The notes under the pieces were generated by a model that was not told where the DNA came from, searched no databases, and worked only from the letters and a program-made list of their open reading frames with translations. The position numbers were made by a program, and so were the translations under genes. Below are positions 1-64,000 of a DNA stretch of 64,000 nt, in pieces. The stretch covers positions 124,001 through 188,000 of the forward strand of contig NZ_JAGYJK010000011.1 of NCBI RefSeq assembly GCF_018402175.1, written 5' to 3'. Numbering within the stretch: the first letter of the stretch is position 1; each line of letters starts with the position of its first letter. Source of the stretch: Yoonia sp. (lineage in GTDB: Bacteria; Pseudomonadota; Alphaproteobacteria; Rhodobacterales; Rhodobacteraceae).

Positions 1-1034
1 AGCGATTTATGCTCGTCCGTCGGCGTGATCTCGGGGTGATCATGGCCGTGGACATCGGGGTTTTCCTCATGCCACAGCTGATGCGCGATCTGGTTGGCCT
101 CGGCTTCGACCAGCGCCTTGGGCAGATCGAAACTGACAACACCGTCCAGCGCATCCAGCAAGGCACGTTTGGCCAGCGCACGGGATGCACCGCTATATTC
201 AGCCTCCAGACGATCCGCGATCTGGGTCTTGAGCGTGGCCAGATCCCCAGCCCCGAATTTCGCCGCCAGCTCGTCATTGATTTCCGGCGCTTTGGGCGCG
301 CGGACATCCTTGATGGTACAGGTGAACACGGCTGTCTTGCCGGCCAGATGGGCGGCCTGATATTCTTCGGGGAAGGTGACTTCGACATCCTTGACGTCGC
401 CAGTCTTGACCTTCAGCAACCCATCCTCGAACCCGGGGATGAAAGAATTGGACCCCAGAACCAGCGGGTAATCCTCGGCGGTGCCACCTTCAAAGGCTTC
501 ACCATCAACCTTGCCCACGAAATCCAGAACGACCTGGTCGTCCTTTTTGGCTTGGGTTTTCTTGGTCTCATAGGTCATGGCCTGCGGCGAGGCTGCCAGG
601 TTGTCCAGGGCTTCCTGCACGGCGGCGTCATCGGCCTTCACGACCATGCGCTCCAGCGTGATCTTGGCGAAATCCACGGCCGGAATATCGGGCAGCTTTT
701 CATAGGACACATCGACCAGCACGTCATCGCCGGGCTTCCAGTCGGGGTTGGACATCTTCATCTCGGGCTGGCCCGCAGGGCGGTCACCGCTGCTGTCCAG
801 ATGGTCGCGCACGGCAGAATCGATGCTGTCCTGCATCGCTTCGCCCATCAGGCGTTCGCCATATTGCTTGCGCAGCAATGCCATCGGGACCTTGCCCTTG
901 CGAAAGCCTTTCATCTCGATGGTTGGCTGGGCTTCTTTGAGCTTCTCTTCAACCTTCGCGTCCAGCTCTGCCGCTGTGACGGTGATGGCATAGCCGCGCT
1001 TGAGGCCGTCGTTCAGGGTCTCGGTGACCTGCAT
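1..1034 (-). CDS. tig: trigger factor, C-terminus cut by window edge
   Basis: Ribosome-bound chaperone and peptidyl-prolyl isomerase that meets nascent chains at the exit tunnel. Read on the minus strand the protein starts [17 protein letters not shown]. About 344 residues are visible before the window edge. The N-terminal ribosome-binding domain carries the GFRKGKVP signature (around residue 45) that docks on ribosomal protein L23. A middle FKBP-type PPIase domain follows (about residues 150-245, with [11 protein letters not shown] and [13 protein letters not shown]), then the start of the C-terminal helical arms. An AAAGGA Shine-Dalgarno lies just upstream of the ATG. The tRNA-Leu gene ends 23 bases upstream on the same strand, so the two may share a transcript. 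The C-terminal part is missing only because the window starts here. Confidence 0.95.
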
Positions 1035-1057
1035 GTGTTGTCCTTTTTTTCACTACC

Positions 1058-1142
1058 TGGTGCGGGTGGAGGGACTTGAACCCCCACGCCTTGCGGCGCC
1101 AGAACCTAAATCTGGTGCGTCTACCAATTTCGCCACACCCGC
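1058..1142 (-). tRNA. tRNA-Leu (anticodon UAG)
   Basis: An 85-base class II tRNA on the minus strand. The acceptor arms GCGGGTG and CACCCGC pair perfectly, followed by discriminator A and an encoded CCA. The D-arm reads GTGGCGAAATTGGTAGACGC. The anticodon stem CCAGA/TCTGG encloses the loop TTTAGGT, giving anticodon TAG. The long variable arm (GCGCCGCAAGGCGT) is typical of leucine tRNAs, and the T-arm contains GGTTCAAGTCC. It decodes CUA and related CUN leucine codons. Confidence 0.97.
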
Positions 1143-1339
1143 ATGATCAAAAGGGGCAGGTTTTCACGCCTGCCCCATGTTGGGCGCTGTCTAGCAAAGC
1201 TGGTGGCGGGATGCGAGAGGAAAAATCGCCTGCGCGCCACAGCGTGAAACGGGTGCAGAACGCGGCAGGGCTTTGCAGGTCCGGCGCAATCGGCCCCGGC
1301 CCCGGGGCCAGCGCCTGCGCATCGGCGCGCGCCACCCTT

Positions 1340-1388
1340 CCCCATCTTCCGAGCCGAAATATCCCGGGGGTCCGGGGGCTGGCCCCCG
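1340..1388 (+). repeat. dispersed repeat copy A with adjacent GC hairpin
   Basis: The core at 1340-1365 (CCCCATCTTCCGAGCC then GAAATATCCC) matches a second copy at 37623-37648 at 25 of 26 positions. Seven bases later comes an inverted repeat CGGGGGC-TG-GCCCCCG (1373-1388). In both copies the core is followed on the plus strand by a GC-rich hairpin, although the hairpin sequences differ. The pattern is that of an intergenic mobile or 3'-end element rather than chance. Very similar strings are common between genes of Rhodobacteraceae, as far as I recall; that is memory, not a search result. Confidence 0.65.
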
Positions 1389-1512
1389 CAGCATGGCATC
1401 CCGGCGCGTGGCATCCCGCCGCAGCCGCCGCAATCCGCCCCTGTGGAAAAGGCGGTGATTTGGGCGACCGTCAGCAACTATGTCAAAAGATGGGCTTTAA
1501 AGTTTTCATTAA

Positions 1513-1543
1513 GCATATTATTTGTGCAATCAGCCTAATATGC
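1513..1543. promoter_or_regulatory. inverted repeat in the glnB promoter region, possible operator
   Basis: GCATATTA (1513-1520) and TAATATGC (1536-1543) are perfect inverted repeats with a 15-base spacer, inside the only AT-rich part of the intergenic region. The octamer TGCAATCA also occurs twice in direct orientation (1525-1532 and 1541-1548). glnB promoters of alphaproteobacteria are commonly controlled by NtrC, which binds dyads. The sequence does not match the enterobacterial NtrC consensus well, so the regulator is not identified. No convincing sigma-54 promoter was seen. Confidence 0.35.
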
Positions 1544-1633
1544 AATCACATGCATCTGTTTCCGGCGGCACATCCGCGTCAGGACTTTGCCACGAATTGT
1601 CCCCGTGCAACAGAAATGGTCTGACCGCTGTGA

Positions 1634-1996
<363 letters not shown>

Positions 1997-2065
1997 CACC
2001 GCTTGCCGCCGCCCGTCGGGCGTACGCCAAGCAAAACCCGAGATGCTACAGAAAGGTGCCCAAGA

Positions 2066-3472
2066 ATGGACAAGAAAGCTGTTCTCAAACTGATCAAGGA
2101 TGAAGAGGTCGATTACGTCGATATCCGCTTCACCGACCCGCGCGGCAAGTTGCAGCACGTCACCGTGGTTGCCGATCTTGTCGACGAAGACTTCCTTGAC
2201 GAAGGCTTCATGTTCGACGGCTCGTCCATCGCCGGCTGGAAATCCATCGACCAGTCCGACATGAAACTGATGCCCGACGCCTCCTCCGCCTATGTCGACC
2301 CGTTCTATGCGGAAAAGACCATCTGCATCCATTGCAACGTGGTCGAACCCGACACGATGGAACCCTATGATCGCGACCCGCGCGGCACCGCCGTCAAGGC
2401 CGAGGAATATCTGAAATCTTCCGGTGTGGGCGATACCGCCTATTTCGGGCCAGAGGCCGAATTCTTTGTGTTCGACGACGTACGCTTCAGCGTCACGATG
2501 AACAAAGTGTCCTATCAGGTCGACGCGCTTGACGGCGCATGGAACACCGACACCGAATATGAAATGGGCAACACCGGCCACCGTCCCGGCATCAAGGGCG
2601 GCTATTTCCCGGTCAACCCGATCGACGATGCGCAGGAAATGCGGTCCGAAATGCTGTCCACGATGAAGCGGATGGGCATGAAGGTCGACAAGCACCACCA
2701 CGAAGTGGCGTCTTGCCAGCACGAGCTGGGCCTGATTTTCGGCACGCTGACCAAGCAGGCCGACGAGATCCAGAAATACAAATACGTCATCCACAACGTG
2801 GCGCAGGCTTACGGCAAATCGGCGACCTTCATGCCGAAACCCATTGCCGGCGACAACGGCACCGGCATGCATGTGAACATGTCGATCTGGAAAGATGGCA
2901 AGCCTTTGTTCTCGGGCGACAAATACGCCGATCTGTCACAAGAGGCGCTGTATTTCATCGGCGGTATCCTGAAACACGCCAAGGCGCTGAACGCGATCAC
3001 CAACCCGACCACCAACAGCTACAAGCGTCTGATCCCCGGATTCGAAGCCCCCGTGCTGCGCGCCTATTCCGCACGCAACCGGTCAGGCTGTGTGCGTATT
3101 CCATGGGCCGAATCGCCCAAGGCAAAACGCGTCGAGGCCCGTTTCCCCGATCCGGCCGCCAACCCCTATCTGGCCTTTGCCGCGCTGTTGATGGCTGGCA
3201 TCGACGGGATCAAGAACAAGATTGATCCCGGCCCGTCCTCGGACAAGGATCTCTATGACCTGCCGCCAGAAGAGCTGGCATCGATCCCGACTGTCTGCGG
3301 ATCGCTGCGCGAAGCCCTGCAAGAGCTGGAAGCCGATCACGAATTCCTGCTGGCCGGTGACGTCTTCACCAAATCCCAGCTCGAAGGCTACATGGCGCTG
3401 AAGTGGGAAGAGGTTTACGCCTACGAACACACACCGCATCCGATCGAGTTCAAGATGTATTACAGCTGCTGA
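2066..3472 (+). CDS. glnA: glutamine synthetase, type I
   Basis: Makes glutamine from glutamate, ammonia and ATP; it is the main ammonium-assimilating enzyme and a cytoplasmic dodecamer. The 468 residues match GSI-beta length. Seen are the N-terminal beta-grasp domain with [10 protein letters not shown], the catalytic domain with [10 protein letters not shown] (metal-binding glutamates), [14 protein letters not shown], and [14 protein letters not shown]. The adenylylation loop is DLYDLPPEE with Tyr397, so the enzyme should be controlled by GlnE. An in-frame start exists 63 bases upstream, but [10 protein letters not shown] with the GAAAGGTG Shine-Dalgarno fits the family start. Co-transcribed with glnB and closed by a terminator 21 bases after the stop. 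Confidence 0.97.
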
Positions 3473-3492
3473 TAGCTGGTTGATCGCAAAGG

Positions 3493-3520
3493 AAAGGGCG
3501 CCCAGCAACGGGCGCCCTTT
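3493..3520 (+). terminator. rho-independent terminator of glnBA
   Basis: A perfect 11-bp stem AAAGGGCGCCC (3493-3503) and GGGCGCCCTTT (3510-3520) with loop AGCAAC, followed by TCTC. A weaker AT-rich hairpin, AGATTTT-TCCAC-AAAATCT (3542-3560) followed by TTTT, lies just beyond and could act as backup or belong to the next unit. Confidence 0.85.
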
Positions 3521-3645
3521 CTCGATTGGGAAGGTAGTAAGAGATTTTTCCACAAAATCTTTTTGTCAGCCAAGACCGCAAGGGCGACTTGCTAAAATCG
3601 AAAGAACAGCCAATTATGGTGGGGTCAGATCAGGGTCCATCTTTC

Positions 3646-3825
3646 ATGCCAAGCAAGAAACCAAAATCAGCGACGGTCAGCCGGTCAGCCATGACAGGCC
3701 GCTTTGTCGTGCGTGAAGATGGCGGCGCTGCAACAACCCATCAGGTCAAGCCGAAATCTGCCGCTGTGATCCGCGAAAGCGTTGCCAGAAACAGGGACGC
3801 CTTGCAGCGTTTGGCCAATAGGTAA
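3646..3825 (+). CDS. putative antitoxin of a Fic/Doc-type toxin pair
   Basis: A 59-residue basic protein starting MPSKKPKSATVSRSAM, with a central GRFVVREDGG and a C-terminal VIRESVARNRDALQRLANR. The small size, the TGRFV motif and the position directly upstream of a Doc-like toxin frame (the stop lies within a few bases of it) identify it as the likely antitoxin that would neutralise the toxin by binding it. The in-frame reading extends upstream to 3589 with another ATG at 3616; 3646 is chosen because similar proteins begin MxxKxxKS. The Shine-Dalgarno is weak for every choice. The surrounding DNA is more AT-rich than its neighbours, consistent with horizontal gain. Confidence 0.55.
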   Translation: MPSKKPKSATVSRSAMTGRFVVREDGGAATTHQVKPKSAAVIRESVARNRDALQRLANR

Positions 3826-3838
3826 GCGCCATTACCGC

Positions 3839-4201
3839 GTGACCTTTGCCGATGCACTGGAGGCGCATGAAACGTCTCTCGATGCCTTCGGGGGCCTGCG
3901 CGGAATCAGCAATATCGACAATATTCTTGGGGCCTTGGGCCGTCCGTATCACGGCTAACACCGCATAATCTGGGCGAAGGGTGCGGCATTGCTGCATGGC
4001 GTCGCCTCCAGTCACGGTTTCAACGACGGCAACAAGCGGACAGCTTGGCTGCTGACCGAGCTCTTATTCAAGCGGTGTGGCTATGTACTGCAACTAGGGG
4101 AAAGCGACCGGTTGGACGACGTTGTCGTCGCCGTGGTCGAGGGGACAATGTCGCAGGATGATCTGGAAACTTGGTTGAAGGGACGCACCGTGAGATGCTG
4201 A
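3839..4201 (+). pseudogene. Doc/Fic-family toxin interrupted by one in-frame stop
   Basis: Reading one frame from GTG 3839 gives VTFADALEAHETSLDAFGGL and then LGALGRPYHG. A TAA stop follows at 3956-3958, and the same frame continues HRIIWAKGAALLHGVASS and HGFNDGNKRTAW to the stop at 4201. HGFNDGNKR is the Fic active-site motif HxFx(D/E)GNxR, and the flanks match the Doc fold (FGGLxGI before, GY after). Family members usually have an aromatic residue after RPYxG, so TAC or TAT changed to TAA is the simplest explanation. Intact Doc proteins phosphorylate EF-Tu or AMPylate targets; this copy should make only a fragment. The exact start is unclear because upstream codons in this frame lack an ATG. 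Confidence 0.7.
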
Positions 4202-4253
4202 TCGTCTGACACACATCACAGACGACCCAAAAGAAAACGCAGTTTCTCCCAAC

Positions 4254-4281
4254 AAAAAAGCGCGGACCTTTCAGCCCGCGC
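4254..4281 (-). terminator. rho-independent terminator of bioY
   Basis: On the minus strand GCGCGGGC-TGAAAG-GTCCGCGC forms an 8-bp stem (one G-U pair) followed by six T residues. It lies about 27 bases after the bioY stop. Confidence 0.8.
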
Positions 4282-4307
4282 CCCTTATCTCTCACCTGCG
4301 CCCGCGT

Positions 4308-4913
4308 TTATTTGCGCGCGTCGCCGATCAGCGTCCACAGGCCCGGCACCAGCAATGCCGCCAGCCCCAGTTTCAGCGCATCACCCAGCAGGAACGGGGT
4401 CAGGCCCCAAGCCAGGATCGGCTGGTCCAGACCGTAAAGCACGGCAAGCCAGGCCAGACCCGGCACATAGATCAGCACATTGCCCAGCAACATCGCCAGC
4501 GCCATCAGCACGACCGACCGGTCCCAGCCCGCGCGCGCCGCATAGCCCAGCGCCAGTGTCGCCAGCACATAGCCGACCAGATAGCCGCCGGTGCTGCCCA
4601 TCATATAGGAGATGCCGGACAATTCGGCGGTCGAGCTTTGGAACACGTCGAACCCCAGCATCCCCACGATCATCCAGCCCAGAATCGTCGCCAGCCCCAA
4701 ACGCGGGCCATAGGCCGCACCGATAGTCAGCACGGCGAATGTGCCCATGCTGATCGCAACGGGGCTGCCGGGGACCGGCACCTTGATCTTGGCCATCACG
4801 GCCAGCAGCACGATGCCGAAAACGACCATCAGCGCCTGCTTGACGCGCAGGGCGGTGCCTTCGCTTGGGCCGAAAACCTCGGTCATGACGGATTTGTTGA
4901 GTGCGAGGGCCAT
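4308..4913 (-). CDS. bioY: biotin transporter BioY (ECF S component)
   Basis: Integral membrane substrate-binding subunit for biotin uptake. The 201 residues form about six hydrophobic segments. Family marks include KIKVPVPGSPVAISMGTF near residue 45-60, GMLGFDVFQSS, MGSTGGYLVGYVLA and the C-terminal LGDALKLGLAALLVP. A GGGGAGA Shine-Dalgarno precedes the ATG. No bioM/bioN energising subunits lie nearby, so it would have to share a distant ECF module or work alone, as some BioY proteins are reported to do. No clear BioR operator (TTATxxATAA type) was found upstream. A strong terminator follows. Confidence 0.93.
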   Translation of the reverse strand: MALALNKSVMTEVFGPSEGTALRVKQALMVVFGIVLLAVMAKIKVPVPGSPVAISMGTFAVLTIGAAYGPRLGLATILGWMIVGMLGFDVFQSSTAELSGISYMMGSTGGYLVGYVLATLALGYAARAGWDRSVVLMALAMLLGNVLIYVPGLAWLAVLYGLDQPILAWGLTPFLLGDALKLGLAALLVPGLWTLIGDARK

Positions 4914-4986
4914 CTGCCGCTCTCCCCTGTTTGTGATTACCTGTGTGATTTATCGCTGATGCCGCGTCGCAGCGCAAGCAAAGCCT

Positions 4987-5009
4987 GTAGGGTGCGCTTC
5001 AGCGCACCC
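4987..5009 (+). repeat. REP-like palindrome, GTAG foot, copy 1
   Basis: GTAG followed by the hairpin GGTGCGC-TTCA-GCGCACC. It overlaps the stop codon of the DUF6314 gene (4999-5001). The TTCA loop and GTAG foot are shared with copies at 32098-32120 (reverse), 54137-54159 (reverse) and 54198-54220, while stem sequences differ but stay complementary. Confidence 0.7.
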
Positions 5010-5421
5010 CCCCGCGATACTCTGTAACGGACGTATAATCCTTGCGCGGCCCCGTCACATCCCAAGTCGCGCGCCAATCCGGCCAGCGGGTGAAATCGTA
5101 AACAACGGTATAATGATCGTCTCCGCAGGGATGATCCGTCCCCGCCACCTGCCCCGCTGGCGCAAAGCTGTGAAAATCGCGCCCGTCGGCGAACCGGACT
5201 GTGACCAGCCCGCCCTCAAAATCCCATAGATAGCGGCGCGTCGCCTGCATCACCGGCGCCGCGCCAATCCGCATCTGCCCGCTTTCGGTATAGATCAGCC
5301 CTGCCTCACCCACAGGCTGCAACTCCGCGACACCGGTGAAATCGCCCTGCATTGCCCCATGCCGGTCGTCGATCCGGCGCAGAACCTGCCAGCGCCCTGC
5401 AAAATCATCCCGTCCCAACAC
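4999..5421 (-). CDS. DUF6314 family protein
   Basis: A 140-residue cytoplasmic protein of unknown function. After the start comes DDFAGRWQVLRRIDDRH, then regular beta-strand-like segments including ATRRYLWDFEGG, VRFADGRDFHSF, and a conserved end DHYTVVYDFTRWPDWRATW followed by VTGPRKDYTSVTEYR. This is the DUF6314 pattern, a lipocalin-like barrel found in many Rhodobacteraceae next to purB-type genes. The start is a GTG at 5421 (VLGRDDF) with GGGA about 9 bases upstream; the TTG right after it is an alternative. The same frame stays open further upstream, but there it runs antisense into purB. Divergent from purB, 93 bases apart. Confidence 0.75.
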   Translation of the reverse strand: MLGRDDFAGRWQVLRRIDDRHGAMQGDFTGVAELQPVGEAGLIYTESGQMRIGAAPVMQATRRYLWDFEGGLVTVRFADGRDFHSFAPAGQVAGTDHPCGDDHYTVVYDFTRWPDWRATWDVTGPRKDYTSVTEYRGGVR

Positions 5422-5514
5422 CGTATCTGTCCCGTTCTTGGCTTGAGGCTTGGCCCCGTCCCTCTTATGACGCAAAGGCAATCCGCTGCCCAGACCAACG
5501 AAAAGGTGCCTGCC

Positions 5515-6822
5515 ATGATCCCACGTTATTCCCGCCCCGACATGACCGCCATCTGGGACCCCGCCACCAAGTTCCGCATCTGGTACGAGATCGAGGCCCA
5601 TGCCTGCGACGCCCAGGCCGCCATCGGCGTGATCCCCGCCGAGAACGCTGCCGCCGTCTGGAAAGCCAAAGACGCCACCTTTGACGTCGCCCGCATTGAT
5701 GAAATCGAGGCCGTGACCAAACATGACGTCATCGCCTTTCTGACCCATCTGGCCGAAATCATCGGGCAGGATACCGCGCGTTTCGTGCATCAGGGGATGA
5801 CATCATCGGATGTGCTGGACACGACATTCAACATCCAGCTGGTCCGCGCCTCTGACCTGCTGCTTTCGGGCATGGACCGCGTGCTGGCCGCACTGAAAAC
5901 CCGCGCGCTGGAACATAAAGACACGGTGCGCATCGGGCGCAGCCACGGCATCCACGCCGAACCCACGACGATGGGCCTGACCTTTGCGCGATTCTATGCC
6001 GAAATGGACCGCAACCGCGCGCGTCTGGTCAATGCGCGCGCCGAAATCGCCACGGGTGCGATTTCAGGCGCCGTCGGCACCTTCGCCAATATCGACCCCA
6101 GCGTCGAGGAACATGTCTGCGCCCAGCTTGGCCTGACGCCAGAGCCGATCAGCACACAGGTCATCCCGCGCGACCGGCATGCGATGTTCTTTGCCACGCT
6201 GGGCGTGATCGCATCAAGCATTGAAAACATCGCGATCGAGATCCGCCATATGCAGCGTACCGAAGTGCTGGAGGCCGAGGAGTTTTTCTCTGCCGGGCAA
6301 AAAGGCAGCTCTGCCATGCCGCATAAACGCAACCCCGTGCTGACCGAAAACCTGACCGGTCTTGCGCGGCTGGTGCGCATGTCGGTGATCCCCGCGATGG
6401 AAAACGTGGCGCTTTGGCATGAACGCGATATCAGCCATTCCTCGGTCGAACGCGCCATCGGGCCGGATACGACCATCACGCTGGATTTCGCGCTGCACCG
6501 TCTGGCGGGGGTGGTCGAAAAACTGGTGATCTATCCCGAAAACATGCTGGCCAATATGAACAAATTCCGCGGGCTGGTGATGTCACAGCGCGTCTTGCTG
6601 GCGCTGACGCAGGCCGGCGTGAACCGCGAAGACGCTTACCGTCTGGTGCAGCGCAACGCGATGCGGGTCTGGGAACAGGGGGCGGATTTCAAAACCGAAC
6701 TGCTGGCTGATGCGGATGTGCTGGCCGCCCTGTCACCTGCCGAGATCGAGGAAAAATTCGACCTTGGCTATCACCTCAAACATGTCGATACGATTTTCGC
6801 GCGCGTGTTCGGCGCGCCGTAA
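5515..6822 (+). CDS. purB: adenylosuccinate lyase
   Basis: Cleaves SAICAR and adenylosuccinate, releasing fumarate, in two steps of purine synthesis. The 435 residues match the short bacterial PurB type. Visible motifs are TKHDVIAFLTHL, HQGMTSSDVLDT (binding and catalytic histidine region), GRSHGIHAEPTT, and the fumarase/aspartase-superfamily signature GSSAMPHKRNP around residue 265, with the flexible catalytic serine loop. The frame is open 52 codons further upstream, but MIPRYSRPDMTAIWDP is the family start and AAAGGTG lies upstream. Ends 26 bases from the convergent luxI gene. Confidence 0.97.
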   Translation: MIPRYSRPDMTAIWDPATKFRIWYEIEAHACDAQAAIGVIPAENAAAVWKAKDATFDVARIDEIEAVTKHDVIAFLTHLAEIIGQDTARFVHQGMTSSDVLDTTFNIQLVRASDLLLSGMDRVLAALKTRALEHKDTVRIGRSHGIHAEPTTMGLTFARFYAEMDRNRARLVNARAEIATGAISGAVGTFANIDPSVEEHVCAQLGLTPEPISTQVIPRDRHAMFFATLGVIASSIENIAIEIRHMQRTEVLEAEEFFSAGQKGSSAMPHKRNPVLTENLTGLARLVRMSVIPAMENVALWHERDISHSSVERAIGPDTTITLDFALHRLAGVVEKLVIYPENMLANMNKFRGLVMSQRVLLALTQAGVNREDAYRLVQRNAMRVWEQGADFKTELLADADVLAALSPAEIEEKFDLGYHLKHVDTIFARVFGAP

Positions 6823-6848
6823 CTGGCCAAACAGCAGCGCCGATGCGG

Positions 6849-7496
6849 TCACAGGGGGGCGTCTGCCTGCGGGCGCCGTGACCGCGTGGCGGGCTGCGGC
6901 GGCGGTGACCTGCGCATGACCGCAGGCATGCGCATCGCGACGTAGCGGCGCGCATCATGCAGGTTGACGTAAGAATCACCGACGATCCGCGCTGCAAACC
7001 CCAGCTGTCGCAGCGTCCGCGCAAACACCGGCGGGCAAAGTGCGATGATTTCCGTGGCCCCCTGCGCGCGGGCCTGCGCAACGATCCCGTCCAGCACCAG
7101 TGACAGACATCGAGCGCGGTCCGCCTGCGTCGTCACATCGTCGGAAATGACGACACGGGTCGCTTCCCAGACCATCGGCGTGACCTCGGCATGGGGGATG
7201 ATATCGGCGGGGATGCCGATCAGCTTGCCGTCCACCGCATCGCGCAACATATAGGTATGCGCGCCCCATTGCGCGGTCGTGGCCATCGCGCGCATGCCGC
7301 CGATGACCTTGCCGTCGCGCAGCACCAGCGAATAATAGGCCTTGGGATTATCGTATTGATCCATCTCGACCTGATCATCATGCGGAATATCCCAGCCCAG
7401 CTGATCGACGAAAAACCGTTTGCGCAGCGCAAGAAATTCGAAAAAGGCCGGGCCATGGCGGTACAGGTCCAAAAGATTGAAAGTAATGTTTTCCAT
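6849..7496 (-). CDS. LuxI-type acyl-homoserine lactone synthase
   Basis: Makes an N-acyl-homoserine lactone signal from S-adenosylmethionine and an acyl-ACP. The family's invariant residues are present: RKRFFVDQLGWDIP (Arg, Phe, Trp), the acidic pair in VEMDQYD, GGMRAM, and the Glu/Arg of VWEATRVVI. The length of 215 is usual. The last 22 or so residues form an odd Pro/Arg-rich tail (RRSPPPQPATRSRRP) beyond the core fold. An AGGGG Shine-Dalgarno precedes the ATG. It lies 118 bases downstream of luxR on the same strand. A dyad 39-56 bases upstream of the start (7535-7552) has the size of a lux box. The acyl chain length cannot be told from sequence. Confidence 0.9.
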   Translation of the reverse strand: MENITFNLLDLYRHGPAFFEFLALRKRFFVDQLGWDIPHDDQVEMDQYDNPKAYYSLVLRDGKVIGGMRAMATTAQWGAHTYMLRDAVDGKLIGIPADIIPHAEVTPMVWEATRVVISDDVTTQADRARCLSLVLDGIVAQARAQGATEIIALCPPVFARTLRQLGFAARIVGDSYVNLHDARRYVAMRMPAVMRRSPPPQPATRSRRPQADAPL

Positions 7497-7534
7497 ATCT
7501 ACCCCTGAGCATTCAATCCACGGCCACGCAGCTG

Positions 7535-7552
7535 CGACAACCGAGAGTGTCG
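7535..7552 (-). promoter_or_regulatory. candidate lux box upstream of luxI
   Basis: CGACA-ACCGAGAG-TGTCG, an 18-bp dyad with perfect 5-bp arms, centred about 47 bases upstream of the luxI start. LuxR-type proteins bind 18-20 bp dyads just upstream of promoters. The next stretch upstream (7555-7614) is strikingly AT-rich and contains the 14-bp palindrome TAATTTATAAATTA (7582-7595). The sequence does not match the Vibrio lux box, so the call rests on size, symmetry and position only. Confidence 0.45.
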
Positions 7553-7614
7553 TAACGATGCCTCAAATTACGCTTTAATTGTAATTTATAAATTAAAAAC
7601 TTTGGGGAAAGCGA

Positions 7615-8223
7615 TTAAATCAGCCCGTATTGGCTGGCCAGGGCAGCGGCCTGCGTGCCGGTCTTTGCGCCCAGCTTGAGCTTGGCATTCTTCAGCCGCT
7701 GTTTCACGGCGCCTTCGCTGACCCTTAACTGAAAGGCAATTTCCTTTAGCCTCCGGCCGTCCTTGATCATACCCAGCGCCTCGATCTCGGCCTTGGTCAG
7801 ATTCGTGGGCGGCGCTGTTTCAGTGTGGCGGCGGGTCAGATAGACCTGCAACAATTTCGCCTCCAGCGTGCTGAACTCCCGGTCAGACCGCGTGAAAGAG
7901 GCCAGTGACCGCTGCTGGTCCTTGCCGCTGTCGAACACCGACACGGTCAGGCCATAGCGCATCCCGAATGACCGCGCCTGCGCCAGAACACGCTTGGGAT
8001 CGTCCAGCGCAATCTCGCTCCAGCGGATGCAGCCGACATTGGCATAGGCCCATCTGACCGTCGGATCATACAGCATAAAGCGTTGTTTTGTATAATGATC
8101 TATCCAGTCAGACGACAAGGCGTTGGTTTCTTCAATCGGAAAGGCAAAACCGATACGCAACGCGATATAATATCCGGCAGGAGCAAGCTGTGCGATCTCG
8201 GCCGGACCGATTAAAACAGACAT
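7615..8223 (-). CDS. LuxR-type quorum-sensing regulator
   Basis: A 202-residue transcription factor. Residues about 5-135 form the autoinducer-binding domain with the conserved ligand residues: Trp and Tyr in SDWIDHY, Asp in LYDPTV, and Trp in CIRWSEI. Residues about 142-202 form the GerE helix-turn-helix (LTKAEIEALGMIKDGRRLKE, then VSEGAVKQRLKNAKLKLGA). It is about 30 residues shorter than TraR or LuxR but both domains look complete. A GGGGAGCGG Shine-Dalgarno directly precedes the ATG. luxI follows on the same strand, and a LuxR-like protein without the DNA-binding domain is divergent from it, 135 bases away. Confidence 0.88.
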   Translation of the reverse strand: MSVLIGPAEIAQLAPAGYYIALRIGFAFPIEETNALSSDWIDHYTKQRFMLYDPTVRWAYANVGCIRWSEIALDDPKRVLAQARSFGMRYGLTVSVFDSGKDQQRSLASFTRSDREFSTLEAKLLQVYLTRRHTETAPPTNLTKAEIEALGMIKDGRRLKEIAFQLRVSEGAVKQRLKNAKLKLGAKTGTQAAALASQYGLI

Positions 8224-8303
8224 CCGCTCCCCTTGACGAGCCCCACATATGAGAAAGCTCTTGTTGCTACGCGCTGCATCACACTAGACTGTCCCATGCG
8301 TTG

Positions 8304-8319
8304 TTTTGCAGTGGCAAAA
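8304..8319. promoter_or_regulatory. inverted repeat between luxR and the ligand-domain gene
   Basis: TTTTGC-AGTG-GCAAAA, a perfect 16-bp dyad in the 135-base divergent intergenic region, 40 bases before the GTG start of the ligand-domain protein. Position and symmetry make it a candidate operator for one or both genes. Its sequence differs from the dyad upstream of luxI. Confidence 0.35.
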
Positions 8320-8358
8320 ATGACAAACCTGACATGGCAACCGTAAAGCGAGTGTTCC

Positions 8359-8847
8359 GTGCCTATTCAACAGTTGCAGATTACCAGTATTTTGGGGCGT
8401 TTCAATGGCCTGGCACCAGATGGATATGCAATAGGGCTTAATATTGCGTATACGACACCACGTTTCATGTTTCAAACCTATCCCAAGGCATGGCTTGACT
8501 ATTATTCGGGAAATGGGCTGATCATGTCCGACCCGATCGTGGCATGGGGTTTCGAAAATGCCGGCACAGCGCGTTGGTCGGAATTGGACGATCCTGCCGG
8601 TGTCATGGCGAAGGCGGCCGAATTCGGGCTAGCCCATGGTGCGGTGATTGTCGCATTGTCCAATGACGACCGCAGCATTTGCGGATTTGCCAAAAATGCC
8701 GCCGAATTCACCGATGCAGAAATTGCGGAATTAGCAGAAAACGTCGCGGCCCTACATGCGCTGACAGCCGATCTGTTGCAGCTGGCCCCTGAGACGGTCG
8801 CGCAGCTGCGCAAGATGTCGATCATGGTGACGCATCCTGAATCCTGA
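8359..8847 (+). CDS. stand-alone LuxR autoinducer-binding domain protein (no HTH)
   Basis: A 162-residue protein made only of the LuxR ligand-binding domain. It keeps the ligand residues Trp and Tyr (KAWLDYYS), Asp (MSDPIVAW) and Trp (TARWSEL), and aligns with the N-terminal half of the neighbouring LuxR (LAPxGYxIxLxI, then the same W-Y-D-W series). It then ends after a helix (AELAENVAALHALTADLLQL) with no GerE helix-turn-helix. The downstream DNA does not encode one in any nearby frame; the FliG-like gene begins 46 bases later. Start is GTG; an in-frame TAA lies 5 codons upstream and the Shine-Dalgarno is poor. It probably binds signal or pairs with LuxR and so dampens or tunes the response; this is inference. 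Confidence 0.8.
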   Translation: MPIQQLQITSILGRFNGLAPDGYAIGLNIAYTTPRFMFQTYPKAWLDYYSGNGLIMSDPIVAWGFENAGTARWSELDDPAGVMAKAAEFGLAHGAVIVALSNDDRSICGFAKNAAEFTDAEIAELAENVAALHALTADLLQLAPETVAQLRKMSIMVTHPES

Positions 8848-8893
8848 CAGTGCTGGCAAGGGTTTGTTTACGCGTCTGCGCTAGGGTCAGGAT

Positions 8894-9931
8894 ATGAGCT
8901 TTATGTCCGACATCCATTCCGCCGCGGCGATGACACGCCGCCGCAAGGCCGCCATCGTGGTGCAGATGCTGATCGCCGATGGCGGCAGTATGCCATTGGC
9001 GGACCTGCCCGAACATCTGCAGGAATTGCTGACCGGCGAATTGGCCCGCTTGCGCCGGCTTGACCGGGTGACAATGGACGCGGTGGCCGAAGAATTCGCC
9101 TCTGAACTGGACGCCATGGGGATGGCCGCCCCCGGCAGCCGCGACAATGCCATCACGGCGCTGGCCGATCACCTTAGCCCGGGCTTGGCCAGCCGCCTGC
9201 AAGCGCAGATGGACAGCGTGCGCAACGGCGATCACTGGCCGGTGGTGGCCGATCTGGCGGTGCCGGTGCTGGCGCGGATCATGCAATCGGAAAGCATCGA
9301 AATCTGCGCTGTCGCCCTGTCAAAACTGCCCGTGGCCAAGGCGGCAGAGGTGCTGGCAAAAACGCCCGGCGACCGCGCGCGCCGGATCACCTATGCGATG
9401 TCGATGACCGGTGATGTGACCCCCGATGTGGTGCGGCGCATCGGGCGCGCGCTGGCGCAGGAATATGGACATCCGCCCGCCACCGCCTTTGACAAGGCAC
9501 CCGTGCAGCGGCTGGGCGCGATCCTCAATTCCGCCGCGACCGACACGCGCGAAGACGTGCTGGAAGGATTGGGCGCCAAAGACCCGGTCTTTGCCAGCGA
9601 TGTGCGCAAGGCAATTTTTACCTTCAAGGACATCGCACCACGGGTCAAACCAAACGATATTTCCACCTGTACCCGCGCGGTCGATGCGGCCGTTCTGTCC
9701 ACGGCGATTGCGGCGGCGCTGGCAGGCGATGCCGATGTCGTGGCCTCGGCGGAATATGTGCTCGCCAATCTGTCGCAGCGCATGGCGGCCCAGCTGCGCG
9801 AAGATGCCGCCGAACGCGGCCCGATCAAAAAAGCCGATGCAGAGGCTGCGATGGCCGCGATCACGACTGCCGTGCGCGAACTGGCCGATGGCGGGCTGAT
9901 CGTGCTGCGCGACCCCGATCAGGAGGAATGA
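8894..9931 (+). CDS. FliG-like flagellar motor switch protein, divergent
   Basis: 345 residues with the three-part armadillo layout of FliG: an N-terminal region with RRRKAAIVVQMLIADG, a middle domain with PVAKAAEVLAKTPGDRARRI, and a C-terminal domain with VRKAIFTFKDIAPRVKPNDI and MAAQLREDAAERGPIKKADAEAA. FliG forms the rotor ring that takes torque from MotA. The usual middle-domain EHPQ motif is replaced by QSES, and the charged torque helix is weakly conserved. No other flagellar gene lies in this window, so it could be the cell's only FliG placed apart or a paralogue with another job. A possible REP palindrome follows 4 bases after the stop. Confidence 0.72.
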   Translation: MSFMSDIHSAAAMTRRRKAAIVVQMLIADGGSMPLADLPEHLQELLTGELARLRRLDRVTMDAVAEEFASELDAMGMAAPGSRDNAITALADHLSPGLASRLQAQMDSVRNGDHWPVVADLAVPVLARIMQSESIEICAVALSKLPVAKAAEVLAKTPGDRARRITYAMSMTGDVTPDVVRRIGRALAQEYGHPPATAFDKAPVQRLGAILNSAATDTREDVLEGLGAKDPVFASDVRKAIFTFKDIAPRVKPNDISTCTRAVDAAVLSTAIAAALAGDADVVASAEYVLANLSQRMAAQLREDAAERGPIKKADAEAAMAAITTAVRELADGGLIVLRDPDQEE

Positions 9932-9935
9932 CACC

Positions 9936-9961
9936 GTAGGGTGGGTCATGACCCACCCTAC
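9936..9961. repeat. REP-like perfect palindrome, copy 2
   Basis: A 26-bp perfect palindrome: GTAGGGTGGGTCA (9936-9948) and its exact reverse complement TGACCCACCCTAC (9949-9961). It has the GTAG foot on both strands. It sits 4 bases after the stop of the FliG-like gene. Confidence 0.7.
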
Positions 9962-10065
9962 AGATCACCCGGTGCAAGGATCGCTTTATCGCGTGGACAG
10001 CGCGGCGCGATCCGCTTAATCCTTGGGCATGACACAGCAAAACAGCATCACCGCCCGCCGCTGGC

Positions 10066-10218
10066 ATGATACAGGCGGGTCTTGTCCCCATGGGCGCAAC
10101 TGGCCAGACATTGGTGCCGCGCATTGCCCCCCCTCTGCGGGCGGACACCGATGCTGGCCGTGACCGACTGTGCCAATCTGCGCCGGATGGCCCCGCCACG
10201 GCAGCACCGCAGCTGTGA
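10066..10218 (+). CDS. possible small upstream gene, unrecognised
   Basis: A 50-residue frame (MIQAGLVPMGATGQTL through the end ATAAPQL) whose TGA overlaps the GTG start of the acyltransferase in a GTGA arrangement, which often marks translational coupling. The frame is closed by a TGA 12 codons upstream of its ATG. No Shine-Dalgarno and no family resemblance were seen. It may be a real small protein, the tail of a decayed gene, or noise. The rest of 9962-10214 shows nothing recognisable. Confidence 0.2.
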   Translation: MIQAGLVPMGATGQTLVPRIAPPLRADTDAGRDRLCQSAPDGPATAAPQL

Positions 10219-11102
10219 CCGATCCCGACCAGATCACCGGCAGCCTGGCCGACCGTGCCGCTGATCTGGCCCTGCGCGGCCTGATCGGCAGCGCGCGCCG
10301 CCTGCCCTATGGCGCGCGTGTTCGGCTGATGGGGGCTGTCCTTGCGCGCGGGATCGGGCCGCTGGCAGGGTACCGCAAAAGGGCCGAAACCCATCTGGCG
10401 CTGATCTATCCCGATATGGCACCCGCCGAGTATCGCCGCCTTGCGCGCGCCTGTTGCGACAATTTCGGCCGCACCCTGATCGAAAATTATTCCTGGCGCG
10501 ATTTTGCCACCCATCTGGCAGGCACCCTGCCCACCGGCCCCGGCGTGGCCGCACTGGCACAGGCCGCCGCCGCCAAACGGCCAGTGATCTTTGCCACTGG
10601 CCATTTCGGCAATCACGAGGCCCCGCGCCAGGTGCTGACCGGTCTGGGCTATGACATTGGCGGGCTGTACCGGCCGATGCAGAATGCGTTTTTCAACGCC
10701 CATTATGCGCGCACCATGACATCCTGGGGCGGGCCGGTGTTTGCGCAGGGCCGCCAGGGCACGATGGGATTCGTGCGCCACCTACGCGGCGGCGGCATGG
10801 GCACCTTGCTGTTCGATGTTGCGGCCAACGGCCCCGCGATCCCGTTTCTGGGCCAGCCTGCGCATACCGCGACATCCATCGCCGATATCGCGCTGCGCAC
10901 CGATGCGCTGGTCATTCCCTATTACGGTCTGCGCCAGCCTGACGGGCTGTCCTTTGCGGTCGTGCTGGACGCCCCGATCGACACCGGCACCCCACTGGCG
11001 ATGATGCAGGCGCTGACCGCGTCACTGGAACACCAGATCGCTGCCAATCCGGCGCAATGGTTCTGGGTGCATCGGCGCTGGAAACCGCGCACTAGCACCT
11101 AG
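10215..11102 (+). CDS. LpxL/HtrB-type lipid A acyltransferase family protein
   Basis: Inner-membrane-associated acyltransferase of the LPLAT superfamily, which transfers a secondary acyl chain to lipid A or a related lipid. The catalytic HX4E motif is GHFGNHEAPR near residue 135. It is followed by GLYRPMQNAFFNAHYARTM and the GGGMGTLLFDVAANGPAIPF segment that corresponds to the LpxL second motif region. The C-terminal QWFWVHRRWKPR is characteristic. The length is 295 residues from GTG 10215; the frame continues upstream to a GTG at 10170, but neither start has a clear Shine-Dalgarno. No lpx genes are nearby. The stop codon overlaps that of the convergent DUF1223 gene by 4 bases. Confidence 0.85.
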   Translation: MTDPDQITGSLADRAADLALRGLIGSARRLPYGARVRLMGAVLARGIGPLAGYRKRAETHLALIYPDMAPAEYRRLARACCDNFGRTLIENYSWRDFATHLAGTLPTGPGVAALAQAAAAKRPVIFATGHFGNHEAPRQVLTGLGYDIGGLYRPMQNAFFNAHYARTMTSWGGPVFAQGRQGTMGFVRHLRGGGMGTLLFDVAANGPAIPFLGQPAHTATSIADIALRTDALVIPYYGLRQPDGLSFAVVLDAPIDTGTPLAMMQALTASLEHQIAANPAQWFWVHRRWKPRTST

Positions 11103-11788
11103 CGCAGCCGCGCCGCCCCCATGATCGCGCCATGCCCCGCCTGCTGGATGATGGCGACCACAGCCTCTGGCCCATCTGCCTGCACCTGCATGGCCAAGGG
11201 CGCCGCCCCGTCCCATTGCCCCAGCAGCACCCAAGACGTGACGATATTGGCGTAATCCACCGTATTGCCCGCGTTTTCGCCGTTGCGGATCGCAACGCTC
11301 TGATGCGGCAGATAGCGGACCAGCTGCACGTCATAGACGCCCACAGCCCCCGGCCCCGCGTTCAGCGAAACCAGATCCCCCGACCGGCCCAGCCGCAGAT
11401 CGAACGGATAGGGCTGGCTGGCATGGGCCTGCACTGCATCCATCACCTGCATCGGGCGCGATCCCACGATATGGTCGGTTCCGCCAATGATCATCTGCGG
11501 CGTATAGATCATCTTTGCCTCGGCCACGCGGGCATAGGCCTGCTGGCGGGCAGTATGTTCTGCCTTGCCGAACAGATCGACCCAGCCCAGATAATCCCAG
11601 TAATCCACATGCAGCGCCAGCGCGATCACATCATCACGCGGGGCCAATGCGCGCAGGATGTCATCGGCAGGCGGACAGGAGGAACAGCCTTGCGAGGTAT
11701 AAAGTTCCACCACCACCGCATGATCCTGCGCTGCGGCCTGTGTGGCCAGCAGGCCGATCAGCCCAAGTGCTACTCGTAAATGGCGCAT
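11099..11788 (-). CDS. DUF1223 family secreted thioredoxin-like protein
   Basis: 229 residues with an N-terminal signal peptide (MRHLRVALGLIGLLATQAAAQ) and a thioredoxin-like start VVVELYTSQGCSSCPPAD carrying a CxxC pair, the hallmark of DUF1223. HVDYWDYLGWVDLFG and ARQQAYARV also match the family. Likely periplasmic; the exact redox or binding role is not known to me. The same frame is open 33 codons upstream, but the signal peptide and GGGA Shine-Dalgarno support the start at 11788. Divergent from acnA across a 230-base region bearing direct repeats. Confidence 0.85.
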   Translation of the reverse strand: MRHLRVALGLIGLLATQAAAQDHAVVVELYTSQGCSSCPPADDILRALAPRDDVIALALHVDYWDYLGWVDLFGKAEHTARQQAYARVAEAKMIYTPQMIIGGTDHIVGSRPMQVMDAVQAHASQPYPFDLRLGRSGDLVSLNAGPGAVGVYDVQLVRYLPHQSVAIRNGENAGNTVDYANIVTSWVLLGQWDGAAPLAMQVQADGPEAVVAIIQQAGHGAIMGAARLR

Positions 11789-11866
11789 GTTCAATCCCGA
11801 CTGACGCTGTCCAAACCGTTTAGGCAAAAACGGGCCGAAATGCCAATCAACCAATTGCGACTGCCC

Positions 11867-11929
11867 TGTGTGCAATGTTTCAATCAAAGTCCGGCAAAAA
11901 GCTATCTATTGTGTGCAATGGTATACAAT
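11867..11929. promoter_or_regulatory. tandem 11-bp direct repeats and a dyad upstream of acnA
   Basis: TGTGTGCAATG occurs at 11867-11877 and again at 11910-11920, exactly 43 bases (about four helical turns) apart. The second copy lies inside a looser dyad ATTGT-N12-ACAAT (11908-11929). Together they look like tandem operator half-sites in the divergent DUF1223/acnA region. The regulator is not identifiable from this sequence. Confidence 0.45.
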
Positions 11930-12018
11930 TTTTCATCTACCCCCCTTGATCGGCCATCCTACATCGGGCAAAAGCGCAGCAATAGCCTTGCTTTGCATAA
12001 GCCATGAAAGGGATAGCC

Positions 12019-14796
12019 ATGACCGTCACCGTCGGCAAAGACACCGCCAAAACCCGCAAGACATTGACCGTGGGGGACCAGTCGGTCGCCTATTATTCGA
12101 TCCCCGCTGCACAGGCCGCTGGCTTGGGCGATTTTTCCAAACTGCCTGCCGCGCTCAAGGTGGTGCTGGAAAATCTGCTGCGGTTCGAGGATGGCGGCTT
12201 TTCGGTCTCTGTCGATGATATCAAGGCGTTTTCCGACTGGGCCACGCTGGGCGGCAAGAACCCCCGCGAAATCGCCTATCGCCCGGCCCGCGTCTTGATG
12301 CAGGATTTCACCGGCGTGCCTGCCGTGGTGGACCTTGCCGCGATGCGCGACGGGATCAAGGCGCTGGGGGGCGATGCCCAGCAGATCAACCCGCTGAACC
12401 CCGTCGATCTGGTGATCGACCATTCGGTGATGATCGACGAATTCGGCAATCCGCGCGCCTTCCAGATGAACGTGGACCGCGAATATGAACGCAACATGGA
12501 ACGGTACCAGTTCCTGAAATGGGGCCAAAAGGCATTCCAGAACTTCCGCGTCGTCCCACCGGGCACCGGCATCTGCCATCAGGTGAACCTTGAATATCTG
12601 GCGCAGACCGTCTGGACCGATACCGACCAGAACGGCGAATTGGTCGCCTATCCCGATACGCTGGTCGGCACCGACAGCCACACCACCATGGTCAACGGTC
12701 TGGCCGTGCTGGGCTGGGGCGTCGGCGGGATCGAGGCCGAGGCCGCGATGCTGGGCCAGCCCGTGTCCATGCTGATCCCCGAAGTTGTCGGCTTCGAGCT
12801 GACAGGTGCCATGACCGAAGGCACCACCGGCACCGATCTGGTGCTGAAAGTCGTGGAAATGCTGCGCAAACTGGGCGTGGTTGGCAAATTCGTCGAATTC
12901 TACGGCGCGGGTCTTGATAACCTGCCCTTGGCCGACCGTGCGACCATTGCGAACATGGCGCCCGAATATGGTGCGACCTGCGGTTTCTTCCCGATCGACA
13001 ATGAAACCCTGCGCTATCTGCGCAACACCGGCCGTGACGAAGACCGCATCGCGCTGGTCGAAGCCTATGCCAAGGAAAACGGGTTCTGGCGTGGTGCGGA
13101 TTACGCACCCGTCTATACCGAAACCCTGTCGCTGGACATGAGCACCGTCGTGCCTGCGATCTCTGGCCCGAAACGCCCGCAGGATCACATCAATCTGGAT
13201 ATCGCGGGCAAGGCCTTCGGCGATTACGTCAAAGGCGTGCGCGGCGGCGTGACAGCCACCGCCAAGGAAGAAGTCCGCTGGGAAGGTGAAGGCGGACAGC
13301 CCGAACCCGCCAATATCCCCGGCGACGAAGGCCATCACAGCCGTGGCTATGTGAAAACCGCTGAAGGCAGCTATCAGCTGCATGACGGGTCCATCGTGAT
13401 CGCCTCGATCACCTCCTGCACCAATACATCAAACCCCTATGTGATGATCGGCGCCGGTCTGGTCGCGCGCAAAGCCCGCGCTTTGGGTCTGAACCGCAAA
13501 CCTTGGGTGAAAACATCGCTCGCCCCCGGATCACAGGTCGTGTCCGAATATCTGGAGGCGGCTGGCCTGCAAGAAGACCTTGACGCCGTCGGGTTCAACC
13601 TTGTCGGCTATGGCTGCACGACCTGTATCGGCAATTCCGGTCCGCTGGACCCCGCGATCAGCAAGGCGATCAGCGACTATGATCTGATCGCCACCTCGGT
13701 ATTGTCGGGCAACCGCAACTTTGAAGGCCGCATTTCGCCTGACGTGCGCGCGAATTATCTGGCCTCGCCGCCGCTGGTGGTGGCCTATGCGCTGGTCGGT
13801 GATATGAACGTCAATATCGCGACCGATGTCATCGGTCAGGACCAGAACGGCAAGGATGTCTATCTGCGCGATATCTGGCCGACCTCTGCGGAAATCAACG
13901 CGCTGGTCGAACGCACCGTGACGCGCGAAGCCTTTATCAAGAAATACGCCGATGTGTTCAAAGGCGACGAGAAATGGCAAGCTGTCGAAACCACCGATAG
14001 CGAAACCTACGATTGGCCAGCCTCGTCCACCTATGTGCAGAACCCGCCCTATTTCCGCGGCATGTCCAAGGATGCAGGCACGATCCAGAACGTGCATGAC
14101 GCCAAGGTGCTGGCGGTGCTGGGTGACATGGTCACGACCGACCATATTTCGCCTGCCGGTTCGTTCAAGGACACCACCCCCGCCGGTCAATATCTGATCG
14201 CGCGGCAGGTGCCGGTGCGTGAATTCAACTCCTACGGGTCGCGGCGTGGCAATCACGAGGTGATGATGCGCGGCACCTTTGCCAATATCCGCATCAAGAA
14301 CGAAATGCTGGACGGCGTCGAAGGCGGCTATACCACCGGCCCTGATGGCGCGCAGACATCCATTTTTGACGCGGCAATGGCGCATCAGGAAAACGGCACG
14401 CCTTTGATCATCTTTGCGGGTGAACAATATGGGGCCGGATCATCGCGCGACTGGGCGGCGAAAGGCACGGCCCTTTTGGGCGTCAAGGCCGTGATCGCCG
14501 AAAGCTTTGAACGTATCCACCGGTCCAACCTTGTCGGGATGGGCGTGGTGCCGTTCGAATTCACCGGCGGCGACACCCGCAAGACATTGGGCCTGACCGG
14601 CGATGAAACCGTCACGATCCTTGGTCTGGATGCGGTGAAACCGTTGCAGGACATGGTCGCGCAGATCACGATGGCGGACGGCACAGTGAAAAACATCACC
14701 GTCAAATGCCGGATCGATACCGCGGTCGAGATCGAATATATCGAAAACGGCGGCGTGTTGCATTACGTGCTGCGCAACCTTGCCAAAGTGGCATAA
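12019..14796 (+). CDS. acnA: aconitate hydratase A
   Basis: TCA cycle enzyme that interconverts citrate and isocitrate, cytoplasmic, with a 4Fe-4S cluster. The 925 residues match the AcnA/IRP1 type. The cluster cysteines are in TSCTNTSNP and in GYGCTTCIGNSGPL. Also seen are GTDSHTTMVNGL, the swivel domain GEQYGAGSSRDWAAKG and the RIHRSNLVGMGVVPF segment. The upstream in-frame ATG (12004) contributes MKGIA, but its bases AAAGGGATA serve as the Shine-Dalgarno for the ATG at 12019, so 12019 is chosen. Single-gene unit with a strong terminator 4 bases after the stop. The upstream direct repeats suggest regulated expression. Confidence 0.97.
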   Translation: MTVTVGKDTAKTRKTLTVGDQSVAYYSIPAAQAAGLGDFSKLPAALKVVLENLLRFEDGGFSVSVDDIKAFSDWATLGGKNPREIAYRPARVLMQDFTGVPAVVDLAAMRDGIKALGGDAQQINPLNPVDLVIDHSVMIDEFGNPRAFQMNVDREYERNMERYQFLKWGQKAFQNFRVVPPGTGICHQVNLEYLAQTVWTDTDQNGELVAYPDTLVGTDSHTTMVNGLAVLGWGVGGIEAEAAMLGQPVSMLIPEVVGFELTGAMTEGTTGTDLVLKVVEMLRKLGVVGKFVEFYGAGLDNLPLADRATIANMAPEYGATCGFFPIDNETLRYLRNTGRDEDRIALVEAYAKENGFWRGADYAPVYTETLSLDMSTVVPAISGPKRPQDHINLDIAGKAFGDYVKGVRGGVTATAKEEVRWEGEGGQPEPANIPGDEGHHSRGYVKTAEGSYQLHDGSIVIASITSCTNTSNPYVMIGAGLVARKARALGLNRKPWVKTSLAPGSQVVSEYLEAAGLQEDLDAVGFNLVGYGCTTCIGNSGPLDPAISKAISDYDLIATSVLSGNRNFEGRISPDVRANYLASPPLVVAYALVGDMNVNIATDVIGQDQNGKDVYLRDIWPTSAEINALVERTVTREAFIKKYADVFKGDEKWQAVETTDSETYDWPASSTYVQNPPYFRGMSKDAGTIQNVHDAKVLAVLGDMVTTDHISPAGSFKDTTPAGQYLIARQVPVREFNSYGSRRGNHEVMMRGTFANIRIKNEMLDGVEGGYTTGPDGAQTSIFDAAMAHQENGTPLIIFAGEQYGAGSSRDWAAKGTALLGVKAVIAESFERIHRSNLVGMGVVPFEFTGGDTRKTLGLTGDETVTILGLDAVKPLQDMVAQITMADGTVKNITVKCRIDTAVEIEYIENGGVLHYVLRNLAKVA

Positions 14797-14800
14797 ACGC

Positions 14801-14832
14801 AAAAACCCCGGTGGAAACACCGGGGTTTTTTT
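14801..14832. terminator. bidirectional terminator between acnA and ccmG
   Basis: AAAAACCCCGGTG-GAAA-CACCGGGGTTTTT: a 13-bp perfect stem with a GAAA tetraloop, T-run on the plus strand and A-run that gives a T-run on the minus strand. It can stop acnA transcription and the convergent sec-ccm operon. Confidence 0.93.
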
Positions 14833-14871
14833 ATCGGGGGTTTTCATCGGTGCGCAAAATGCGCACCCGCT

Positions 14872-15411
14872 TCACCCGCCCATCGCCTTGGCCAATTCCG
14901 GCAGAAACCTTTGTTCGTAATCCGACCCCACCAGCGGGCCGATGAACCGGAACAAGACCGTCCCGTCGCCATCCACGATGAATGTTTCGGGCGGCGCTGT
15001 GACCCCCCAATCAATCGCAGACCGGCCGCGCAGATCGAACCCCGTAGCAAAGAACGGATCATCGTATTCCACCAGATAACCGGATGCCTGCGGTTGCTGG
15101 TCGCGGAAATTGATACCTGAGACGCGGTAACCCTGATCCTGCAGCGCCAGCAGATTGGGATGTTCGGCGCGACAGGGCGGGCACCAGCTGGCCCAGAAAT
15201 TGACGATTGTCACCTCACCCGTGCGCAGATCGGCATCGGTCAATTGCATGGTGCCATCGACCGCCTCTGCCGGGACCGGCGGGGCCTGGCGGCCGACAAA
15301 GGTCGATGGCAATTCCTCGGGATTGTCGCGCAGGATACCGGCAAGGAACAACCCTGCAAAGGCGGCAAAAACCACCGGTGGCACGATCATCAGGGGCGAC
15401 AGTCTAGCCAT
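14872..15411 (-). CDS. ccmG: cytochrome c maturation thiol:disulfide reductase CcmG
   Basis: Periplasmic, membrane-anchored thioredoxin-like protein that reduces apocytochrome c cysteines before heme attachment. 179 residues: an N-terminal membrane anchor (PLMIVPPVVFAAFAGLFLAG), then the thioredoxin fold with VNFWASWCPPCRAEHPNL and the downstream family motif GVTAPPETFIVDGDG (cis-Pro loop). The start MARLSPLMIV overlaps the end of ccmD by 8 bases. Last gene of the yajC-secDF-ccm block, closed by the shared terminator with acnA. Confidence 0.94.
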   Translation of the reverse strand: MARLSPLMIVPPVVFAAFAGLFLAGILRDNPEELPSTFVGRQAPPVPAEAVDGTMQLTDADLRTGEVTIVNFWASWCPPCRAEHPNLLALQDQGYRVSGINFRDQQPQASGYLVEYDDPFFATGFDLRGRSAIDWGVTAPPETFIVDGDGTVLFRFIGPLVGSDYEQRFLPELAKAMGG

Positions 15412-15547
15412 TCTTTTCGACCTCGTCCAAGGCGGCACGAACGCGCGCATAGCGCCGCCAGCTCAGCCCGACGATGCCCGCCAGCAGCACGATGCTGCCG
15501 ATATAGGCCGCCGTCACCTCGACAGCATAGGATCCCAGATCAGGCAT
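15404..15547 (-). CDS. ccmD: heme exporter protein CcmD
   Basis: A 47-residue single-span membrane protein, MPDLGSYAVEVTAAYIGS, with a hydrophobic helix and then a basic segment SWRRYARVRAALDEVEKNG. CcmD bridges CcmC and the heme chaperone CcmE and is needed to release holo-CcmE. Size, sequence pattern and its place between ccmC and ccmG define it. It overlaps ccmC (8 bases at its start) and ccmG (8 bases at its end), typical of translational coupling. Confidence 0.9.
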   Translation of the reverse strand: MPDLGSYAVEVTAAYIGSIVLLAGIVGLSWRRYARVRAALDEVEKNG

Positions 15548-16268
15548 GTTGCCCCCTTGCCTGCAACGCCTTGATCCGGCGCGCGCGAATTTCGGTACGG
15601 GTGCGCATCAGCACCAAGGCGACAAACAACAGAACGAACCCCGCGATACAGACCAGCAGCGGGTAATAAAACACATCCGCCACGTTCTTTTCCGCATCCA
15701 GCGACAATGACGCGCCCTGATGCAGCCCCTGGTTCCAGAAAAACACCGCATAGCGCGCCAGGATCGCAAAGATCGACCCCACGATGCACAGGATCGCCGT
15801 CAGATCAGCGGCGGTATCGGGATCCTCGATCGCCTCCCAAAGCGCGATATAGCCCAGATAGAACAGAAACAGGATCAGAAAGGATGTCAGGCGCGGGTCC
15901 CATGCCCACCATGTCCCCCACATCGGCTGGCCCCAGACAGCGCCGGTCCAGAGTGCTATCAGCGTCATCACCACCCCCACAGGGGCAGCCGCCCGTGCGG
16001 CCAGCGCGCTGACGTGATGCCGGCGCACGACCCAGATCAATGAGGCCACCAGCATCATGATCCAGGCATTGATCGCCATCAGCGCGGCGGGCACATGCAG
16101 GTAAATGATCTTGACCGTCGATCCCTGGCGGAAATCGTCAGGGGTGAAAAAGAATCCCCAGATCAACCCCACGACCAGACAGACCCCCGCCAGACCAAAA
16201 GTCCAGGGCAGGACCGGTCTGGTCCAGCTCATAAAAAGCCTTGGATTGGCATATTCCCATAGCGACAT
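15540..16268 (-). CDS. ccmC: heme exporter protein CcmC
   Basis: Six-span inner-membrane protein of the heme-handling protein family that loads heme on CcmE. 242 residues. The tryptophan-rich periplasmic motif QPMWGTWWAWDPRLTS binds heme, and the flanking conserved histidines lie in IIYLHVPAALMA and in GLHQGASLS. Gene order ccmA-B-C-D-G on the minus strand is standard. It starts 42 bases after ccmB. Confidence 0.96.
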   Translation of the reverse strand: MSLWEYANPRLFMSWTRPVLPWTFGLAGVCLVVGLIWGFFFTPDDFRQGSTVKIIYLHVPAALMAINAWIMMLVASLIWVVRRHHVSALAARAAAPVGVVMTLIALWTGAVWGQPMWGTWWAWDPRLTSFLILFLFYLGYIALWEAIEDPDTAADLTAILCIVGSIFAILARYAVFFWNQGLHQGASLSLDAEKNVADVFYYPLLVCIAGFVLLFVALVLMRTRTEIRARRIKALQARGQHA

Positions 16269-16310
16269 GGCGTTTATCTATCCTTCTGACACATCTGGCT
16301 CAATCCCCGA

Positions 16311-16967
16311 TCACCGCAGATTGATGCGTAACACGGCCGCAGTGGCGAATGGCAGGATCGCGAAACAGCCCGCCGTGATCCCCCCCTGCAAGATCAGCGC
16401 GCCGCTGGCGTCCAGCCCTGCTGCGCCACGCCGCACCGCCTCGGCCCCGAAGATCAGGGTCGGCACATAAAGCGGCAGCACCAGCAGCGACAACAGCAAG
16501 CCGCCGCGCCGCAGACCCACCGTCAATGCGGCCCCAAAAGTGCCGATCATCGACAGGGCCGGCGTGCCGATCAGCAAGGACGCCAGCAGATAGCCGTAAG
16601 CCTCGGGTTGCATCAGCAACAAAAAGCCGAACAATGGTGCTGCCAGCGTCAGCGGCAGGCCCGTGGTGATCCAATGGGCAGTGGCCTTGACCAGCGCCGC
16701 CGCCTCTAGCGGCAGGGGCGATGTGGCCAGAAGCGCCAGCGATCCATCCTCGAAATCCAGCGCGAAAATCCGGTCCAGCGACAAAAGCGCCGCCAGCAGC
16801 GCACCAATCCACAGGATACCGGGGGCGATAGGGCGCAAAACCTCGCGTTCCGGCCCGACACCGAAAGGCACCAGCACCACCACGATCAGGAAAAACGCAA
16901 GGCCAAGGCCAAACCCGCCACCTGCCCGCAGCGCCAGCCGCAGGTCGCGTTTCAGCAGGGCGATCAT
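16311..16967 (-). CDS. ccmB: heme exporter membrane subunit CcmB
   Basis: 218-residue membrane subunit of the CcmAB ABC transporter, which powers release of heme-bound CcmE from CcmC. About six membrane segments; family marks are [41 protein letters not shown] and [14 protein letters not shown]. Its ATG overlaps the ccmA stop (ATGA). Confidence 0.95.
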
Positions 16968-17578
16968 AAAAACGCCTCATCCGTGCCGCCGCCGGTGCCG
17001 GGGGCGGATTTGAACGGGGTCAGGTCCAGCACCGGCGCATCCAGCCCCAGATCAATATGGGTGGCGATCACCGCGATCCCGCCTTGGGCCAGATGGTCGC
17101 CCTGCAGCCAGCGGGCGAACATCATCACCGATCCGGTGTCCAGCGACACGGTCGGTTCATCCAGAAACAGGATCTTGCGCCCGATCACCGCCAGCCGCGC
17201 CAGCCCCAGCCGCCGCTTTTGCCCCGCCGACAGGGTGCCGCCCTGCCGGTTGCGCAAGGCCGCCAGATCAAAGCTGTCCAGCACCGCCAGATCCAGCGGC
17301 ATGCCGTAAACCTCGGCCCAGAAGGCCAGATTTTCGGTCACGGTCAGTGCAGTCTTGATCCCGTCGGCATGGCTGGCATAGGCCGCCGCCTCCTCTGGCA
17401 TCACCACATCGCCGGTGATCGGCGGTTGCAGCCCCGCCAGCGTGCGCAGCAAGGTGGTTTTGCCAATGCCATTGGGGCCGCGCAGGACCAAAGCCTGCCC
17501 TGCGGCCAGATCAAAGCTGACATTGCTCAGGACCGCCGCACCGCCGCGCGCGCAGCCCAGACCCACGACATGCAACAT
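16964..17578 (-). CDS. ccmA: cytochrome c maturation ATPase CcmA
   Basis: 204-residue ABC ATPase of the CcmABCD complex. Walker A is [16 protein letters not shown], the signature is [14 protein letters not shown], and Walker B is [13 protein letters not shown]. The short single-domain form is normal for CcmA. It begins directly after the stop of the Mth938-like gene, with no gap, and overlaps ccmB. Confidence 0.95.
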
Positions 17579-17932
17579 TCAGACAGGAATCAGGGCAACC
17601 GCGACGCGGCGCCCTTCGGATAACAGCACATTATAGGTGCGGCAGGCGGCGGGCGACGCCATGCTTTCCACGCCGATGCCTGCTTGTTCCAAGGTATTGC
17701 GGAAATCCGCAGGCAAATGCGCAATTTCCGCACCAGTGCCGACGAACACGACATCGACATCAGCCATCCGGTCGATGATCGCACCCGTATCCATGAACCC
17801 GCCCCAAGGTGACACGCCGGTCGGAAACACCAGCACAGCGCCCTGCACGACCTTGCCGCCGATGCGGAAAAAGCCGGGTCCGTAGCCGTCAATCGGGACG
17901 GAATCGGTATATCTGATCTCGTTCAGGCGCAT
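17579..17932 (-). CDS. Mth938-like domain protein
   Basis: 117-residue small cytoplasmic protein of the Mth938/NDUFAF3-like family (MRLNEIRYTDSVPIDGYGPG, VVFVGTGAEIAHLP, AGIGVESMASPAACRTYNVL). In eukaryotes the related NDUFAF3 helps assemble complex I; the bacterial role is not settled. It sits between secF and ccmA in a continuous operon, an arrangement I associate with Rhodobacteraceae. The gap to secF is 12 bases and there is none to ccmA. Confidence 0.85.
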   Translation of the reverse strand: MRLNEIRYTDSVPIDGYGPGFFRIGGKVVQGAVLVFPTGVSPWGGFMDTGAIIDRMADVDVVFVGTGAEIAHLPADFRNTLEQAGIGVESMASPAACRTYNVLLSEGRRVAVALIPV

Positions 17933-17944
17933 CGGTTTCCCGCC

Positions 17945-18913
17945 TCAGCTGTCAATATGGCCGTATTTGGTGCCTGCGGCGGGGTCTTTTTTGGACCAGT
18001 CCCGCTTGACCCCCAACATCAGCACGATGTTCTTGGCGACGTAAAGCGAAGAATATGTCCCGACAATGATGCCCCATGCAATCGCAAAGACAAAGCCCCG
18101 GATCACATCCCCCCCCAACACCAGCAATGCAATCAGCGCGATCAGCGTCGTGCCGGATGTCATGATCGTCCGGCTGAGCGTTTCATTGGCCGACAGGTTC
18201 AAGACATCAACCAAAGGCTTGGCCTTGTATTTGCGCAGGTTTTCGCGCGCGCGGTCGAACACAACCACCGTGTCGTTGATCGAATAGCCCACGATGGTCA
18301 GCAGCGCCGCGATGATCGCCAGATCAAACCTGATCTGGAAAAACGCGAAAATCCCGATGGTCAGCGCCACGTCATGGATCAGTGCCGCCACAGCGCCCAC
18401 CGCGAATTGCCATTCGAACCGCAGCCAGATGTAAATCACAATCGCGGTCAGCGCGCCCAGCACAGCCATGACCGCAGTGCGGATCAATTCGCCCGATACT
18501 TTTGGCCCCACGCTTTCCACGGATGGAAAGGTGATGTCGGGGGCAATGCCGCGCAGGGCGTCTTGGATCTGCGCAATTGTCTGCGGCGAGATGCTTTCAT
18601 CGCCATCTTGCGCCTGAATCCGGATCATCGCGACATTCTGGTCATCGTCAAAGGTCGGGTCAAAGACTTGCGTGATACTGATATCACCCAATTCAAGCGG
18701 GTTCAGCGCCTCGCGATAGGCGGCGACATCGACGGATTGGGTCGATTCCGTGCGGATCGACGTGCCGCCGCGAAAATCGATCCCGAAATTCAGCCCGTAG
18801 ACCAGAAACACCACAACCGACAGGACCACCATCAGCGCGGACGCGCCAAAGGTCAGCCAAGCATAGCGGAAAAAGTTGATATTCGTCTGTTCAGGGACCA
18901 GCCGCAGGCGCAT
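17945..18913 (-). CDS. secF: protein translocase subunit SecF
   Basis: 322-residue membrane protein of the SecDF-YajC complex, which uses the proton gradient to help complete export. It has six membrane segments with the family motifs NFGIDFRGGTSIRTES near residue 40, GYSINDTVVVFDRARENLRK, and NETLSRTIMTSGTTLIALIAL. It starts 4 bases after the secD stop. Confidence 0.97.
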   Translation of the reverse strand: MRLRLVPEQTNINFFRYAWLTFGASALMVVLSVVVFLVYGLNFGIDFRGGTSIRTESTQSVDVAAYREALNPLELGDISITQVFDPTFDDDQNVAMIRIQAQDGDESISPQTIAQIQDALRGIAPDITFPSVESVGPKVSGELIRTAVMAVLGALTAIVIYIWLRFEWQFAVGAVAALIHDVALTIGIFAFFQIRFDLAIIAALLTIVGYSINDTVVVFDRARENLRKYKAKPLVDVLNLSANETLSRTIMTSGTTLIALIALLVLGGDVIRGFVFAIAWGIIVGTYSSLYVAKNIVLMLGVKRDWSKKDPAAGTKYGHIDS

Positions 18914-18917
18914 GGCG

Positions 18918-20579
18918 TCAAACCTCGATTGTCTTGGGTCGGCGGTAGGCGAACCATATGGAAATCAGCGACCGGGTGACGAAAATCGCGGTAAAGACCG
19001 ATGTAATGATCCCCAGTCCCAGCGTGATGGCGAAACCGCGCACAGGGCCAGACCCCAGCGCGAACAGGATCACTGCCACCATGAAAGTGGTGAAATTGCT
19101 GTCCGTGATCGCCGATAGCGCGCGTTCATAGCCAAGCTCGATCGCGCGGGCGGGGCCTTTGGCGGTTTTCAATTCCTCGCGGATACGTTCGAACACCAGC
19201 ACATTGGCATCCACCGCCATACCCACGGTCAGCACGATCCCCGCGATCCCGGGCAGCGTCAGCGTGGCGCCCACCAGCGACAGCACACCAAAGATCAGGC
19301 CAAGGTTGATCGCCAGCGCGATATTGGCAAACCAACCGAAAAGACCATAGCTCAGCCCCATGAACACGATGACCAGCAGCCCGCCCACCAGCGCGGCCAG
19401 ACGGCCTGCATCAATCGAATCCTGCCCCAGTTCGGGGCCGATGGTGCGTTCTTCCAGAAAGGTCAGTTCCGCAGGCAAGGCACCGGCGCGCAACAGCACG
19501 GCCAGATTGGTGGCCTCTTCTGTGGTGAAATTGCCGGTGATGATGCCCGATCCGCCTGGAATATGGCTTTGGATCGTGGGGGCGGAAATCACTTCGTTAT
19601 CCAGCACGATGGCAAAGGGCGATCCGATATTGGCCAAAGTATAATCGCCGAAAATCCGCGCGGCAGAGGTGTTGAACCGGAACCCAACCGCCGCCCGCCC
19701 GTTCTGGTCGAAATCCAGCTGCGCGTTTTCCAGCTGTTCGCCGGTCACGACAGGGCGGCGTTCAAGGATATAGAACAGGCCGGGTTCATCCACCGACGGC
19801 ACAAGGAAATTGCCGGTGCCGGGGGATTCGTTTGCATTGCTGGTGCGTGCGACCACAGGGTTGAATGTCAGCTGCGCGGTGGTGCCCAGCAGATCCTTGA
19901 TCTCCTGCGCCGACCCGACACCGGGGACCTGCACCAGCACGCGTTCGGACCCTTGGCGCTGGATCGTGGGTTCGCGGGTGCCGACCTCGTCGATGCGGCG
20001 GCGGATGATTTCCAGCGTTTGCAGCATCGTGCGTTCGTTCATGGCGGACATTTCCGCCTCGCTGATGGTGATGACCAGCAAGGTGCCATTGATCCGCACG
20101 TCGATATTGGACGCCGCAGCCCCGGTGAAGGACGTGACCGGACGGCCCAGACCGCGCACCAGATCAAAGGCGCGGTCAGCCCCCGCCGCATCAGAAATGC
20201 GCACGCGCAATTCACTGGCGGGGCCTTCTTCGCGCGTCACAAAGCCAACGACATTGCGTTCCGCCGCCAGCACGTCACGCACCTGCGGCCAGAACCCTTC
20301 GAGAAAGGCCGCATGCACATCCTGCACCGCGACCTCGACCAGCAGATGCGCGCCGCCGCGCAGATCCAGCCCCAGATTGACCAGATTGGACGGCAGGAAT
20401 GACGGCCACAGACCGGCATCCTGTTCCAGCGCGGCACTGGTCTGGCCCGTGGCGATCACCGCGCGGGCGTCGTTCGCCACCTCGACGCGGCTGTAAAACC
20501 CGTTCGGCAGTGCCAGCATCAGGCCCACCACGACGGTCAGCCAGATCATGATCTGCTTGGGATAAGAGATAGACAGCAT
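18918..20579 (-). CDS. secD: protein translocase subunit SecD
   Basis: 553 residues, partner of SecF. The N-terminal span is followed by [15 protein letters not shown] (the D1 motif), a large periplasmic P1 domain with [19 protein letters not shown], and the C-terminal six-span bundle with [19 protein letters not shown] and [23 protein letters not shown]. Length and motifs are typical and no defect is seen. Second gene of the yajC-secDF operon; the gap to yajC is 21 bases. Confidence 0.97.
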
Positions 20580-20600
20580 CTGGCGGCCTTTTCGGCGTCG

Positions 20601-20882
20601 TTAGGTTTTGGTCGGCTCGGTCTTGTTCAGCACCGATACGATCGTCGGTTTCATGACACGGACGATGACGCCAGAGGCGATCTCGACATCGACCTCGCCC
20701 ACCTCGTCCTTGACCTTGGCGATCTTGCCGACAACGCCGCCCTGGGTGACGACCTGATCGCCACGGCGCAGTGCGGCCAGCATCGCAGTATGTTCTTTCA
20801 CCCGCTTTTGCTGGGGCCGGATCAGCAGGAAATACATGATCCCGAAGATCAACAGCAACATAACCAGATCGGCAGCTCTCAT
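20601..20882 (-). CDS. yajC: preprotein translocase subunit YajC
   Basis: 93-residue protein with one N-terminal membrane helix ([20 protein letters not shown]) and a soluble domain [21 protein letters not shown]. It associates with SecDF. First gene of the operon; the 249 bases to the divergent serS would hold its promoter, but no clear hexamers were picked out. Confidence 0.95.
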
Positions 20883-21131
20883 TTTCCATCCCTTGTGTTG
20901 GTTGGGGCCAGGCGGCCCGACAGTCGCAAGACCCTAAAAGTTGCAAGGCTGATTTGCAACAAGGTCCGTTCCCAATGCCATATGGGGCAAGGGGGCGTGG
21001 GATGCAATCGGGCAGGCCCGCGCGGGGCGCACTTTTGCGCCAGCTTTGGGGGTCGGCGTGGTCTGGCCTACTTTCCTCTGCCCGCAAACTGCGGCATATG
21101 TCGCGCAAAGGACCAAGCCAAGGACAAGCCC

Positions 21132-22424
21132 ATGCATGATATCCGATCAATCCGCGACACTCCGGATGCGTTTGATGCGGCCCTGTCGCGGCGCGGGCTG
21201 GCCCCTGTCGCGGCCACGATCCTTGATCTGGACGAGGCGCGGCGCAAGCTGATCCTTGCCGCCGAAACCGCACAGGCCGAGGCGAACAAGGCGTCCAAGG
21301 ATGTGGGCGCCGCCAAGGCGCGCGGCGATGACGCCGAATTCGACCGCCTGCGCGGCCTGATCGCCGACAGCAAATCCCGCATCGCCGCCATGAACGACGA
21401 GGCGAAAGCAAAAGATCAGGCGCTGACCGACCTGCTGGCCACCCTGCCCAACCTGCCTGACCCAAGCATCCCCGATGGCAAGGACGAGGCCGATAATGTC
21501 GAAATCCGCCGCCATGGCACGCCGCGCGCGTTCTGCTTTGCGCCGGTTGAACATTACGACATTGCAGGCATCAAACAGGGCATGGATTTTGAAACCGCCG
21601 CCAAACTGTCGGGCAGCCGTTTTGTGCTGCTGACCGGCGCTGTCGCCCGCCTGCACCGCGCATTGGCACAATTCATGCTGGATTTGCATGTCGAGGACCA
21701 CGGCCTGACAGAAACCATCACCCCCGTCATGGTCCGCGAAGACATGATGTACGGCACCGGCCAGCTGCCCAAATTCGGCGAGGACAGCTATCAGACCACC
21801 AATGGCTGGTGGTTGATCCCCACCGCAGAGGTCACGCTGACCAATATCGTCAATGGCGAAACGGTCGACGAATCCACCCTGCCCCGCCGCCATGTCGCCC
21901 ATACCCTGTGTTTCCGGTCCGAGGCCGGATCGGCAGGCCGCGACACATCGGGCATGCTGCGCCAGCACCAGTTCGAAAAGGTCGAGATGGTCAGCATCAC
22001 CACCCCCGATCAAAGCGCCGCCGAACATGACCGCATGACGCAATGCGCGCAGACCGTGCTGGAACGGCTGGGCCTGCCTTACCGCACCGTCGTGCTCTGT
22101 GCCGGTGACATGGGCGCGGGTGCGACCAAGACCCATGATATCGAGGTTTGGCTGCCCGGCCAGAACACCTATCGCGAAATCAGTTCGGTGTCGGTCTGCG
22201 GCGATTATCAGGCGCGGCGCATGAATGCCCGCTTCCGCCCCGCAGGCGGCGGCAAGCCCGAATTCGTCCATACGTTGAACGGATCAGGTCTGGCCGTGGG
22301 GCGCACCCTGATCGCGGTCGTGGAAAACGGCCAGCAAGAGGACGGATCCGTCGATCTGCCCGCCGCATTGCACCCCTATCTGCGCGGCAAGACGCGGATC
22401 ACGGCCGAAGGTATGCTCGGATGA
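21132..22424 (+). CDS. serS: serine--tRNA ligase
   Basis: Class II aminoacyl-tRNA synthetase that charges tRNA-Ser. 430 residues: an N-terminal coiled-coil arm for the long variable arm of tRNA ([20 protein letters not shown] region), then motif 2 with [21 protein letters not shown] and the motif 3 region [20 protein letters not shown]. The frame extends 114 codons upstream, but [14 protein letters not shown] is the family start with an AAGGACAA Shine-Dalgarno. Its stop overlaps the start of the next gene (ATGA). Confidence 0.97.
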
Positions 22425-23131
22425 CACATATCCGGGCCTATCTGACCCTGCTGTTCACGGTGACATTCGTTACCTCACCCCTGTTTACCAGCCCGTTCAG
22501 CGGGTTTCGCGCCGATCAATTGCCGATTCCCCAGATCGACCCGCCGATCCAGCCTGCGGGCTATGCTTTTGCGATCTGGGGGCTGATCTATGGCTGGTTG
22601 GTTGTGTCGGCGGTTTACGGGTTGTGGAAACGGCGCGGCGCGCGGGCTTGGGACCGGGTCCGCCTGCCTTTGCTGATCAGCCTTGCGCTGGGAACGCCGT
22701 GGCTGGCGGTGGCCAATGTCAGCCCTGTCTGGGCGACGGTGCTGATCTTTGCGATGGCGGTGCCGGCGATCTGGGCCGTGCTGGTGGCCCCGCGAACCGA
22801 CCGCTACTGGCTGCGCGCGCCGGTGTCGATCTATGCGGGCTGGTTGACGGCGGCGGCATTCGTGTCGCTGGGCAGCACGGCGGCGGGTCATGGCCTGCTG
22901 ATGGGCGCATTGGGCTGGGCCTATGTCGGGATTATCGCGGCGCTTGGCGTGGCGGTCATTACCCAATGGCGCAGCCGCGCGCCGGGGTATGGGCTAACGG
23001 TGATCTGGGCCTTGTTCGCGATCATCATGGCCAATGGCATCGCCCCGCTGGGCGTCAGCCTGCTGGCGGGGGCGGGGATCGCGGTGATGACGGTCCTGAC
23101 CATCACCACCACGGGCCGCCCTATTTCTTAA
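22421..23131 (+). CDS. TspO/MBR-like tryptophan-rich membrane protein
   Basis: 236-residue, strongly hydrophobic protein with about seven or eight membrane segments, several Trp residues and the segment [19 protein letters not shown] that recalls TspO/MBR-type sensory proteins ("tryptophan-rich sensory protein" group). TspO proteins bind porphyrins or sterols, but this longer relative is uncharacterised as far as I know. The ATG overlaps the serS stop. The last 11 bases overlap the end of the convergent der gene. Confidence 0.6.
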
Positions 23132-24563
23132 GATGCTTTGACAGGCGCGACGGCTGCGAGGATTTTTTATCCTTGTAAGGGTTCTTGTCACCCTGATCGC
23201 GCAAGTACAGCCGGATCGGCGTGCCCGGCATATCAAAATCGGCCCGCAACCCGTTGACCAGATAGCGTTTATAGCTTTCGGGCATCAGGTCGGGATGCGA
23301 TGTCATCACCACGAATGCGGGCGGGCGGGTTTTCACCTGCGTGGCATAGCGCATCTTGATCCGCTTGCCCCCCGGGGCGGGCGGCGGGTGCTGTTCCAGC
23401 ATCCCGATCAGCCAGCGGTTCAATTGCGCGGTGGTCACACGGCGGTTCCAGACATCATGCGCGCGCATGATCGCCTGTTGCAGTTTATCCAGCCCCTTGC
23501 CCGTCTTGGCAGACACAGTGACCAATGGCGCGCCACGCAATTGCGGCAGCAGGCGTTCGAAACTTTCGCGCAATTCGCGCAATTTGTCCTGCTTGTCGTC
23601 CTCGGTGTCCCATTTGTTCACCGCGATCACCACGGCGCGGCCTTCGCGTTCGGCAAGGTCCGCAATGCGCAAATCCTGCTGTTCGAACGGGATTTCCACG
23701 TCGAGCAGGACAACCACGACTTCGGCGAATTTGACCGCGCGCAGACCGTCGGACACCGACAGTTTTTCCAGCTTTTCATGGATCTTGGCCTTGCGGCGCA
23801 TGCCTGCGGTATCGAAAATCCGCATCGGCACGCCGTCCCAGACTTGTTTCACGGATATGGCATCGCGGGTGATCCCTGCTTCGGGTCCGGTCAGCAGGCG
23901 TTCCTCGCCGATGATCTTGTTGATCAGTGTGGATTTGCCCGCATTGGGGCGACCCACAACGGCAATCTGCAAAGGTTTGGCAACAGTCGGCACGCGCGGC
24001 GCATCCTCGTCATCCTCGCCCACGTCAACATCGGTTTCGGGCGCGTCCAATGCGGCGCGTTCCTCGAAAGCATCGGAAATCGGGCGCAGCACATCCATCA
24101 ATTCGCCCATGCCTTCGCCATGTTCGGCGGAAATCCGGATCGGCTCGCCCAGACCCAGCGCATAGGCTTCGAGGATGGTGTTATCGGCGGCGCGGCCTTC
24201 GCCCTTGTTGGCAGCCAGAATGACATTCGCGTTCTTCTTGCGCAGGATATCGGCAAAGACCTGATCAGCAGGCAGCACCCCGGCCCGCGCGTCGATCATG
24301 AACAGGCACACATCGGCCATTTCCACCGCGCGCTCGGTCAGGCGGCGCATCCGGCCTTGCAGGCTGTCGTCGGTGGCTTCTTCCAGACCGGCGCTGTCGA
24401 TCACGGTGAACCGCAGATCGGCCAGCCGCCCTTCGCCTTCGCGCAAATCACGGGTGACGCCGGGCTGGTCATCGACCAAGGCCAGTTTCTTGCCGACAAG
24501 TCGGTTGAACAAGGTGGATTTGCCCACATTGGGACGGCCCACGATGGCAAGGGTAAAGGTCAT
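23121..24563 (-). CDS. der: ribosome biogenesis GTPase Der
   Basis: Double-GTPase essential for 50S assembly, 480 residues. The first G domain begins with [16 protein letters not shown], the second (about residue 205) with [16 protein letters not shown] and NKWD, and a C-terminal KH-like domain with [20 protein letters not shown] follows. The acidic linker [12 protein letters not shown] between the G domains is usual. AGGAG precedes the ATG. Last gene of the yfgM-bamB-der operon; overlaps the convergent TspO-like gene by 11 bases. Confidence 0.97.
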
Positions 24564-24611
24564 ATCTACGGCTCCTGACGCGCTAGATGCGTCCGCTACA
24601 CCATTCAGGGC

Positions 24612-25895
24612 CTAACGGAAAGCGTGCAGTTGCCCTGTCTTGCTAATGACGTAAAGGGTCTGGCCCGCCACCACCGGCGCAGAGGCCGCCCCACCAGGCA
24701 GGGCAATCGTGCCAATCAACGCGCCAGAGGCCGGATCAAACTGCCGGATCAGCCCGTCAGACGAGGCCACAATCACCCGCCCCCCGGCCAGAACGGGGCC
24801 AAAATGCGCGATTACGCTGCGTTGGCGGCCGGTATTGTCGCCTGCGAAATCGGGCAGGTCCACGCGCCAGACAGGCGCGCCCGTGGCGGCGTCCAGCCGG
24901 ACCAGTTCGCTGATGTCATTGACCATGAACAACGATCCGCCCGCAGGCCAGATCGGGCCAACGGCCCCTTCGCCCGCTGTCCAGATGCGGCTGCCGTTGC
25001 GGATATCAAAGGCAACGCTGCGTCCGCCGAAACTTGCCGCATAGACGCGGCCTGCGTCGATCACCGGCGCACCGGCGATATCGCTGACCAGGGTCACGGC
25101 CCGGCCCAGCCGGTCGCCCGCGACGACATTGGTCCAGCGCGGCAGCCCGCCCTGGGGATAGGTGGCCAGTATTTCACCCGACGGGAAGGGAATCACCACG
25201 GTGTCACCGCTGACAGCAACGGCGGCGCTGCCCGCAAATGTCGTCAGTGACGGCGTGCCGCTTTGCTGCCAGCGCGTCAGGCCCGTTGCGGCATCCAGCG
25301 CCCAGGCCGTGCTGTCGCGGGCCACCACATAGACCAGATCACCGTTGAAGGTCGCAGGCGCATTGACCGGCGCGTTCAGGGTCTTGGTCCAGATCACCGC
25401 CCCCGTGGCGGGGTCCAGCGCGCTGATTTCACCAAATCCGGTCGTGACATAGACCCGCCCGCCGCCAAAAGACACCGCCCCGCCCGATGCCTCGCCCGCG
25501 TTGAACCGGTCGGGTGTCAGATCGCGCTGCCAGATGGCAGCACCGGTCGTCGCTGTGGCCGTCACCATGGCACCGGCATCGACGGTATAGACCACGCCGC
25601 CTGCGACCACCGGTTCGCCAGTGATCCGCGCGCGGCGGCTGTCGCCCGCGCCGATATCGGCCACAAAGGCAGGCTGCAACGCCGCGCCAAGGGCGGGATG
25701 TGCGGGAATTTCCGCGCGCTGGGTCCAGTCGGCATTGGCCTGCGCCTGCGGCAGCGCCAAGGGCAGGCTCTGGTTGACCACAGCGGCTGTGTCGCGGATT
25801 TCGAACCGGTCGCCGGGCAGGATGATCTGCTCTTCCCCGCAAGCCGCCAGAACCGACAGGACAAAGGCGGCACCAATAAAGGGTCTATAGGTCAT
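24612..25895 (-). CDS. bamB: BamB-like outer membrane assembly lipoprotein
   Basis: 427-residue lipoprotein with signal peptide and lipobox LAAC near residue 20, followed by PQQ-type beta-propeller repeats (repeated ATGAxxWxxxL patterns such as ATTGAAIWQRDL, ATGAVIWTKTL, ATGLTRWQQ, ATGAPVWRVDL). BamB is a scaffold of the BAM complex that inserts outer-membrane proteins. The in-frame region 24 codons upstream lacks a signal sequence, so 25895 is chosen. Order yfgM-like, bamB, der is the conserved proteobacterial operon. Confidence 0.88.
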   Translation of the reverse strand: MTYRPFIGAAFVLSVLAACGEEQIILPGDRFEIRDTAAVVNQSLPLALPQAQANADWTQRAEIPAHPALGAALQPAFVADIGAGDSRRARITGEPVVAGGVVYTVDAGAMVTATATTGAAIWQRDLTPDRFNAGEASGGAVSFGGGRVYVTTGFGEISALDPATGAVIWTKTLNAPVNAPATFNGDLVYVVARDSTAWALDAATGLTRWQQSGTPSLTTFAGSAAVAVSGDTVVIPFPSGEILATYPQGGLPRWTNVVAGDRLGRAVTLVSDIAGAPVIDAGRVYAASFGGRSVAFDIRNGSRIWTAGEGAVGPIWPAGGSLFMVNDISELVRLDAATGAPVWRVDLPDFAGDNTGRQRSVIAHFGPVLAGGRVIVASSDGLIRQFDPASGALIGTIALPGGAASAPVVAGQTLYVISKTGQLHAFR

Positions 25896-25923
25896 CACAG
25901 GTCCATTCCGTTTCTTCGGCCAG

Positions 25924-26583
25924 TTATTGCGCCAATGCGGCACCGGTCGCATCCTCGCCCAAGGCAATCAGCAAGGTCTGCGCCCGGTCCAACAGGCCAC
26001 GGGTCACGGCGGCATCTTCGGCAATCTGGCGCAGGATCGCAACCGCGCCGGTCTGGTCACCGGTTTCCAGCGTCAGATAGGCCATCTGTTCCAGCGCCAG
26101 CAGGCGGAACGGCTGGCCGGGCTGGGCCAAAACCTCCAGCGCTGCCAGACGGGCGGGCATCTCGCCCACGGGCAGCATGGCAGCTTTGATCGCCGCCAGA
26201 TCGCGGTAGATCGCAGGTGTCGCCGGATCGGCGGCAAGCGCGCCCAGACTGGCGGCGGCGGCCTCTGCCTGGCCTGCTTCTTGTTGTGTCGATGCCATCA
26301 GCAGCGCGGTGATCACGGCGGCATTGCCCTGCGCGCTGACCCCCGCCATCGCCGTGGCGCGCGCGGTTTCGTCATTTTCGGCCAAAGCCGCCAGCAAGGC
26401 ATCGCCCGCCGCCTGCGCTGCCGCGCGGTCCTGTGCGTTGCGGTATTCGTTCCAGGCTGTGCCACCGACGATCCCCAGCACCACCAGCACCGCGATCCAG
26501 CCATAGCGACGCAGATAGCCAAACAGCTTGTCACGGCGCATTTCCTCGGTGACTTCGTCGATAAAGCTGTCTGGATTGCTCAT
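25924..26583 (-). CDS. YfgM-like tetratricopeptide membrane protein
   Basis: 219 residues: a cytoplasmic start MSNPDSFIDEVTEEMRRDKL, one membrane helix (GWIAVLVVLGIVGGTAW), then an alanine-rich helical-repeat domain in the periplasm. It matches the YfgM/TPR_21 family, which assists protein export and envelope stress control in E. coli. Translation could also begin 16 codons upstream, but the MSNPDSFIDEV start fits the family. bamB follows 28 bases later. Divergent from the RND adaptor across 247 bases. Confidence 0.8.
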   Translation of the reverse strand: MSNPDSFIDEVTEEMRRDKLFGYLRRYGWIAVLVVLGIVGGTAWNEYRNAQDRAAAQAAGDALLAALAENDETARATAMAGVSAQGNAAVITALLMASTQQEAGQAEAAAASLGALAADPATPAIYRDLAAIKAAMLPVGEMPARLAALEVLAQPGQPFRLLALEQMAYLTLETGDQTGAVAILRQIAEDAAVTRGLLDRAQTLLIALGEDATGAALAQ

Positions 26584-26722
26584 CCCGGCCCCCTTTTGCG
26601 CCGCAAGCGGCATGATCATTGCAGGGTTCATATCGTGAAGCCCGCCCGCTGGACAAGAGCAGAGCGCAGATTGCCACCCAAAGGCACCAAATTCCCGCTT
26701 GTCCGCAGGTTAATGCCAGCAT

Positions 26723-26746
26723 AACTTGAACTGGATGGTTCAGTTT
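26723..26746. promoter_or_regulatory. possible TetR-type operator upstream of the RND operon
   Basis: AACTTGAAC-TGGATG-GTTCAGTTT, a 24-bp imperfect dyad (7 of 9 arm positions complementary) 85 bases before the adaptor gene. It resembles operators of TetR/AcrR repressors of RND pumps (TTGAACtg type). No TetR gene lies in the window, so the regulator would be encoded elsewhere. Confidence 0.4.
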
Positions 26747-26830
26747 AAAACGTGATCCACCCGCGCGTGTTGCGCGTACAATCGTCAGGTGTGATTTTAC
26801 GCCTGTGTCTATGTCTGGAAAGGCCCGTCA

Positions 26831-28048
26831 ATGCGCTTGATGTCGATGTTTGCGGCTGTGGTTGTCGCGGCTGTTCTGTATCTGATCGTGTTTCAACGGG
26901 ACCAATTGCTGGCTTTCGCGGGTGCCGACAGCGACACCCCCGTGACCGTTTCAATGTCCGACACAGCCGCAGCCCAAGGGATCGGCGTGATCGCAATCCG
27001 CGCGCAGGCACAACCAATCGACAGCGCGGTTTTGCTGCGTGGCCAGACCGCAGCGGCGCGCGACGTCACGGTGGCCGCGGAAACATCCGGTCTTGTGGTG
27101 TCAGAACCCCTGCCCAAGGGCAGTTTCGTAAATGCGGGCGATACGCTTTGCACGCTGGACCCCGGCACGCGGGCGGCCACATTGGCCGAGGCCCGCGCCC
27201 GCCTGTCCGAGGCGCAAAGCCGCGTCCCCGAGGCCGAGGCAGGCGTGATCGAAGCCCAGGCGCGGGTACGCGAGGCAGAGATCAACCTCAACGCCGCGCG
27301 CGCGCTGTCACAGGATGGGTTTGCCTCTGAAACCCGTGTGGTGGGCGCACAAGCGGCGATGGATTCGGCAAGCGCGGGCGTGCAACGCGCGCGCAGCGCG
27401 GTGTCATCCGCGCTGGCAGGGATCGAATCGGCCCAAGCCGCTGTCGCCAGCGCCGAACGCGACATCGCCCGTCTGGTGATCACTGCCCCGTTCGAAGGCT
27501 TGCTTGAAACCGATACCGCCGAGCTTGGGTCGCTGATGCAGCCCGGCGCGCCCTGTGCCACGATCATCCAGCTGGACCCGATCCGTCTGGTCGGTTTCGT
27601 CCCCGAAGCGGATGTGGGCCGGATCACTGTCGGGGCCATGGCAGGCGGGCGGTTGTCCGGCCAGCAAGAGGTTGTGGGCGAGGTCACATTCCTGTCGCGC
27701 AGCGCCGATCCCGTCACCCGCACCTTTCGCGTCGAAGTGACCGTGCCGAACCCCGATCTGGCAATCAGCGACGGGCTGAGCGCCGAAATCATCGTCGCGG
27801 CAGAGGGCCAATCCGCGCATCTGATCGCGCAATCCACGCTGACGCTGGATGATGCAGGCACGCTGGGCGTGCGGATCGTCGGCCCCGACATGACCGCGCA
27901 ATTCATGCCCGTGACCCTGCTGCGCGACACAGCGCAGGGCGTCTGGGTCGCGGGCCTGCCCGATGTGGTGGATATCATCACGCTGGGGCAGGAATTCGTG
28001 ATCGACGGCGTGCCGATCGTGCCGACCTATGCAGAGGCCAGCCAATGA
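26831..28048 (+). CDS. RND efflux periplasmic adaptor (membrane fusion protein)
   Basis: 405 residues linking an inner-membrane RND pump to an outer-membrane channel. It has an N-terminal membrane anchor (MFAAVVVAAVLYLIVF), lipoyl half-motifs (ETSGLVVSEPLPKGSFVNAGDTLCTLD), a long alpha-hairpin coiled coil rich in Ala/Glu/Arg (about residues 115-215), then ITAPFEGLLETDTAELGSLM and beta-barrel segments. The gene overlaps the RND permease start (ATGA). Substrate cannot be told. A 24-bp dyad lies upstream. Confidence 0.9.
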   Translation: MRLMSMFAAVVVAAVLYLIVFQRDQLLAFAGADSDTPVTVSMSDTAAAQGIGVIAIRAQAQPIDSAVLLRGQTAAARDVTVAAETSGLVVSEPLPKGSFVNAGDTLCTLDPGTRAATLAEARARLSEAQSRVPEAEAGVIEAQARVREAEINLNAARALSQDGFASETRVVGAQAAMDSASAGVQRARSAVSSALAGIESAQAAVASAERDIARLVITAPFEGLLETDTAELGSLMQPGAPCATIIQLDPIRLVGFVPEADVGRITVGAMAGGRLSGQQEVVGEVTFLSRSADPVTRTFRVEVTVPNPDLAISDGLSAEIIVAAEGQSAHLIAQSTLTLDDAGTLGVRIVGPDMTAQFMPVTLLRDTAQGVWVAGLPDVVDIITLGQEFVIDGVPIVPTYAEASQ

Positions 28049-31000
28049 TCGGGATCGTCGATTGGGCCGCATCGCGCGCCCGCATGGTGCTGGCCTTTAT
28101 CGCGCTGTCGCTGATCGCGGGTGGTGCCGCCTATGTCAGCCTGCCCAAAGAGGGCGAACCTGACATCGAAATCCCCGCGGTCTTTGTCTCGGTCCCCTTC
28201 CCCGGCATTTCCGCCGCCGATAGCGAAACGCTGCTGGTGCGGCCGATGGAAACCGAATTGTCCGATCTGGACGGGTTGAAAACCATGACCGCCACCGCCG
28301 CCGAAGGATTCGCCGGCATGGCGCTGGAATTCGAATTCGGCTGGGACAAGACCAAGATCATCGCCGATATCCGGTCGTCCATGAACAATGCGCAGGCCAG
28401 TTTTCCGCTGGCGCCGACCAATATTCGATCACGGAAATCAACTTTTCCGAATTTCCCATCATCATCGTCAACCTGACCGGCGATGTGCCGGAACGCACCC
28501 TGCTGCGCACCGCCAAAAGCCTGCAAGACCGCATCGAAAACATCGACGCCGTGCTAGAGGCCGGGCTGGCCGGTCAGCGCGACGAGATGCTCGAAGTGCT
28601 GATCGACCCGCTGCGGCTGGAAACCTACAACGTCACGGCGGGCGAATTGATCGGGGTTGTGACCAACAACAACATGCTGATCGCCGCGGGTGAAGTGGAC
28701 ACAGCCCAAGGCACTTTTGCGGTCAAGATCCCCTCGTCCTTTGACAGCCCGCAGGATGTCTATGACCTGCCTGTCAAGACCAATGGCGACAGTATCGTCA
28801 CCCTTGGCGATCTGGCCACGATCCGCCTGACATTCGAAGACCGCGTCGGCACCGCGCGGTTCAACGGGGTCAACACCGTTGCCTTGCAGGTGGTCAAGCG
28901 CAAGGGGTTCAACCTGATCGACACCACCGCCCTTGTGCGCGACGCGGTCGCGGCGGAACGCGCCACATGGTCGCCCGAATTGCGCGCGGCGATCACCGTG
29001 GGCACATCGAACGACCAGTCGCGCAGCGTGGCCTCGATGGTCAGCCAGCTGGAAGGCTCGGTGCTGACCGCCATCGCGCTGGTGATGATTGTCGTGCTGG
29101 CCTCGCTTGGGACACGCTCGGCGCTGCTGGTGGGTTTTGCGATCCCCACGTCGTTCCTGCTATGTTTCGCGCTGCTGGCGGTGATGGATATCACGATTTC
29201 CAATATCGTGATGTTCGGCCTGATCCTGGCCGTGGGGATGCTGGTGGACGGGGCCATTGTCGTTGTCGAATATGCCGACAAACGCATCCAAGAAGGCACC
29301 GGTCCGATGTCGGCCTATACCGAAGCTGCCAAGCGGATGTTCTGGCCGATCATTTCATCCACCGCGACCACGCTTTGCGCCTTTCTGCCGATGCTGTTCT
29401 GGCCGGGCGTACCGGGGCAGTTCATGGGGATGTTGCCGGTCACGCTGATCTTTGTGCTCTGCGCGTCCTTGGTCGTGGCTTTGGTCTATCTGCCCGTGAT
29501 GGGCGGCGTCACCGGCCGGATGAGCCGCGCCTTTGGCAAATCCTCCGACGCCTTGCGCGCGCGGCTGCCATGGGCGGCCTGCGCGGCGCTGGTGGTGCCT
29601 GCGATCATGGTGGTCTTTACCGGCGCGATGCTGGTGCTGAACCCCGCCTATCTGTCGGGCGATGCCGTCCAGACGACAGGCTTTGTCGCCTCCCTGCCCG
29701 GGATCGTGCTGTTTCTGGGGGGTGCGGTCGGCTTGTCGATCACGCTGGGTGCGGCACGGATCGAACGGCCCGCCAAACGGATCAAGGCAGGGTATCAGCG
29801 GTCGCGCTTTGGCCGGGTCATGCATTTCATCGTCGGCAATCCGGTGATGCCGCTGGTCACCATCGCGGCGGTGATCTTTACCGTGGTGTCGATCTTTGGC
29901 TATTACGGGGCCAATAATAACGGCGTCGAATTCTTCGTGGAATCCGAACCCGAACAGGCGATTGTCTATGTGCGCGCGCGCGGCAACCTGTCACTGGCCG
30001 AAAAGGACGCGCTGGTCCGGCAGGCCGAACAGATCGTGCTGGCGCATCCGGGCGTGATTACCGCCTTTTCCTTTGCCGGTGACGGCGGGCTGAACACCGA
30101 TGCCAGCGGCGCCAGCACCCCGCGCGATACGATCGGACAGGTCCAGCTGGAAACGATCCCCTGGGAAGACCGCGCCGGTATCGCCGCACTTGACGGTGAT
30201 CTGGTGCTGGCGCAATTGCAGGACCAGCTGAACACCATCCCCGGGATCGAGACAGAGATTCTGGCACAGGCGCGCGGCCCCGCATCGGGCAAGCCTGTGC
30301 ATCTGCGGCTGAAAGGCGACGATTGGGATGATCTGATCAGCGCCGCCCAGATCACCCGCGCGCAATTTGCGCAGACCCCCGGCCTGATCACGATTGAAGA
30401 TTCGCTGCCCCTGCCCGGCATCGACTGGCAGATCGACGTCGATGTGGCGACTGCAGGCCGGTTCGGCGCGGATGTGGCCAGCGTCGGCGGCATGGTGCAA
30501 CTGGTGACGCGGGGCATCCTGCTGGATACGATGCGCGTTGACAGCTCGGACGAGGAAATCGAAATCCGCGTCCGCCTGCCCGAACAGGACCGCGTGCTGT
30601 CCACGCTCGACACCCTGCGCGTGCGCACGGCGGACGGGCTGGTGCCTTTGTCCAATTTCATCACCCGCACGCCGGTTGCGAAACTGGCGCAGATCGACCG
30701 GATCGACCAGCAACGCTATTTCGACGTCAAGGCGGGGGTCACCAGCGGGCTGACCAATCTGCTGGCAGATGGCAGCGCGGTGGCTGTCGCACAGGTTGAC
30801 CGCAGCGCGACCGGCATGGCGCGCTATGGCGATGTGACGCTGCTGGATGGCACCACGGCGGATCGCTTGGCGCGTTTGGTGGCGGATGGGGCCATCACCG
30901 AAACCCCGCTGAACGCCAATGAACGGATCGCGCTGCTGACCGAATGGCTGGCCGATAACCCGCTGCCGGCGGGTGTTGCGTGGGAATGGACTGGCGATCA

Positions 31001-31724
31001 GGAAGAACAGGCCGAATCCGGTGCCTTTTTGATGACCGCCTTTGCAGGCGCGCTGGGGCTGATGTTCATCATCCTGCTGGCGCAATTCAACAGTTTCTAT
31101 AATTCGGTGCTGGTGCTGCTGGCCGTGGTGCTGTCCACCGCCGGATCGCTGGTGGGGATGCTGGTCATGGGCCAGCCGTTTTCGATCATCATGACCGGCA
31201 CGGGGATCGTGGCACTTGCAGGGATCGTGGTGAACAACAATATCATCCTGATCGACACCTATCAGGATTACAGCCGCTATATGCCACGGACCGAGGCGAT
31301 CACCCGCACCGCCGAGGATCGCATCCGCCCCGTGCTTTTGACCACGATCACGACGATGGCGGGGCTGGCGCCGATGATGTTCGGCCTCAGCCTAGATTTC
31401 ATGAATGGTGGCTATTCGATCGACAGCCCGACAGCACTGTGGTGGAAACAACTGGCCACGGCCGTGGTCTTTGGCCTTGGGATCGCGACGGTGCTGACGC
31501 TGGTCTTCACCCCCTCGATGCTGGCGGCACGGGTCTGGTTTGTGACCTATGTGCAATGGGCCGCGCAATTGATGGCAAAACTGTCGATGGGTACCAGCAG
31601 CCGCGCCGCCCGCGACTGGGCGCTGGCAAGGCAAGCCGCACGCATCAAGGCACCAGAGGTGATCTGGGTCGAGGATGACGCGGCACCAGTTGCCACCAGA
31701 TCGCCGTTGCAGGCGGCGGAATAG
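28045..31724 (+). pseudogene. RND efflux permease (HAE1 type), single-base frameshift
   Basis: Proton-driven multidrug efflux permease of about 1226 residues if repaired. The first frame runs 28045-28476 and reads normally up to MNNAQASFP, then goes out of frame. The second frame carries QYSITEINFSEFPIIIVNLTG onward to 31724. Adding one base near 28405-28407 (TTTTCCGCTGG) restores FPAGADQYSITEINF. The rest looks intact: membrane segment 4 with GMLVDGAIVVVEYADKR (proton-relay Asp), FSFAGDGGLNTD in the porter domain, and late spans with GIVALAGIVVNNNIILIDTY. It is longer than AcrB, as in related alphaproteobacterial pumps. Either a sequencing indel or a real inactivation. Confidence 0.85.
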
Positions 31725-31733
31725 CGTTGGACC

Positions 31734-32075
31734 CTAATCCATCACCTTTTTGACGAATTGGGATTTCAGCCCCATCTGGCCAAAGCCCGCGATCTTGCAG
31801 TCGATATCGTGATCGCCGCTGACCAGCCTGATACCGGTGACCTTGGTGCCGACCTTGAGGGCGGTGGAAGAGCCTTTGACCTTGAGGTCCTTGATCACGG
31901 TCACGGTATCGCCGTATTGCAGGATATTGCCCACGGCGTCACGGATCACATCGGCCGCATCCAACGCCGCATCGGGCGACCATTCATGCCCGCAAGCGGG
32001 GCAATTGAGCAGCGCATCCACCGCGTAGGTAAAGCGCGCGCCGCAGTCAGGGCATGGGGGCAACGTATCAGGCAT
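31734..32075 (-). CDS. yjdM: zinc-ribbon protein YjdM/PhnA family
   Basis: 113-residue cytoplasmic protein: an N-terminal zinc ribbon with CPDC and CPAC pairs (residues about 8-27), then the PhnA/YjdM domain with GNILQYGDTVTVIKDLKVKG and the C-terminal GQMGLKSQFVKKV. Formerly called PhnA, but not a phosphonate enzyme; the role is unclear. A REP-like palindrome lies 23 bases upstream of its start. Convergent with the RND operon, 9 bases apart. Confidence 0.88.
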   Translation of the reverse strand: MPDTLPPCPDCGARFTYAVDALLNCPACGHEWSPDAALDAADVIRDAVGNILQYGDTVTVIKDLKVKGSSTALKVGTKVTGIRLVSGDHDIDCKIAGFGQMGLKSQFVKKVMD

Positions 32076-32097
32076 TGTTTTTTTCTTTCTTTGGCAA

Positions 32098-32120
32098 GGC
32101 GGGGTGAACCCCGCCCTACG
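32098..32120 (-). repeat. REP-like palindrome, copy 3
   Basis: Read on the minus strand: CGTAG followed by the hairpin GGCGGGGT-TC-ACCCCGCC. It has the same GTAG foot and central TTCA as copies 1, 5 and 6. It lies between yjdM and the Atm1-like gene. Confidence 0.7.
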
Positions 32121-32174
32121 ACATTGCGTCGTTCGGGGTTGTTCCCGACCGGATCACGCAGGCGCTTTGCCGCG

Positions 32175-34001
32175 TCAAACCGCTGGCGCCTCTTCTTCGG
32201 ACTGCCTGTTCCACAGATGCGCATAGCGCCCGTCCTGCGCCAGCAGCGCGTCATGCCGGCCCTGTTCCACGATCACACCGTTTTCCAGCACCACGATCAG
32301 ATCGGCATCGGCGATGGTGGACAGCCGGTGCGCGATGGTAATGACCGTGCGGCCTTGGCCCATCGCCTTGAGTTCAGCTTGGATTTCCATCTCGGTCTCG
32401 GTATCAAGCGCACTGGTCGCCTCGTCCAAGAGCAGGATCGGCGGGTTCTTGAGCAAGGTGCGCGCGATGCCCACGCGCTGTTTTTCGCCCCCTGACAGTT
32501 TCAAGCCTCGCTCACCCACGGTGGTCTGATAACCATCCGGCAGGCTGATGATGAAATCATGGATCTTGGCGGCTTTCGCGGCGGCGATGATATCGGCCTC
32601 GCCCGCATCGGGGCGGCCATAGGCGATGTTGTAATGCACCGTGTCGTTGAACAGCACGGTATCCTGCGGCACCACGCCGATCTGGGCATGCAGGCTGTCC
32701 TGCGTCACATCGCGCACGTCTTGGTCGTCGATCAGCAAGGCCCCGCCCGTGACGTCATAGAACCGGAACAACAGCCGCCCGATGGTGGATTTGCCCGATC
32801 CGGACGACCCGACAATGGCCACCGTCTGGCCCGGCGCGACATCGAGGTTGATACCCTTGAGAATACCGCGCGCCGCATCATAGCCAAAGGTTACATCGCG
32901 CAGGGTCACACGGCCACCGGTGACGGCCAAAGGCTTGGCATGGGGCGCGTCATTCACCTCGGCCGGTTGGCCCAAAAGGTCGAACATATCGCCCATGTCG
33001 ATCAAGGCTTGGCGGATTTCGCGGTAGACTGTGCCAAGAAAATTCAGCGGCATGGTGATCTGGATCATATAAGCGTTGACCATGACAAAATCGCCCACCG
33101 TCAGATCGCCGCGTTCAACGCCCACGGCGGCCATGACCATGACCAGCACCAGCCCGCCGGTGATCAGCACCGATTGGCCAAAGTTCAGGAAAGCCAGCGA
33201 ATAATTGGTGCGCACCGCCGCGGTTTCATATTGCGCCATGGCGCGGTCGTAACGGTCGGCCTCCCACTTTTCGGCGCCGAAATATTTGACCGTTTCAAAA
33301 TTCAGCAGCGAATCAATCGCCTTTTGGTTCGCATCCGTGTCCTGATCGTTCATCACCTTGCGGATTTTCACCCGCCATTCGGTGACGGTAAAGGTGAACC
33401 AGACATAAAGTGCTATGGTCCCGACAACGACGGCCAGATACCAGACGTCGAACAGGTAAAACAACACGACCGAGATCATCGCCAGTTCCAGCATCAACGG
33501 CCCCATTGAAAACAGCAGGAACCGCAGCAGAAAATCCACGCCCTTGACGCCGCGTTCGATCACGCGCGACAGACCGCCGGTCTTGCGCGTGATGTGATAG
33601 CGCAGCGACAGCCGGTGGATATGGGTAAAGGTTTCCAGCGCCAGTTGCCGCAAAGCGCGCTGGCCGACGCGGGTAAAGATCACGTCGCGCAATTGCTGAA
33701 AGCCCACGTTCATCAACCGCGCAAAGCCGTAGGCCAGCGTCAGCCCCACAGCCCCCAGCCCCAGCACGGTAGCCGCCGTCGCCCCGTCAGGGGCCAGCGC
33801 ATCCACCGCCTGTTTATACAGGATCGGCGTGCCGACTGCGATCACCTTGGCCAACAACAAGACCAGCATCGCGCCGATGACCCGCCGTTTGACCCAGCCC
33901 TGCCCCTGCGGCCACAGATAGGGCATCACGCGGCGGATGACGGACCACCCCTGCACGCGGGCATTGCTAGGGTTCGTATCGGAATGAGTGGTTGGGCGCA
34001 T
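32175..34001 (-). CDS. Atm1-like ABC exporter (fused permease-ATPase)
   Basis: 608 residues. The N-terminal half holds six membrane helices with ABCB7/Atm1-type motifs (ILYKQAVDALAP, LNFETVKYFGAEKWEADRYD, FLGTVYREIRQALIDMGDMF). The C-terminal half is an ABC ATPase with Walker A GSSGSGKSTIGRLLFR, signature LSGGEKQRVGIART, and Walker B ILLLDEATSALD. The NYFGAE-like segment and Arg/Asn-rich inner leaflet suggest glutathione-conjugate or metal-related export, as for NaAtm1; this is family-based inference. Stands alone, with a REP element after its stop. Confidence 0.9.
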   Translation of the reverse strand: MRPTTHSDTNPSNARVQGWSVIRRVMPYLWPQGQGWVKRRVIGAMLVLLLAKVIAVGTPILYKQAVDALAPDGATAATVLGLGAVGLTLAYGFARLMNVGFQQLRDVIFTRVGQRALRQLALETFTHIHRLSLRYHITRKTGGLSRVIERGVKGVDFLLRFLLFSMGPLMLELAMISVVLFYLFDVWYLAVVVGTIALYVWFTFTVTEWRVKIRKVMNDQDTDANQKAIDSLLNFETVKYFGAEKWEADRYDRAMAQYETAAVRTNYSLAFLNFGQSVLITGGLVLVMVMAAVGVERGDLTVGDFVMVNAYMIQITMPLNFLGTVYREIRQALIDMGDMFDLLGQPAEVNDAPHAKPLAVTGGRVTLRDVTFGYDAARGILKGINLDVAPGQTVAIVGSSGSGKSTIGRLLFRFYDVTGGALLIDDQDVRDVTQDSLHAQIGVVPQDTVLFNDTVHYNIAYGRPDAGEADIIAAAKAAKIHDFIISLPDGYQTTVGERGLKLSGGEKQRVGIARTLLKNPPILLLDEATSALDTETEMEIQAELKAMGQGRTVITIAHRLSTIADADLIVVLENGVIVEQGRHDALLAQDGRYAHLWNRQSEEEAPAV

Positions 34002-34064
34002 AGCTGTCTCCGCAGTCTGAGACGTTACTAGGGCCCCGCCAGTGGATTGACCAGAGCCACAAGG

Positions 34065-35237
34065 CTATTGCGCGATATCGGGAATCCGGAACACCTGTCC
34101 GGGATAGATCAGGTCGGGGTCGCGGATCAGATCACTGTTCGCCTCGAAGACCTGCACATACAGGATTCCGGCACCAAGGCTTTCTTTTGCAATCGCCCAA
34201 AGCGTCGATCCGGGCTGGACCGTGCGCACCGCCACCTCGAACCCGTCCCGCGCCGTGTCTTCAGCCATGACAGCAGCAACGCTGGCGGGTTCTTCGCGCT
34301 GAAACGGCGTTTCCATCCGCGACACGACGGTGCCATCCGCATCCACCTCGTCGATGCGCAGCGTATAGACACCGGTCGCAACAGGGGGCAGCGCGATGCT
34401 CCAATCGCCGCCCGCAGTCACCGGCGCCGCCGCGACTGATTCGTTATCAAGATAAACCTGCACCTCGCTATCGCCGGTGGCACGGCCAGTCAGCTCCACC
34501 TCGCCGGCAGGATCATAGGTAATCGCGTCCAGCGCCACATTGGGTTGCGGCAGCACAGCGGCCCCCTGTGCAACGCGCACACCATCCACGCCGGTTTCCA
34601 GCACCACGGGCGGGGCGACGGGTGCGGGGGTGATCTGGGCTGTTTCGGTCTCGGGTAGATCAGCCTCGGCAGGCGGATCAATCGGGGCCTCTGCGGCCGT
34701 TTCTGGTGCGATCTGCGGGGTCGTCTCTGGCGCAGACTCTGGGGCTGCTTCGGCCACCACCACGGGGGCAATCGGCGCAACTATATAGCTGGTTCGCGAC
34801 GGCAACGACGCCCCGTCAGGATCGGCCAAGAGCGACAGGCGGCGCGGCTGATCGGCGGGGTCCGCCGTGGCCAGCATCACGAAACTGCCCGCCGCATCCG
34901 CCGTGGCCCGCGCAATGGCCGCGCCGCCCAGGATCAGATCGACAACCTGATCAGGGGCCGCACGGCCCGCCACGATGATGGATCCGTCAGGGTCCAGCCG
35001 GAACGTATCGAATGACGGCACGACGGGGGCCGCGACAACCGGTTCTGGTTCTGGTGCTGTTTCTGGTGCCGTTTCTGGCGCAGGCGCAGGCGCGGTCGCT
35101 TCCGGCGCAGCGACGGCCACTACGGGCAGTGTCGGGGATGGTGCGGGCAGCAGGATTAAAACCAGCGCCCCCAGCGCAGCCGCCGCCAAAGCCCCCAGCA
35201 CCCAGGCACCCATCTGCGATTTATTCTGATCGTCCAC
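34065..35237 (-). CDS. LysM-domain membrane-anchored protein
   Basis: 390 residues: a short cytoplasmic start, one membrane helix (WVLGALAAAALGALVLILLP), a long Pro/Ala/Glu-rich low-complexity stretch (APETAPETAPEPEP, again near residue 190), two Ig-like carbohydrate-binding-type beta segments (IIVAGRAAPDQVVDL and VELTGRATGDSEVQVYLD), and a C-terminal LysM domain (VQPGSTLWAIAKESL to YPGQVFRIP). Likely a periplasmic peptidoglycan-binding protein. This layout is common in Rhodobacteraceae. Divergent from the LOG gene. Confidence 0.82.
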   Translation of the reverse strand: MDDQNKSQMGAWVLGALAAAALGALVLILLPAPSPTLPVVAVAAPEATAPAPAPETAPETAPEPEPVVAAPVVPSFDTFRLDPDGSIIVAGRAAPDQVVDLILGGAAIARATADAAGSFVMLATADPADQPRRLSLLADPDGASLPSRTSYIVAPIAPVVVAEAAPESAPETTPQIAPETAAEAPIDPPAEADLPETETAQITPAPVAPPVVLETGVDGVRVAQGAAVLPQPNVALDAITYDPAGEVELTGRATGDSEVQVYLDNESVAAAPVTAGGDWSIALPPVATGVYTLRIDEVDADGTVVSRMETPFQREEPASVAAVMAEDTARDGFEVAVRTVQPGSTLWAIAKESLGAGILYVQVFEANSDLIRDPDLIYPGQVFRIPDIAQ

Positions 35238-35346
35238 GCCTTATACCCCGTCCCGGTCTTACCGGCAAAATTCCGCCCACAGCATTGAGACAATGTAGCA
35301 ACCCCGCTAAGAGCGGTCAAAGCCAAGCTGCATCAAAGGGGTAGCG

Positions 35347-35901
35347 ATGTCCGATTTTCCAAGCTCAGTGTGTGTTTATTGCGGCTCTCGGGATGGAACC
35401 GACCCCGCTTATGCCCAAGCCGCCACCGAAACCGGCCAAATGCTGGCGCGCAACGGCTGGCGGCTGGTTTACGGCGCAGGCGATGTCGGGCTGATGGGGC
35501 GGGTGGCCAAGGCCGTGCAGCAGGCGGGCGGGCGCACCTTCGGGGTGATCCCCACGCATCTGATGGCGCTCGAGGCCGGCAAACGCGATCTGGACAGTTT
35601 CGTCGTCACCGAAACCATGCATGAACGCAAAAAGGTCATGTTCATGAATGCCGATGCGGTCGTCGTGCTGCCGGGCGGGGCGGGCAGCCTTGACGAATTC
35701 TTCGAAGTGCTGACATGGCGCCAGCTGGGCCTGCACCGCAAACCGATCATCTTGCTGAATATCGCGGGCTTCTGGGACCCGCTGCTGGTCTTGATGCGCC
35801 ATGTCGTGGCCCAGGGCTTCGCGGGCGATGATATCCTTGGCTTTGTGACCGTGGCCGCCGATGTGACCGCCTTGGAATGCGCGCTGCAAGACGCGCTATA
35901 G
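35347..35901 (+). CDS. LOG family nucleoside-5'-monophosphate phosphoribohydrolase
   Basis: 184 residues with the Rossmann-like LOG fold. Seen are SSVCVYCGSRDG at the start, VYGAGDVGLMGRVAKAV, and the catalytic PGGAGSLDEFFE (PGGxGTxxE) with METMHERKK before it (MxxRK motif). LOG enzymes release cytokinin-type bases or hydrolyse AMP-like nucleotides. The old annotation "lysine decarboxylase" for this family is wrong. Stop overlaps the convergent dehydratase gene by 6 bases. Shine-Dalgarno AAAGGGGTAG precedes the ATG. Confidence 0.92.
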   Translation: MSDFPSSVCVYCGSRDGTDPAYAQAATETGQMLARNGWRLVYGAGDVGLMGRVAKAVQQAGGRTFGVIPTHLMALEAGKRDLDSFVVTETMHERKKVMFMNADAVVVLPGGAGSLDEFFEVLTWRQLGLHRKPIILLNIAGFWDPLLVLMRHVVAQGFAGDDILGFVTVAADVTALECALQDAL

Positions 35902-36864
35902 CGCCGCCATCAACGCGCCATAGCGGGCAAGCGAGATGTTCGACCCGCAGGCGATGATCCCCACGCGCCGCCCCGCCAGATCATCGCGCAAAGGCCCGAT
36001 GATCGCGGCCAGTGACGCCGCACAGGCCGGTTCGGCGGTGATGCGCAGAATGGATTGATAAATCTCCATCGCGCGCAACATCTCGGCATCCGCGATCCGC
36101 ACGATCCGGTCAACATGGGCCTGCGCCACCCCGAATGTATAAGGCAGCGCCATGGGTGCGCCCAGACTGTCGGCAATGGTGGCGACCTTGTCCAACGTGA
36201 CCGGCGCGCCCTGCGCCAAGGATTGGAACAGGCTGTCGGCACCGTAAGGTTCGACCCCGATCACCTGCGCATCAGGGCGCAATTGGCGGATCGCACAGGC
36301 CATGCCCGCCATCAGCCCGCCCCCGCCGACAGGCACGATGAATGTATCCAGATCAGGGACCTGTGTCACATATTCCAGCGCACAGACAGCCGCCCCCAGC
36401 ACCATATGCGCCGCCTCGAACGGATGCATCAAGGCGCGGCCCTGCGCGGCGGCAGCGTTCATCGCGGCAAAGGCCGCGGCCATGTCGTCGTGCAAGGACA
36501 CATGCGCGCCCAAAGCCTCGCAGCCTGCGATGCGCGCAGGATCCGTCGCGCGGGGCATGCAGATCAGCGCATCCACCCCCGCCGCCTGCGCCGCCCAAGC
36601 CACCGCCAGCGCATGGTTGCCACCGCTGGCCGCGACAACGCCCGCAGCACGCTGGTCCGGATCCAGCCCCGCAATGCCCAGATAGGCCCCGCGCGCCTTG
36701 AACGATCCGGCCTGCTGGAACAGTTCCAGCTTGACCGTCACACCTGCGCAATCAGGCAAAACCCCGTCCCAGCGCGCCGATGCCAGCGGCAGGACAGGTG
36801 TTTCAATCACCACATCGCGCAAGGTTTCCGCCGCCGCCCTGATCGCCGCCAGTTCCGGCCCCAT
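35896..36864 (-). CDS. PLP-dependent threonine/serine dehydratase family
   Basis: 322-residue fold-type II PLP enzyme. The PLP lysine is in GSFKARGAY (about residue 55), followed by AASGGNHALAVAWAA, the glycine-rich phosphate cradle VGGGGLMAGMA and the C-terminal IIACGSNISLARY. It would deaminate threonine or serine to the keto acid, or act on a related hydroxy amino acid (EutB and serine racemase belong to the same family). The regulatory ACT domain of biosynthetic IlvA is absent. sodB lies upstream on the same strand, separated by a terminator. Confidence 0.8.
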   Translation of the reverse strand: MGPELAAIRAAAETLRDVVIETPVLPLASARWDGVLPDCAGVTVKLELFQQAGSFKARGAYLGIAGLDPDQRAAGVVAASGGNHALAVAWAAQAAGVDALICMPRATDPARIAGCEALGAHVSLHDDMAAAFAAMNAAAAQGRALMHPFEAAHMVLGAAVCALEYVTQVPDLDTFIVPVGGGGLMAGMACAIRQLRPDAQVIGVEPYGADSLFQSLAQGAPVTLDKVATIADSLGAPMALPYTFGVAQAHVDRIVRIADAEMLRAMEIYQSILRITAEPACAASLAAIIGPLRDDLAGRRVGIIACGSNISLARYGALMAAL

Positions 36865-36880
36865 CGCATATCCCCCAAAG

Positions 36881-36908
36881 AAAAAACCCGCAGGACATGT
36901 CCCACGGG
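36881..36908 (-). terminator. terminator downstream of sodB
   Basis: On the minus strand CCCGTGGGAC-AT-GTCCTGCGGG pairs over 10 positions (two G-U) and is followed by six T residues. It lies 30 bases after the sodB stop. Confidence 0.8.
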
Positions 36909-36938
36909 CCTTTGATCTTGTCTATGGTCAGACGGCGG

Positions 36939-37538
36939 TTACATCCGGCCGGCGACATTTTCCCAATTGACCAGATTGTCGAGAAAGTTGGTCAGATAGG
37001 CAGGCCGCTTGTTGCGGAAATCGATGTAATAGGAATGTTCCCAGACATCACAGCCCAGCAAGGCGGTCTGGCCAAAACACAAAGGGTTCACGCCGTTTTC
37101 GGTCTTGGTGATCGCCAGCGACCCGTCAGCCTTTTTCACCAGCCAGGCCCAGCCGGACCCGAACTGGCCCGCACCGGCAGCGCTGAACTCGGATTTGAAC
37201 GCATCGACCGAGCCAAAGCTTTCCACCAGCGCCTTTTCGACTTCCGACGGCATCTTGACCGCATCCGGTGTCATCATTTCCCAGAACTGATTGTGATTCC
37301 ACAGCTGGCTGATGTTGTTGAAAATCCCGTTCTGCGCCACGGCAGCGGAATCATAGGTGCCGACAATGATCTCTTCCAGCGACTTGCCGGCCCATTGGGT
37401 GCCCTCGATCGCCTTGTTGCCATTGGTCACATAGGCGTTGTGGTGGATATCATGATGGAATTCCAGCGTCTCGGCGGACATGCCTTTGGCGGCCAGCGCA
37501 TCATGGGCATAGGGCAGATCGGGAAGGGTGAATGACAT
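36939..37538 (-). CDS. sodB: superoxide dismutase, Fe/Mn type
   Basis: 199 residues; converts superoxide to peroxide and oxygen. The metal ligands are visible: His in EFHHDIHHNAYV, His in QLWNHNQFW, and Asp/His in CDVWEHSYYID. The start MSFTLPDLPYAHDAL and GSGWAWLV are typical of the iron type, though metal choice cannot be fixed by eye. AGAGGA lies about 6 bases before the ATG. It has its own candidate promoter and terminator, so it is probably a single-gene unit. Confidence 0.95.
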   Translation of the reverse strand: MSFTLPDLPYAHDALAAKGMSAETLEFHHDIHHNAYVTNGNKAIEGTQWAGKSLEEIIVGTYDSAAVAQNGIFNNISQLWNHNQFWEMMTPDAVKMPSEVEKALVESFGSVDAFKSEFSAAGAGQFGSGWAWLVKKADGSLAITKTENGVNPLCFGQTALLGCDVWEHSYYIDFRNKRPAYLTNFLDNLVNWENVAGRM

Positions 37539-37575
37539 GGTCAGTCCTCTGTGTTGTTCAGCATTGCGTTGCCCT

Positions 37576-37605
37576 TTAGGTGGCCCCCGGCTGCACAAAG
37601 GTCAA
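37576..37605 (-). promoter_or_regulatory. candidate sigma-70 promoter of sodB
   Basis: On the minus strand TTGACC (-35, 37605-37600) and ACCTAA (-10, 37581-37576) are separated by 18 bases, giving a start about 30 bases before the sodB ATG. The -35 is good and the -10 weak, as is common in this group. Confidence 0.35.
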
Positions 37606-37622
37606 GGGCGCACACCCTTTTC

Positions 37623-37675
37623 CCCCATCTTCCGAGCCCAAATATCCCCGCCGGAGGCCCCGCGCATCGCGCGGG
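37623..37675 (+). repeat. dispersed repeat copy B with adjacent GC hairpin
   Basis: The core 37623-37648 matches copy A (1340-1365) at 25 of 26 bases. It is followed by the hairpin CCCGCGC-ATC-GCGCGGG (37659-37675), which ends 10 bases from the soxG stop. In the direction of soxG this is hairpin then GGGGATATTTGGG, so it may serve as the end of the sox transcript. Confidence 0.65.
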
Positions 37676-37684
37676 ATCTGGCGC

Positions 37685-38248
37685 TCAGAACACCCCGACA
37701 GGGCCTGCCTTGGCCGAGGCCACCAGCAGGTCATGGACATAATCCGCAACCGACCGGAAACAGACCACAGCAAATCTATCCGCATCCACCATCCAGAAGG
37801 CGGCGGCGACCTGCCCCAGATGGCTGCGCCGAAAATCGCCCGCAGCAAAGCTATCGGGGTGCAGATCGGCAGGGGTCAGCTTGGCCATGATTTCGCGCGC
37901 AAAATCACCTTCCACATGGATCAACGCACGCGCGTCCGATACGTTTTCGGCCAGATAATGCTGGCCCGCCAAGGCTGCATCGATCTGCGCCAAGGCGTCT
38001 GTCACCTCTGCGTAGGGCAGCATGACCAGCACTTCATCTGGTGACATCCAGGCGACACCGCGATCTTCGCCCAGGGCAATTTTCCTTTTTTCAGGAAACA
38101 CTTGCCCCGTGATCTTCTTGCAAACCGCGCGCAGTTTGGCGTTTGACAGGTCACCGCGCAGGGTGATCATGCCGCAGAGGCCCGCCTCGCGGATCGTGAC
38201 CTCGCCTGCGGTGCTGCGGCCTTGCAAGGCGCTGATAGCGTCAGACAT
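37685..38248 (-). CDS. soxG: sarcosine oxidase subunit gamma
   Basis: 187-residue gamma subunit of heterotetrameric sarcosine oxidase. Marks include ALQGRSTAGEVTIREAG at the start, VAWMSPDEVLVMLP, and HPDSFAAGDFRRSHLGQVAAAFWMV. It helps hold the complex and the flavins. Its start overlaps the soxA end by 8 bases. The frame continues upstream of 38248 only within soxA. Last gene of soxBDAG. Confidence 0.9.
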   Translation of the reverse strand: MSDAISALQGRSTAGEVTIREAGLCGMITLRGDLSNAKLRAVCKKITGQVFPEKRKIALGEDRGVAWMSPDEVLVMLPYAEVTDALAQIDAALAGQHYLAENVSDARALIHVEGDFAREIMAKLTPADLHPDSFAAGDFRRSHLGQVAAAFWMVDADRFAVVCFRSVADYVHDLLVASAKAGPVGVF

Positions 38249-41248
38249 TCTGCTTTGCCCCTTCCTTGTCATAAAACACCGGATCGACGATGCGGGCGGC
38301 GACGGTCTTGGCGTCATCCACGGTGTTAAACGTAATCACCTCGCCCATCCGGTCCGGCCCGCGATGCACCAGCCCCATCGCGATCCCGCGCCCCAGCGTG
38401 GGCGAATGATAGGTCGATGTGACGCGGCCTTGGGTGTTGCGCTGGCCATTGGCATTGCTGCCGTCAGCAATCGCATAGGCCCCGTCCGGCAGGACCGACC
38501 CGTCCAGCGTTTCCAGCCCCACCAGACGCCAGCGGTCGGGGTTGTCCATGAAACTGCGGGCATGGGCGCGCTTGCCAAGATAGTCGTCTTTCTTCTTGGA
38601 CAAGGCCCAGTGCAGGTTCAAATCCTGCGGAATGACCGTGCCGTCGGTTTCATCGCCGATCATGATGAACCCTTTTTCGGCGCGCATGATATGCAGCGCC
38701 TCGGTCCCGTAGGGCATCACGCCGAACTCTTCGCCCGCCGCGATCAGCGCCTCCCAAAAGGCACGACCCTGCCCCGCAGGCACCGCGATTTCATAGGACA
38801 ATTCGCCCGAGAATGAAATCCGGAACACCCGCGCATCAAACCCGCCGATCTTTCCTGCCTGCCACTGCATGAACGGCAGCGCGGTCAGGTCCATCCCGCC
38901 CAGTTTGTCCAACAGCAGCTTGGCTTTCGGGCCGACCACGGCGACCTGCGCCCATTGTTCGGTGACATTGGCGACATAGACTTTCCAGTCCCACCATTCG
39001 CATTGCAGCCAGTCTTCCATCCAGGCATGGATCCGGTCCGCCCCGCCGGTGGTGGTATGGCACAGCCATGTATCCTCCGAGATCCGCGCGACGACACCGT
39101 CATCCATCAAAAACCCGTTTTCCGAACACATCAGCCCGTAACGGCATTTGCCCACAGCCAGATTGGACATCATATTGGTGTAAAGCATGTCAAGGAACTT
39201 GCCCGCATCCGGCCCCTTGACGATCAATTTGCCAAGGGTCGAGGCATCGAGCAGCCCGATATTGCTGCGGGCATTGGTGACCTCGCGGTTGACCGCGTCA
39301 TGCACCGTTTCGCCGGCGCGGACATAGGCAAAGGGCCTGCGCCACTGGCCGACGGGTTCGTTATCCGCGCCATTGGCATTGTGCCAATCCGACATCGGCG
39401 TCTTGCGCAAAGGCTGGAACACGCCGTCGCGTGCCGCACCCGCAATCGCCGCCATCGAAATCGGCGTATAAGGCGGGCGGAATGTCGTCGTGCCGACATT
39501 CGGGATCGCCGTGTTCAGTGCATTGGAAAGCACCGCCAGACCGTTGATATTGCTAAGTTTCCCTGATCCGTTGCCATGCCGAGCGTCGTATAGCGTTTGG
39601 CATGTTCGACGGATGTGAACCCTTCCTGCGCGGCCAGCTGGACATCGGTGACCTTCACATCATTCTGGAAATCCAGCCATGTCTTGGACCGCAGCGCATA
39701 GCTGGCCCCTTGCGGCATCATCCAGACGGGGGCGATCGGGCCTTCCTCTGCGTCCACGGCCAGGGGGGCCATGGTCACATCCTGCGCCTGTCCGGCGGCC
39801 AAGGCGGCAGCCTTGCCCGCCGCCACCGCATCGGCCAGCACAGCGGCGCTGCGCAGATGGCCATTGGCCACCCCAGCGGCGATCACGAAACCCGCGCCAT
39901 CAGCACCGGTCGGCGGGCGGGCCGTGTCGGGGCGGAACATCGCCTGCGCATCGTCCCAGACCAGCTTGCCACCGCAATGCGACCACAGATGCACGACCGG
40001 CGACCAGCCGCCCGACATCGCCACGCAATCGCAGGCGATTTCTTCCAGCACGGCGCCTTCACCGGCCTGCGCACAAAGCGCGACACCGGTGACCCGCTTG
40101 CCACCTTTGACCTTTGCGATGCCCTTGCCATCCGCAATACGGATGCCCAAGGCGCGGGCTTGGTCGATCAGTGGACCTTCCGGCGCGGTGCGCGCATCCA
40201 CGATGACCGGCACGTCCAGCCCCGCCTTTTTCAAGGCAATGGCGGTGCGATAGGCATCGTCGTTATTGGTGACAACCACCGTGCGATCCCCGACAGAGAC
40301 GCCGAAATTGACAGCATAATCGCGCACAGCCCCGGCCAGCACCACGCCGGGCAGATCATTGCCCGCGAATGACAAGGGCCGTTCAATCGCACCCGTCGCG
40401 GTCACGATCTGCGCCGCCCTGATCCGCCACAGCCGGTGACGCGGACCGTCCTGATCAGGCACATGGTCGGTCAGCCGTTCATAGGCCAACGTATAGCCAT
40501 GATCATACACACCGGCGCCCATGCAACGCGCACGGATAGTGACGTTTGACATCTTATCAAGTTCTTGCAGCGTGGATTTAATCCAATCCGCCGCATCCAT
40601 CCCGTCGATCTGCGCCCCGTCCACGACAGCGCGGCCACCCCAATCTGCGGTCTGTTCGATCAGCAGGACCCGCGCACCGGCCTGTCCTGCGGCCAGCGCC
40701 GCCGCCAGCCCCGCGATCCCGCCACCTACGACCAGCACATCCACATGCAGGTTGAAATGCTCATAGGTGTCTTCATCACGGTCCTTGGGCGCGCGGCCCA
40801 GACCGGCGGATTGCCGGATGAACGGTTCATAGACATGTTTCCAAAAGGCACGCGGGAACATGAACATTTTATAGTAAAAGCCCGCAGGCAGAAACCGCGA
40901 CAGATGCGTGTTGATGGCACCCACGTCGAATTCCAAACTCGGCCAATGGTTCTGGCTGGTGGCGGTCAGCCCGTCGAACAATTCGGTCGTGGTGATGCGC
41001 TGGTTCGGCTCGAAAGCCGCGCCCTGCCCCAGATTGACCAGACCGTTGGGTTCCTCGGCCCCAGCCGCGACCACGCCGCGCGGGCGGTGGTATTTGAACG
41101 ACCGGCCGACCAGCATCTGGTCATTGGCCAGCAGGGCTGATGCCAGCGTATCCCCCGCGAAACCGCGCAGGTTTTTGCCGTTGAAGGTGAAACTGACAGG
41201 CTTGGTGCGGTCGATCAGACGACCATGACCCGCAAGACGCGTGCTCAT
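38241..41248 (-). pseudogene. soxA: sarcosine oxidase subunit alpha, single-base frameshift
   Basis: About 1002 residues if repaired, normal for SoxA. The first frame (41248 to 39515) has the 2Fe-2S-type N-terminal domain, the NAD-binding VLVVGGGIAGLAAALAAGQAG, and further flavoprotein segments; it reads KRYTTLGMATDQG and then derails. The second frame (to 38241) resumes with VLSNALNTAIPNVGTTTFRPP and contains the folate-binding aminomethyltransferase-like domain (GLLDASTLGKLIVKGPDA, FSGELSYEIAVPAG). One base is missing in the GGGAAA run near 39558-39563; adding it restores GKLSNINGLAVL. Sarcosine oxidase demethylates sarcosine to glycine with tetrahydrofolate as acceptor. The ATG overlaps soxD (ATGA). 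Confidence 0.88.
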
Positions 41249-41574
41249 GCGAAATCTCCCCATGTCCAGCCGGGACGTTTGGCCGTGATCTTGTCGCAGA
41301 TGTCCTGCGGCGGTTCCGTTGTCTGGGCCGGATAGGTGCCGAACACCTCTAGCGTGGCGGTGCAGCGCGCGGCCAGAAACCATTTGCCGCAACCGTAAAC
41401 ATGCCGCCAGCGTTCGAAATGCACGCCCTTTGGGTTTTCGCGCATGAACATGTAATCCTCGAACTGGTCATCGGATGATCCCGGACCGTGCCGTTTCAGA
41501 TGCGCTTGCCCGCCCGCATGCAGATCGGTTTCATCGGCATCGGTGCCACAATAGGGGCAATGAAGGGTCAGCAT
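41245..41574 (-). CDS. soxD: sarcosine oxidase subunit delta
   Basis: 109-residue delta subunit with the zinc site CPYCGT near the start, then HVYGCGKWFLAARCTATLEV and the C-terminal KRPGWTWGDFA. It is intact, unlike its neighbours soxA and soxB. Overlaps soxA by 4 bases. Confidence 0.94.
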   Translation of the reverse strand: MLTLHCPYCGTDADETDLHAGGQAHLKRHGPGSSDDQFEDYMFMRENPKGVHFERWRHVYGCGKWFLAARCTATLEVFGTYPAQTTEPPQDICDKITAKRPGWTWGDFA

Positions 41575-41602
41575 AGGCGCACCTTTTGTCTGGAATTCGT
41601 CA

Positions 41603-42848
41603 TCAATGCGCGACCCCCGCGGCGACGCTTTCGTCGATGAATTTGCCTTCGCGGAAACGGAACATCGAAAATTCATCGGTCAGCGGCGACTGCCCCTTGG
41701 CCATCAATTCGGCCATGGCCCAACCCGATCCGGGGATCGCCTTGAACCCGCCTGTGCCCCAGCCGCAGTTGACAAAGACGCCATCGACAGGGGTTTTCGA
41801 CAGGATCGGTGACCGGTCGCCGGTCACATCCACGATCCCGCCCCATTGGCGCAGCATTTTCAGACGCGCAATCATCGGGAAAGTCTCGATCAGGGCGCGC
41901 ACGGTTTCCTCGATATGATGGAAACTGCCGCGCTGGGTATAGTTGTTGTAGCCGTCGGTGCCGCCGCCGATCACCATCTCGCCCTTGTCGGATTGGGACA
42001 TATAGCCATGCACGGTATTGGCCATCACGACGACATCCATGCAGGGCTTGATCGGCTCTGACACCAGCGCCTGCAAGGCCACCGATTCAATCGGCAGGCG
42101 GAACCCGGCCATCTGCGCCATCACACCCGAATGGCCCGCAACGACCAGCCCCAGCTTGTCGCAATCAATCGCGCCCTTGGTCGTGTCAACGCCGATCACG
42201 CGGCCCCCATCGCGGCGAATGGCCGTAACCTCGCATTGCTGGATGACATGCATGCCCATATCCGAACAGGCCCGCGCATAGCCCCAGGCGACCGCATCGT
42301 GGCGCGCCGTGCCACCGCGCGCCTGCCACAACCCGCCCAGCACCGGATAGCGCGGCCCGTCAATATTCATGATCGGGCAAAGTTCCTTGACCTTCTCAGG
42401 CCCGATCCATTCGGTTTTCACGCCTTGCAAGCGCATTGGCATGGGCAGTGCGTTTATAGCCACGGATTTCGTGCTGGGTCTGCGCCAGCATGATCACGCC
42501 ACGCGGGCTGAACATGACGTTATAGTTCAGGTCCTGGCTCATCGTCTCATACAGGCTGCGCGATTTTTCATAGATCGCCGCGGACGGGTCTTGCAGGTAA
42601 TTGGACCGGATGATCGTGGTGTTGCGGCCTGTGTTGCCGCCGCCAAGCCAGCCTTTTTCCAGGATCGCGACATTGGTGATGCCAAAGTTCTTGCCCAGGT
42701 AATAGGCCGTGGCCAGCCCGTGGCCGCCAGCACCCACGATGATGACGTCGTATTTCGCCCGTGGCGCGGGGTTGGCCCAGGCACGGGTCCAGCCGGTATG
42801 TTGGCGGAACGCTTCTTTCGCGATGGCAAAGGCGGAATATCGTTTCAT
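41603..42848 (-). pseudogene. soxB: sarcosine oxidase subunit beta, single-base frameshift
   Basis: About 414 residues if repaired, close to the usual 417. The first frame (from 42848) has the FAD-binding [18 protein letters not shown] and [15 protein letters not shown], up to [12 protein letters not shown], then reads wrongly. The second frame resumes with [19 protein letters not shown] and runs to 41603, including NCGWGTGGFKAIPGSG. One extra base near 42429-42430 (CTTGCAAGG instead of CTGCAAGG) explains the break. The subunit carries the non-covalent FAD and covalent FMN sites that oxidise sarcosine. First gene of the operon; divergent from ccmI. Confidence 0.88.
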
Positions 42849-43037
42849 CTGCGCGCGATTCCCTGTCTAAACTATGCCCCTGTCTGGACCTTTCGGGGTG
42901 TAGAAAGGATACTACCAGCGGCGTCTGGACCGCGATTTACGACATGCCCGCGCGACAGTGAAGGGCCACGGCGTCGCAGGCCCTTTTCACCCAGGCCTGT
43001 GGCGGTTATGTCGGGGCAAGCAAATGCGTGAGGGCAT

Positions 43038-44234
43038 ATGATATTCTGGATTTTGGTCGGCGCAATGACATTGGCCGTGGCAGGTTTGATGGCCATCCCC
43101 CTGCTGCGCGCCCCCGATGTGCAAGGCGAAAACCCCGATATCGCCATCTACCGCGCGCAACTGGCCGAGATTGACCGCGATCTGGAACGTAGCCTGCTCG
43201 AACCAGACGAGGCTGAACGCTCGCGCACGGAAATTTCCCGCCGGCTGCTGGCGGCCAGCAAGACAGGCGCAGACCCGCTGCGCAGCCCCAAGCGACAGGG
43301 CGTGGTGGCGGCGGGGGTGCTGGCCGTGATCGCGGCGGTGACATTCGCGACCTACACACAGCTGGGCGCGCCCGGATATGGCGACGTGCCGTTGCAGGCG
43401 CGGCTGGCGGCCTCGGACGCGATGCGCGCGAACCGGCCCGCGCAGGTCTTTCTAGAACAGGTGGCACCACCACCGCCGCCTGTGAATGTTCCCGATGATT
43501 ACCGCGCCGCCATCGAACAGTTGCGCGACATCGCCCCGACCCGCCCCGACGATCTGGAAGCTTGGTCGCGGCTGGCCTTTCACGAAGTCGAATTGCGCAA
43601 TTATTCCGGTGCCGCCGTGGCCCAGGGGCGGGCGGTCGCAATCATGGGCGATACCGCGCAACCTGCCGATTTTGCCCGCTTGCTGGACCTGCTGGTCGTC
43701 GCGGCCGGTGGGCTTGTCTCGCCCGAAGCCGAACAGGTGATCCGCAATATTCTGACGCGAGACGAGAGTAACGCCGCAGCGCGGTATTATCTTGGGCTGC
43801 TCTATGACCAGACCGACCGGCCCGATCTGGCCTATCGGCTGTGGCGCGATCTTGCCGAAAACGGCGATCCGGCCATTTTCCACGTCGCCTCGGCCCGCCA
43901 GATGATCGAGGATGCGGCCTTTCGCGCGGGTCTCGATTATACTCTGCCAGAGGTCCGCGGCCCATCTGCCGATGATATCAACAATGCGCAGGACATGAGC
44001 CCCGAAGACCGGCAGGCGATGATCGGCGGCATGGTTGCGGGCTTGGCCGACCGGCTGGCAAATGACGGCGGCACCGCTGCCGATTGGGCGCGGCTGATCA
44101 CCGCCTACGGCGTGCTGGGCGAAACCGACAACGCCCGCGCGATCTGGGTCGAGGCGGCGGATGTCTTTGGCGCCAATGCCGAGGCGATGGCGATCCTGAC
44201 GCAAGCCGCGCGCGACGCAGGCGTGGTGGAATGA
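43038..44234 (+). CDS. ccmI: cytochrome c biogenesis protein CcmI
   Basis: 398 residues. The N-terminal part has two membrane helices (FWILVGAMTLAVAGLMAIPL and VVAAGVLAVIAAVTFATYTQ) around a cytoplasmic loop with a leucine-zipper-like helix (IYRAQLAEIDRDLERSLLEP). The periplasmic C-terminal part has TPR repeats (DDLEAWSRLAFHEVELRNYS, AARYYLGLLYDQTDRPDLAY). CcmI chaperones apocytochrome c to the heme ligase. It is far from the ccmABCDG block in this genome. Its stop overlaps ruvX (ATGA). Confidence 0.92.
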   Translation: MIFWILVGAMTLAVAGLMAIPLLRAPDVQGENPDIAIYRAQLAEIDRDLERSLLEPDEAERSRTEISRRLLAASKTGADPLRSPKRQGVVAAGVLAVIAAVTFATYTQLGAPGYGDVPLQARLAASDAMRANRPAQVFLEQVAPPPPPVNVPDDYRAAIEQLRDIAPTRPDDLEAWSRLAFHEVELRNYSGAAVAQGRAVAIMGDTAQPADFARLLDLLVVAAGGLVSPEAEQVIRNILTRDESNAAARYYLGLLYDQTDRPDLAYRLWRDLAENGDPAIFHVASARQMIEDAAFRAGLDYTLPEVRGPSADDINNAQDMSPEDRQAMIGGMVAGLADRLANDGGTAADWARLITAYGVLGETDNARAIWVEAADVFGANAEAMAILTQAARDAGVVE

Positions 44235-44707
44235 TCTGCGCCACCCCCGAGGATTTCGCGGCACAACTTCCGCGCCACGGTGCTGTCGCGGGGCTGGATT
44301 TGGGGACGGTGACGATCGGGGTGGCGGTATCGGATGTGATGCGCAGCGTGGCGACCCCGCTGGAAACCATCCAGCGCCGCAAATTCACGCTCGACGCCGC
44401 GCGGCTGTTTGAAATCACCGGCCACCGCAGCATCGCGGGGCTGGTGCTGGGCCTGCCGCGCAATATGGACGGGTCCGAAGGGCCGCGCTGTCAGGCGACC
44501 CGCGCCTTTGCTCGCAATCTGGAAAAGCTGACGCCGCTGCCGATCACCTTTTGGGACGAACGGCTGTCCACCGTCGCCGCCGAACGTGCCATGCTCGAGG
44601 CGGATATGTCCCGAAAGCGTCGCGCAGAGAGGATCGACAACGTCGCCGCCAGCTATATTCTGCAAGGCATGCTGGACCGGCTGCGACATCTGGAGGCGCG
44701 CGCGTGA
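44231..44707 (+). CDS. ruvX: Holliday junction resolvase RuvX (YqgF family)
   Basis: 158-residue RNase H-fold nuclease, implicated in pre-16S rRNA 5' end maturation and Holliday junction resolution. The motifs GLDLGTVTIGVAVSD near residue 25, LVLGLPRNMDGSEGPR, and WDERLSTVAAERAMLEADMS carry the acidic catalytic residues. Its ATG overlaps the ccmI stop, and its TGA overlaps the GTG of the DUF1289 gene. Confidence 0.95.
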   Translation: MICATPEDFAAQLPRHGAVAGLDLGTVTIGVAVSDVMRSVATPLETIQRRKFTLDAARLFEITGHRSIAGLVLGLPRNMDGSEGPRCQATRAFARNLEKLTPLPITFWDERLSTVAAERAMLEADMSRKRRAERIDNVAASYILQGMLDRLRHLEARA

Positions 44708-44946
44708 CCATCCCCGAACCGACCGACCACATCTGGAAACGGGCCGAAATCGACAGCCCCTGCATCAAGATTTGCGTGATCCAGCCGGAAACGCGGCTCT
44801 GTACGGGCTGTCTGCGCACGATCGACGAGATCAGCGCCTGGTCGCGGATGACACCCGACGCGCGGGCGCAGGTGATGGCAGAATTGCCCGCGCGCAAAGG
44901 GCTGGTCGCGAAACGGCGCGGGGGGCGTGCGGGACGGGTGACGTGA
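44704..44946 (+). CDS. DUF1289 family Cys-rich small protein
   Basis: 80-residue protein with four conserved cysteines (SPCIKICVIQPETRLCTGC) followed by RTIDEISAWSRMT, the DUF1289 pattern, probably a small metal-binding protein. GTG start within a GTGA overlap with ruvX. Third gene of the ccmI-ruvX-DUF1289 operon. Its basic tail (KRRGGRAGRVT) is unremarkable. Confidence 0.88.
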   Translation: MTIPEPTDHIWKRAEIDSPCIKICVIQPETRLCTGCLRTIDEISAWSRMTPDARAQVMAELPARKGLVAKRRGGRAGRVT

Positions 44947-45059
44947 GCGGTCTGTCGGCACGCAGAAAGCCTGTGTGACGGCGCAGCTTTGCGGCCTGAT
45001 CCATTGCCGCCCGCAAGACCGCGCAACAGTATTTCATCGCGCGGGCGGTGCCCCAAAAG

Positions 45060-45863
45060 TCAGTCTCTGATGCCACTTCGGACCGCGCATTGGTGCAGAC
45101 GCGCCGCGAAATAGGTCGCAAAGATTTCGTTTTCCGGATAGTCGCTGGCCGCTTTCCAATAGGCACCAAGACGCCCGATCAAACCCGCGATCCAATCGGC
45201 CGCCTGCATGGTCTGATAGCGATGGCTTTCCAACTGAAAAGGTGGCTCGACAAGACAGCGTCGCTGATCCACGCCATACATGGCAATCGCCGCTTGCGTG
45301 ACCAGTGCAGACCTTTGGTCGTGTTCGTCCAGAGCAAGCAGGAACTTTTCGCCGGGGTTGCAATCGAGGTCACAATGCTGGTCGATGCGCTTGATCGCTT
45401 CTTTCAGAATATGGCGATACAAGGCATTCGCATCATGCGCTGCGGGCGGGTCTTTCTTGCACTGGCCCACATAAAACACAAAGCCGCCAAGCGTTTCGAT
45501 CTTGTTGAACAGCCGATTGGTGAAGCGGCGCAGCTCTTGATAGGTTGCGACATTCCTGACGGTGTAAAGAGCAGACCCCTTTTTCTCCCAGACAGCGGGA
45601 TGGGCTTTTGCTTGTTCAATCTCGAATTTCAACAGCTCGCATTTGCGCTGATAGAACCATGTGCCGAAATTGCGCACCTGCCCAATCGGAAGCACGAGCC
45701 CGGCAAGGCCAAATACGGGGCTATCGTTATGTCGGGGATCATTGCGGGCGATATAGGGGCCGATATGCCCAAATTCATCCAGATAAGCGATATATGTCAA
45801 ACAGTTACCTATAAACACGAAAACCCGCGCTTTCGCGCGGGCCTCGGAATGAGGGCAACACAT
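45060..45863 (-). CDS. DUF3800 family protein
   Basis: 267 residues (or 246 if translation starts at the TTG at 45800). The domain opens with TYIAYLDEFGHIGPY, the acidic DExG-type motif of DUF3800, and later has LLALDEHDQRSALV and a C-terminal MQAADWIAGLIGRL, a pattern that suggests an RNase H-like fold. The function is unknown; such genes are often found in variable regions. ATG 45863 has GAGG 7 bases upstream and a good promoter just before it. The TTG sits right at the family start with AGGT upstream, and a GC hairpin with TTTT lies between the two. Both starts remain possible. Confidence 0.75.
   Translation of the reverse strand: MCCPHSEARAKARVFVFIGNCLTYIAYLDEFGHIGPYIARNDPRHNDSPVFGLAGLVLPIGQVRNFGTWFYQRKCELLKFEIEQAKAHPAVWEKKGSALYTVRNVATYQELRRFTNRLFNKIETLGGFVFYVGQCKKDPPAAHDANALYRHILKEAIKRIDQHCDLDCNPGEKFLLALDEHDQRSALVTQAAIAMYGVDQRRCLVEPPFQLESHRYQTMQAADWIAGLIGRLGAYWKAASDYPENEIFATYFAARLHQCAVRSGIRD
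45820..45841 (-). terminator. terminator-like hairpin at the head of the DUF3800 gene
   Basis: On the minus strand CCCGCGC-GAAA-GCGCGGG followed by TTTTCG: a 7-bp stem with a GNRA loop and a short T-run. It lies between the two candidate starts of the DUF3800 gene and downstream of a promoter, so it could end the upstream fbpC-like transcript, act as an attenuator, or end a short RNA of about 50 nucleotides. Confidence 0.5.
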
Positions 45864-45880
45864 GTCTGCGCCTCGAACTA

Positions 45881-45909
45881 CATATAAGAGATCACGTCTA
45901 GATTGTCAA
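45881..45909 (-). promoter_or_regulatory. sigma-70 promoter of the DUF3800 gene
   Basis: On the minus strand TTGACA (-35, 45909-45904), a 17-base spacer, and TATATG (-10, 45886-45881). The predicted start, around 45874, is only about 11 bases upstream of the ATG at 45863. The -35 hexamer is a perfect consensus, rare in this GC-rich window. Confidence 0.6.
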
Positions 45910-45935
45910 GCGCGCATCACGCTGCCGCGCAGGGC

Positions 45936-45965
45936 GCGTAAGGTGGATCGTGATCCACCTTACGC
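45936..45965. repeat. REP-like palindrome, copy 4 (GTAA variant)
   Basis: Two 14-base arms, GCGTAAGGTGGATC (45936-45949) and GATCCACCTTACGC (45952-45965), with spacer GT. Similar in build to copy 2 (stem with GGTGG), but GTAA replaces GTAG. It overlaps the stop codon of the FbpC-like ATPase gene (45960-45962). Confidence 0.6.
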
Positions 45966-47030
45966 CCGCGGAAACACGAAACACCGGTCCCGCCGGATCA
46001 TGATCCAAAGCGGCGTTCCCACCTTGGGCAGGAACACAGATGGCACCGCCGCACGCAGGATGGACCCGTCGAAATCCATCCGGAATTCCACCAGACTTGA
46101 CGCGCCGATGAACCGCGCGCGCTGCACCACGCCGCGGGCGGGGGTGCCGTCTTGCGGGGTCGGGTTGGGGCCGCGACCCGCGCGGTCAAAGTCGATTTTC
46201 AGATGCTGGGGGCGGATCACGATATCGACCTCGGTGCCGTCCGGCACGCCGGGGGCCAGGAACTGGCCAAAGGGCGTATCGGTCAGCGCCCCCTGCACTT
46301 TACCCTTGATCACGTTGATATCGCTGAAAAATCCGGCTGCTTCCAGATCCTTGGGGGCGTTGTAGATATTATAGGGCGATCCGCGCTGCACGATCCGCCC
46401 GTCACGCATCAGCGCGATTTCATCGGCCATGCGCAGCGCCTCGTTCGGTTCATGGGTAACCAGCAGAACGGCGGTGCCTTCGCTTTTCAAGATCTCCAGC
46501 GTCTCGTCGCGGATATCGTCGCGCAGGCGGTCATCAAGGCCGGAAAACGGCTCGTCCATCAGCATGATGCGCGGCTTGGGCGCCAGCGCGCGGGCCAGTG
46601 CCACGCGCTGCTGTTCGCCGCCCGACAATTGATGCGGGTATTCATGCAAATAGCGCAGCATGCCGACCTTTTGCAAAAGGTCGGTGACCCGCCCGTCATC
46701 ACGCCGCCCGCGCAGCCCGAAGCCGACGTTCTGCGCCACGGTCAGATGCGGGAACAGCGCGAAATCCTGAAACATCAACCCGATGGACCGGCCTTCGGGC
46801 GGCACGCGGTCCACCGTGTCGCAGATCAGCTGGCCATCGACATGGATCGTGCCGCTGTCTTGCATATCCACACCCGCGATGATCCGCAGGGTGGTGGATT
46901 TGCCGCATCCCGATGGCCCCAGCAGACATGTGACCTGCCCCGGCATCACCGTCAGGCTGACATCATCGACCACGCGCCGCCCCGCAAAGGTCTTGACCAG
47001 ATGGCGGGCGGCAAGGCGGGGCAATGTCAT
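45960..47030 (-). CDS. FbpC-like ABC transporter ATPase
   Basis: 356-residue ATPase of an importer. Walker A is LLGPSGCGKSTTLRII, the Q-loop MFQDFALFPHLTV, signature LSGGEQQRVALARAL, Walker B IMLMDEPFSGLD, and the H-loop VTHEPNEAL. A C-terminal TOBE/OB-type regulatory domain (VIRPQHLKIDFDRAG to the end) follows. Best fit is the iron(III)/FbpC-like group, possibly also thiamine or polyamine. No permease or binding protein is next to it, so its partners lie elsewhere. Its start could also be the ATG at 47054. The stop lies inside a REP palindrome. Confidence 0.82.
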   Translation of the reverse strand: MTLPRLAARHLVKTFAGRRVVDDVSLTVMPGQVTCLLGPSGCGKSTTLRIIAGVDMQDSGTIHVDGQLICDTVDRVPPEGRSIGLMFQDFALFPHLTVAQNVGFGLRGRRDDGRVTDLLQKVGMLRYLHEYPHQLSGGEQQRVALARALAPKPRIMLMDEPFSGLDDRLRDDIRDETLEILKSEGTAVLLVTHEPNEALRMADEIALMRDGRIVQRGSPYNIYNAPKDLEAAGFFSDINVIKGKVQGALTDTPFGQFLAPGVPDGTEVDIVIRPQHLKIDFDRAGRGPNPTPQDGTPARGVVQRARFIGASSLVEFRMDFDGSILRAAVPSVFLPKVGTPLWIMIRRDRCFVFPRA

Positions 47031-47100
47031 GCGAACAATTCCTGATGAAAACAATTGGGCTTTGCCGACCTAACAACCCCGCCCTGCCGGTGCAAGTGGC

Positions 47101-47881
47101 TCAGATCGTCGCGTTGATCGCCCCGCCGTCCAGCACGATATTCTGGCCGACGATGAACCCTGCATGCTGCGAACATAAAAAGGCACACATCGCGCCGAAT
47201 TCATCTGCCGTGCCATAGCGACGGGCGGGGATCGTCGCCTCGCGCTGGGCCTTGGCTGTCGCCATGTCGATGCCCTGCGCCTTGCTGACGCCGGTATCAA
47301 GGCTGATCGCGCGGTCGGTCGCATGGATGCCGGGCAACATGTTGTTGATCGTCACCCCGTGCTGCGCCACCTGCCGCGCGGTGCCTGCGACATAGCCGGT
47401 CAGCCCCGCGCGCGCGGCATTGGACAGGCCCAGCTGCGCAATCGGTGCCTTGACCGACCCCGAGGTGATATTGACCACCCTGACCCCAACCTGTGGCGAT
47501 CATGCCGGGCAACAGCGCCTTCATCAGCGCGATGGGGGCCAGCATATTGGCATCAAGTGCCTTGATGAAATCATCGCGGTCCCAATCGGACCACAGGCCC
47601 GGTGGTGGCCCGCCCGCATTGGTGACCAGAATATCGACGCTGCCCGCGGCATCCAGCAGGCGTGCGCGGCCTTCCTCGGTCGCCACATCGGCGGCGACGG
47701 TCGTGACCTGCACGCCGAAACGGGCGCGGATCCCGGCGGCGGTGGCCTCCAGCGCGTCCACGCCGCGCGCATTCAGCACAAGGTTCACCCCTGCGGCGGC
47801 CAAAGCCTCGGCGCAGCCGCGCCCCAGCCCTTTTGATGATGCGCAGACCAGTGCCGTTTTACCTGAAATTCCCAGATCCAT
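47101..47881 (-). pseudogene. short-chain dehydrogenase/reductase, single-base frameshift
   Basis: About 259 residues if repaired. The first frame from 47881 (MDLGISGKTALVCASSKGLG, then VNLVLNAR and ILVTNAGGPP) gives the NAD(P)-binding Rossmann half up to ALLPGMIATGWG. The second frame gives VNITSGSVKAPIAQLGLSN to the end at 47101. Deleting one base near 47481-47485 restores GWGRVVNITSG. At the catalytic position the usual YxxxK reads SNAAR, as in a divergent SDR subgroup, so the activity is uncertain even when intact. Divergent from the Hint-domain gene. Confidence 0.82.
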
Positions 47882-47978
47882 TGTCGTCCCCCCTGTATTG
47901 CGCCCCTGACCTAGCATCCCCGCCGGACATCGGCAATTTGATCTTACCCCAGTCGCGCCCAGCGTGTAGAGATCGGGC

Positions 47979-48935
47979 ATGGCAAACACCCAGATCACGA
48001 TCGATGTGTTCCGCGCCGAGGATATGTGCGTCATCGACGGTGTGCTGACCGGCGAAACGCTTGGCTTTGCCGATGAACTGGTTTTGGACGATATCTATGC
48101 GCTGGCGGCGACATCCGCGCCGCTGTCGCTGGATCTGGTGACCGGACAGGCCGGGCTGCGCCGCAAGACCGGCGCGCGTAATGCGGTGCATCTGGATTGC
48201 TGCCTGACGCTGATGGCCCCCGATGGCACCCCCCATGACGCGCTGGTGCTGGTCGAGGAAAGCGCGGGCCTTGCCATCGCTATCTATCTGATGGCCTTGG
48301 GTGATATCGTGCCGGACCAATCCTACCGGCTGGTCAGGATCGCGCGCGAAACCGCGACCCGCCGCTTTGCCGAAGCGGCGGCAGGGTCTTTCGCGCGCGG
48401 CACAAGGATCACCATGGCGGATGGCCGGATGCGCGCGGTCGAAACGCTGGCCCCCGGCGATCTGGTGCTGACGCGGGATGCGGGCAAACAGCCCTTGCGC
48501 CATGTGACGCAGGCCACGATGCGCGCGACGGGCCGCTTTGCGCCGGTGGTTATCACCCAAGGCACCCTGCACAATGACGCCGATCTGGTGCTGCGCCCCG
48601 ACCACCGGATTTTCGTCTATCAACGCAGCGATCTGCTGGGCGCGGGCCATGCAGAGGTGCTGATCCGCGCGCGCCAGCTGGTCGATGATGTGACCGTTTT
48701 GCGCAGGCGCGGCGGCTATGTCGATTATTTCCAGCTGGTGTTCGACGATCACCACATCATCTATGCCGAAGGGATCGCCGCGGAATCGCATCTGGTCGAT
48801 ACCACGACCCGCCATGCCCTGCCCGCCGATGTGCCGCTGCACCGCCACGGCCCGCATCTGGCGTATCAGGTCCGCGACAGCCTGATCGACCCAGCAACGG
48901 CAGCGGCGCTGCTGCGGCGCGCCTCGACCGGTTAA
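47979..48935 (+). CDS. Hint-domain protein
   Basis: 318 residues. After an N-terminal domain of about 140 residues comes a Hint (hedgehog/intein-type) domain: GSFARGTRITMADGRMRAVE, LAPGDLVLTRDAGKQPLRHV, LRPDHRIFVYQRSDLLGAG, and YFQLVFDDHHIIYAEGIAAE. The residue that is Cys1 in self-splicing or autoprocessing Hint domains is Ser here, as seems usual for this subgroup. Such proteins are abundant in Rhodobacteraceae; their function is unknown to me, and they are sometimes part of secreted RTX-like proteins. The stop overlaps that of the convergent lipoprotein gene by 4 bases. Confidence 0.82.
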   Translation: MANTQITIDVFRAEDMCVIDGVLTGETLGFADELVLDDIYALAATSAPLSLDLVTGQAGLRRKTGARNAVHLDCCLTLMAPDGTPHDALVLVEESAGLAIAIYLMALGDIVPDQSYRLVRIARETATRRFAEAAAGSFARGTRITMADGRMRAVETLAPGDLVLTRDAGKQPLRHVTQATMRATGRFAPVVITQGTLHNDADLVLRPDHRIFVYQRSDLLGAGHAEVLIRARQLVDDVTVLRRRGGYVDYFQLVFDDHHIIYAEGIAAESHLVDTTTRHALPADVPLHRHGPHLAYQVRDSLIDPATAAALLRRASTG

Positions 48936-49522
48936 GGGCTGCGTTCGGCGGCGAAACTGCCGTCGAAAGTGTCGATATCATCGCCCCGCCGCACAGCCCC
49001 CCGCGCGATCACGCCCGCGACACCCGCGCCCTGCGGGCCGTGAAAATCGCCCGACATTTCAGCCGTGACATCATGGGCCACGGCATTCTGCGTCAGGGTG
49101 CCGGACAATTCGGCGGTAAATTGGTAATCGCGCGCGGCGGCGGCATCGGGGTATAACCGGCCATCGCTGATCTGCAAATGCCCCGTCACCGCACCCGCCC
49201 CGCCTTGCAGATTGCCGATACGGCCGGTCACCGGATCGGGTGCCGCGCCAAAACGGACCCGCAGGTCCAGATCGCCGTGATAGGGGGCAGCCGCCGTGCC
49301 GCCCAAGGGCAGGGAAAGCCGCACACGGCCGGCATAGGCCACCTCGCCCATCGGCGGCAAGGTAGCAAAAGGCGTGATCCCCGCTGTCGTCACACGGTCG
49401 CGCAAGGCGGCAAAGCCATCCGCAGACGCACCATTGCCTGCACCAACATCGCCCCCACCCCCGCCGGAACACCCCGCCAGACCAAAGACCAGACACAGAA
49501 CAAGGGACAAAATACGCACCAT
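48932..49522 (-). CDS. lipoprotein with a TbpB-like beta-barrel, first of a pair
   Basis: 196 residues: a signal peptide with lipobox LAGC followed by a glycine tract (CSGGGGGDVGAGNG), then beta-rich segments (VAYAGRVRLSLPLGG, DLDLRVRFGAAPDPVTG, NLQGGAGAVTGHLQISDG, YQFTAELSGTL, GDFHGPQGAGVAGVIARGAV). The xGDFHGPxGxxVAGxI ending is typical of transferrin-binding-protein-like (TbpB/lipoprotein C-lobe) barrels. Likely outer-membrane lipoprotein; ligand unknown. A second lipoprotein of the same general type lies upstream. Confidence 0.65.
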   Translation of the reverse strand: MVRILSLVLCLVFGLAGCSGGGGGDVGAGNGASADGFAALRDRVTTAGITPFATLPPMGEVAYAGRVRLSLPLGGTAAAPYHGDLDLRVRFGAAPDPVTGRIGNLQGGAGAVTGHLQISDGRLYPDAAAARDYQFTAELSGTLTQNAVAHDVTAEMSGDFHGPQGAGVAGVIARGAVRRGDDIDTFDGSFAAERSP

Positions 49523-49573
49523 GCTGCTTTGTCGCGGAACTTGGTTAACAATCCGTTACGATGGCAAGGCCCG

Positions 49574-50182
49574 TCACGGCGCCGCCTGTTCGGCCACCAG
49601 CACCAAGGTGCCGGTGCGCACCACCCCGTTCTGCGCCAGCAGCGGGTCCAGATCAGACGCCGACAGCGCGCGGACAGGATCACCCAGAAACACGCCCGTC
49701 ATCGTGCCTGACACGGCCAGCACCTGACCCGCACCTGACAAAGCCCCTGCATAGCGCAATTGCGGATCACGCGCGACCGGCCCGTCGCTGATCGTGATCT
49801 CGCCGCCGAAATCCTGCACGCCACGACCCGGCACCGTGCCGAAAAACCGGTCCATCCGGCCGCTGGCGCGGGCTGTGCCGAAATCGACGTCCAGCCGCGC
49901 ATCGCCGATCAGCACCAGTTCTTGCGCGCCTTCCACGCGCAGGGTGGCAAAGCCGGTGAATTGCGCGCTGCCATCCACGGGCAGCGCAGCGGTCGTAGGG
50001 GCCATGCCCATGACACCGGCCCCGGGATCGCCCAGCACCCTGACCCGCTGTGCGGCATAGATATCCAGCCGCGCCAATCGCGGATCAATCCCGCTGCCGG
50101 GGCTGTCGCCACCGCCACCGCCCCCGCCGCCGCAGCCCGACAGGATCGCGCAGATCGCCAGCCATCCTGCCCTGAAACCCAT
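49574..50182 (-). CDS. lipoprotein with glycine tract, second of a pair
   Basis: 202 residues: signal peptide MGFRAGWLAICAILSGC, then a run of eight glycines and a beta-rich domain (FTGFATLRVEGAQEL, DARLDVDFGTARASGRMDRF, DFGGEITISDGPVARDPQL, LAVSGTMTGVFLG). Similar in plan to the neighbour downstream (lipobox, Gly tract, small barrel), so the two may be distant paralogues. Function unknown. The frame runs 22 codons further upstream, but the signal peptide sets the start. Divergent from prfC. Confidence 0.65.
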   Translation of the reverse strand: MGFRAGWLAICAILSGCGGGGGGGGDSPGSGIDPRLARLDIYAAQRVRVLGDPGAGVMGMAPTTAALPVDGSAQFTGFATLRVEGAQELVLIGDARLDVDFGTARASGRMDRFFGTVPGRGVQDFGGEITISDGPVARDPQLRYAGALSGAGQVLAVSGTMTGVFLGDPVRALSASDLDPLLAQNGVVRTGTLVLVAEQAAP

Positions 50183-50284
50183 TGCGCCGCCTTTCGTGCC
50201 CAGCCTAGCGCGCAATCGTTTATCTTGCGTCAAGACCGGCCGACACATTGCCCTTTTGCAGCGAAACGCCTAAAGCGTGACGCC

Positions 50285-51880
50285 ATGACCAACCGCCCCG
50301 CTTTGCCGCCCGAAATCGCCCGCCGTCGCACCTTTGCGATCATCTCGCATCCCGATGCGGGCAAGACGACGCTGACCGAAAAATTCCTGCTTTATGGTGG
50401 CGCGATCCAGATGGCCGGTCAGGTCCGTGCCAAGGGCGAGGCGCGGCGCACACGGTCCGATTTCATGCAGATGGAAAAGGATCGCGGCATTTCGGTGTCC
50501 GCATCGGCCATGTCCTTCGATTTCGGTAAATACCGGTTCAATCTGGTGGATACCCCCGGCCACTCGGACTTTTCCGAAGACACCTATCGCACGCTGACCG
50601 CCGTTGATGCCGCCGTGATGGTGATTGACGGGGCCAAGGGCGTCGAAAGCCAGACCCGCAAATTGTTCGAGGTCTGCCGGTTGCGCGACCTGCCGATCTT
50701 GACGTTTTGCAACAAGATGGACCGCGAAAGCCGCGACACTTTTGACATCATTGACGAAATTCAAGAAAATCTGGCGATTGACGTGACCCCCGCGTCATGG
50801 CCCATCGGCGTGGGCCGCGATTTCATCGGCTGTTACGATATCCTGCGCGACCGGCTGGAACTGATGGACCGCGCCGACCGCAACAAGGTCGCCGACAGCA
50901 TCCAGATCAACGGGCTGGATGACCCCAAACTGGCCCAGCATGTGCCTGCGGACCTGTTGGCAAAGTTCCGCGATGAAATCGAGATGGCCAAGGCATTGCT
51001 GCCCAAACTCGACCCCGCCAGCGTGCTGAACGGGTCGATGACGCCGATCTGGTTCGGCTCTGCGATGAACAGCTTTGGCGTCAAGGAATTGATGGACGGG
51101 CTGGCCACCTATGGGCCGGAACCGCAGATCCAGTCGGCGCAACCCCGCAATGTCGCCCCCGAAGAAACCCCCGTTACCGGTTTCGTGTTCAAGGTGCAGG
51201 CCAATATGGACCCCAAACACCGCGACCGCGTGGCCTTTGTCCGGCTGGCCTCGGGGCATTTCGAACGCGGCATGAAACTGACCCATGTGCGCAGCAAGAA
51301 ACAGATGGCGATCACCAATCCGGTGCTGTTTCTGGCTGCCGACCGCGAACTGGCCGAAGAGGCCTGGGCCGGCGATATCATCGGCATCCCCAACCACGGC
51401 CAATTGCGCATCGGCGACACATTGACCGAGGGCGAGGCGATCCGCGTCACCGGCATCCCGTCATTCGCGCCCGAATTGCTGCAGACCTGCCGCGCAGGTG
51501 ATCCGATGAAGGCCAAGCATCTGGAAAAAGCCCTGATGCAATTCGCCGAAGAAGGTGCCGCCAAAGTGTTCAAACCGACGTTCGGGTCGGGGTTCATCGT
51601 CGGCGTCGTGGGGGCCTTGCAATTCGAGGTGCTGGCCAGCCGGATCGAGCTGGAATACGGCCTGCCCGTGAGGTTCGAAAGCTCGCAATTCACCTCTGCC
51701 CGCTGGGTCGCGGGGGACAAGATGGCGGTGGATGCCTTTGTCGCGGCCAATAAACAGCATATCGCAACCGATAACGACGGCGACACCGTGTTCCTGACCC
51801 GCCTGCAATGGGACATCGACCGCGTCGGCCGCGATTATCCCGCGATCACCCTGACCGCGACCAAGGAAATGATGGTCTGA
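50285..51880 (+). CDS. prfC: peptide chain release factor 3
   Basis: 531-residue translational GTPase that removes RF1/RF2 from the ribosome after termination. G1 is SHPDAGKTTLTEKFL, G2 region RGISVSASAMSF, G3 DTPGHSDFSEDTYRTL, and G4 CNKMDRE. Domain II and the C-terminal LEVLASRIELEYGLPVRF follow. The frame is open far upstream but without homology; MTNRPALPPEIARRRTF is the family start. Monocistronic by appearance. Confidence 0.96.
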   Translation: MTNRPALPPEIARRRTFAIISHPDAGKTTLTEKFLLYGGAIQMAGQVRAKGEARRTRSDFMQMEKDRGISVSASAMSFDFGKYRFNLVDTPGHSDFSEDTYRTLTAVDAAVMVIDGAKGVESQTRKLFEVCRLRDLPILTFCNKMDRESRDTFDIIDEIQENLAIDVTPASWPIGVGRDFIGCYDILRDRLELMDRADRNKVADSIQINGLDDPKLAQHVPADLLAKFRDEIEMAKALLPKLDPASVLNGSMTPIWFGSAMNSFGVKELMDGLATYGPEPQIQSAQPRNVAPEETPVTGFVFKVQANMDPKHRDRVAFVRLASGHFERGMKLTHVRSKKQMAITNPVLFLAADRELAEEAWAGDIIGIPNHGQLRIGDTLTEGEAIRVTGIPSFAPELLQTCRAGDPMKAKHLEKALMQFAEEGAAKVFKPTFGSGFIVGVVGALQFEVLASRIELEYGLPVRFESSQFTSARWVAGDKMAVDAFVAANKQHIATDNDGDTVFLTRLQWDIDRVGRDYPAITLTATKEMMV

Positions 51881-51927
51881 TTCTAAGATGTTAACGCGTT
51901 ATTTACGACTATGCTGCGTGATGTGGC

Positions 51928-52491
51928 ATGAATTGGCGTTTTATGATCTTGTGTTTCCTGCTGACCGCTTGTTCGCCGATCGGTAGTGTCGTCAACTTTC
52001 ATGACAACTGGACTGGCATCGACACAATCACCACCAATGAACAAGAGATTTTCCGTGACAGACAGGGCGTCATGCTTGTGCGCCCTGCGATCACGTCGCG
52101 CGGCGGGCAACGCGCCTTTGGAATAGTGACGCGTATTTATCGGATCGTACCGAACGGACCAATCATTGAGAAAATAGAAAGCAATGGCAATCTGCTGCGC
52201 TATCAAAAGACTGACAGGCTGCTCACGCAATGCATCGACACCTGCCGCCGCACCGAAATCGGTGTGATCCATCTTACAGAGGCGGAATTTCGCAACGCTG
52301 CCAAGTCTGGCCTGCCGCTGCGGATATTCGGAAGGCGCGGTCGCTATCATGGCACCGTGTCACCCGCGCTGTTGCAGACGCTCCTGGCACAAATTGATGC
52401 GACCCCGCAGGCTGCAGCCATCAGCGCGCCGCAACATCCGCAGTGCAGAACGGATCATCGTGCAATCTGTCGCTCCAAAACACCGCGATGA
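51928..52491 (+). CDS. hypothetical lipoprotein
   Basis: 187 residues beginning MNWRFMILCFLLTACSPIGS, a signal peptide with lipobox LTAC. The mature part (IFRDRQGVMLVRPAITSRGG, VTRIYRIVPNGPIIEKIESN, TDRLLTQCIDTCRRTEIGVIHL) suggests a small mixed alpha/beta domain with a Cys pair. No family is recognised. Base use is more AT-rich than its neighbours in the first half, which may point to recent gain. It lies alone between prfC and the helicase. Confidence 0.65.
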   Translation: MNWRFMILCFLLTACSPIGSVVNFHDNWTGIDTITTNEQEIFRDRQGVMLVRPAITSRGGQRAFGIVTRIYRIVPNGPIIEKIESNGNLLRYQKTDRLLTQCIDTCRRTEIGVIHLTEAEFRNAAKSGLPLRIFGRRGRYHGTVSPALLQTLLAQIDATPQAAAISAPQHPQCRTDHRAICRSKTPR

Positions 52492-52621
52492 CCCGCGACC
52501 TTGACGATCATTCACATTTCCGATACCGCCTGCGCAGGCCATTGCTGGCCGATGACGCCGGGACGCCGGAAAATCGCGTCCTTTCATTTCTTGCGGACCG
52601 ATCCGCAACCACAGGACGCAT

Positions 52622-54130
52622 ATGATTAAATTCTCCGATTTGAACCTTGATGCCAAGGTTCTTCAGGCGGTGGCCGAAACCGGCTATGACACCCCTACCC
52701 CCATTCAGGCAGGCGCCATCGCCCCCGCGCTCGAAGGGCGCGATGTGCTGGGTATCGCCCAGACCGGCACCGGCAAGACCGCCGCCTTTACCCTGCCGAT
52801 GATCACGCTGTTGGGCCGTGGCCGCGCGCGCGCGCGGATGCCGCGCAGCCTTGTTTTGGCACCGACCCGCGAACTGGCCGCACAGGTGGCCGAAAATTTC
52901 GACACCTATGCCAAATACACCAAACTGACCAAGGCGCTGCTGATCGGCGGCACGTCGTTCAAGGATCAGGACAAGCTGATCGACAAAGGCGTCGATGTGC
53001 TGATCGCGACCCCCGGTCGTCTGCTGGACCATCTGGAACGCGGCAAGCTGATCCTGACCGACGTCAAGATCATGGTGGTCGACGAGGCGGACCGGATGCT
53101 TGATATGGGGTTCATCCCCGATATCGAGGAAATCTTCAAACGCACGCCGTTCACCCGCCAGACCCTGTTTTTCAGCGCGACCATGGCACCCGAAATCGAA
53201 CGGATCACCAACACCTTCCTGTCGAACCCCGCCAAGGTCGAAGTCGCCCGCGCCGCCACCACCAATGTGAATATCAAGCAGGGTGTCGTGATGTTCCGCG
53301 CCAGCGCCAAGCTGCGCGAAGCGACCGAGAAACGCGCCCTGTTGCGCGCGCTGATCAATGCCGAAGGCGAGGCCTGTTCCAACGCGATCATCTTTTGCAA
53401 CCGCAAGGCCGATGTCGATGTCGTCGCGAAATCGCTGAACAAATACGGCTATGATGCCGCGCCGATCCATGGCGATTTGGAACAAAGCCACCGCACGCGC
53501 ACGCTGGAATCCTTCCGCGACAACAAGTTGCGGTTCCTTGTGGCCTCTGACGTGGCAGCGCGGGGGCTGGATATTCCTGCCGTGACCCATGTGTTCAATT
53601 TCGACGTGCCCAGCCATGCCGAGGATTACGTCCACCGCATCGGCCGCACCGGTCGCGCGGGCCGGTCGGGCGTGGCGATCATGATCTGTTCGGGACGGGA
53701 TGAGAAAAACCTCGAAGACGTGGAACGTCTGGTGCAAAATCCGATCCCGCGTCTGGACAATCCGCTGGGCGTGACGGCCCCCGTGGCCGAAGAAGTGACC
53801 GAGGACGCGCCAAAGCGCAGCCGCAGTCGCAGCCGCCGTGGTGCCGCCAAGGACACACCCGCCGCAGCAGCACCGGTCGAGGCGGTAGCTGTAGACGCGA
53901 CCATCGCAGCGCCTGTCGCGGCGCCCGTCGAAAAACCCGCAGAAAAGCCGGCCGAACCGCAGCAGCAACGTGCGCCCCGCCCGCCCCGCGACGAGCCGGT
54001 AAAGCCGCGCGACGACCAGCCGCGTCCGCGCTATCAGGATCGCCGCGACAATGGCCCGCGTGTCATCGGCCTGGGGGATGATACCCCCAGCTTCATTGCA
54101 AAAAGTTTCGAAGAACGCGCCAAAGGCTAG
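52622..54130 (+). CDS. DEAD-box RNA helicase (RhlE/DeaD type)
   Basis: 502 residues. The helicase core shows Q-motif PTPIQAGAIAP, motif I AQTGTGKTAAF, Ia PTRELAAQ, II VDEADRMLDMGF, III FSATM, V ARGLDI and VI HRIGRTGRAGRSG. The C-terminal tail of about 120 residues is low complexity: an Arg/Ser-rich patch (KRSRSRSRRG), then Ala/Pro/Val/Glu repeats and a basic end, typical of RNA-binding tails. Likely role in ribosome assembly or mRNA turnover, possibly together with the RNases nearby. 130 bases of non-coding sequence precede it. A REP-flanked terminator follows. Confidence 0.92.
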   Translation: MIKFSDLNLDAKVLQAVAETGYDTPTPIQAGAIAPALEGRDVLGIAQTGTGKTAAFTLPMITLLGRGRARARMPRSLVLAPTRELAAQVAENFDTYAKYTKLTKALLIGGTSFKDQDKLIDKGVDVLIATPGRLLDHLERGKLILTDVKIMVVDEADRMLDMGFIPDIEEIFKRTPFTRQTLFFSATMAPEIERITNTFLSNPAKVEVARAATTNVNIKQGVVMFRASAKLREATEKRALLRALINAEGEACSNAIIFCNRKADVDVVAKSLNKYGYDAAPIHGDLEQSHRTRTLESFRDNKLRFLVASDVAARGLDIPAVTHVFNFDVPSHAEDYVHRIGRTGRAGRSGVAIMICSGRDEKNLEDVERLVQNPIPRLDNPLGVTAPVAEEVTEDAPKRSRSRSRRGAAKDTPAAAAPVEAVAVDATIAAPVAAPVEKPAEKPAEPQQQRAPRPPRDEPVKPRDDQPRPRYQDRRDNGPRVIGLGDDTPSFIAKSFEERAKG

Positions 54131-54136
54131 GTCAGT

Positions 54137-54159
54137 GTCGGGCTGAAGCCCGACCTACG
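54137..54159 (-). repeat. REP-like palindrome, copy 5 (left arm of the pair)
   Basis: GTCGGGC-TGAA-GCCCGAC followed by CTACG. It is the exact reverse complement of copy 6, with the terminator 54167-54197 between them. It starts 6 bases after the helicase stop. Confidence 0.8.
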
Positions 54160-54166
54160 CAATGCC

Positions 54167-54197
54167 AAAAGGCCCCTGCACATGCAGGGGCCTTTTT
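54167..54197. terminator. bidirectional terminator between helicase gene and rnj
   Basis: AAAAGGCCCCTGCA-CA-TGCAGGGGCCTTTT(T): a 14-bp perfect stem with T-runs in both directions, between convergent genes. Flanked on both sides by mirror-image REP elements. Confidence 0.92.
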
Positions 54198-54220
54198 CGT
54201 AGGTCGGGCTTCAGCCCGAC
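54198..54220 (+). repeat. REP-like palindrome, copy 6 (right arm of the pair)
   Basis: CGTAG followed by GTCGGGC-TTCA-GCCCGAC, exact reverse complement of copy 5. It ends 10 bases before the rnj stop. Confidence 0.8.
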
Positions 54221-54230
54221 TCCCGCGACC

Positions 54231-55910
54231 TTAGGCCAGACGGCTGATGATCACGGTGACTTCGGGCTTTTTGCCAATCTCGCCTTGTGCGGATTTGCGC
54301 GCGATCATCTTGATCTCTTTTTCCAGCTTGTCGTCATCAGCCAGCGTCTTGGCATGGGCGCGCCCGATGAATTGCGCCAGATCTTCTTCGACGACATCGA
54401 CCAGCGGCACGTCGTTGCGTCCCGTCTCGGGCAGGCCCATGATCTCGACCCAAGGATCGCCCAGCATATCGCCGTCTTCGTCGATGATCAGCGTCACGAT
54501 CATATGCCCGTTCAGCGCCATGCGGATGCGGTCGCGCACCACCCCGTCCAGTGCGCCGACCTGCACCGACCCGTCCAGATAGGTGCGGCCGGTTTCGATA
54601 TATTCCGCAACCTTGGGGCGGTTGCCGGACAGGTCGATCATCATGCCATTCACGGCCACGATCCCGGTCATGCCGCTGGCCTCGGCCAGTTTGGCATGTT
54701 CGCGCAGATGGCGGTGTTCGCCATGCATCGGGATCAGCACCTGCGCCTTGATGATCTGGTGCATCCGCACCAGATCGGGGCGGTTGGCATGGCCGGACAC
54801 GTGGTATTTGCCGCCCGCATCATCGACGACATCAACGCCCAGTTCCGACAGCTGGTTCATGATCTTGATCACGCCGCGTTCGTTGCCGGGGATGGTTTTG
54901 GAGGAAAACAGGAAAGTATCGCCTTCTTTCAGCTTCATCCCCAGATAGGACCCCTGCGCCAGCTGCGCCGAGGCGGCACGCCGTTCGCCCTGCGACCCCG
55001 TCACCAGCAGCATCAGGTTTTGCCGTGGTACCGACAACGCATCCTCGACCGAGATGACAGCGGGAAAATCGGTCAGCAGACCTTCTTTCGTGGCGGCATC
55101 GACCATCGCGCGCATCGCACGGCCCAGCAGAACCACCGACCGGCCCGCGGCCTTGGCGGCGGTGGCCAGCGTCTGCAACCGCGCCACGTTGGACGCGAAT
55201 GTCGTCGCCACGACCATGCCGGTGGCATGCCGCATCATTTCAGTGATCGCGGGGGCCAGCGTGCTTTCGGACCGGCCTGCGTTTTCGGAAAACACATTCG
55301 TGCTGTCGCAGATCAACGCCTTGACGCCGGGCTGCGCCACCTCTTCCCAGAGTGCGGCATTCCACGGATCGCCGACCACGGGGTTTTCGTCGATCTTGAA
55401 ATCGCCGGTATGCACCAGCCGCCCGTCAGGCGTGTCGATCAGCAGACCAGCGCTTTCGGGGATCGAATGGCTGATCGGCAGATAGGACACTTTGAACGGG
55501 CCGCAGGTGATGACATGCGGATAGGGGTCCACCACCTTGACCACATTGGGCGATCCGCCATGTTCTTCCAGCTTGCGCCGCGCGATATTGGCGGTAAAGG
55601 GGCGGGCATAGACCGGTGCGCCCAACTGCTGCCAGCAATGGCCGACAGCGCCGACATGGTCTTCATGCGCATGGGTGATGAAAATCCCGTCAATCTGGTT
55701 GCGGCGGGCGGTCAGCCACGAAATATCGGGCAGGATGATATCCACCCCCGGCGTGCTGTCCATATCGGGAAAGGTGATGCCCAGATCGACCACGATCAAC
55801 CGCTCTTTCCCTGCAGGGCCATAGCCGTAGACATAGGCGTTCATGCCGATTTCACCGGCACCCCCGAGAGGCAGATAGATCAGGCGGTTGGCGGTCTTGG
55901 CGTTGCTCAT
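54231..55910 (-). CDS. rnj: ribonuclease J
   Basis: 559-residue metallo-beta-lactamase/beta-CASP nuclease with 5'-3' exonuclease and endonuclease activity on RNA. Seen are LPLGGAGEIGMNAYVYGYG, DLGITFPD, the zinc motif THAHEDHVGAVGH, SHSIPESAGL, and beta-CASP segments VVATTFASNVARLQTLA and VLIPMHGEHRHLREHAKLA. The ATG overlaps the coaX stop. Downstream member of nuo-birA-coaX-rnj. Confidence 0.95.
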   Translation of the reverse strand: MSNAKTANRLIYLPLGGAGEIGMNAYVYGYGPAGKERLIVVDLGITFPDMDSTPGVDIILPDISWLTARRNQIDGIFITHAHEDHVGAVGHCWQQLGAPVYARPFTANIARRKLEEHGGSPNVVKVVDPYPHVITCGPFKVSYLPISHSIPESAGLLIDTPDGRLVHTGDFKIDENPVVGDPWNAALWEEVAQPGVKALICDSTNVFSENAGRSESTLAPAITEMMRHATGMVVATTFASNVARLQTLATAAKAAGRSVVLLGRAMRAMVDAATKEGLLTDFPAVISVEDALSVPRQNLMLLVTGSQGERRAASAQLAQGSYLGMKLKEGDTFLFSSKTIPGNERGVIKIMNQLSELGVDVVDDAGGKYHVSGHANRPDLVRMHQIIKAQVLIPMHGEHRHLREHAKLAEASGMTGIVAVNGMMIDLSGNRPKVAEYIETGRTYLDGSVQVGALDGVVRDRIRMALNGHMIVTLIIDEDGDMLGDPWVEIMGLPETGRNDVPLVDVVEEDLAQFIGRAHAKTLADDDKLEKEIKMIARKSAQGEIGKKPEVTVIISRLA

Positions 55911-56680
55911 GCAATTTCCTTGTTATGGCGGTGGATGACGGTCAGGCCGTGCATCGTCAAATCGTCTTCGAACACGTCGAACAGGGTTTCGGTCTGTTGA
56001 AACAAGGCAGCTAAGCCCCCCGTCGCGATCACTGGCATGTCACTGCCGCGTTCGGCTTTTATCCGTGCGCATATCTCACGGACCAGACCGATGTAACCCC
56101 AAAAGACGCCGGATTGCATACAGGCCACGGTGTTGGTGCCGACCACGGATTGCGGCTTGGTGATATCGACATGCGGCAAGGCGGCGGCGGCATTGTGCAG
56201 GGCCTCAAGGCTCAGGTTCACGCCGGGCGCGATCACGCCGCCGACATAGGCGCCGTCGGTTTCCACCACGTCAAATGTCGTCGCCGTGCCGAAATCCACC
56301 ACGATCAGGTTGCCACCATGCCGGTCAAACGCCCCCGCCGTATTGACCAGCCGGTCCGGCCCGACCTGCGTGCCGATATCGACGCGCGGCGGCACCGGCA
56401 GCGCGCAATCGGCCTTGCCCACCACCAGCGGGCGGCAGTTGAAATACCGGTCCGCCAGCACACGCAGGTTGAACACCACCCGCGGCACTGTGGAACTGAT
56501 GATCACCGCGTCAATGCTGACATCCACGTTCTGCAACCGCATCAGCGTGGTCAGCCAGACGTAATACTGATCCGCCGTGCGCTGCCATTCGGTGCTGGTG
56601 CGCCATGTGGCCAGAAACCGGTCTCCGTCCCAGATCGCAAAGACCGTATTGGTATTGCCGCAATCAATCGCCAAAAGCAT
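55907..56680 (-). CDS. coaX: type III pantothenate kinase
   Basis: 257 residues; phosphorylates pantothenate, the first step of coenzyme A synthesis, with the type III features of ASKHA fold and monovalent cation dependence. Motifs: LLAIDCGNTNTVFAIWDG, VGPDRLVNTAGAFD, and VVDFGTATTFDVV. The frame continues to 56707, but GGGGGG directly upstream of ATG 56680 and the MLLAIDCGNTN start favour 56680. birA ends 13 bases before that ATG; the stop overlaps rnj. Confidence 0.94.
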   Translation of the reverse strand: MLLAIDCGNTNTVFAIWDGDRFLATWRTSTEWQRTADQYYVWLTTLMRLQNVDVSIDAVIISSTVPRVVFNLRVLADRYFNCRPLVVGKADCALPVPPRVDIGTQVGPDRLVNTAGAFDRHGGNLIVVDFGTATTFDVVETDGAYVGGVIAPGVNLSLEALHNAAAALPHVDITKPQSVVGTNTVACMQSGVFWGYIGLVREICARIKAERGSDMPVIATGGLAALFQQTETLFDVFEDDLTMHGLTVIHRHNKEIA

Positions 56681-56693
56681 GAAATCCCCCCGT

Positions 56694-57455
56694 TTAGAAA
56701 TAGACATCCGCCGCTGAAATCACGCGTGGTCCGGTGCCGGTGATCAGCACCAGATTGCCGTCCTCGTCGATCGTGTCAAAGGTGCCGGTGACGTCCTCGC
56801 GCATGGTGCGGGCGGTGATGACCTCGCCCAGTCGCGCGGCATGGGCCAACCAGTCCTGACGGATGCGCGCAAACCCCATCTGTGCCAGCTTGGCCTCTTG
56901 CGTGGCATAGGCATCGGCCAAGGTGGTCAGGAAATCCACGGGTTCCACCTCCCAGCCGCCCATCTGGGTCAGGCTGACGGGGGCAAAGGCCGCATCGGCC
57001 ACATCCTGCGGCGCATGGCGCAGGTTCACGCCCACCCCGATTGACAGCCAATCGACGAAAGGCCCCTGCCCGCTGCTTTCCAGCAGGATGCCCGCGACCT
57101 TGCCCCCTGACAACAGCACGTCATTGGGCCATTTCAGCGACAGTTTGTCCGCAGGCACATAGATCGACAAGGCGGCGAACAGCGCATTGGCCGCCAGAAA
57201 CGACCGGCGCGCGGCCTCGGCCGGGGTGGCGTCGGGTTTGAAGATCAGCGTCGCGTTCAGATTGCCCGCAGGGGCCTGCCAGACACGGCCACGCCGCCCG
57301 CGCGCGGCGGTCTGGGTCTGTGCGATGATCCATGTCGGCCTGTCGATATCGCCCGCGCGGCGCGCAGCCTCGGCCATGGTGCTGTCCACGGTGTCCAGCA
57401 TGATCCGGCCATAGGCGTCGGGCCAATGGCCGTGACCTGACGGGTCAGTTGACAA
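56694..57455 (-). CDS. birA: biotin--[acetyl-CoA-carboxylase] ligase
   Basis: 253-residue class I biotin protein ligase without the DNA-binding N-terminal domain, so not a repressor. Motifs: [33 protein letters not shown] (biotinyl-AMP loop), [18 protein letters not shown], and [10 protein letters not shown]. The start is a TTG at 57455 that overlaps the nuoN end by 11 bases; the internal ATG at MLDTVDSTM is an alternative. It follows nuoN directly, an order common in alphaproteobacteria. Pairs functionally with bioY at 4308. Confidence 0.9.
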
Positions 57456-58890
57456 GCGTTGCCGCCGCAGCAGCGGCTATCGGGTCCAGCCCGAACAGGT
57501 TGACCCCCGGTATCCACGCCAGCCCGACGATCCCCGCCGTCACCACCGCCGTCACCCACAGCATCGGCGGCACGCGGCCATCCAGCGCCTGCGTGTCTTC
57601 GCCGAAATACATGTAATAGACGATGCGCAGGTAATAGAAGGCCGAAATCACCGAGGCGATTACACCGGACACAGCCAGCCATGCCAACCCGCCTTCATAA
57701 GCGGCCAGCAGCACGGCATATTTGCCAAAGAACCCCAGCATCGGCGGCACGCCGGCAAGGCTGAACATCATCACCAGCATGACCAGCGCCATCAGCGGCT
57801 GGCGCTTGGCATGGGATTTCAGCGCAGCGATATCGGTCACGGGCCGTCCGTCCTTTTCCATCGACAGGATCAGGGCGAAAGTGCCGATATTCATCGTCAC
57901 ATAGATCACCATATAGACCAGCATGGCCTGCACACCGCCCACGGTGCCTGCGGCCAGACCCATCAGCGCGAACCCCATATGCGAGATCGAGGAATAGGCC
58001 ATCAGCCGTTTGATATTTCCCTGCCCGATGGCGGCAATCGCGCCCAGAAACATCGACACCAGCGCAAGGAAGGCCACGATCTGCTGCCAATCCCCGATGA
58101 TCCCGCCGAATGCGTCATGCACGACGCGGGCAAACAGCGCGATGGCCGCGACCTTGGGCGCTGTCGCCATGAATGCGGTGATCGGGGTTGGCGCGCCCTC
58201 ATAGACATCGGGTGTCCACATGTGGAACGGCGCGGCCGATACCTTGAACGCGAAACCCGCGATCAGGAAGGCCATGCCGAACAACAGGCCCAGCGATGCC
58301 CCGCCTTCGGCAGCCGCGATGATCCCGGTGAACAAGGTCGTGCCGGCAAAGCCATAGGTCAGCGATGCACCATAGAGCAACAGACCAGAGGACAGCGCGC
58401 CCAGCACGAAATATTTCAGCCCCGCCTCGGTCGATTTGGCGCTGTCACGGCGCAGCGACGCGATCACATACATCGCCAGCGATTGCAGTTCCAACCCCAT
58501 ATACAGCGCCATCAGATCGCCCGCGCTGACCATGACCATCATGCCCACGACGGCCAGCGTGATCAGCACCGGATATTCGAACCGTAACAAGCCACGCCGC
58601 AGCATATATCCTTCGCTGATCAGCAGCACGGCGGCGGCGGAAATCAGGATCGTGATCTTGGCAAAGCGCGCGAAACCGTCATCGACGAACATGCCGCCAA
58701 AGGCGATATGGGTGCCTTGGCCATTCACGCCGATGGCAATGGCGACGAGCACGAACAGGCCCGCCGTCATCCATGTCAGCAAGGAGGCAGCGCCGTCCTT
58801 GGTCGTATAGACAGCACCCAGCAGGGCCACCATCGCATAGACCGACAGCACGACCTCGGGCATCAGGATCTGGATATCAGCGCCGATCAT
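57445..58890 (-). CDS. nuoN: NADH-quinone oxidoreductase subunit N
   Basis: 481-residue antiporter-like proton-pumping subunit of complex I with about 14 membrane segments. Marks: [20 protein letters not shown] (conserved Glu), [36 protein letters not shown] (Lys and discontinuous helix), [19 protein letters not shown], and [16 protein letters not shown]. Last nuo gene in the operon. Confidence 0.96.
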
Positions 58891-58892
58891 GG

Positions 58893-60443
58893 TCAGCTTC
58901 CTTCATTCGCAGCGACTTGGCTGGCGGCGTCAAAGGCCGCCAAGGCCGCGTCGTAATTGTCAATCAGCGCCGCAACGCTTGGCCCGATCATGTCCAGCAC
59001 CAAGGCGGGATAGACCCCCAAAAGCAGCGTCATCACCACCAGCGGTGCAAAAATCAGGCGTTCCCGCCGCGTCATATCGGTGATGGAACGCAGGCTTTCC
59101 TTGATCAGATCGCCCAGCACCACGCGGCGATAGAGCCACAGCGCATAACCCGCCGAAAAGATCACGCCCGATGTCGCCACCAGCGCCACCCAGGTATTGA
59201 CCTGGAACACGCCGACCAGCGTCAGGAATTCACCCACGAAGCCCGATGTGCCGGGCAGGCCCACGTTCGCCATGGTGAAGAACAGAAAGATCAGCGCATA
59301 GGCGGGCATCCGGTTGACCAGACCGCCATAGGCGTCAATCTCGCGCGTGTGCATCCGGTCATAGATCACGCCGACACACAAAAACAGCGCGCCAGAGATG
59401 AAACCATGGCTGATCATCTGGAAAATCGCCCCGTCCAGCCCCTGCTGGTTAAAGGTGAAAATCCCCATGGTCACGAACCCCATATGGGCCACGGATGAAT
59501 AGGCAATCAGCTTTTTCATATCCGCCTGCACCAAGGCGACCAAGGATGTATAGACAATGGCAATGGCCGACAGCCACAGCACCAGCGGCGCCATCACCTC
59601 GGACCCGACAGGGAACATCGGCAGGCTGAAGCGCAGGAAACCGTAACCGCCCATTTTCAGCAGGATCGCGGCCAGCACGACGGACCCCGCTGTCGGGGCC
59701 TGCACGTGCGCATCCGGCAACCATGTGTGGACCGGCCACATCGGCATCTTGACCGCAAAGCTGGCAAAGAACGCCAGCCACAGCAATGTCTGCATCCCGC
59801 CGACGATCTGGACACCCAGAATGCTGAAATCCTCGGTCCCGAAGGCGAAACCCATCAGCGTCGGGATATCCGTGGTCCCCGCTTGGCTGAACATCGCCAC
59901 CATGGCGACCAGCATCAGGACAGAACCAAGGAACGTATAAAGGAAGAACTTGAAGGACGCGTAGATCCGGTCCTTGCCGCCCCAGATGCCGATGATCAGG
60001 AACATCGGGATCAGGCCTGCCTCGAAGAACAGGTAGAACAGCACCAGATCAAGGGCAAGGAACACACCCAGCATCAGTGTTTCAAGGATCAGGAAAGCGA
60101 TCATATATTCCTTGACCCGTGTCGTCACATTCCAGCAGGACGCGATCACCAAGGGCATCAGGAAGGTCGTCAGCATCACGAAAAGGATCGAAATGCCGTC
60201 CACGCCCATCTTGTATTGCAGACCCATGATCCAGTCGGCGGTTTCCACCATCTGGAAATCGGTATTGGTGGGGTCGAAATTGGTCAGGATGAACAAAGAA
60301 CAGATAAAGGTGACGATGGTCGTGACCAAGGCCACCCATTTGGCATTGCGCTGTGCCGCGGCATCATCGCCACGCAGGCCAAGTGCCAGAATGACCGCGC
60401 CCAGAACAGGCAGGAAGGTCGTCAGCGTCAGGATATTGCCCAT
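58893..60443 (-). CDS. nuoM: NADH-quinone oxidoreductase subunit M
   Basis: 516-residue antiporter-like subunit. Marks: [21 protein letters not shown] (conserved Glu), [36 protein letters not shown] (Lys), [20 protein letters not shown], and [17 protein letters not shown]. The frame opens at a GTG three codons upstream, but the ATG at 60443 overlaps the nuoL stop and has GGAGGGTGG in front. Confidence 0.96.
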
Positions 60444-62530
60444 CAGTTCCACCCTCCGTTCAGGGTGACAATAGTCAACAGCACGGTGATCCCCAGCACC
60501 ATCGCAAAGGCATAGGTGAACACATAGCCCGATTGCGCCCGCCCCGCGAGGCGGGTGAAGAACGGGATGATCCCCATGGCGACGCCGTTGATCCCGCCGT
60601 CAATCATTTTGGTATCGCCCTGTTTCCACAGGATACGCCCAAGGGCCAGCGCGGGCCGCACGAAGATGAAATTATACAATTCGTCAAAGTACCATTTGTT
60701 CAGCAGAAATTCATACAGCGGGGCCTGTTGCTTGGCCAGCTGCGCCGGCAGTTCGGGCCGCCGGATATACATCTGATAGGCCAGCGCAAGACCGCCCAGC
60801 ATCGCCAAGAACGGCGCAAGGCGGACCCATGTCGGCACCTCATGCGCATCGTTCAGCACATGGTTGCCTTCGCGGGCATGGATTGCACCCTCGCCCGGTG
60901 CGCCGGTCAGGTTGTAATGCGGTTTGGCGTGTTCGTCCTCGGCCCCATGTTCGCCTTCGGCTTCGGCGGCGGCATAGGGGACGCCGAAAAACTTTCCAAC
61001 CTTGGCATTCGATCCAAAGAAACCGCCATACCAGACCATGCCGCTGAAAATCGCACCAATCGCCAGCACATAAAGCGGGATCAACATGCTGCGGGGGGCG
61101 TCATGGGCATGGTCATGCGTGTGCTTGTCACCACGCGGCGTGCCGAAAAAGGTCAGGAACATCAGCCGCCAGCTGTAAAAACTGGTCATCGCGGCCGCGA
61201 TCACCAGCATCCAGAAGGCATAGCCGCCCGCGGTGCCGGCATAGGCGCTCTCGATAATCGCATCCTTGGACACGAAACCGGCAAAGCCGATGGGAAAGCC
61301 CACATAAAGCAGCGGAATACCCACGCCGGTGATCGCCAAAGTGCCGATCATCATCATCCAGAAGGTCTGCGGGATCTTGTGGCGCAGACCGCCGTAATTG
61401 CGCATATCCTGTTCATGGTGCATCGCATGGATCACCGACCCCGCCCCCAGAAACAGCATCGCCTTGAAAAACGCATGGGTCAGCAGGTGGAACATCGCGA
61501 CCGAATAGACGCCAAGGCCTGCGGCGACGAACATATAGCCCAGCTGCGAACAGGTCGAATAGGCGATCACGCGCTTGATGTCGTTCTGCACCAGCCCCAC
61601 GGTCGCGGCGAAAAACGCGGTCGTGGCACCAAGAAAGACGACAAAGCTCATCGCCTCTGGCGCATATTCCATCAATGGCGACATGCGGCAGACCAGGAAC
61701 ACACCCGCCGTGACCATGGTCGCGGCATGGATCAGCGCGGATACAGGGGTCGGCCCTTCCATCGCGTCGGGCAGCCAAGTGTGCAGGAACAATTGCGCCG
61801 ATTTGCCCATCGCGCCGATGAACAGCAAGAACGCGATCAGGTTCGCAGCGTTCCAGTCGCGCCACAGAAAGGTGATCGTCGTGTCGGCAATCGCAGGCAC
61901 GGCAGCGAAAATATCGTCAAACTGGATGCTGTCCGCCAACAGATACAGCCCGAAAATCCCCAACAGGAACCCGAAATCGCCGACACGGTTGACCACGAAA
62001 GCCTTGATCGCCGCGGCATTGGCGCTGGGTTTGCGGTAATAAAACCCGATCAGCAGGTAAGACGCGACGCCCACACCTTCCCAGCCGAAAAACAGCTGCA
62101 ACAGATTGTCCGCGGTCACCAGCATCAGCATCGCAAAGGTGAAGAACGACAGATAGGCAAAGAACCGTGGGCGATAGCTTTCGTGTTCCTTGAAATTCTC
62201 GTCATGCGCCATGTAGCCGAAGGAATACAGATGCACGAGCGCCGATACCGTCGTGATCACGACCAGCATGATCGCGGTCAGCCGGTCCATGCGGATCGCC
62301 CAATCGGTGGTCAGCGTGCCGCTGTCGATCCAGCGCAGGATCGACAGGCTGTAACGGCCATTGTCATGCAGCGACGGATCGAAGGTCAGGAAAACGATCC
62401 ATGACAGGATCGCCGCCAGAAACAACAGGCTGGTCGCGGTCCATTGGGCTGCGGTTTCGCCGATGATCTTCCAGCCAAAGCCACAGAGGATCGCACCGAC
62501 CAGCGGGGCAAAAAGAATGATACTTTCCAT
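60443..62530 (-). CDS. nuoL: NADH-quinone oxidoreductase subunit L
   Basis: 695-residue largest antiporter-like subunit with the long lateral helix. Marks: [40 protein letters not shown] (Lys), [20 protein letters not shown], and [23 protein letters not shown] segment ([20 protein letters not shown]). It carries a His/Asp-rich insert around residue 475 ([14 protein letters not shown]) and an acidic loop further on; both are common in longer NuoL versions. The start lies 4 bases after the nuoK stop. Confidence 0.97.
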
Positions 62531-62534
62531 CTGG

Positions 62535-62840
62535 TCAGCCCTTCATCACGTTGACGTCTTCAACGTCGATGGTCCCGCGGTTGCGGAAGAAACACACAAG
62601 GATCGCCAAACCAATCGCCGCTTCGGCAGCAGCGACGGTCAGCACGAACAGCGTAAAGACCTGCCCCACCAGATCACCCAGAAAGCTGGAAAAGGCGACA
62701 AGGTTGATATTCACCGCCAGCAGCATCAATTCGATGCTCATCAGCAGGATGATCACGTTCTTGCGGTTCAGGAACAGCCCGAAAATGCCGATGATGAACA
62801 GCGCCGCCGCCACCGTCAGATAATGTTCAAGTCCGATCAT
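62535..62840 (-). CDS. nuoK: NADH-quinone oxidoreductase subunit K
   Basis: 101-residue three-span subunit. Marks: the conserved Glu in [17 protein letters not shown] and the second Glu in [17 protein letters not shown]. Length is exact for the family. The ATG has GGAGGGACG upstream with an RNA hairpin directly before it. Confidence 0.97.
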
Positions 62841-62853
62841 TCATGCGTCCCTC

Positions 62854-62869
62854 CGAAGCGTGGGCTTCG
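62854..62869 (-). promoter_or_regulatory. hairpin directly upstream of the nuoK ribosome-binding site
   Basis: On the minus strand CGAAGC-CCAC-GCTTCG, and the GGAG of the Shine-Dalgarno shares its first base with the end of the hairpin. It lies in the 76-base gap between nuoJ and nuoK, the largest gap within this nuo segment. It may set nuoK translation or slow RNA decay; no experiment supports this. Confidence 0.35.
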
Positions 62870-62916
62870 ATATTCTTGTTTGTCACCGCCCCGGAAATCC
62901 CCGGAACAGCCTTGTT

Positions 62917-63522
62917 TCACAGGCCCTGACCGGGCTTCACGTCGCGCAGTTCCATCGCCTTGGCGGGATCGCGGTACATCTGGTTCAGCACGTTCTGGCG
63001 CTTGATATCGACGCGGTGGCGCAGGGTCAGCACGATGGCCCCGATCATCGCCACCAGCAGGATCAGCCCCGACAGCTGGAACAGCAGGAAATACTGGTCA
63101 TAGAGCAGCATCCCCAAGGCGCGGGTATTGTCCATCTCGCCCACGGGGGCGGCGATCCGGCCTTCGACACCTTCGGAAAAGCCCCAAACCCCCAGCGCCA
63201 TCGCCAGCTGCATCAGGATCACCACCCCGATCAGCAAGGCCAGCGGCAGGTATTTGGTCATCTCCGCCTTCAATCCGGCGAAATCCACGTCCAGCATCAT
63301 CACCACGAACAAAAACAGCACCGCGACCGCGCCGACATAGACGATGATCATCAGCATGGCGACAAATTCCGCCCCCAGCGTCACGAACAGACCGGCCGAG
63401 GACAGAAAGGCCAAGATCAGCCATAGCACCGAATGCACCGGATTGCGGCTGATCACGGTGAACAGCCCGCCGGTGACGGTCGATATGGCGAATAGGTAAA
63501 AGGTGAAGGCGAACACACTCAT
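62917..63522 (-). CDS. nuoJ: NADH-quinone oxidoreductase subunit J
   Basis: 201-residue five-span subunit. Marks: [54 protein letters not shown] (read in pieces: [19 protein letters not shown]), and the C-terminal SIGTVLYT-equivalent region is replaced by the usual [16 protein letters not shown]. Its ATG overlaps the stop of the CMD-family gene (ATGA). Confidence 0.95.
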
Positions 63523-63917
63523 GCGTCATCGTCCTTTTGCAAGACTTCATTGGCCAGTTCCATCGCCTTGGTCATCGCCGGCACGCCCGCGAACATGCCC
63601 ATCTGCGCGATGGTTTCGGCGATTTCCTGTTTGGTCGCACCGGCCTCGACCAGATGGCGCACGGTCAGGCGGATCTGCGCCTCGGCCTGCGCGCCCAGCA
63701 CGGTCAGCCCCGCCAGCGTCAGCAACAGCCGCGTCTTGGCGTCCAGCCCTTCGGGGTTGATGCCCTTGCCAAAGAACATCTCCATCGCGTCCTTGGGCAT
63801 GGTGGGCCAGAGGTTTTCAAACCCCTTGGGCGTAAACGCCTCCATGTCGAAATTCATCGACTTGGCCCAGTCCTGGCTCATCTTCATCATCGATTCAAAG
63901 GGGTTCTGATCGCTCAT
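63519..63917 (-). CDS. carboxymuconolactone decarboxylase (CMD) family protein inside nuo
   Basis: 132 residues: [41 protein letters not shown] and [16 protein letters not shown] form the CMD/AhpD-like helical domain. The CxxC of AhpD is absent, so a peroxidase role is unlikely. An N-terminal extension of about 55 residues rich in Met/Lys ([19 protein letters not shown]) precedes it. It overlaps nuoI upstream and nuoJ downstream by ATGA junctions, so it is translated with complex I. Its role there is unknown; assembly or a quinone-related job is possible. Confidence 0.85.
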
Positions 63918-64000
63918 CTGTAGGGCGCGTCCAAAGCAAGGTTGCGCGCGATCTCTGATTCCCAGCGGTCGCCGTTTTCCAACAGCTTGGCCTTGTCATA
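63914..64000 (-). CDS. nuoI: NADH-quinone oxidoreductase subunit I, C-terminal end only
   Basis: Only the last 28 residues are in the window: YDKAKLLENGDRWESEIAR, then NLALDAPYR and the stop. This is the conserved tail of NuoI, the subunit with two 4Fe-4S clusters; the cluster cysteines lie outside. The stop overlaps the start of the CMD-family gene. Identification rests on the tail and on its place before nuoJ. Confidence 0.85.
   Translation of the reverse strand, partial: YDKAKLLENGDRWESEIARNLALDAPYR

Follow-up and report, generated by a model that had tools for sequence, protein, structure and literature searches.

The 64,000-nucleotide stretch of Yoonia sp. DNA analyzed here (the window) encodes a stand-alone autoinducer-binding domain, Abd, that groups with CerN of Cereibacter sphaeroides. 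We predict, with a probability of about 0.64, that Abd binds the AHL of the neighboring LuxI, pairs with the CerM-like LuxR encoded beside it, and lifts LuxR off its DNA sites. By analogy with CerN, rising signal would likely lead Abd to remove the full receptor from DNA. Its gene adjoins luxR and luxI, the sole quorum-sensing gene pair that we found in this marine organism, is divergent from both, and stays next to the same partner in many related genera. The locus comprises the following features:

purB, 5359..6822, plus strand: adenylosuccinate lyase, a flanking gene of this locus type; the true start may be further in.
luxI, 6849..7496, minus strand: 215-aa AHL synthase, the sole PF00765 match in the genome.
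luxR, 7615..8223, minus strand: 202-aa CerM-type LuxR with PF03472 and GerE, the predicted Abd partner, in the same tree clade as C. sphaeroides P0223.
Leader element ATGGCAACCGTAAAGCGAG, 8334..8352, plus strand: conserved, 6 nt upstream of the abd start.
abd, 8359..8847, plus strand: 162-aa stand-alone autoinducer-binding domain with a GTG start, CerN-type by fold and tree; PF03472 at 52.8 bits, no GerE.
Pocket-residue stretch of abd, 8491..8640, plus strand: W45, Y49, D58, P59, W73 and G94.
C-terminal tail of abd (residues 142-162), 8782..8844, plus strand: matches the partner's first HTH helix in alignment and finishes in a conserved S..(x)THP-like terminus.
Second FliG-like gene, 8894..9931, plus strand: 46 nt after abd on the same strand; PF01706, PF14841 and PF14842.

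Model searches of the genome found one LuxI, one full LuxR, one Abd and nothing more of these, so this strain or Yoonia vestfoldensis offers a minimal system for studying why bacteria retain a receptor half that lacks a DNA-binding domain. purB flanks most Yoonia-type loci.

CerM and CerN were worked out at the bench in 2024 in C. sphaeroides (PMC11655674). That paper reports that CerN lacks an HTH and binds CerM solely when AHL is present, and that CerM binds DNA without AHL. CerN together with AHL frees the DNA held by CerM, yielding free DNA in vitro and a released reporter in E. coli, while the in vitro effect of AHL without CerN was weaker (PMC11655674). Its authors suggest that the W57F change makes CerM a poor AHL binder, and they describe the outcome in C. 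sphaeroides as more CtrA and more swimming (PMC11655674).

Two genomes (at loci L104 and L107) carry cerI-, cerR- and cerM-like genes with the HTH-less gene divergent from them (i.e., the cerI-cerR-cerM / cerN layout). The neighbors of the CerM/CerN-type pair at both are a canonical LuxR and a LuxI with a score of just 43-44 bits against the window LuxI. Searching with the genes of these loci returned P0152, an HTH-less 160-aa C. sphaeroides protein that we infer to be CerN from its species and architecture. The search also gave P0223, a LuxR of C. sphaeroides that has F at TraR position 57, as reported for CerM; species and residue together suggest that it is CerM.

We placed these proteins in a tree of ligand domains. 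A first quick tree (109 rows) required two changes of the abd label, and the Abd proteins did not form one side of a branch. The careful version (98 rows), to which Cereibacter and related LuxRs were added and from which the rows of ten loci were left out (L015, L020, L037, L045, L061, L066, L082, L113, L125 and L127), placed all Abd proteins on one side of a branch with P0152 within (98/96). The branch itself has modest support (86/75), which counts against the favored reading, as does the result of the quick tree. The abd label needed one change in this tree, as it did in 85% of 200 bootstrap trees from a bootstrap that was not fully settled. Partner LuxRs formed a clade (100/99) with P0223 within, and the same four loci (L085, L101, L106 and L117) were sisters of the Cereibacter rows in both the Abd half (98/96) and the LuxR half (94/87). 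Since both partners occupy these positions and share sister loci, cerN/cerM are most plausibly the orthologs of the window pair, and the unit with its own luxI is likely the ancestral state. The clade of the window-type partners lies apart from full LuxRs that are probably of GtaR type. A second type of luxRI locus, possibly what we would call the GtaRI type (L109, L110, L114, L115, L128-L130, L132 and L135), encodes a LuxI of 195-205 aa and a full-length LuxR. This LuxR scores fairly closely against Abd and against the window LuxR, and it possibly lies near the stem of the Abd group.

The ligand pocket is near-invariant in both partners. Among 104 distinct Abd proteins, W57, Y61, D70 and P71 (TraR numbering) are present in all 104, W85 in 103 and G113 in 100; the corresponding Abd residues in the window are W45, Y49, D58, P59, W73 and G94, the pocket set of CerN. 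In an alignment of 110 LuxR rows, of which 106 are distinct and a few are not Abd partners, the first four residues are kept in 106/106, W85 in 102/106 and G113 in 105/106. Position 57 is thus W in the window LuxR and in every distinct row; F was found there in P0223 and P0236. W57F is a species trait of CerM and not a trait of the clade, as judged from these alignments. That the window LuxR keeps W57, unlike CerM, counts against signal-dependent release and is our main caution; with its pocket intact, this LuxR may respond to AHL unaided.

Taken together, the grouping with CerN/CerM and the experiments on those proteins make signal-dependent release of LuxR the likely mechanism, rather than a TrlR-style block of a signal-loaded activator. 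LuxR without signal would sit on DNA, as CerM does. AHL from the neighboring LuxI would load Abd, whose conserved pocket suggests such binding, and AHL-loaded Abd would pair with LuxR and lift it off DNA, as CerN does with CerM. The promoter of each target gene would decide if its expression then rises or falls. The expected effect of Abd would be that LuxR is switched off at quorum, not that the threshold for activation is raised.

A TrlR-like anti-activator would begin with an identical pairing step. LuxR would, however, need AHL for DNA binding and activation, and AHL-loaded Abd would draw it into inactive dimers and set a higher quorum threshold. TrlR is a real precedent for such a protein (PMC11655674, PMC4338825), and the pocket is intact in LuxR as it is in Abd. 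We nevertheless consider this unlikely, as the partner falls in the clade of CerM, which PMC11655674 reports to bind DNA without AHL. Unlike TrlR and TraR, moreover, the pair is ancient and diverged: Abd and LuxR share 34% protein identity here, so Abd is no near-identical truncated copy of its partner. The sequence-only reading had Abd acting through the neighboring LuxR by analogy with TrlR. The pairing stays plausible, while the analogy and the sign of the effect are probably wrong, given that the tree groups the pair with CerN/CerM. Its threshold model, which presumes that LuxR needs AHL to bind (the opposite of CerM), is probably wrong as well.

Pairing might also have a different outcome. 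H133, in the last ligand-domain helix, is kept in 97/104 Abd proteins and 104/106 LuxRs. Since both this residue and the pocket are kept in both partners, a stable pair with a task of its own is possible, and LuxR/Abd might stay on DNA or alter site choice instead of leaving (i.e., Abd would be a co-receptor). The free DNA obtained in vitro and the reporter released in E. coli with CerN and AHL (PMC11655674) argue against this, and we regard it as improbable. At its C-terminus, 20 residues of Abd line up with the partner's first HTH helix (L142 in 79/104, L150 in 97/104) before giving way to a conserved end (S154 in 84/104, T158 in 82/104, H159 in 74/104). The predicted structure has a helix at 144-156 along which confidence drops, and residues 157-162 have pLDDT below 50. 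This tail may be an HTH leftover with a new use.

Conservation of the gene pair bears on signal-dependent release as well. With abd as the query, 194 of the 394 genomes (from 393 genera of the family) gave matches, some of them to full-length LuxRs. Because most loci had been fetched by their match to abd, we counted separately from LuxI, using the window LuxI against the same genomes with a cut of 145 bits that was picked after viewing the list and lies above the gap to the next match at 129. Sixty-seven LuxIs scored at least 145 bits. Of these nearest loci, which come from almost as many genera, 61 had the HTH-less gene within the immediate luxRI locus. In two of the six misses (G315 and G280) the LuxR/abd pair is present but apart from luxI (L024 and L028), in one (G166) the contig ends at the locus (L122), and the three with the lowest LuxI scores (163, 159 and 146 bits; L125-L127) have a different kind of LuxR and no abd. 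The pair occurs without this luxI adjoining at eight loci (L024, L028, L082, L086, L092, L098, L102 and L111), at one of which (L092) the purB and fliG neighbors are still there despite the missing luxI. Both the conservation seen from LuxI outward and the persistence of the pair at these eight loci support signal-dependent release. As for CerN, the gene adjoining abd encodes a CerM-type LuxR. luxR and abd are divergent at 104 of 107 loci and run in the same direction at three; at L090 and L095, luxR, luxI and abd are co-directional with abd last. Four Abd proteins are present in duplicate, so counts over 107 or 108 loci (including those on orientation and FliG) contain four duplicates, and the distance and dN/dS figures likewise come from the set before duplicates were taken out.

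Distances between Abd and LuxR are correlated across 50 loci (r = 0.864, or 0.761 after allowing for PurB), as are those between Abd and LuxI (0.826, or 0.779 after allowing for PurB). These correlations fit a unit working with its own signal. The Abd-LuxR correlation supports signal-dependent release, but the two do not by themselves single out LuxR as the partner, and their near equality counts against that reading. The Abd-LuxI correlation, the intact Abd pocket and the general proposal that such proteins sequester ligands (PMC4338825) would agree with an AHL sink that lowers free signal and leaves LuxR untouched. We think a sink very unlikely, because the LuxR/abd pair is kept at the eight loci without an adjoining luxI (where another part of the genome may supply AHL) and because CerN is reported to work through AHL-dependent binding of CerM (PMC11655674).

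Abd is also no recent truncation or frameshift product. A search of 5.8 billion proteins returned 178 matches at E of 1e-3 or better, and the best 120 of these are 107-186 aa long with PF03472 as the sole precomputed domain. The fetched loci supplied 108 abd open reading frames (104 distinct). A profile made from the LuxRs of the same loci detected an HTH in none of the 104 distinct proteins, and none was found in six frames over ~700 nt downstream of abd at these loci. This profile was trained on the 115 LuxRs themselves, so its finding an HTH in 115/115 of them is by construction. Comparison with SKA53 gives abd a dN/dS of 0.115, and comparison with DSM 16212 (a pair in which synonymous change is near saturation) gives 0.105, next to 0.068 and 0.074 for luxR; abd is under purifying selection. 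The same HTH-less gene at 61/67 luxI loci, an HTH in 0/104 relatives and a dN/dS of ~0.11 rule out recent truncation or frameshift. A decaying LuxR remnant, for which we found no supporting point, is therefore vanishingly improbable. These results confirm what the sequence-only reading had observed, a LuxR ligand domain without an HTH beside luxRI that is not a simple frameshift: PF03472 occurs without GerE, the pocket is intact, and the refuting case of relatives with a full-length LuxR in the place of abd did not turn up among the 104 distinct Abd proteins.

In Yoonia-type loci, conservation near the abd start peaks at the leader element ATGGCAACCGTAAAGCGAG (8334-8352), and a weaker form of it occurs in other genera. 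Its core GCAACCNNAAAGCGAG is exact in 39/104 distinct loci compared to 0/2080 base-shuffled leaders, and 38 of these 39 copies stop 6-13 nt short of the abd start. Within this genome the core occurs once exactly and once with a mismatch. A Shine-Dalgarno sequence (AAAGGAG) with one bulged C is a possible reading of AAAGCGAG; the element may be such a putative ribosome site or the target of a regulator. A structured RNA was rejected, as 24 sequences gave no consensus pairs and positions 6000-9500 no Rfam match. Coding sequence was ruled out as well, because the distance from leader to abd start varies between loci and the leader is therefore not read in one frame. There were no inverted repeats of at least 8 nt in 8224-8358, and the luxR-luxI gap holds an AT-rich 10-nt inverted pair (7579-7598). 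The reported CerM site TATCCAAAAAGACAG had a single 3-mismatch match in the 64-kb window, at 38588, which is chance level; its absence near luxR and abd counts against signal-dependent release. A sigma-70 scan of 7400-8950 gave 2 promoter-like sites versus 1.3 expected, none before abd. These searches thus did not identify an operator.

The gene after abd scores 107.6 bits to TIGR00207, below the cut-off of 226.7, and a better-matching FliG lies on contig C7 alongside flagellar rod-type genes. A FliG-like gene directly follows abd at 66/107 loci, and in 52 of these the two lie no more than 100 nt apart; 40 loci have none in that place, and 1 cannot be told. FliG as an obligate Abd partner is thus no general rule, given the 40 loci without it after abd; the neighbor is conserved in part of the family and is not needed for the pairing of abd with luxR.

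More tentatively, and with the odds in our judgment against it, luxI-luxR-abd may be an old three-gene quorum unit of the family whose receptor joins two unlike subunits. The state on DNA would be LuxR by itself and the released state the AHL-loaded LuxR/Abd pair, and the cell would read the Abd:LuxR ratio along with the signal, with the amount of Abd set via the leader element (one exact copy in the genome). C. sphaeroides would then be derived, having lost the synthase, blunted the CerM pocket (W57F) and come to hear CerI instead.

Among known systems, the window pair most resembles CerN/CerM: an HTH-less LuxR ligand domain of ~160 aa is encoded beside a short LuxR with an HTH, both partners group with CerN/CerM in the tree, and six pocket residues are the same in CerN. 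It differs in sitting with its own luxI and not with cerR/cerI, in a partner that keeps W57 where CerM has F, and in the second FliG-like gene after abd. The one species in which CerN was reported has six LuxR homologues in its genome (PMC11655674), compared to the one LuxR and one LuxI here. TrlR of Agrobacterium tumefaciens is likewise an HTH-less LuxR relative that pairs with a full LuxR (PMC11655674, PMC4338825). In contrast to the old, diverged window pair, it is a near copy of TraR, which needs AHL for DNA binding; PMC11655674 gives an identity of 88% for TrlR-TraR and 31% for CerM-CerN. GtaR (of GtaR/GtaI in Rhodobacter capsulatus) is a related LuxR that acts without AHL and belongs to the same orthogroup as CerM and CerN (PMC11655674).

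The locus type itself (fliG, luxR/luxI and adenylosuccinate lyase) was described in 2013 as the D topology of roseobacter luxRI loci, and the available text of PMC3824088 states that no carrier had been studied for quorum sensing by then (for D. shibae luxR1, see PMC4046655). A 2015 survey of LuxR solos listed fliG-[hp-abd]-luxR-adenylosuccinate lyase for Rubellimicrobium and Loktanella, named an 'autoinducer binding domain protein' at that locus in its table, and noted ligand sequestration or interaction with LuxRs as possible roles of such proteins (PMC4338825). The gene order had thus already been published in 2013 and 2015. Unlike the present analysis, the available text of these surveys gives the gene no function and no link to CerN, which was named later, and our search of the open-access literature (outside which most subscription journals lie) found no paper tying the D-topology gene to CerN. 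By analogy with CerN, the autoinducer-binding gene of these loci gains a likely job, and the likely sign of its effect is corrected. New here are the orthology to CerN/CerM, the likely ancestral unit with its own luxI, the intact pocket of the partner, and the conserved leader element of abd.
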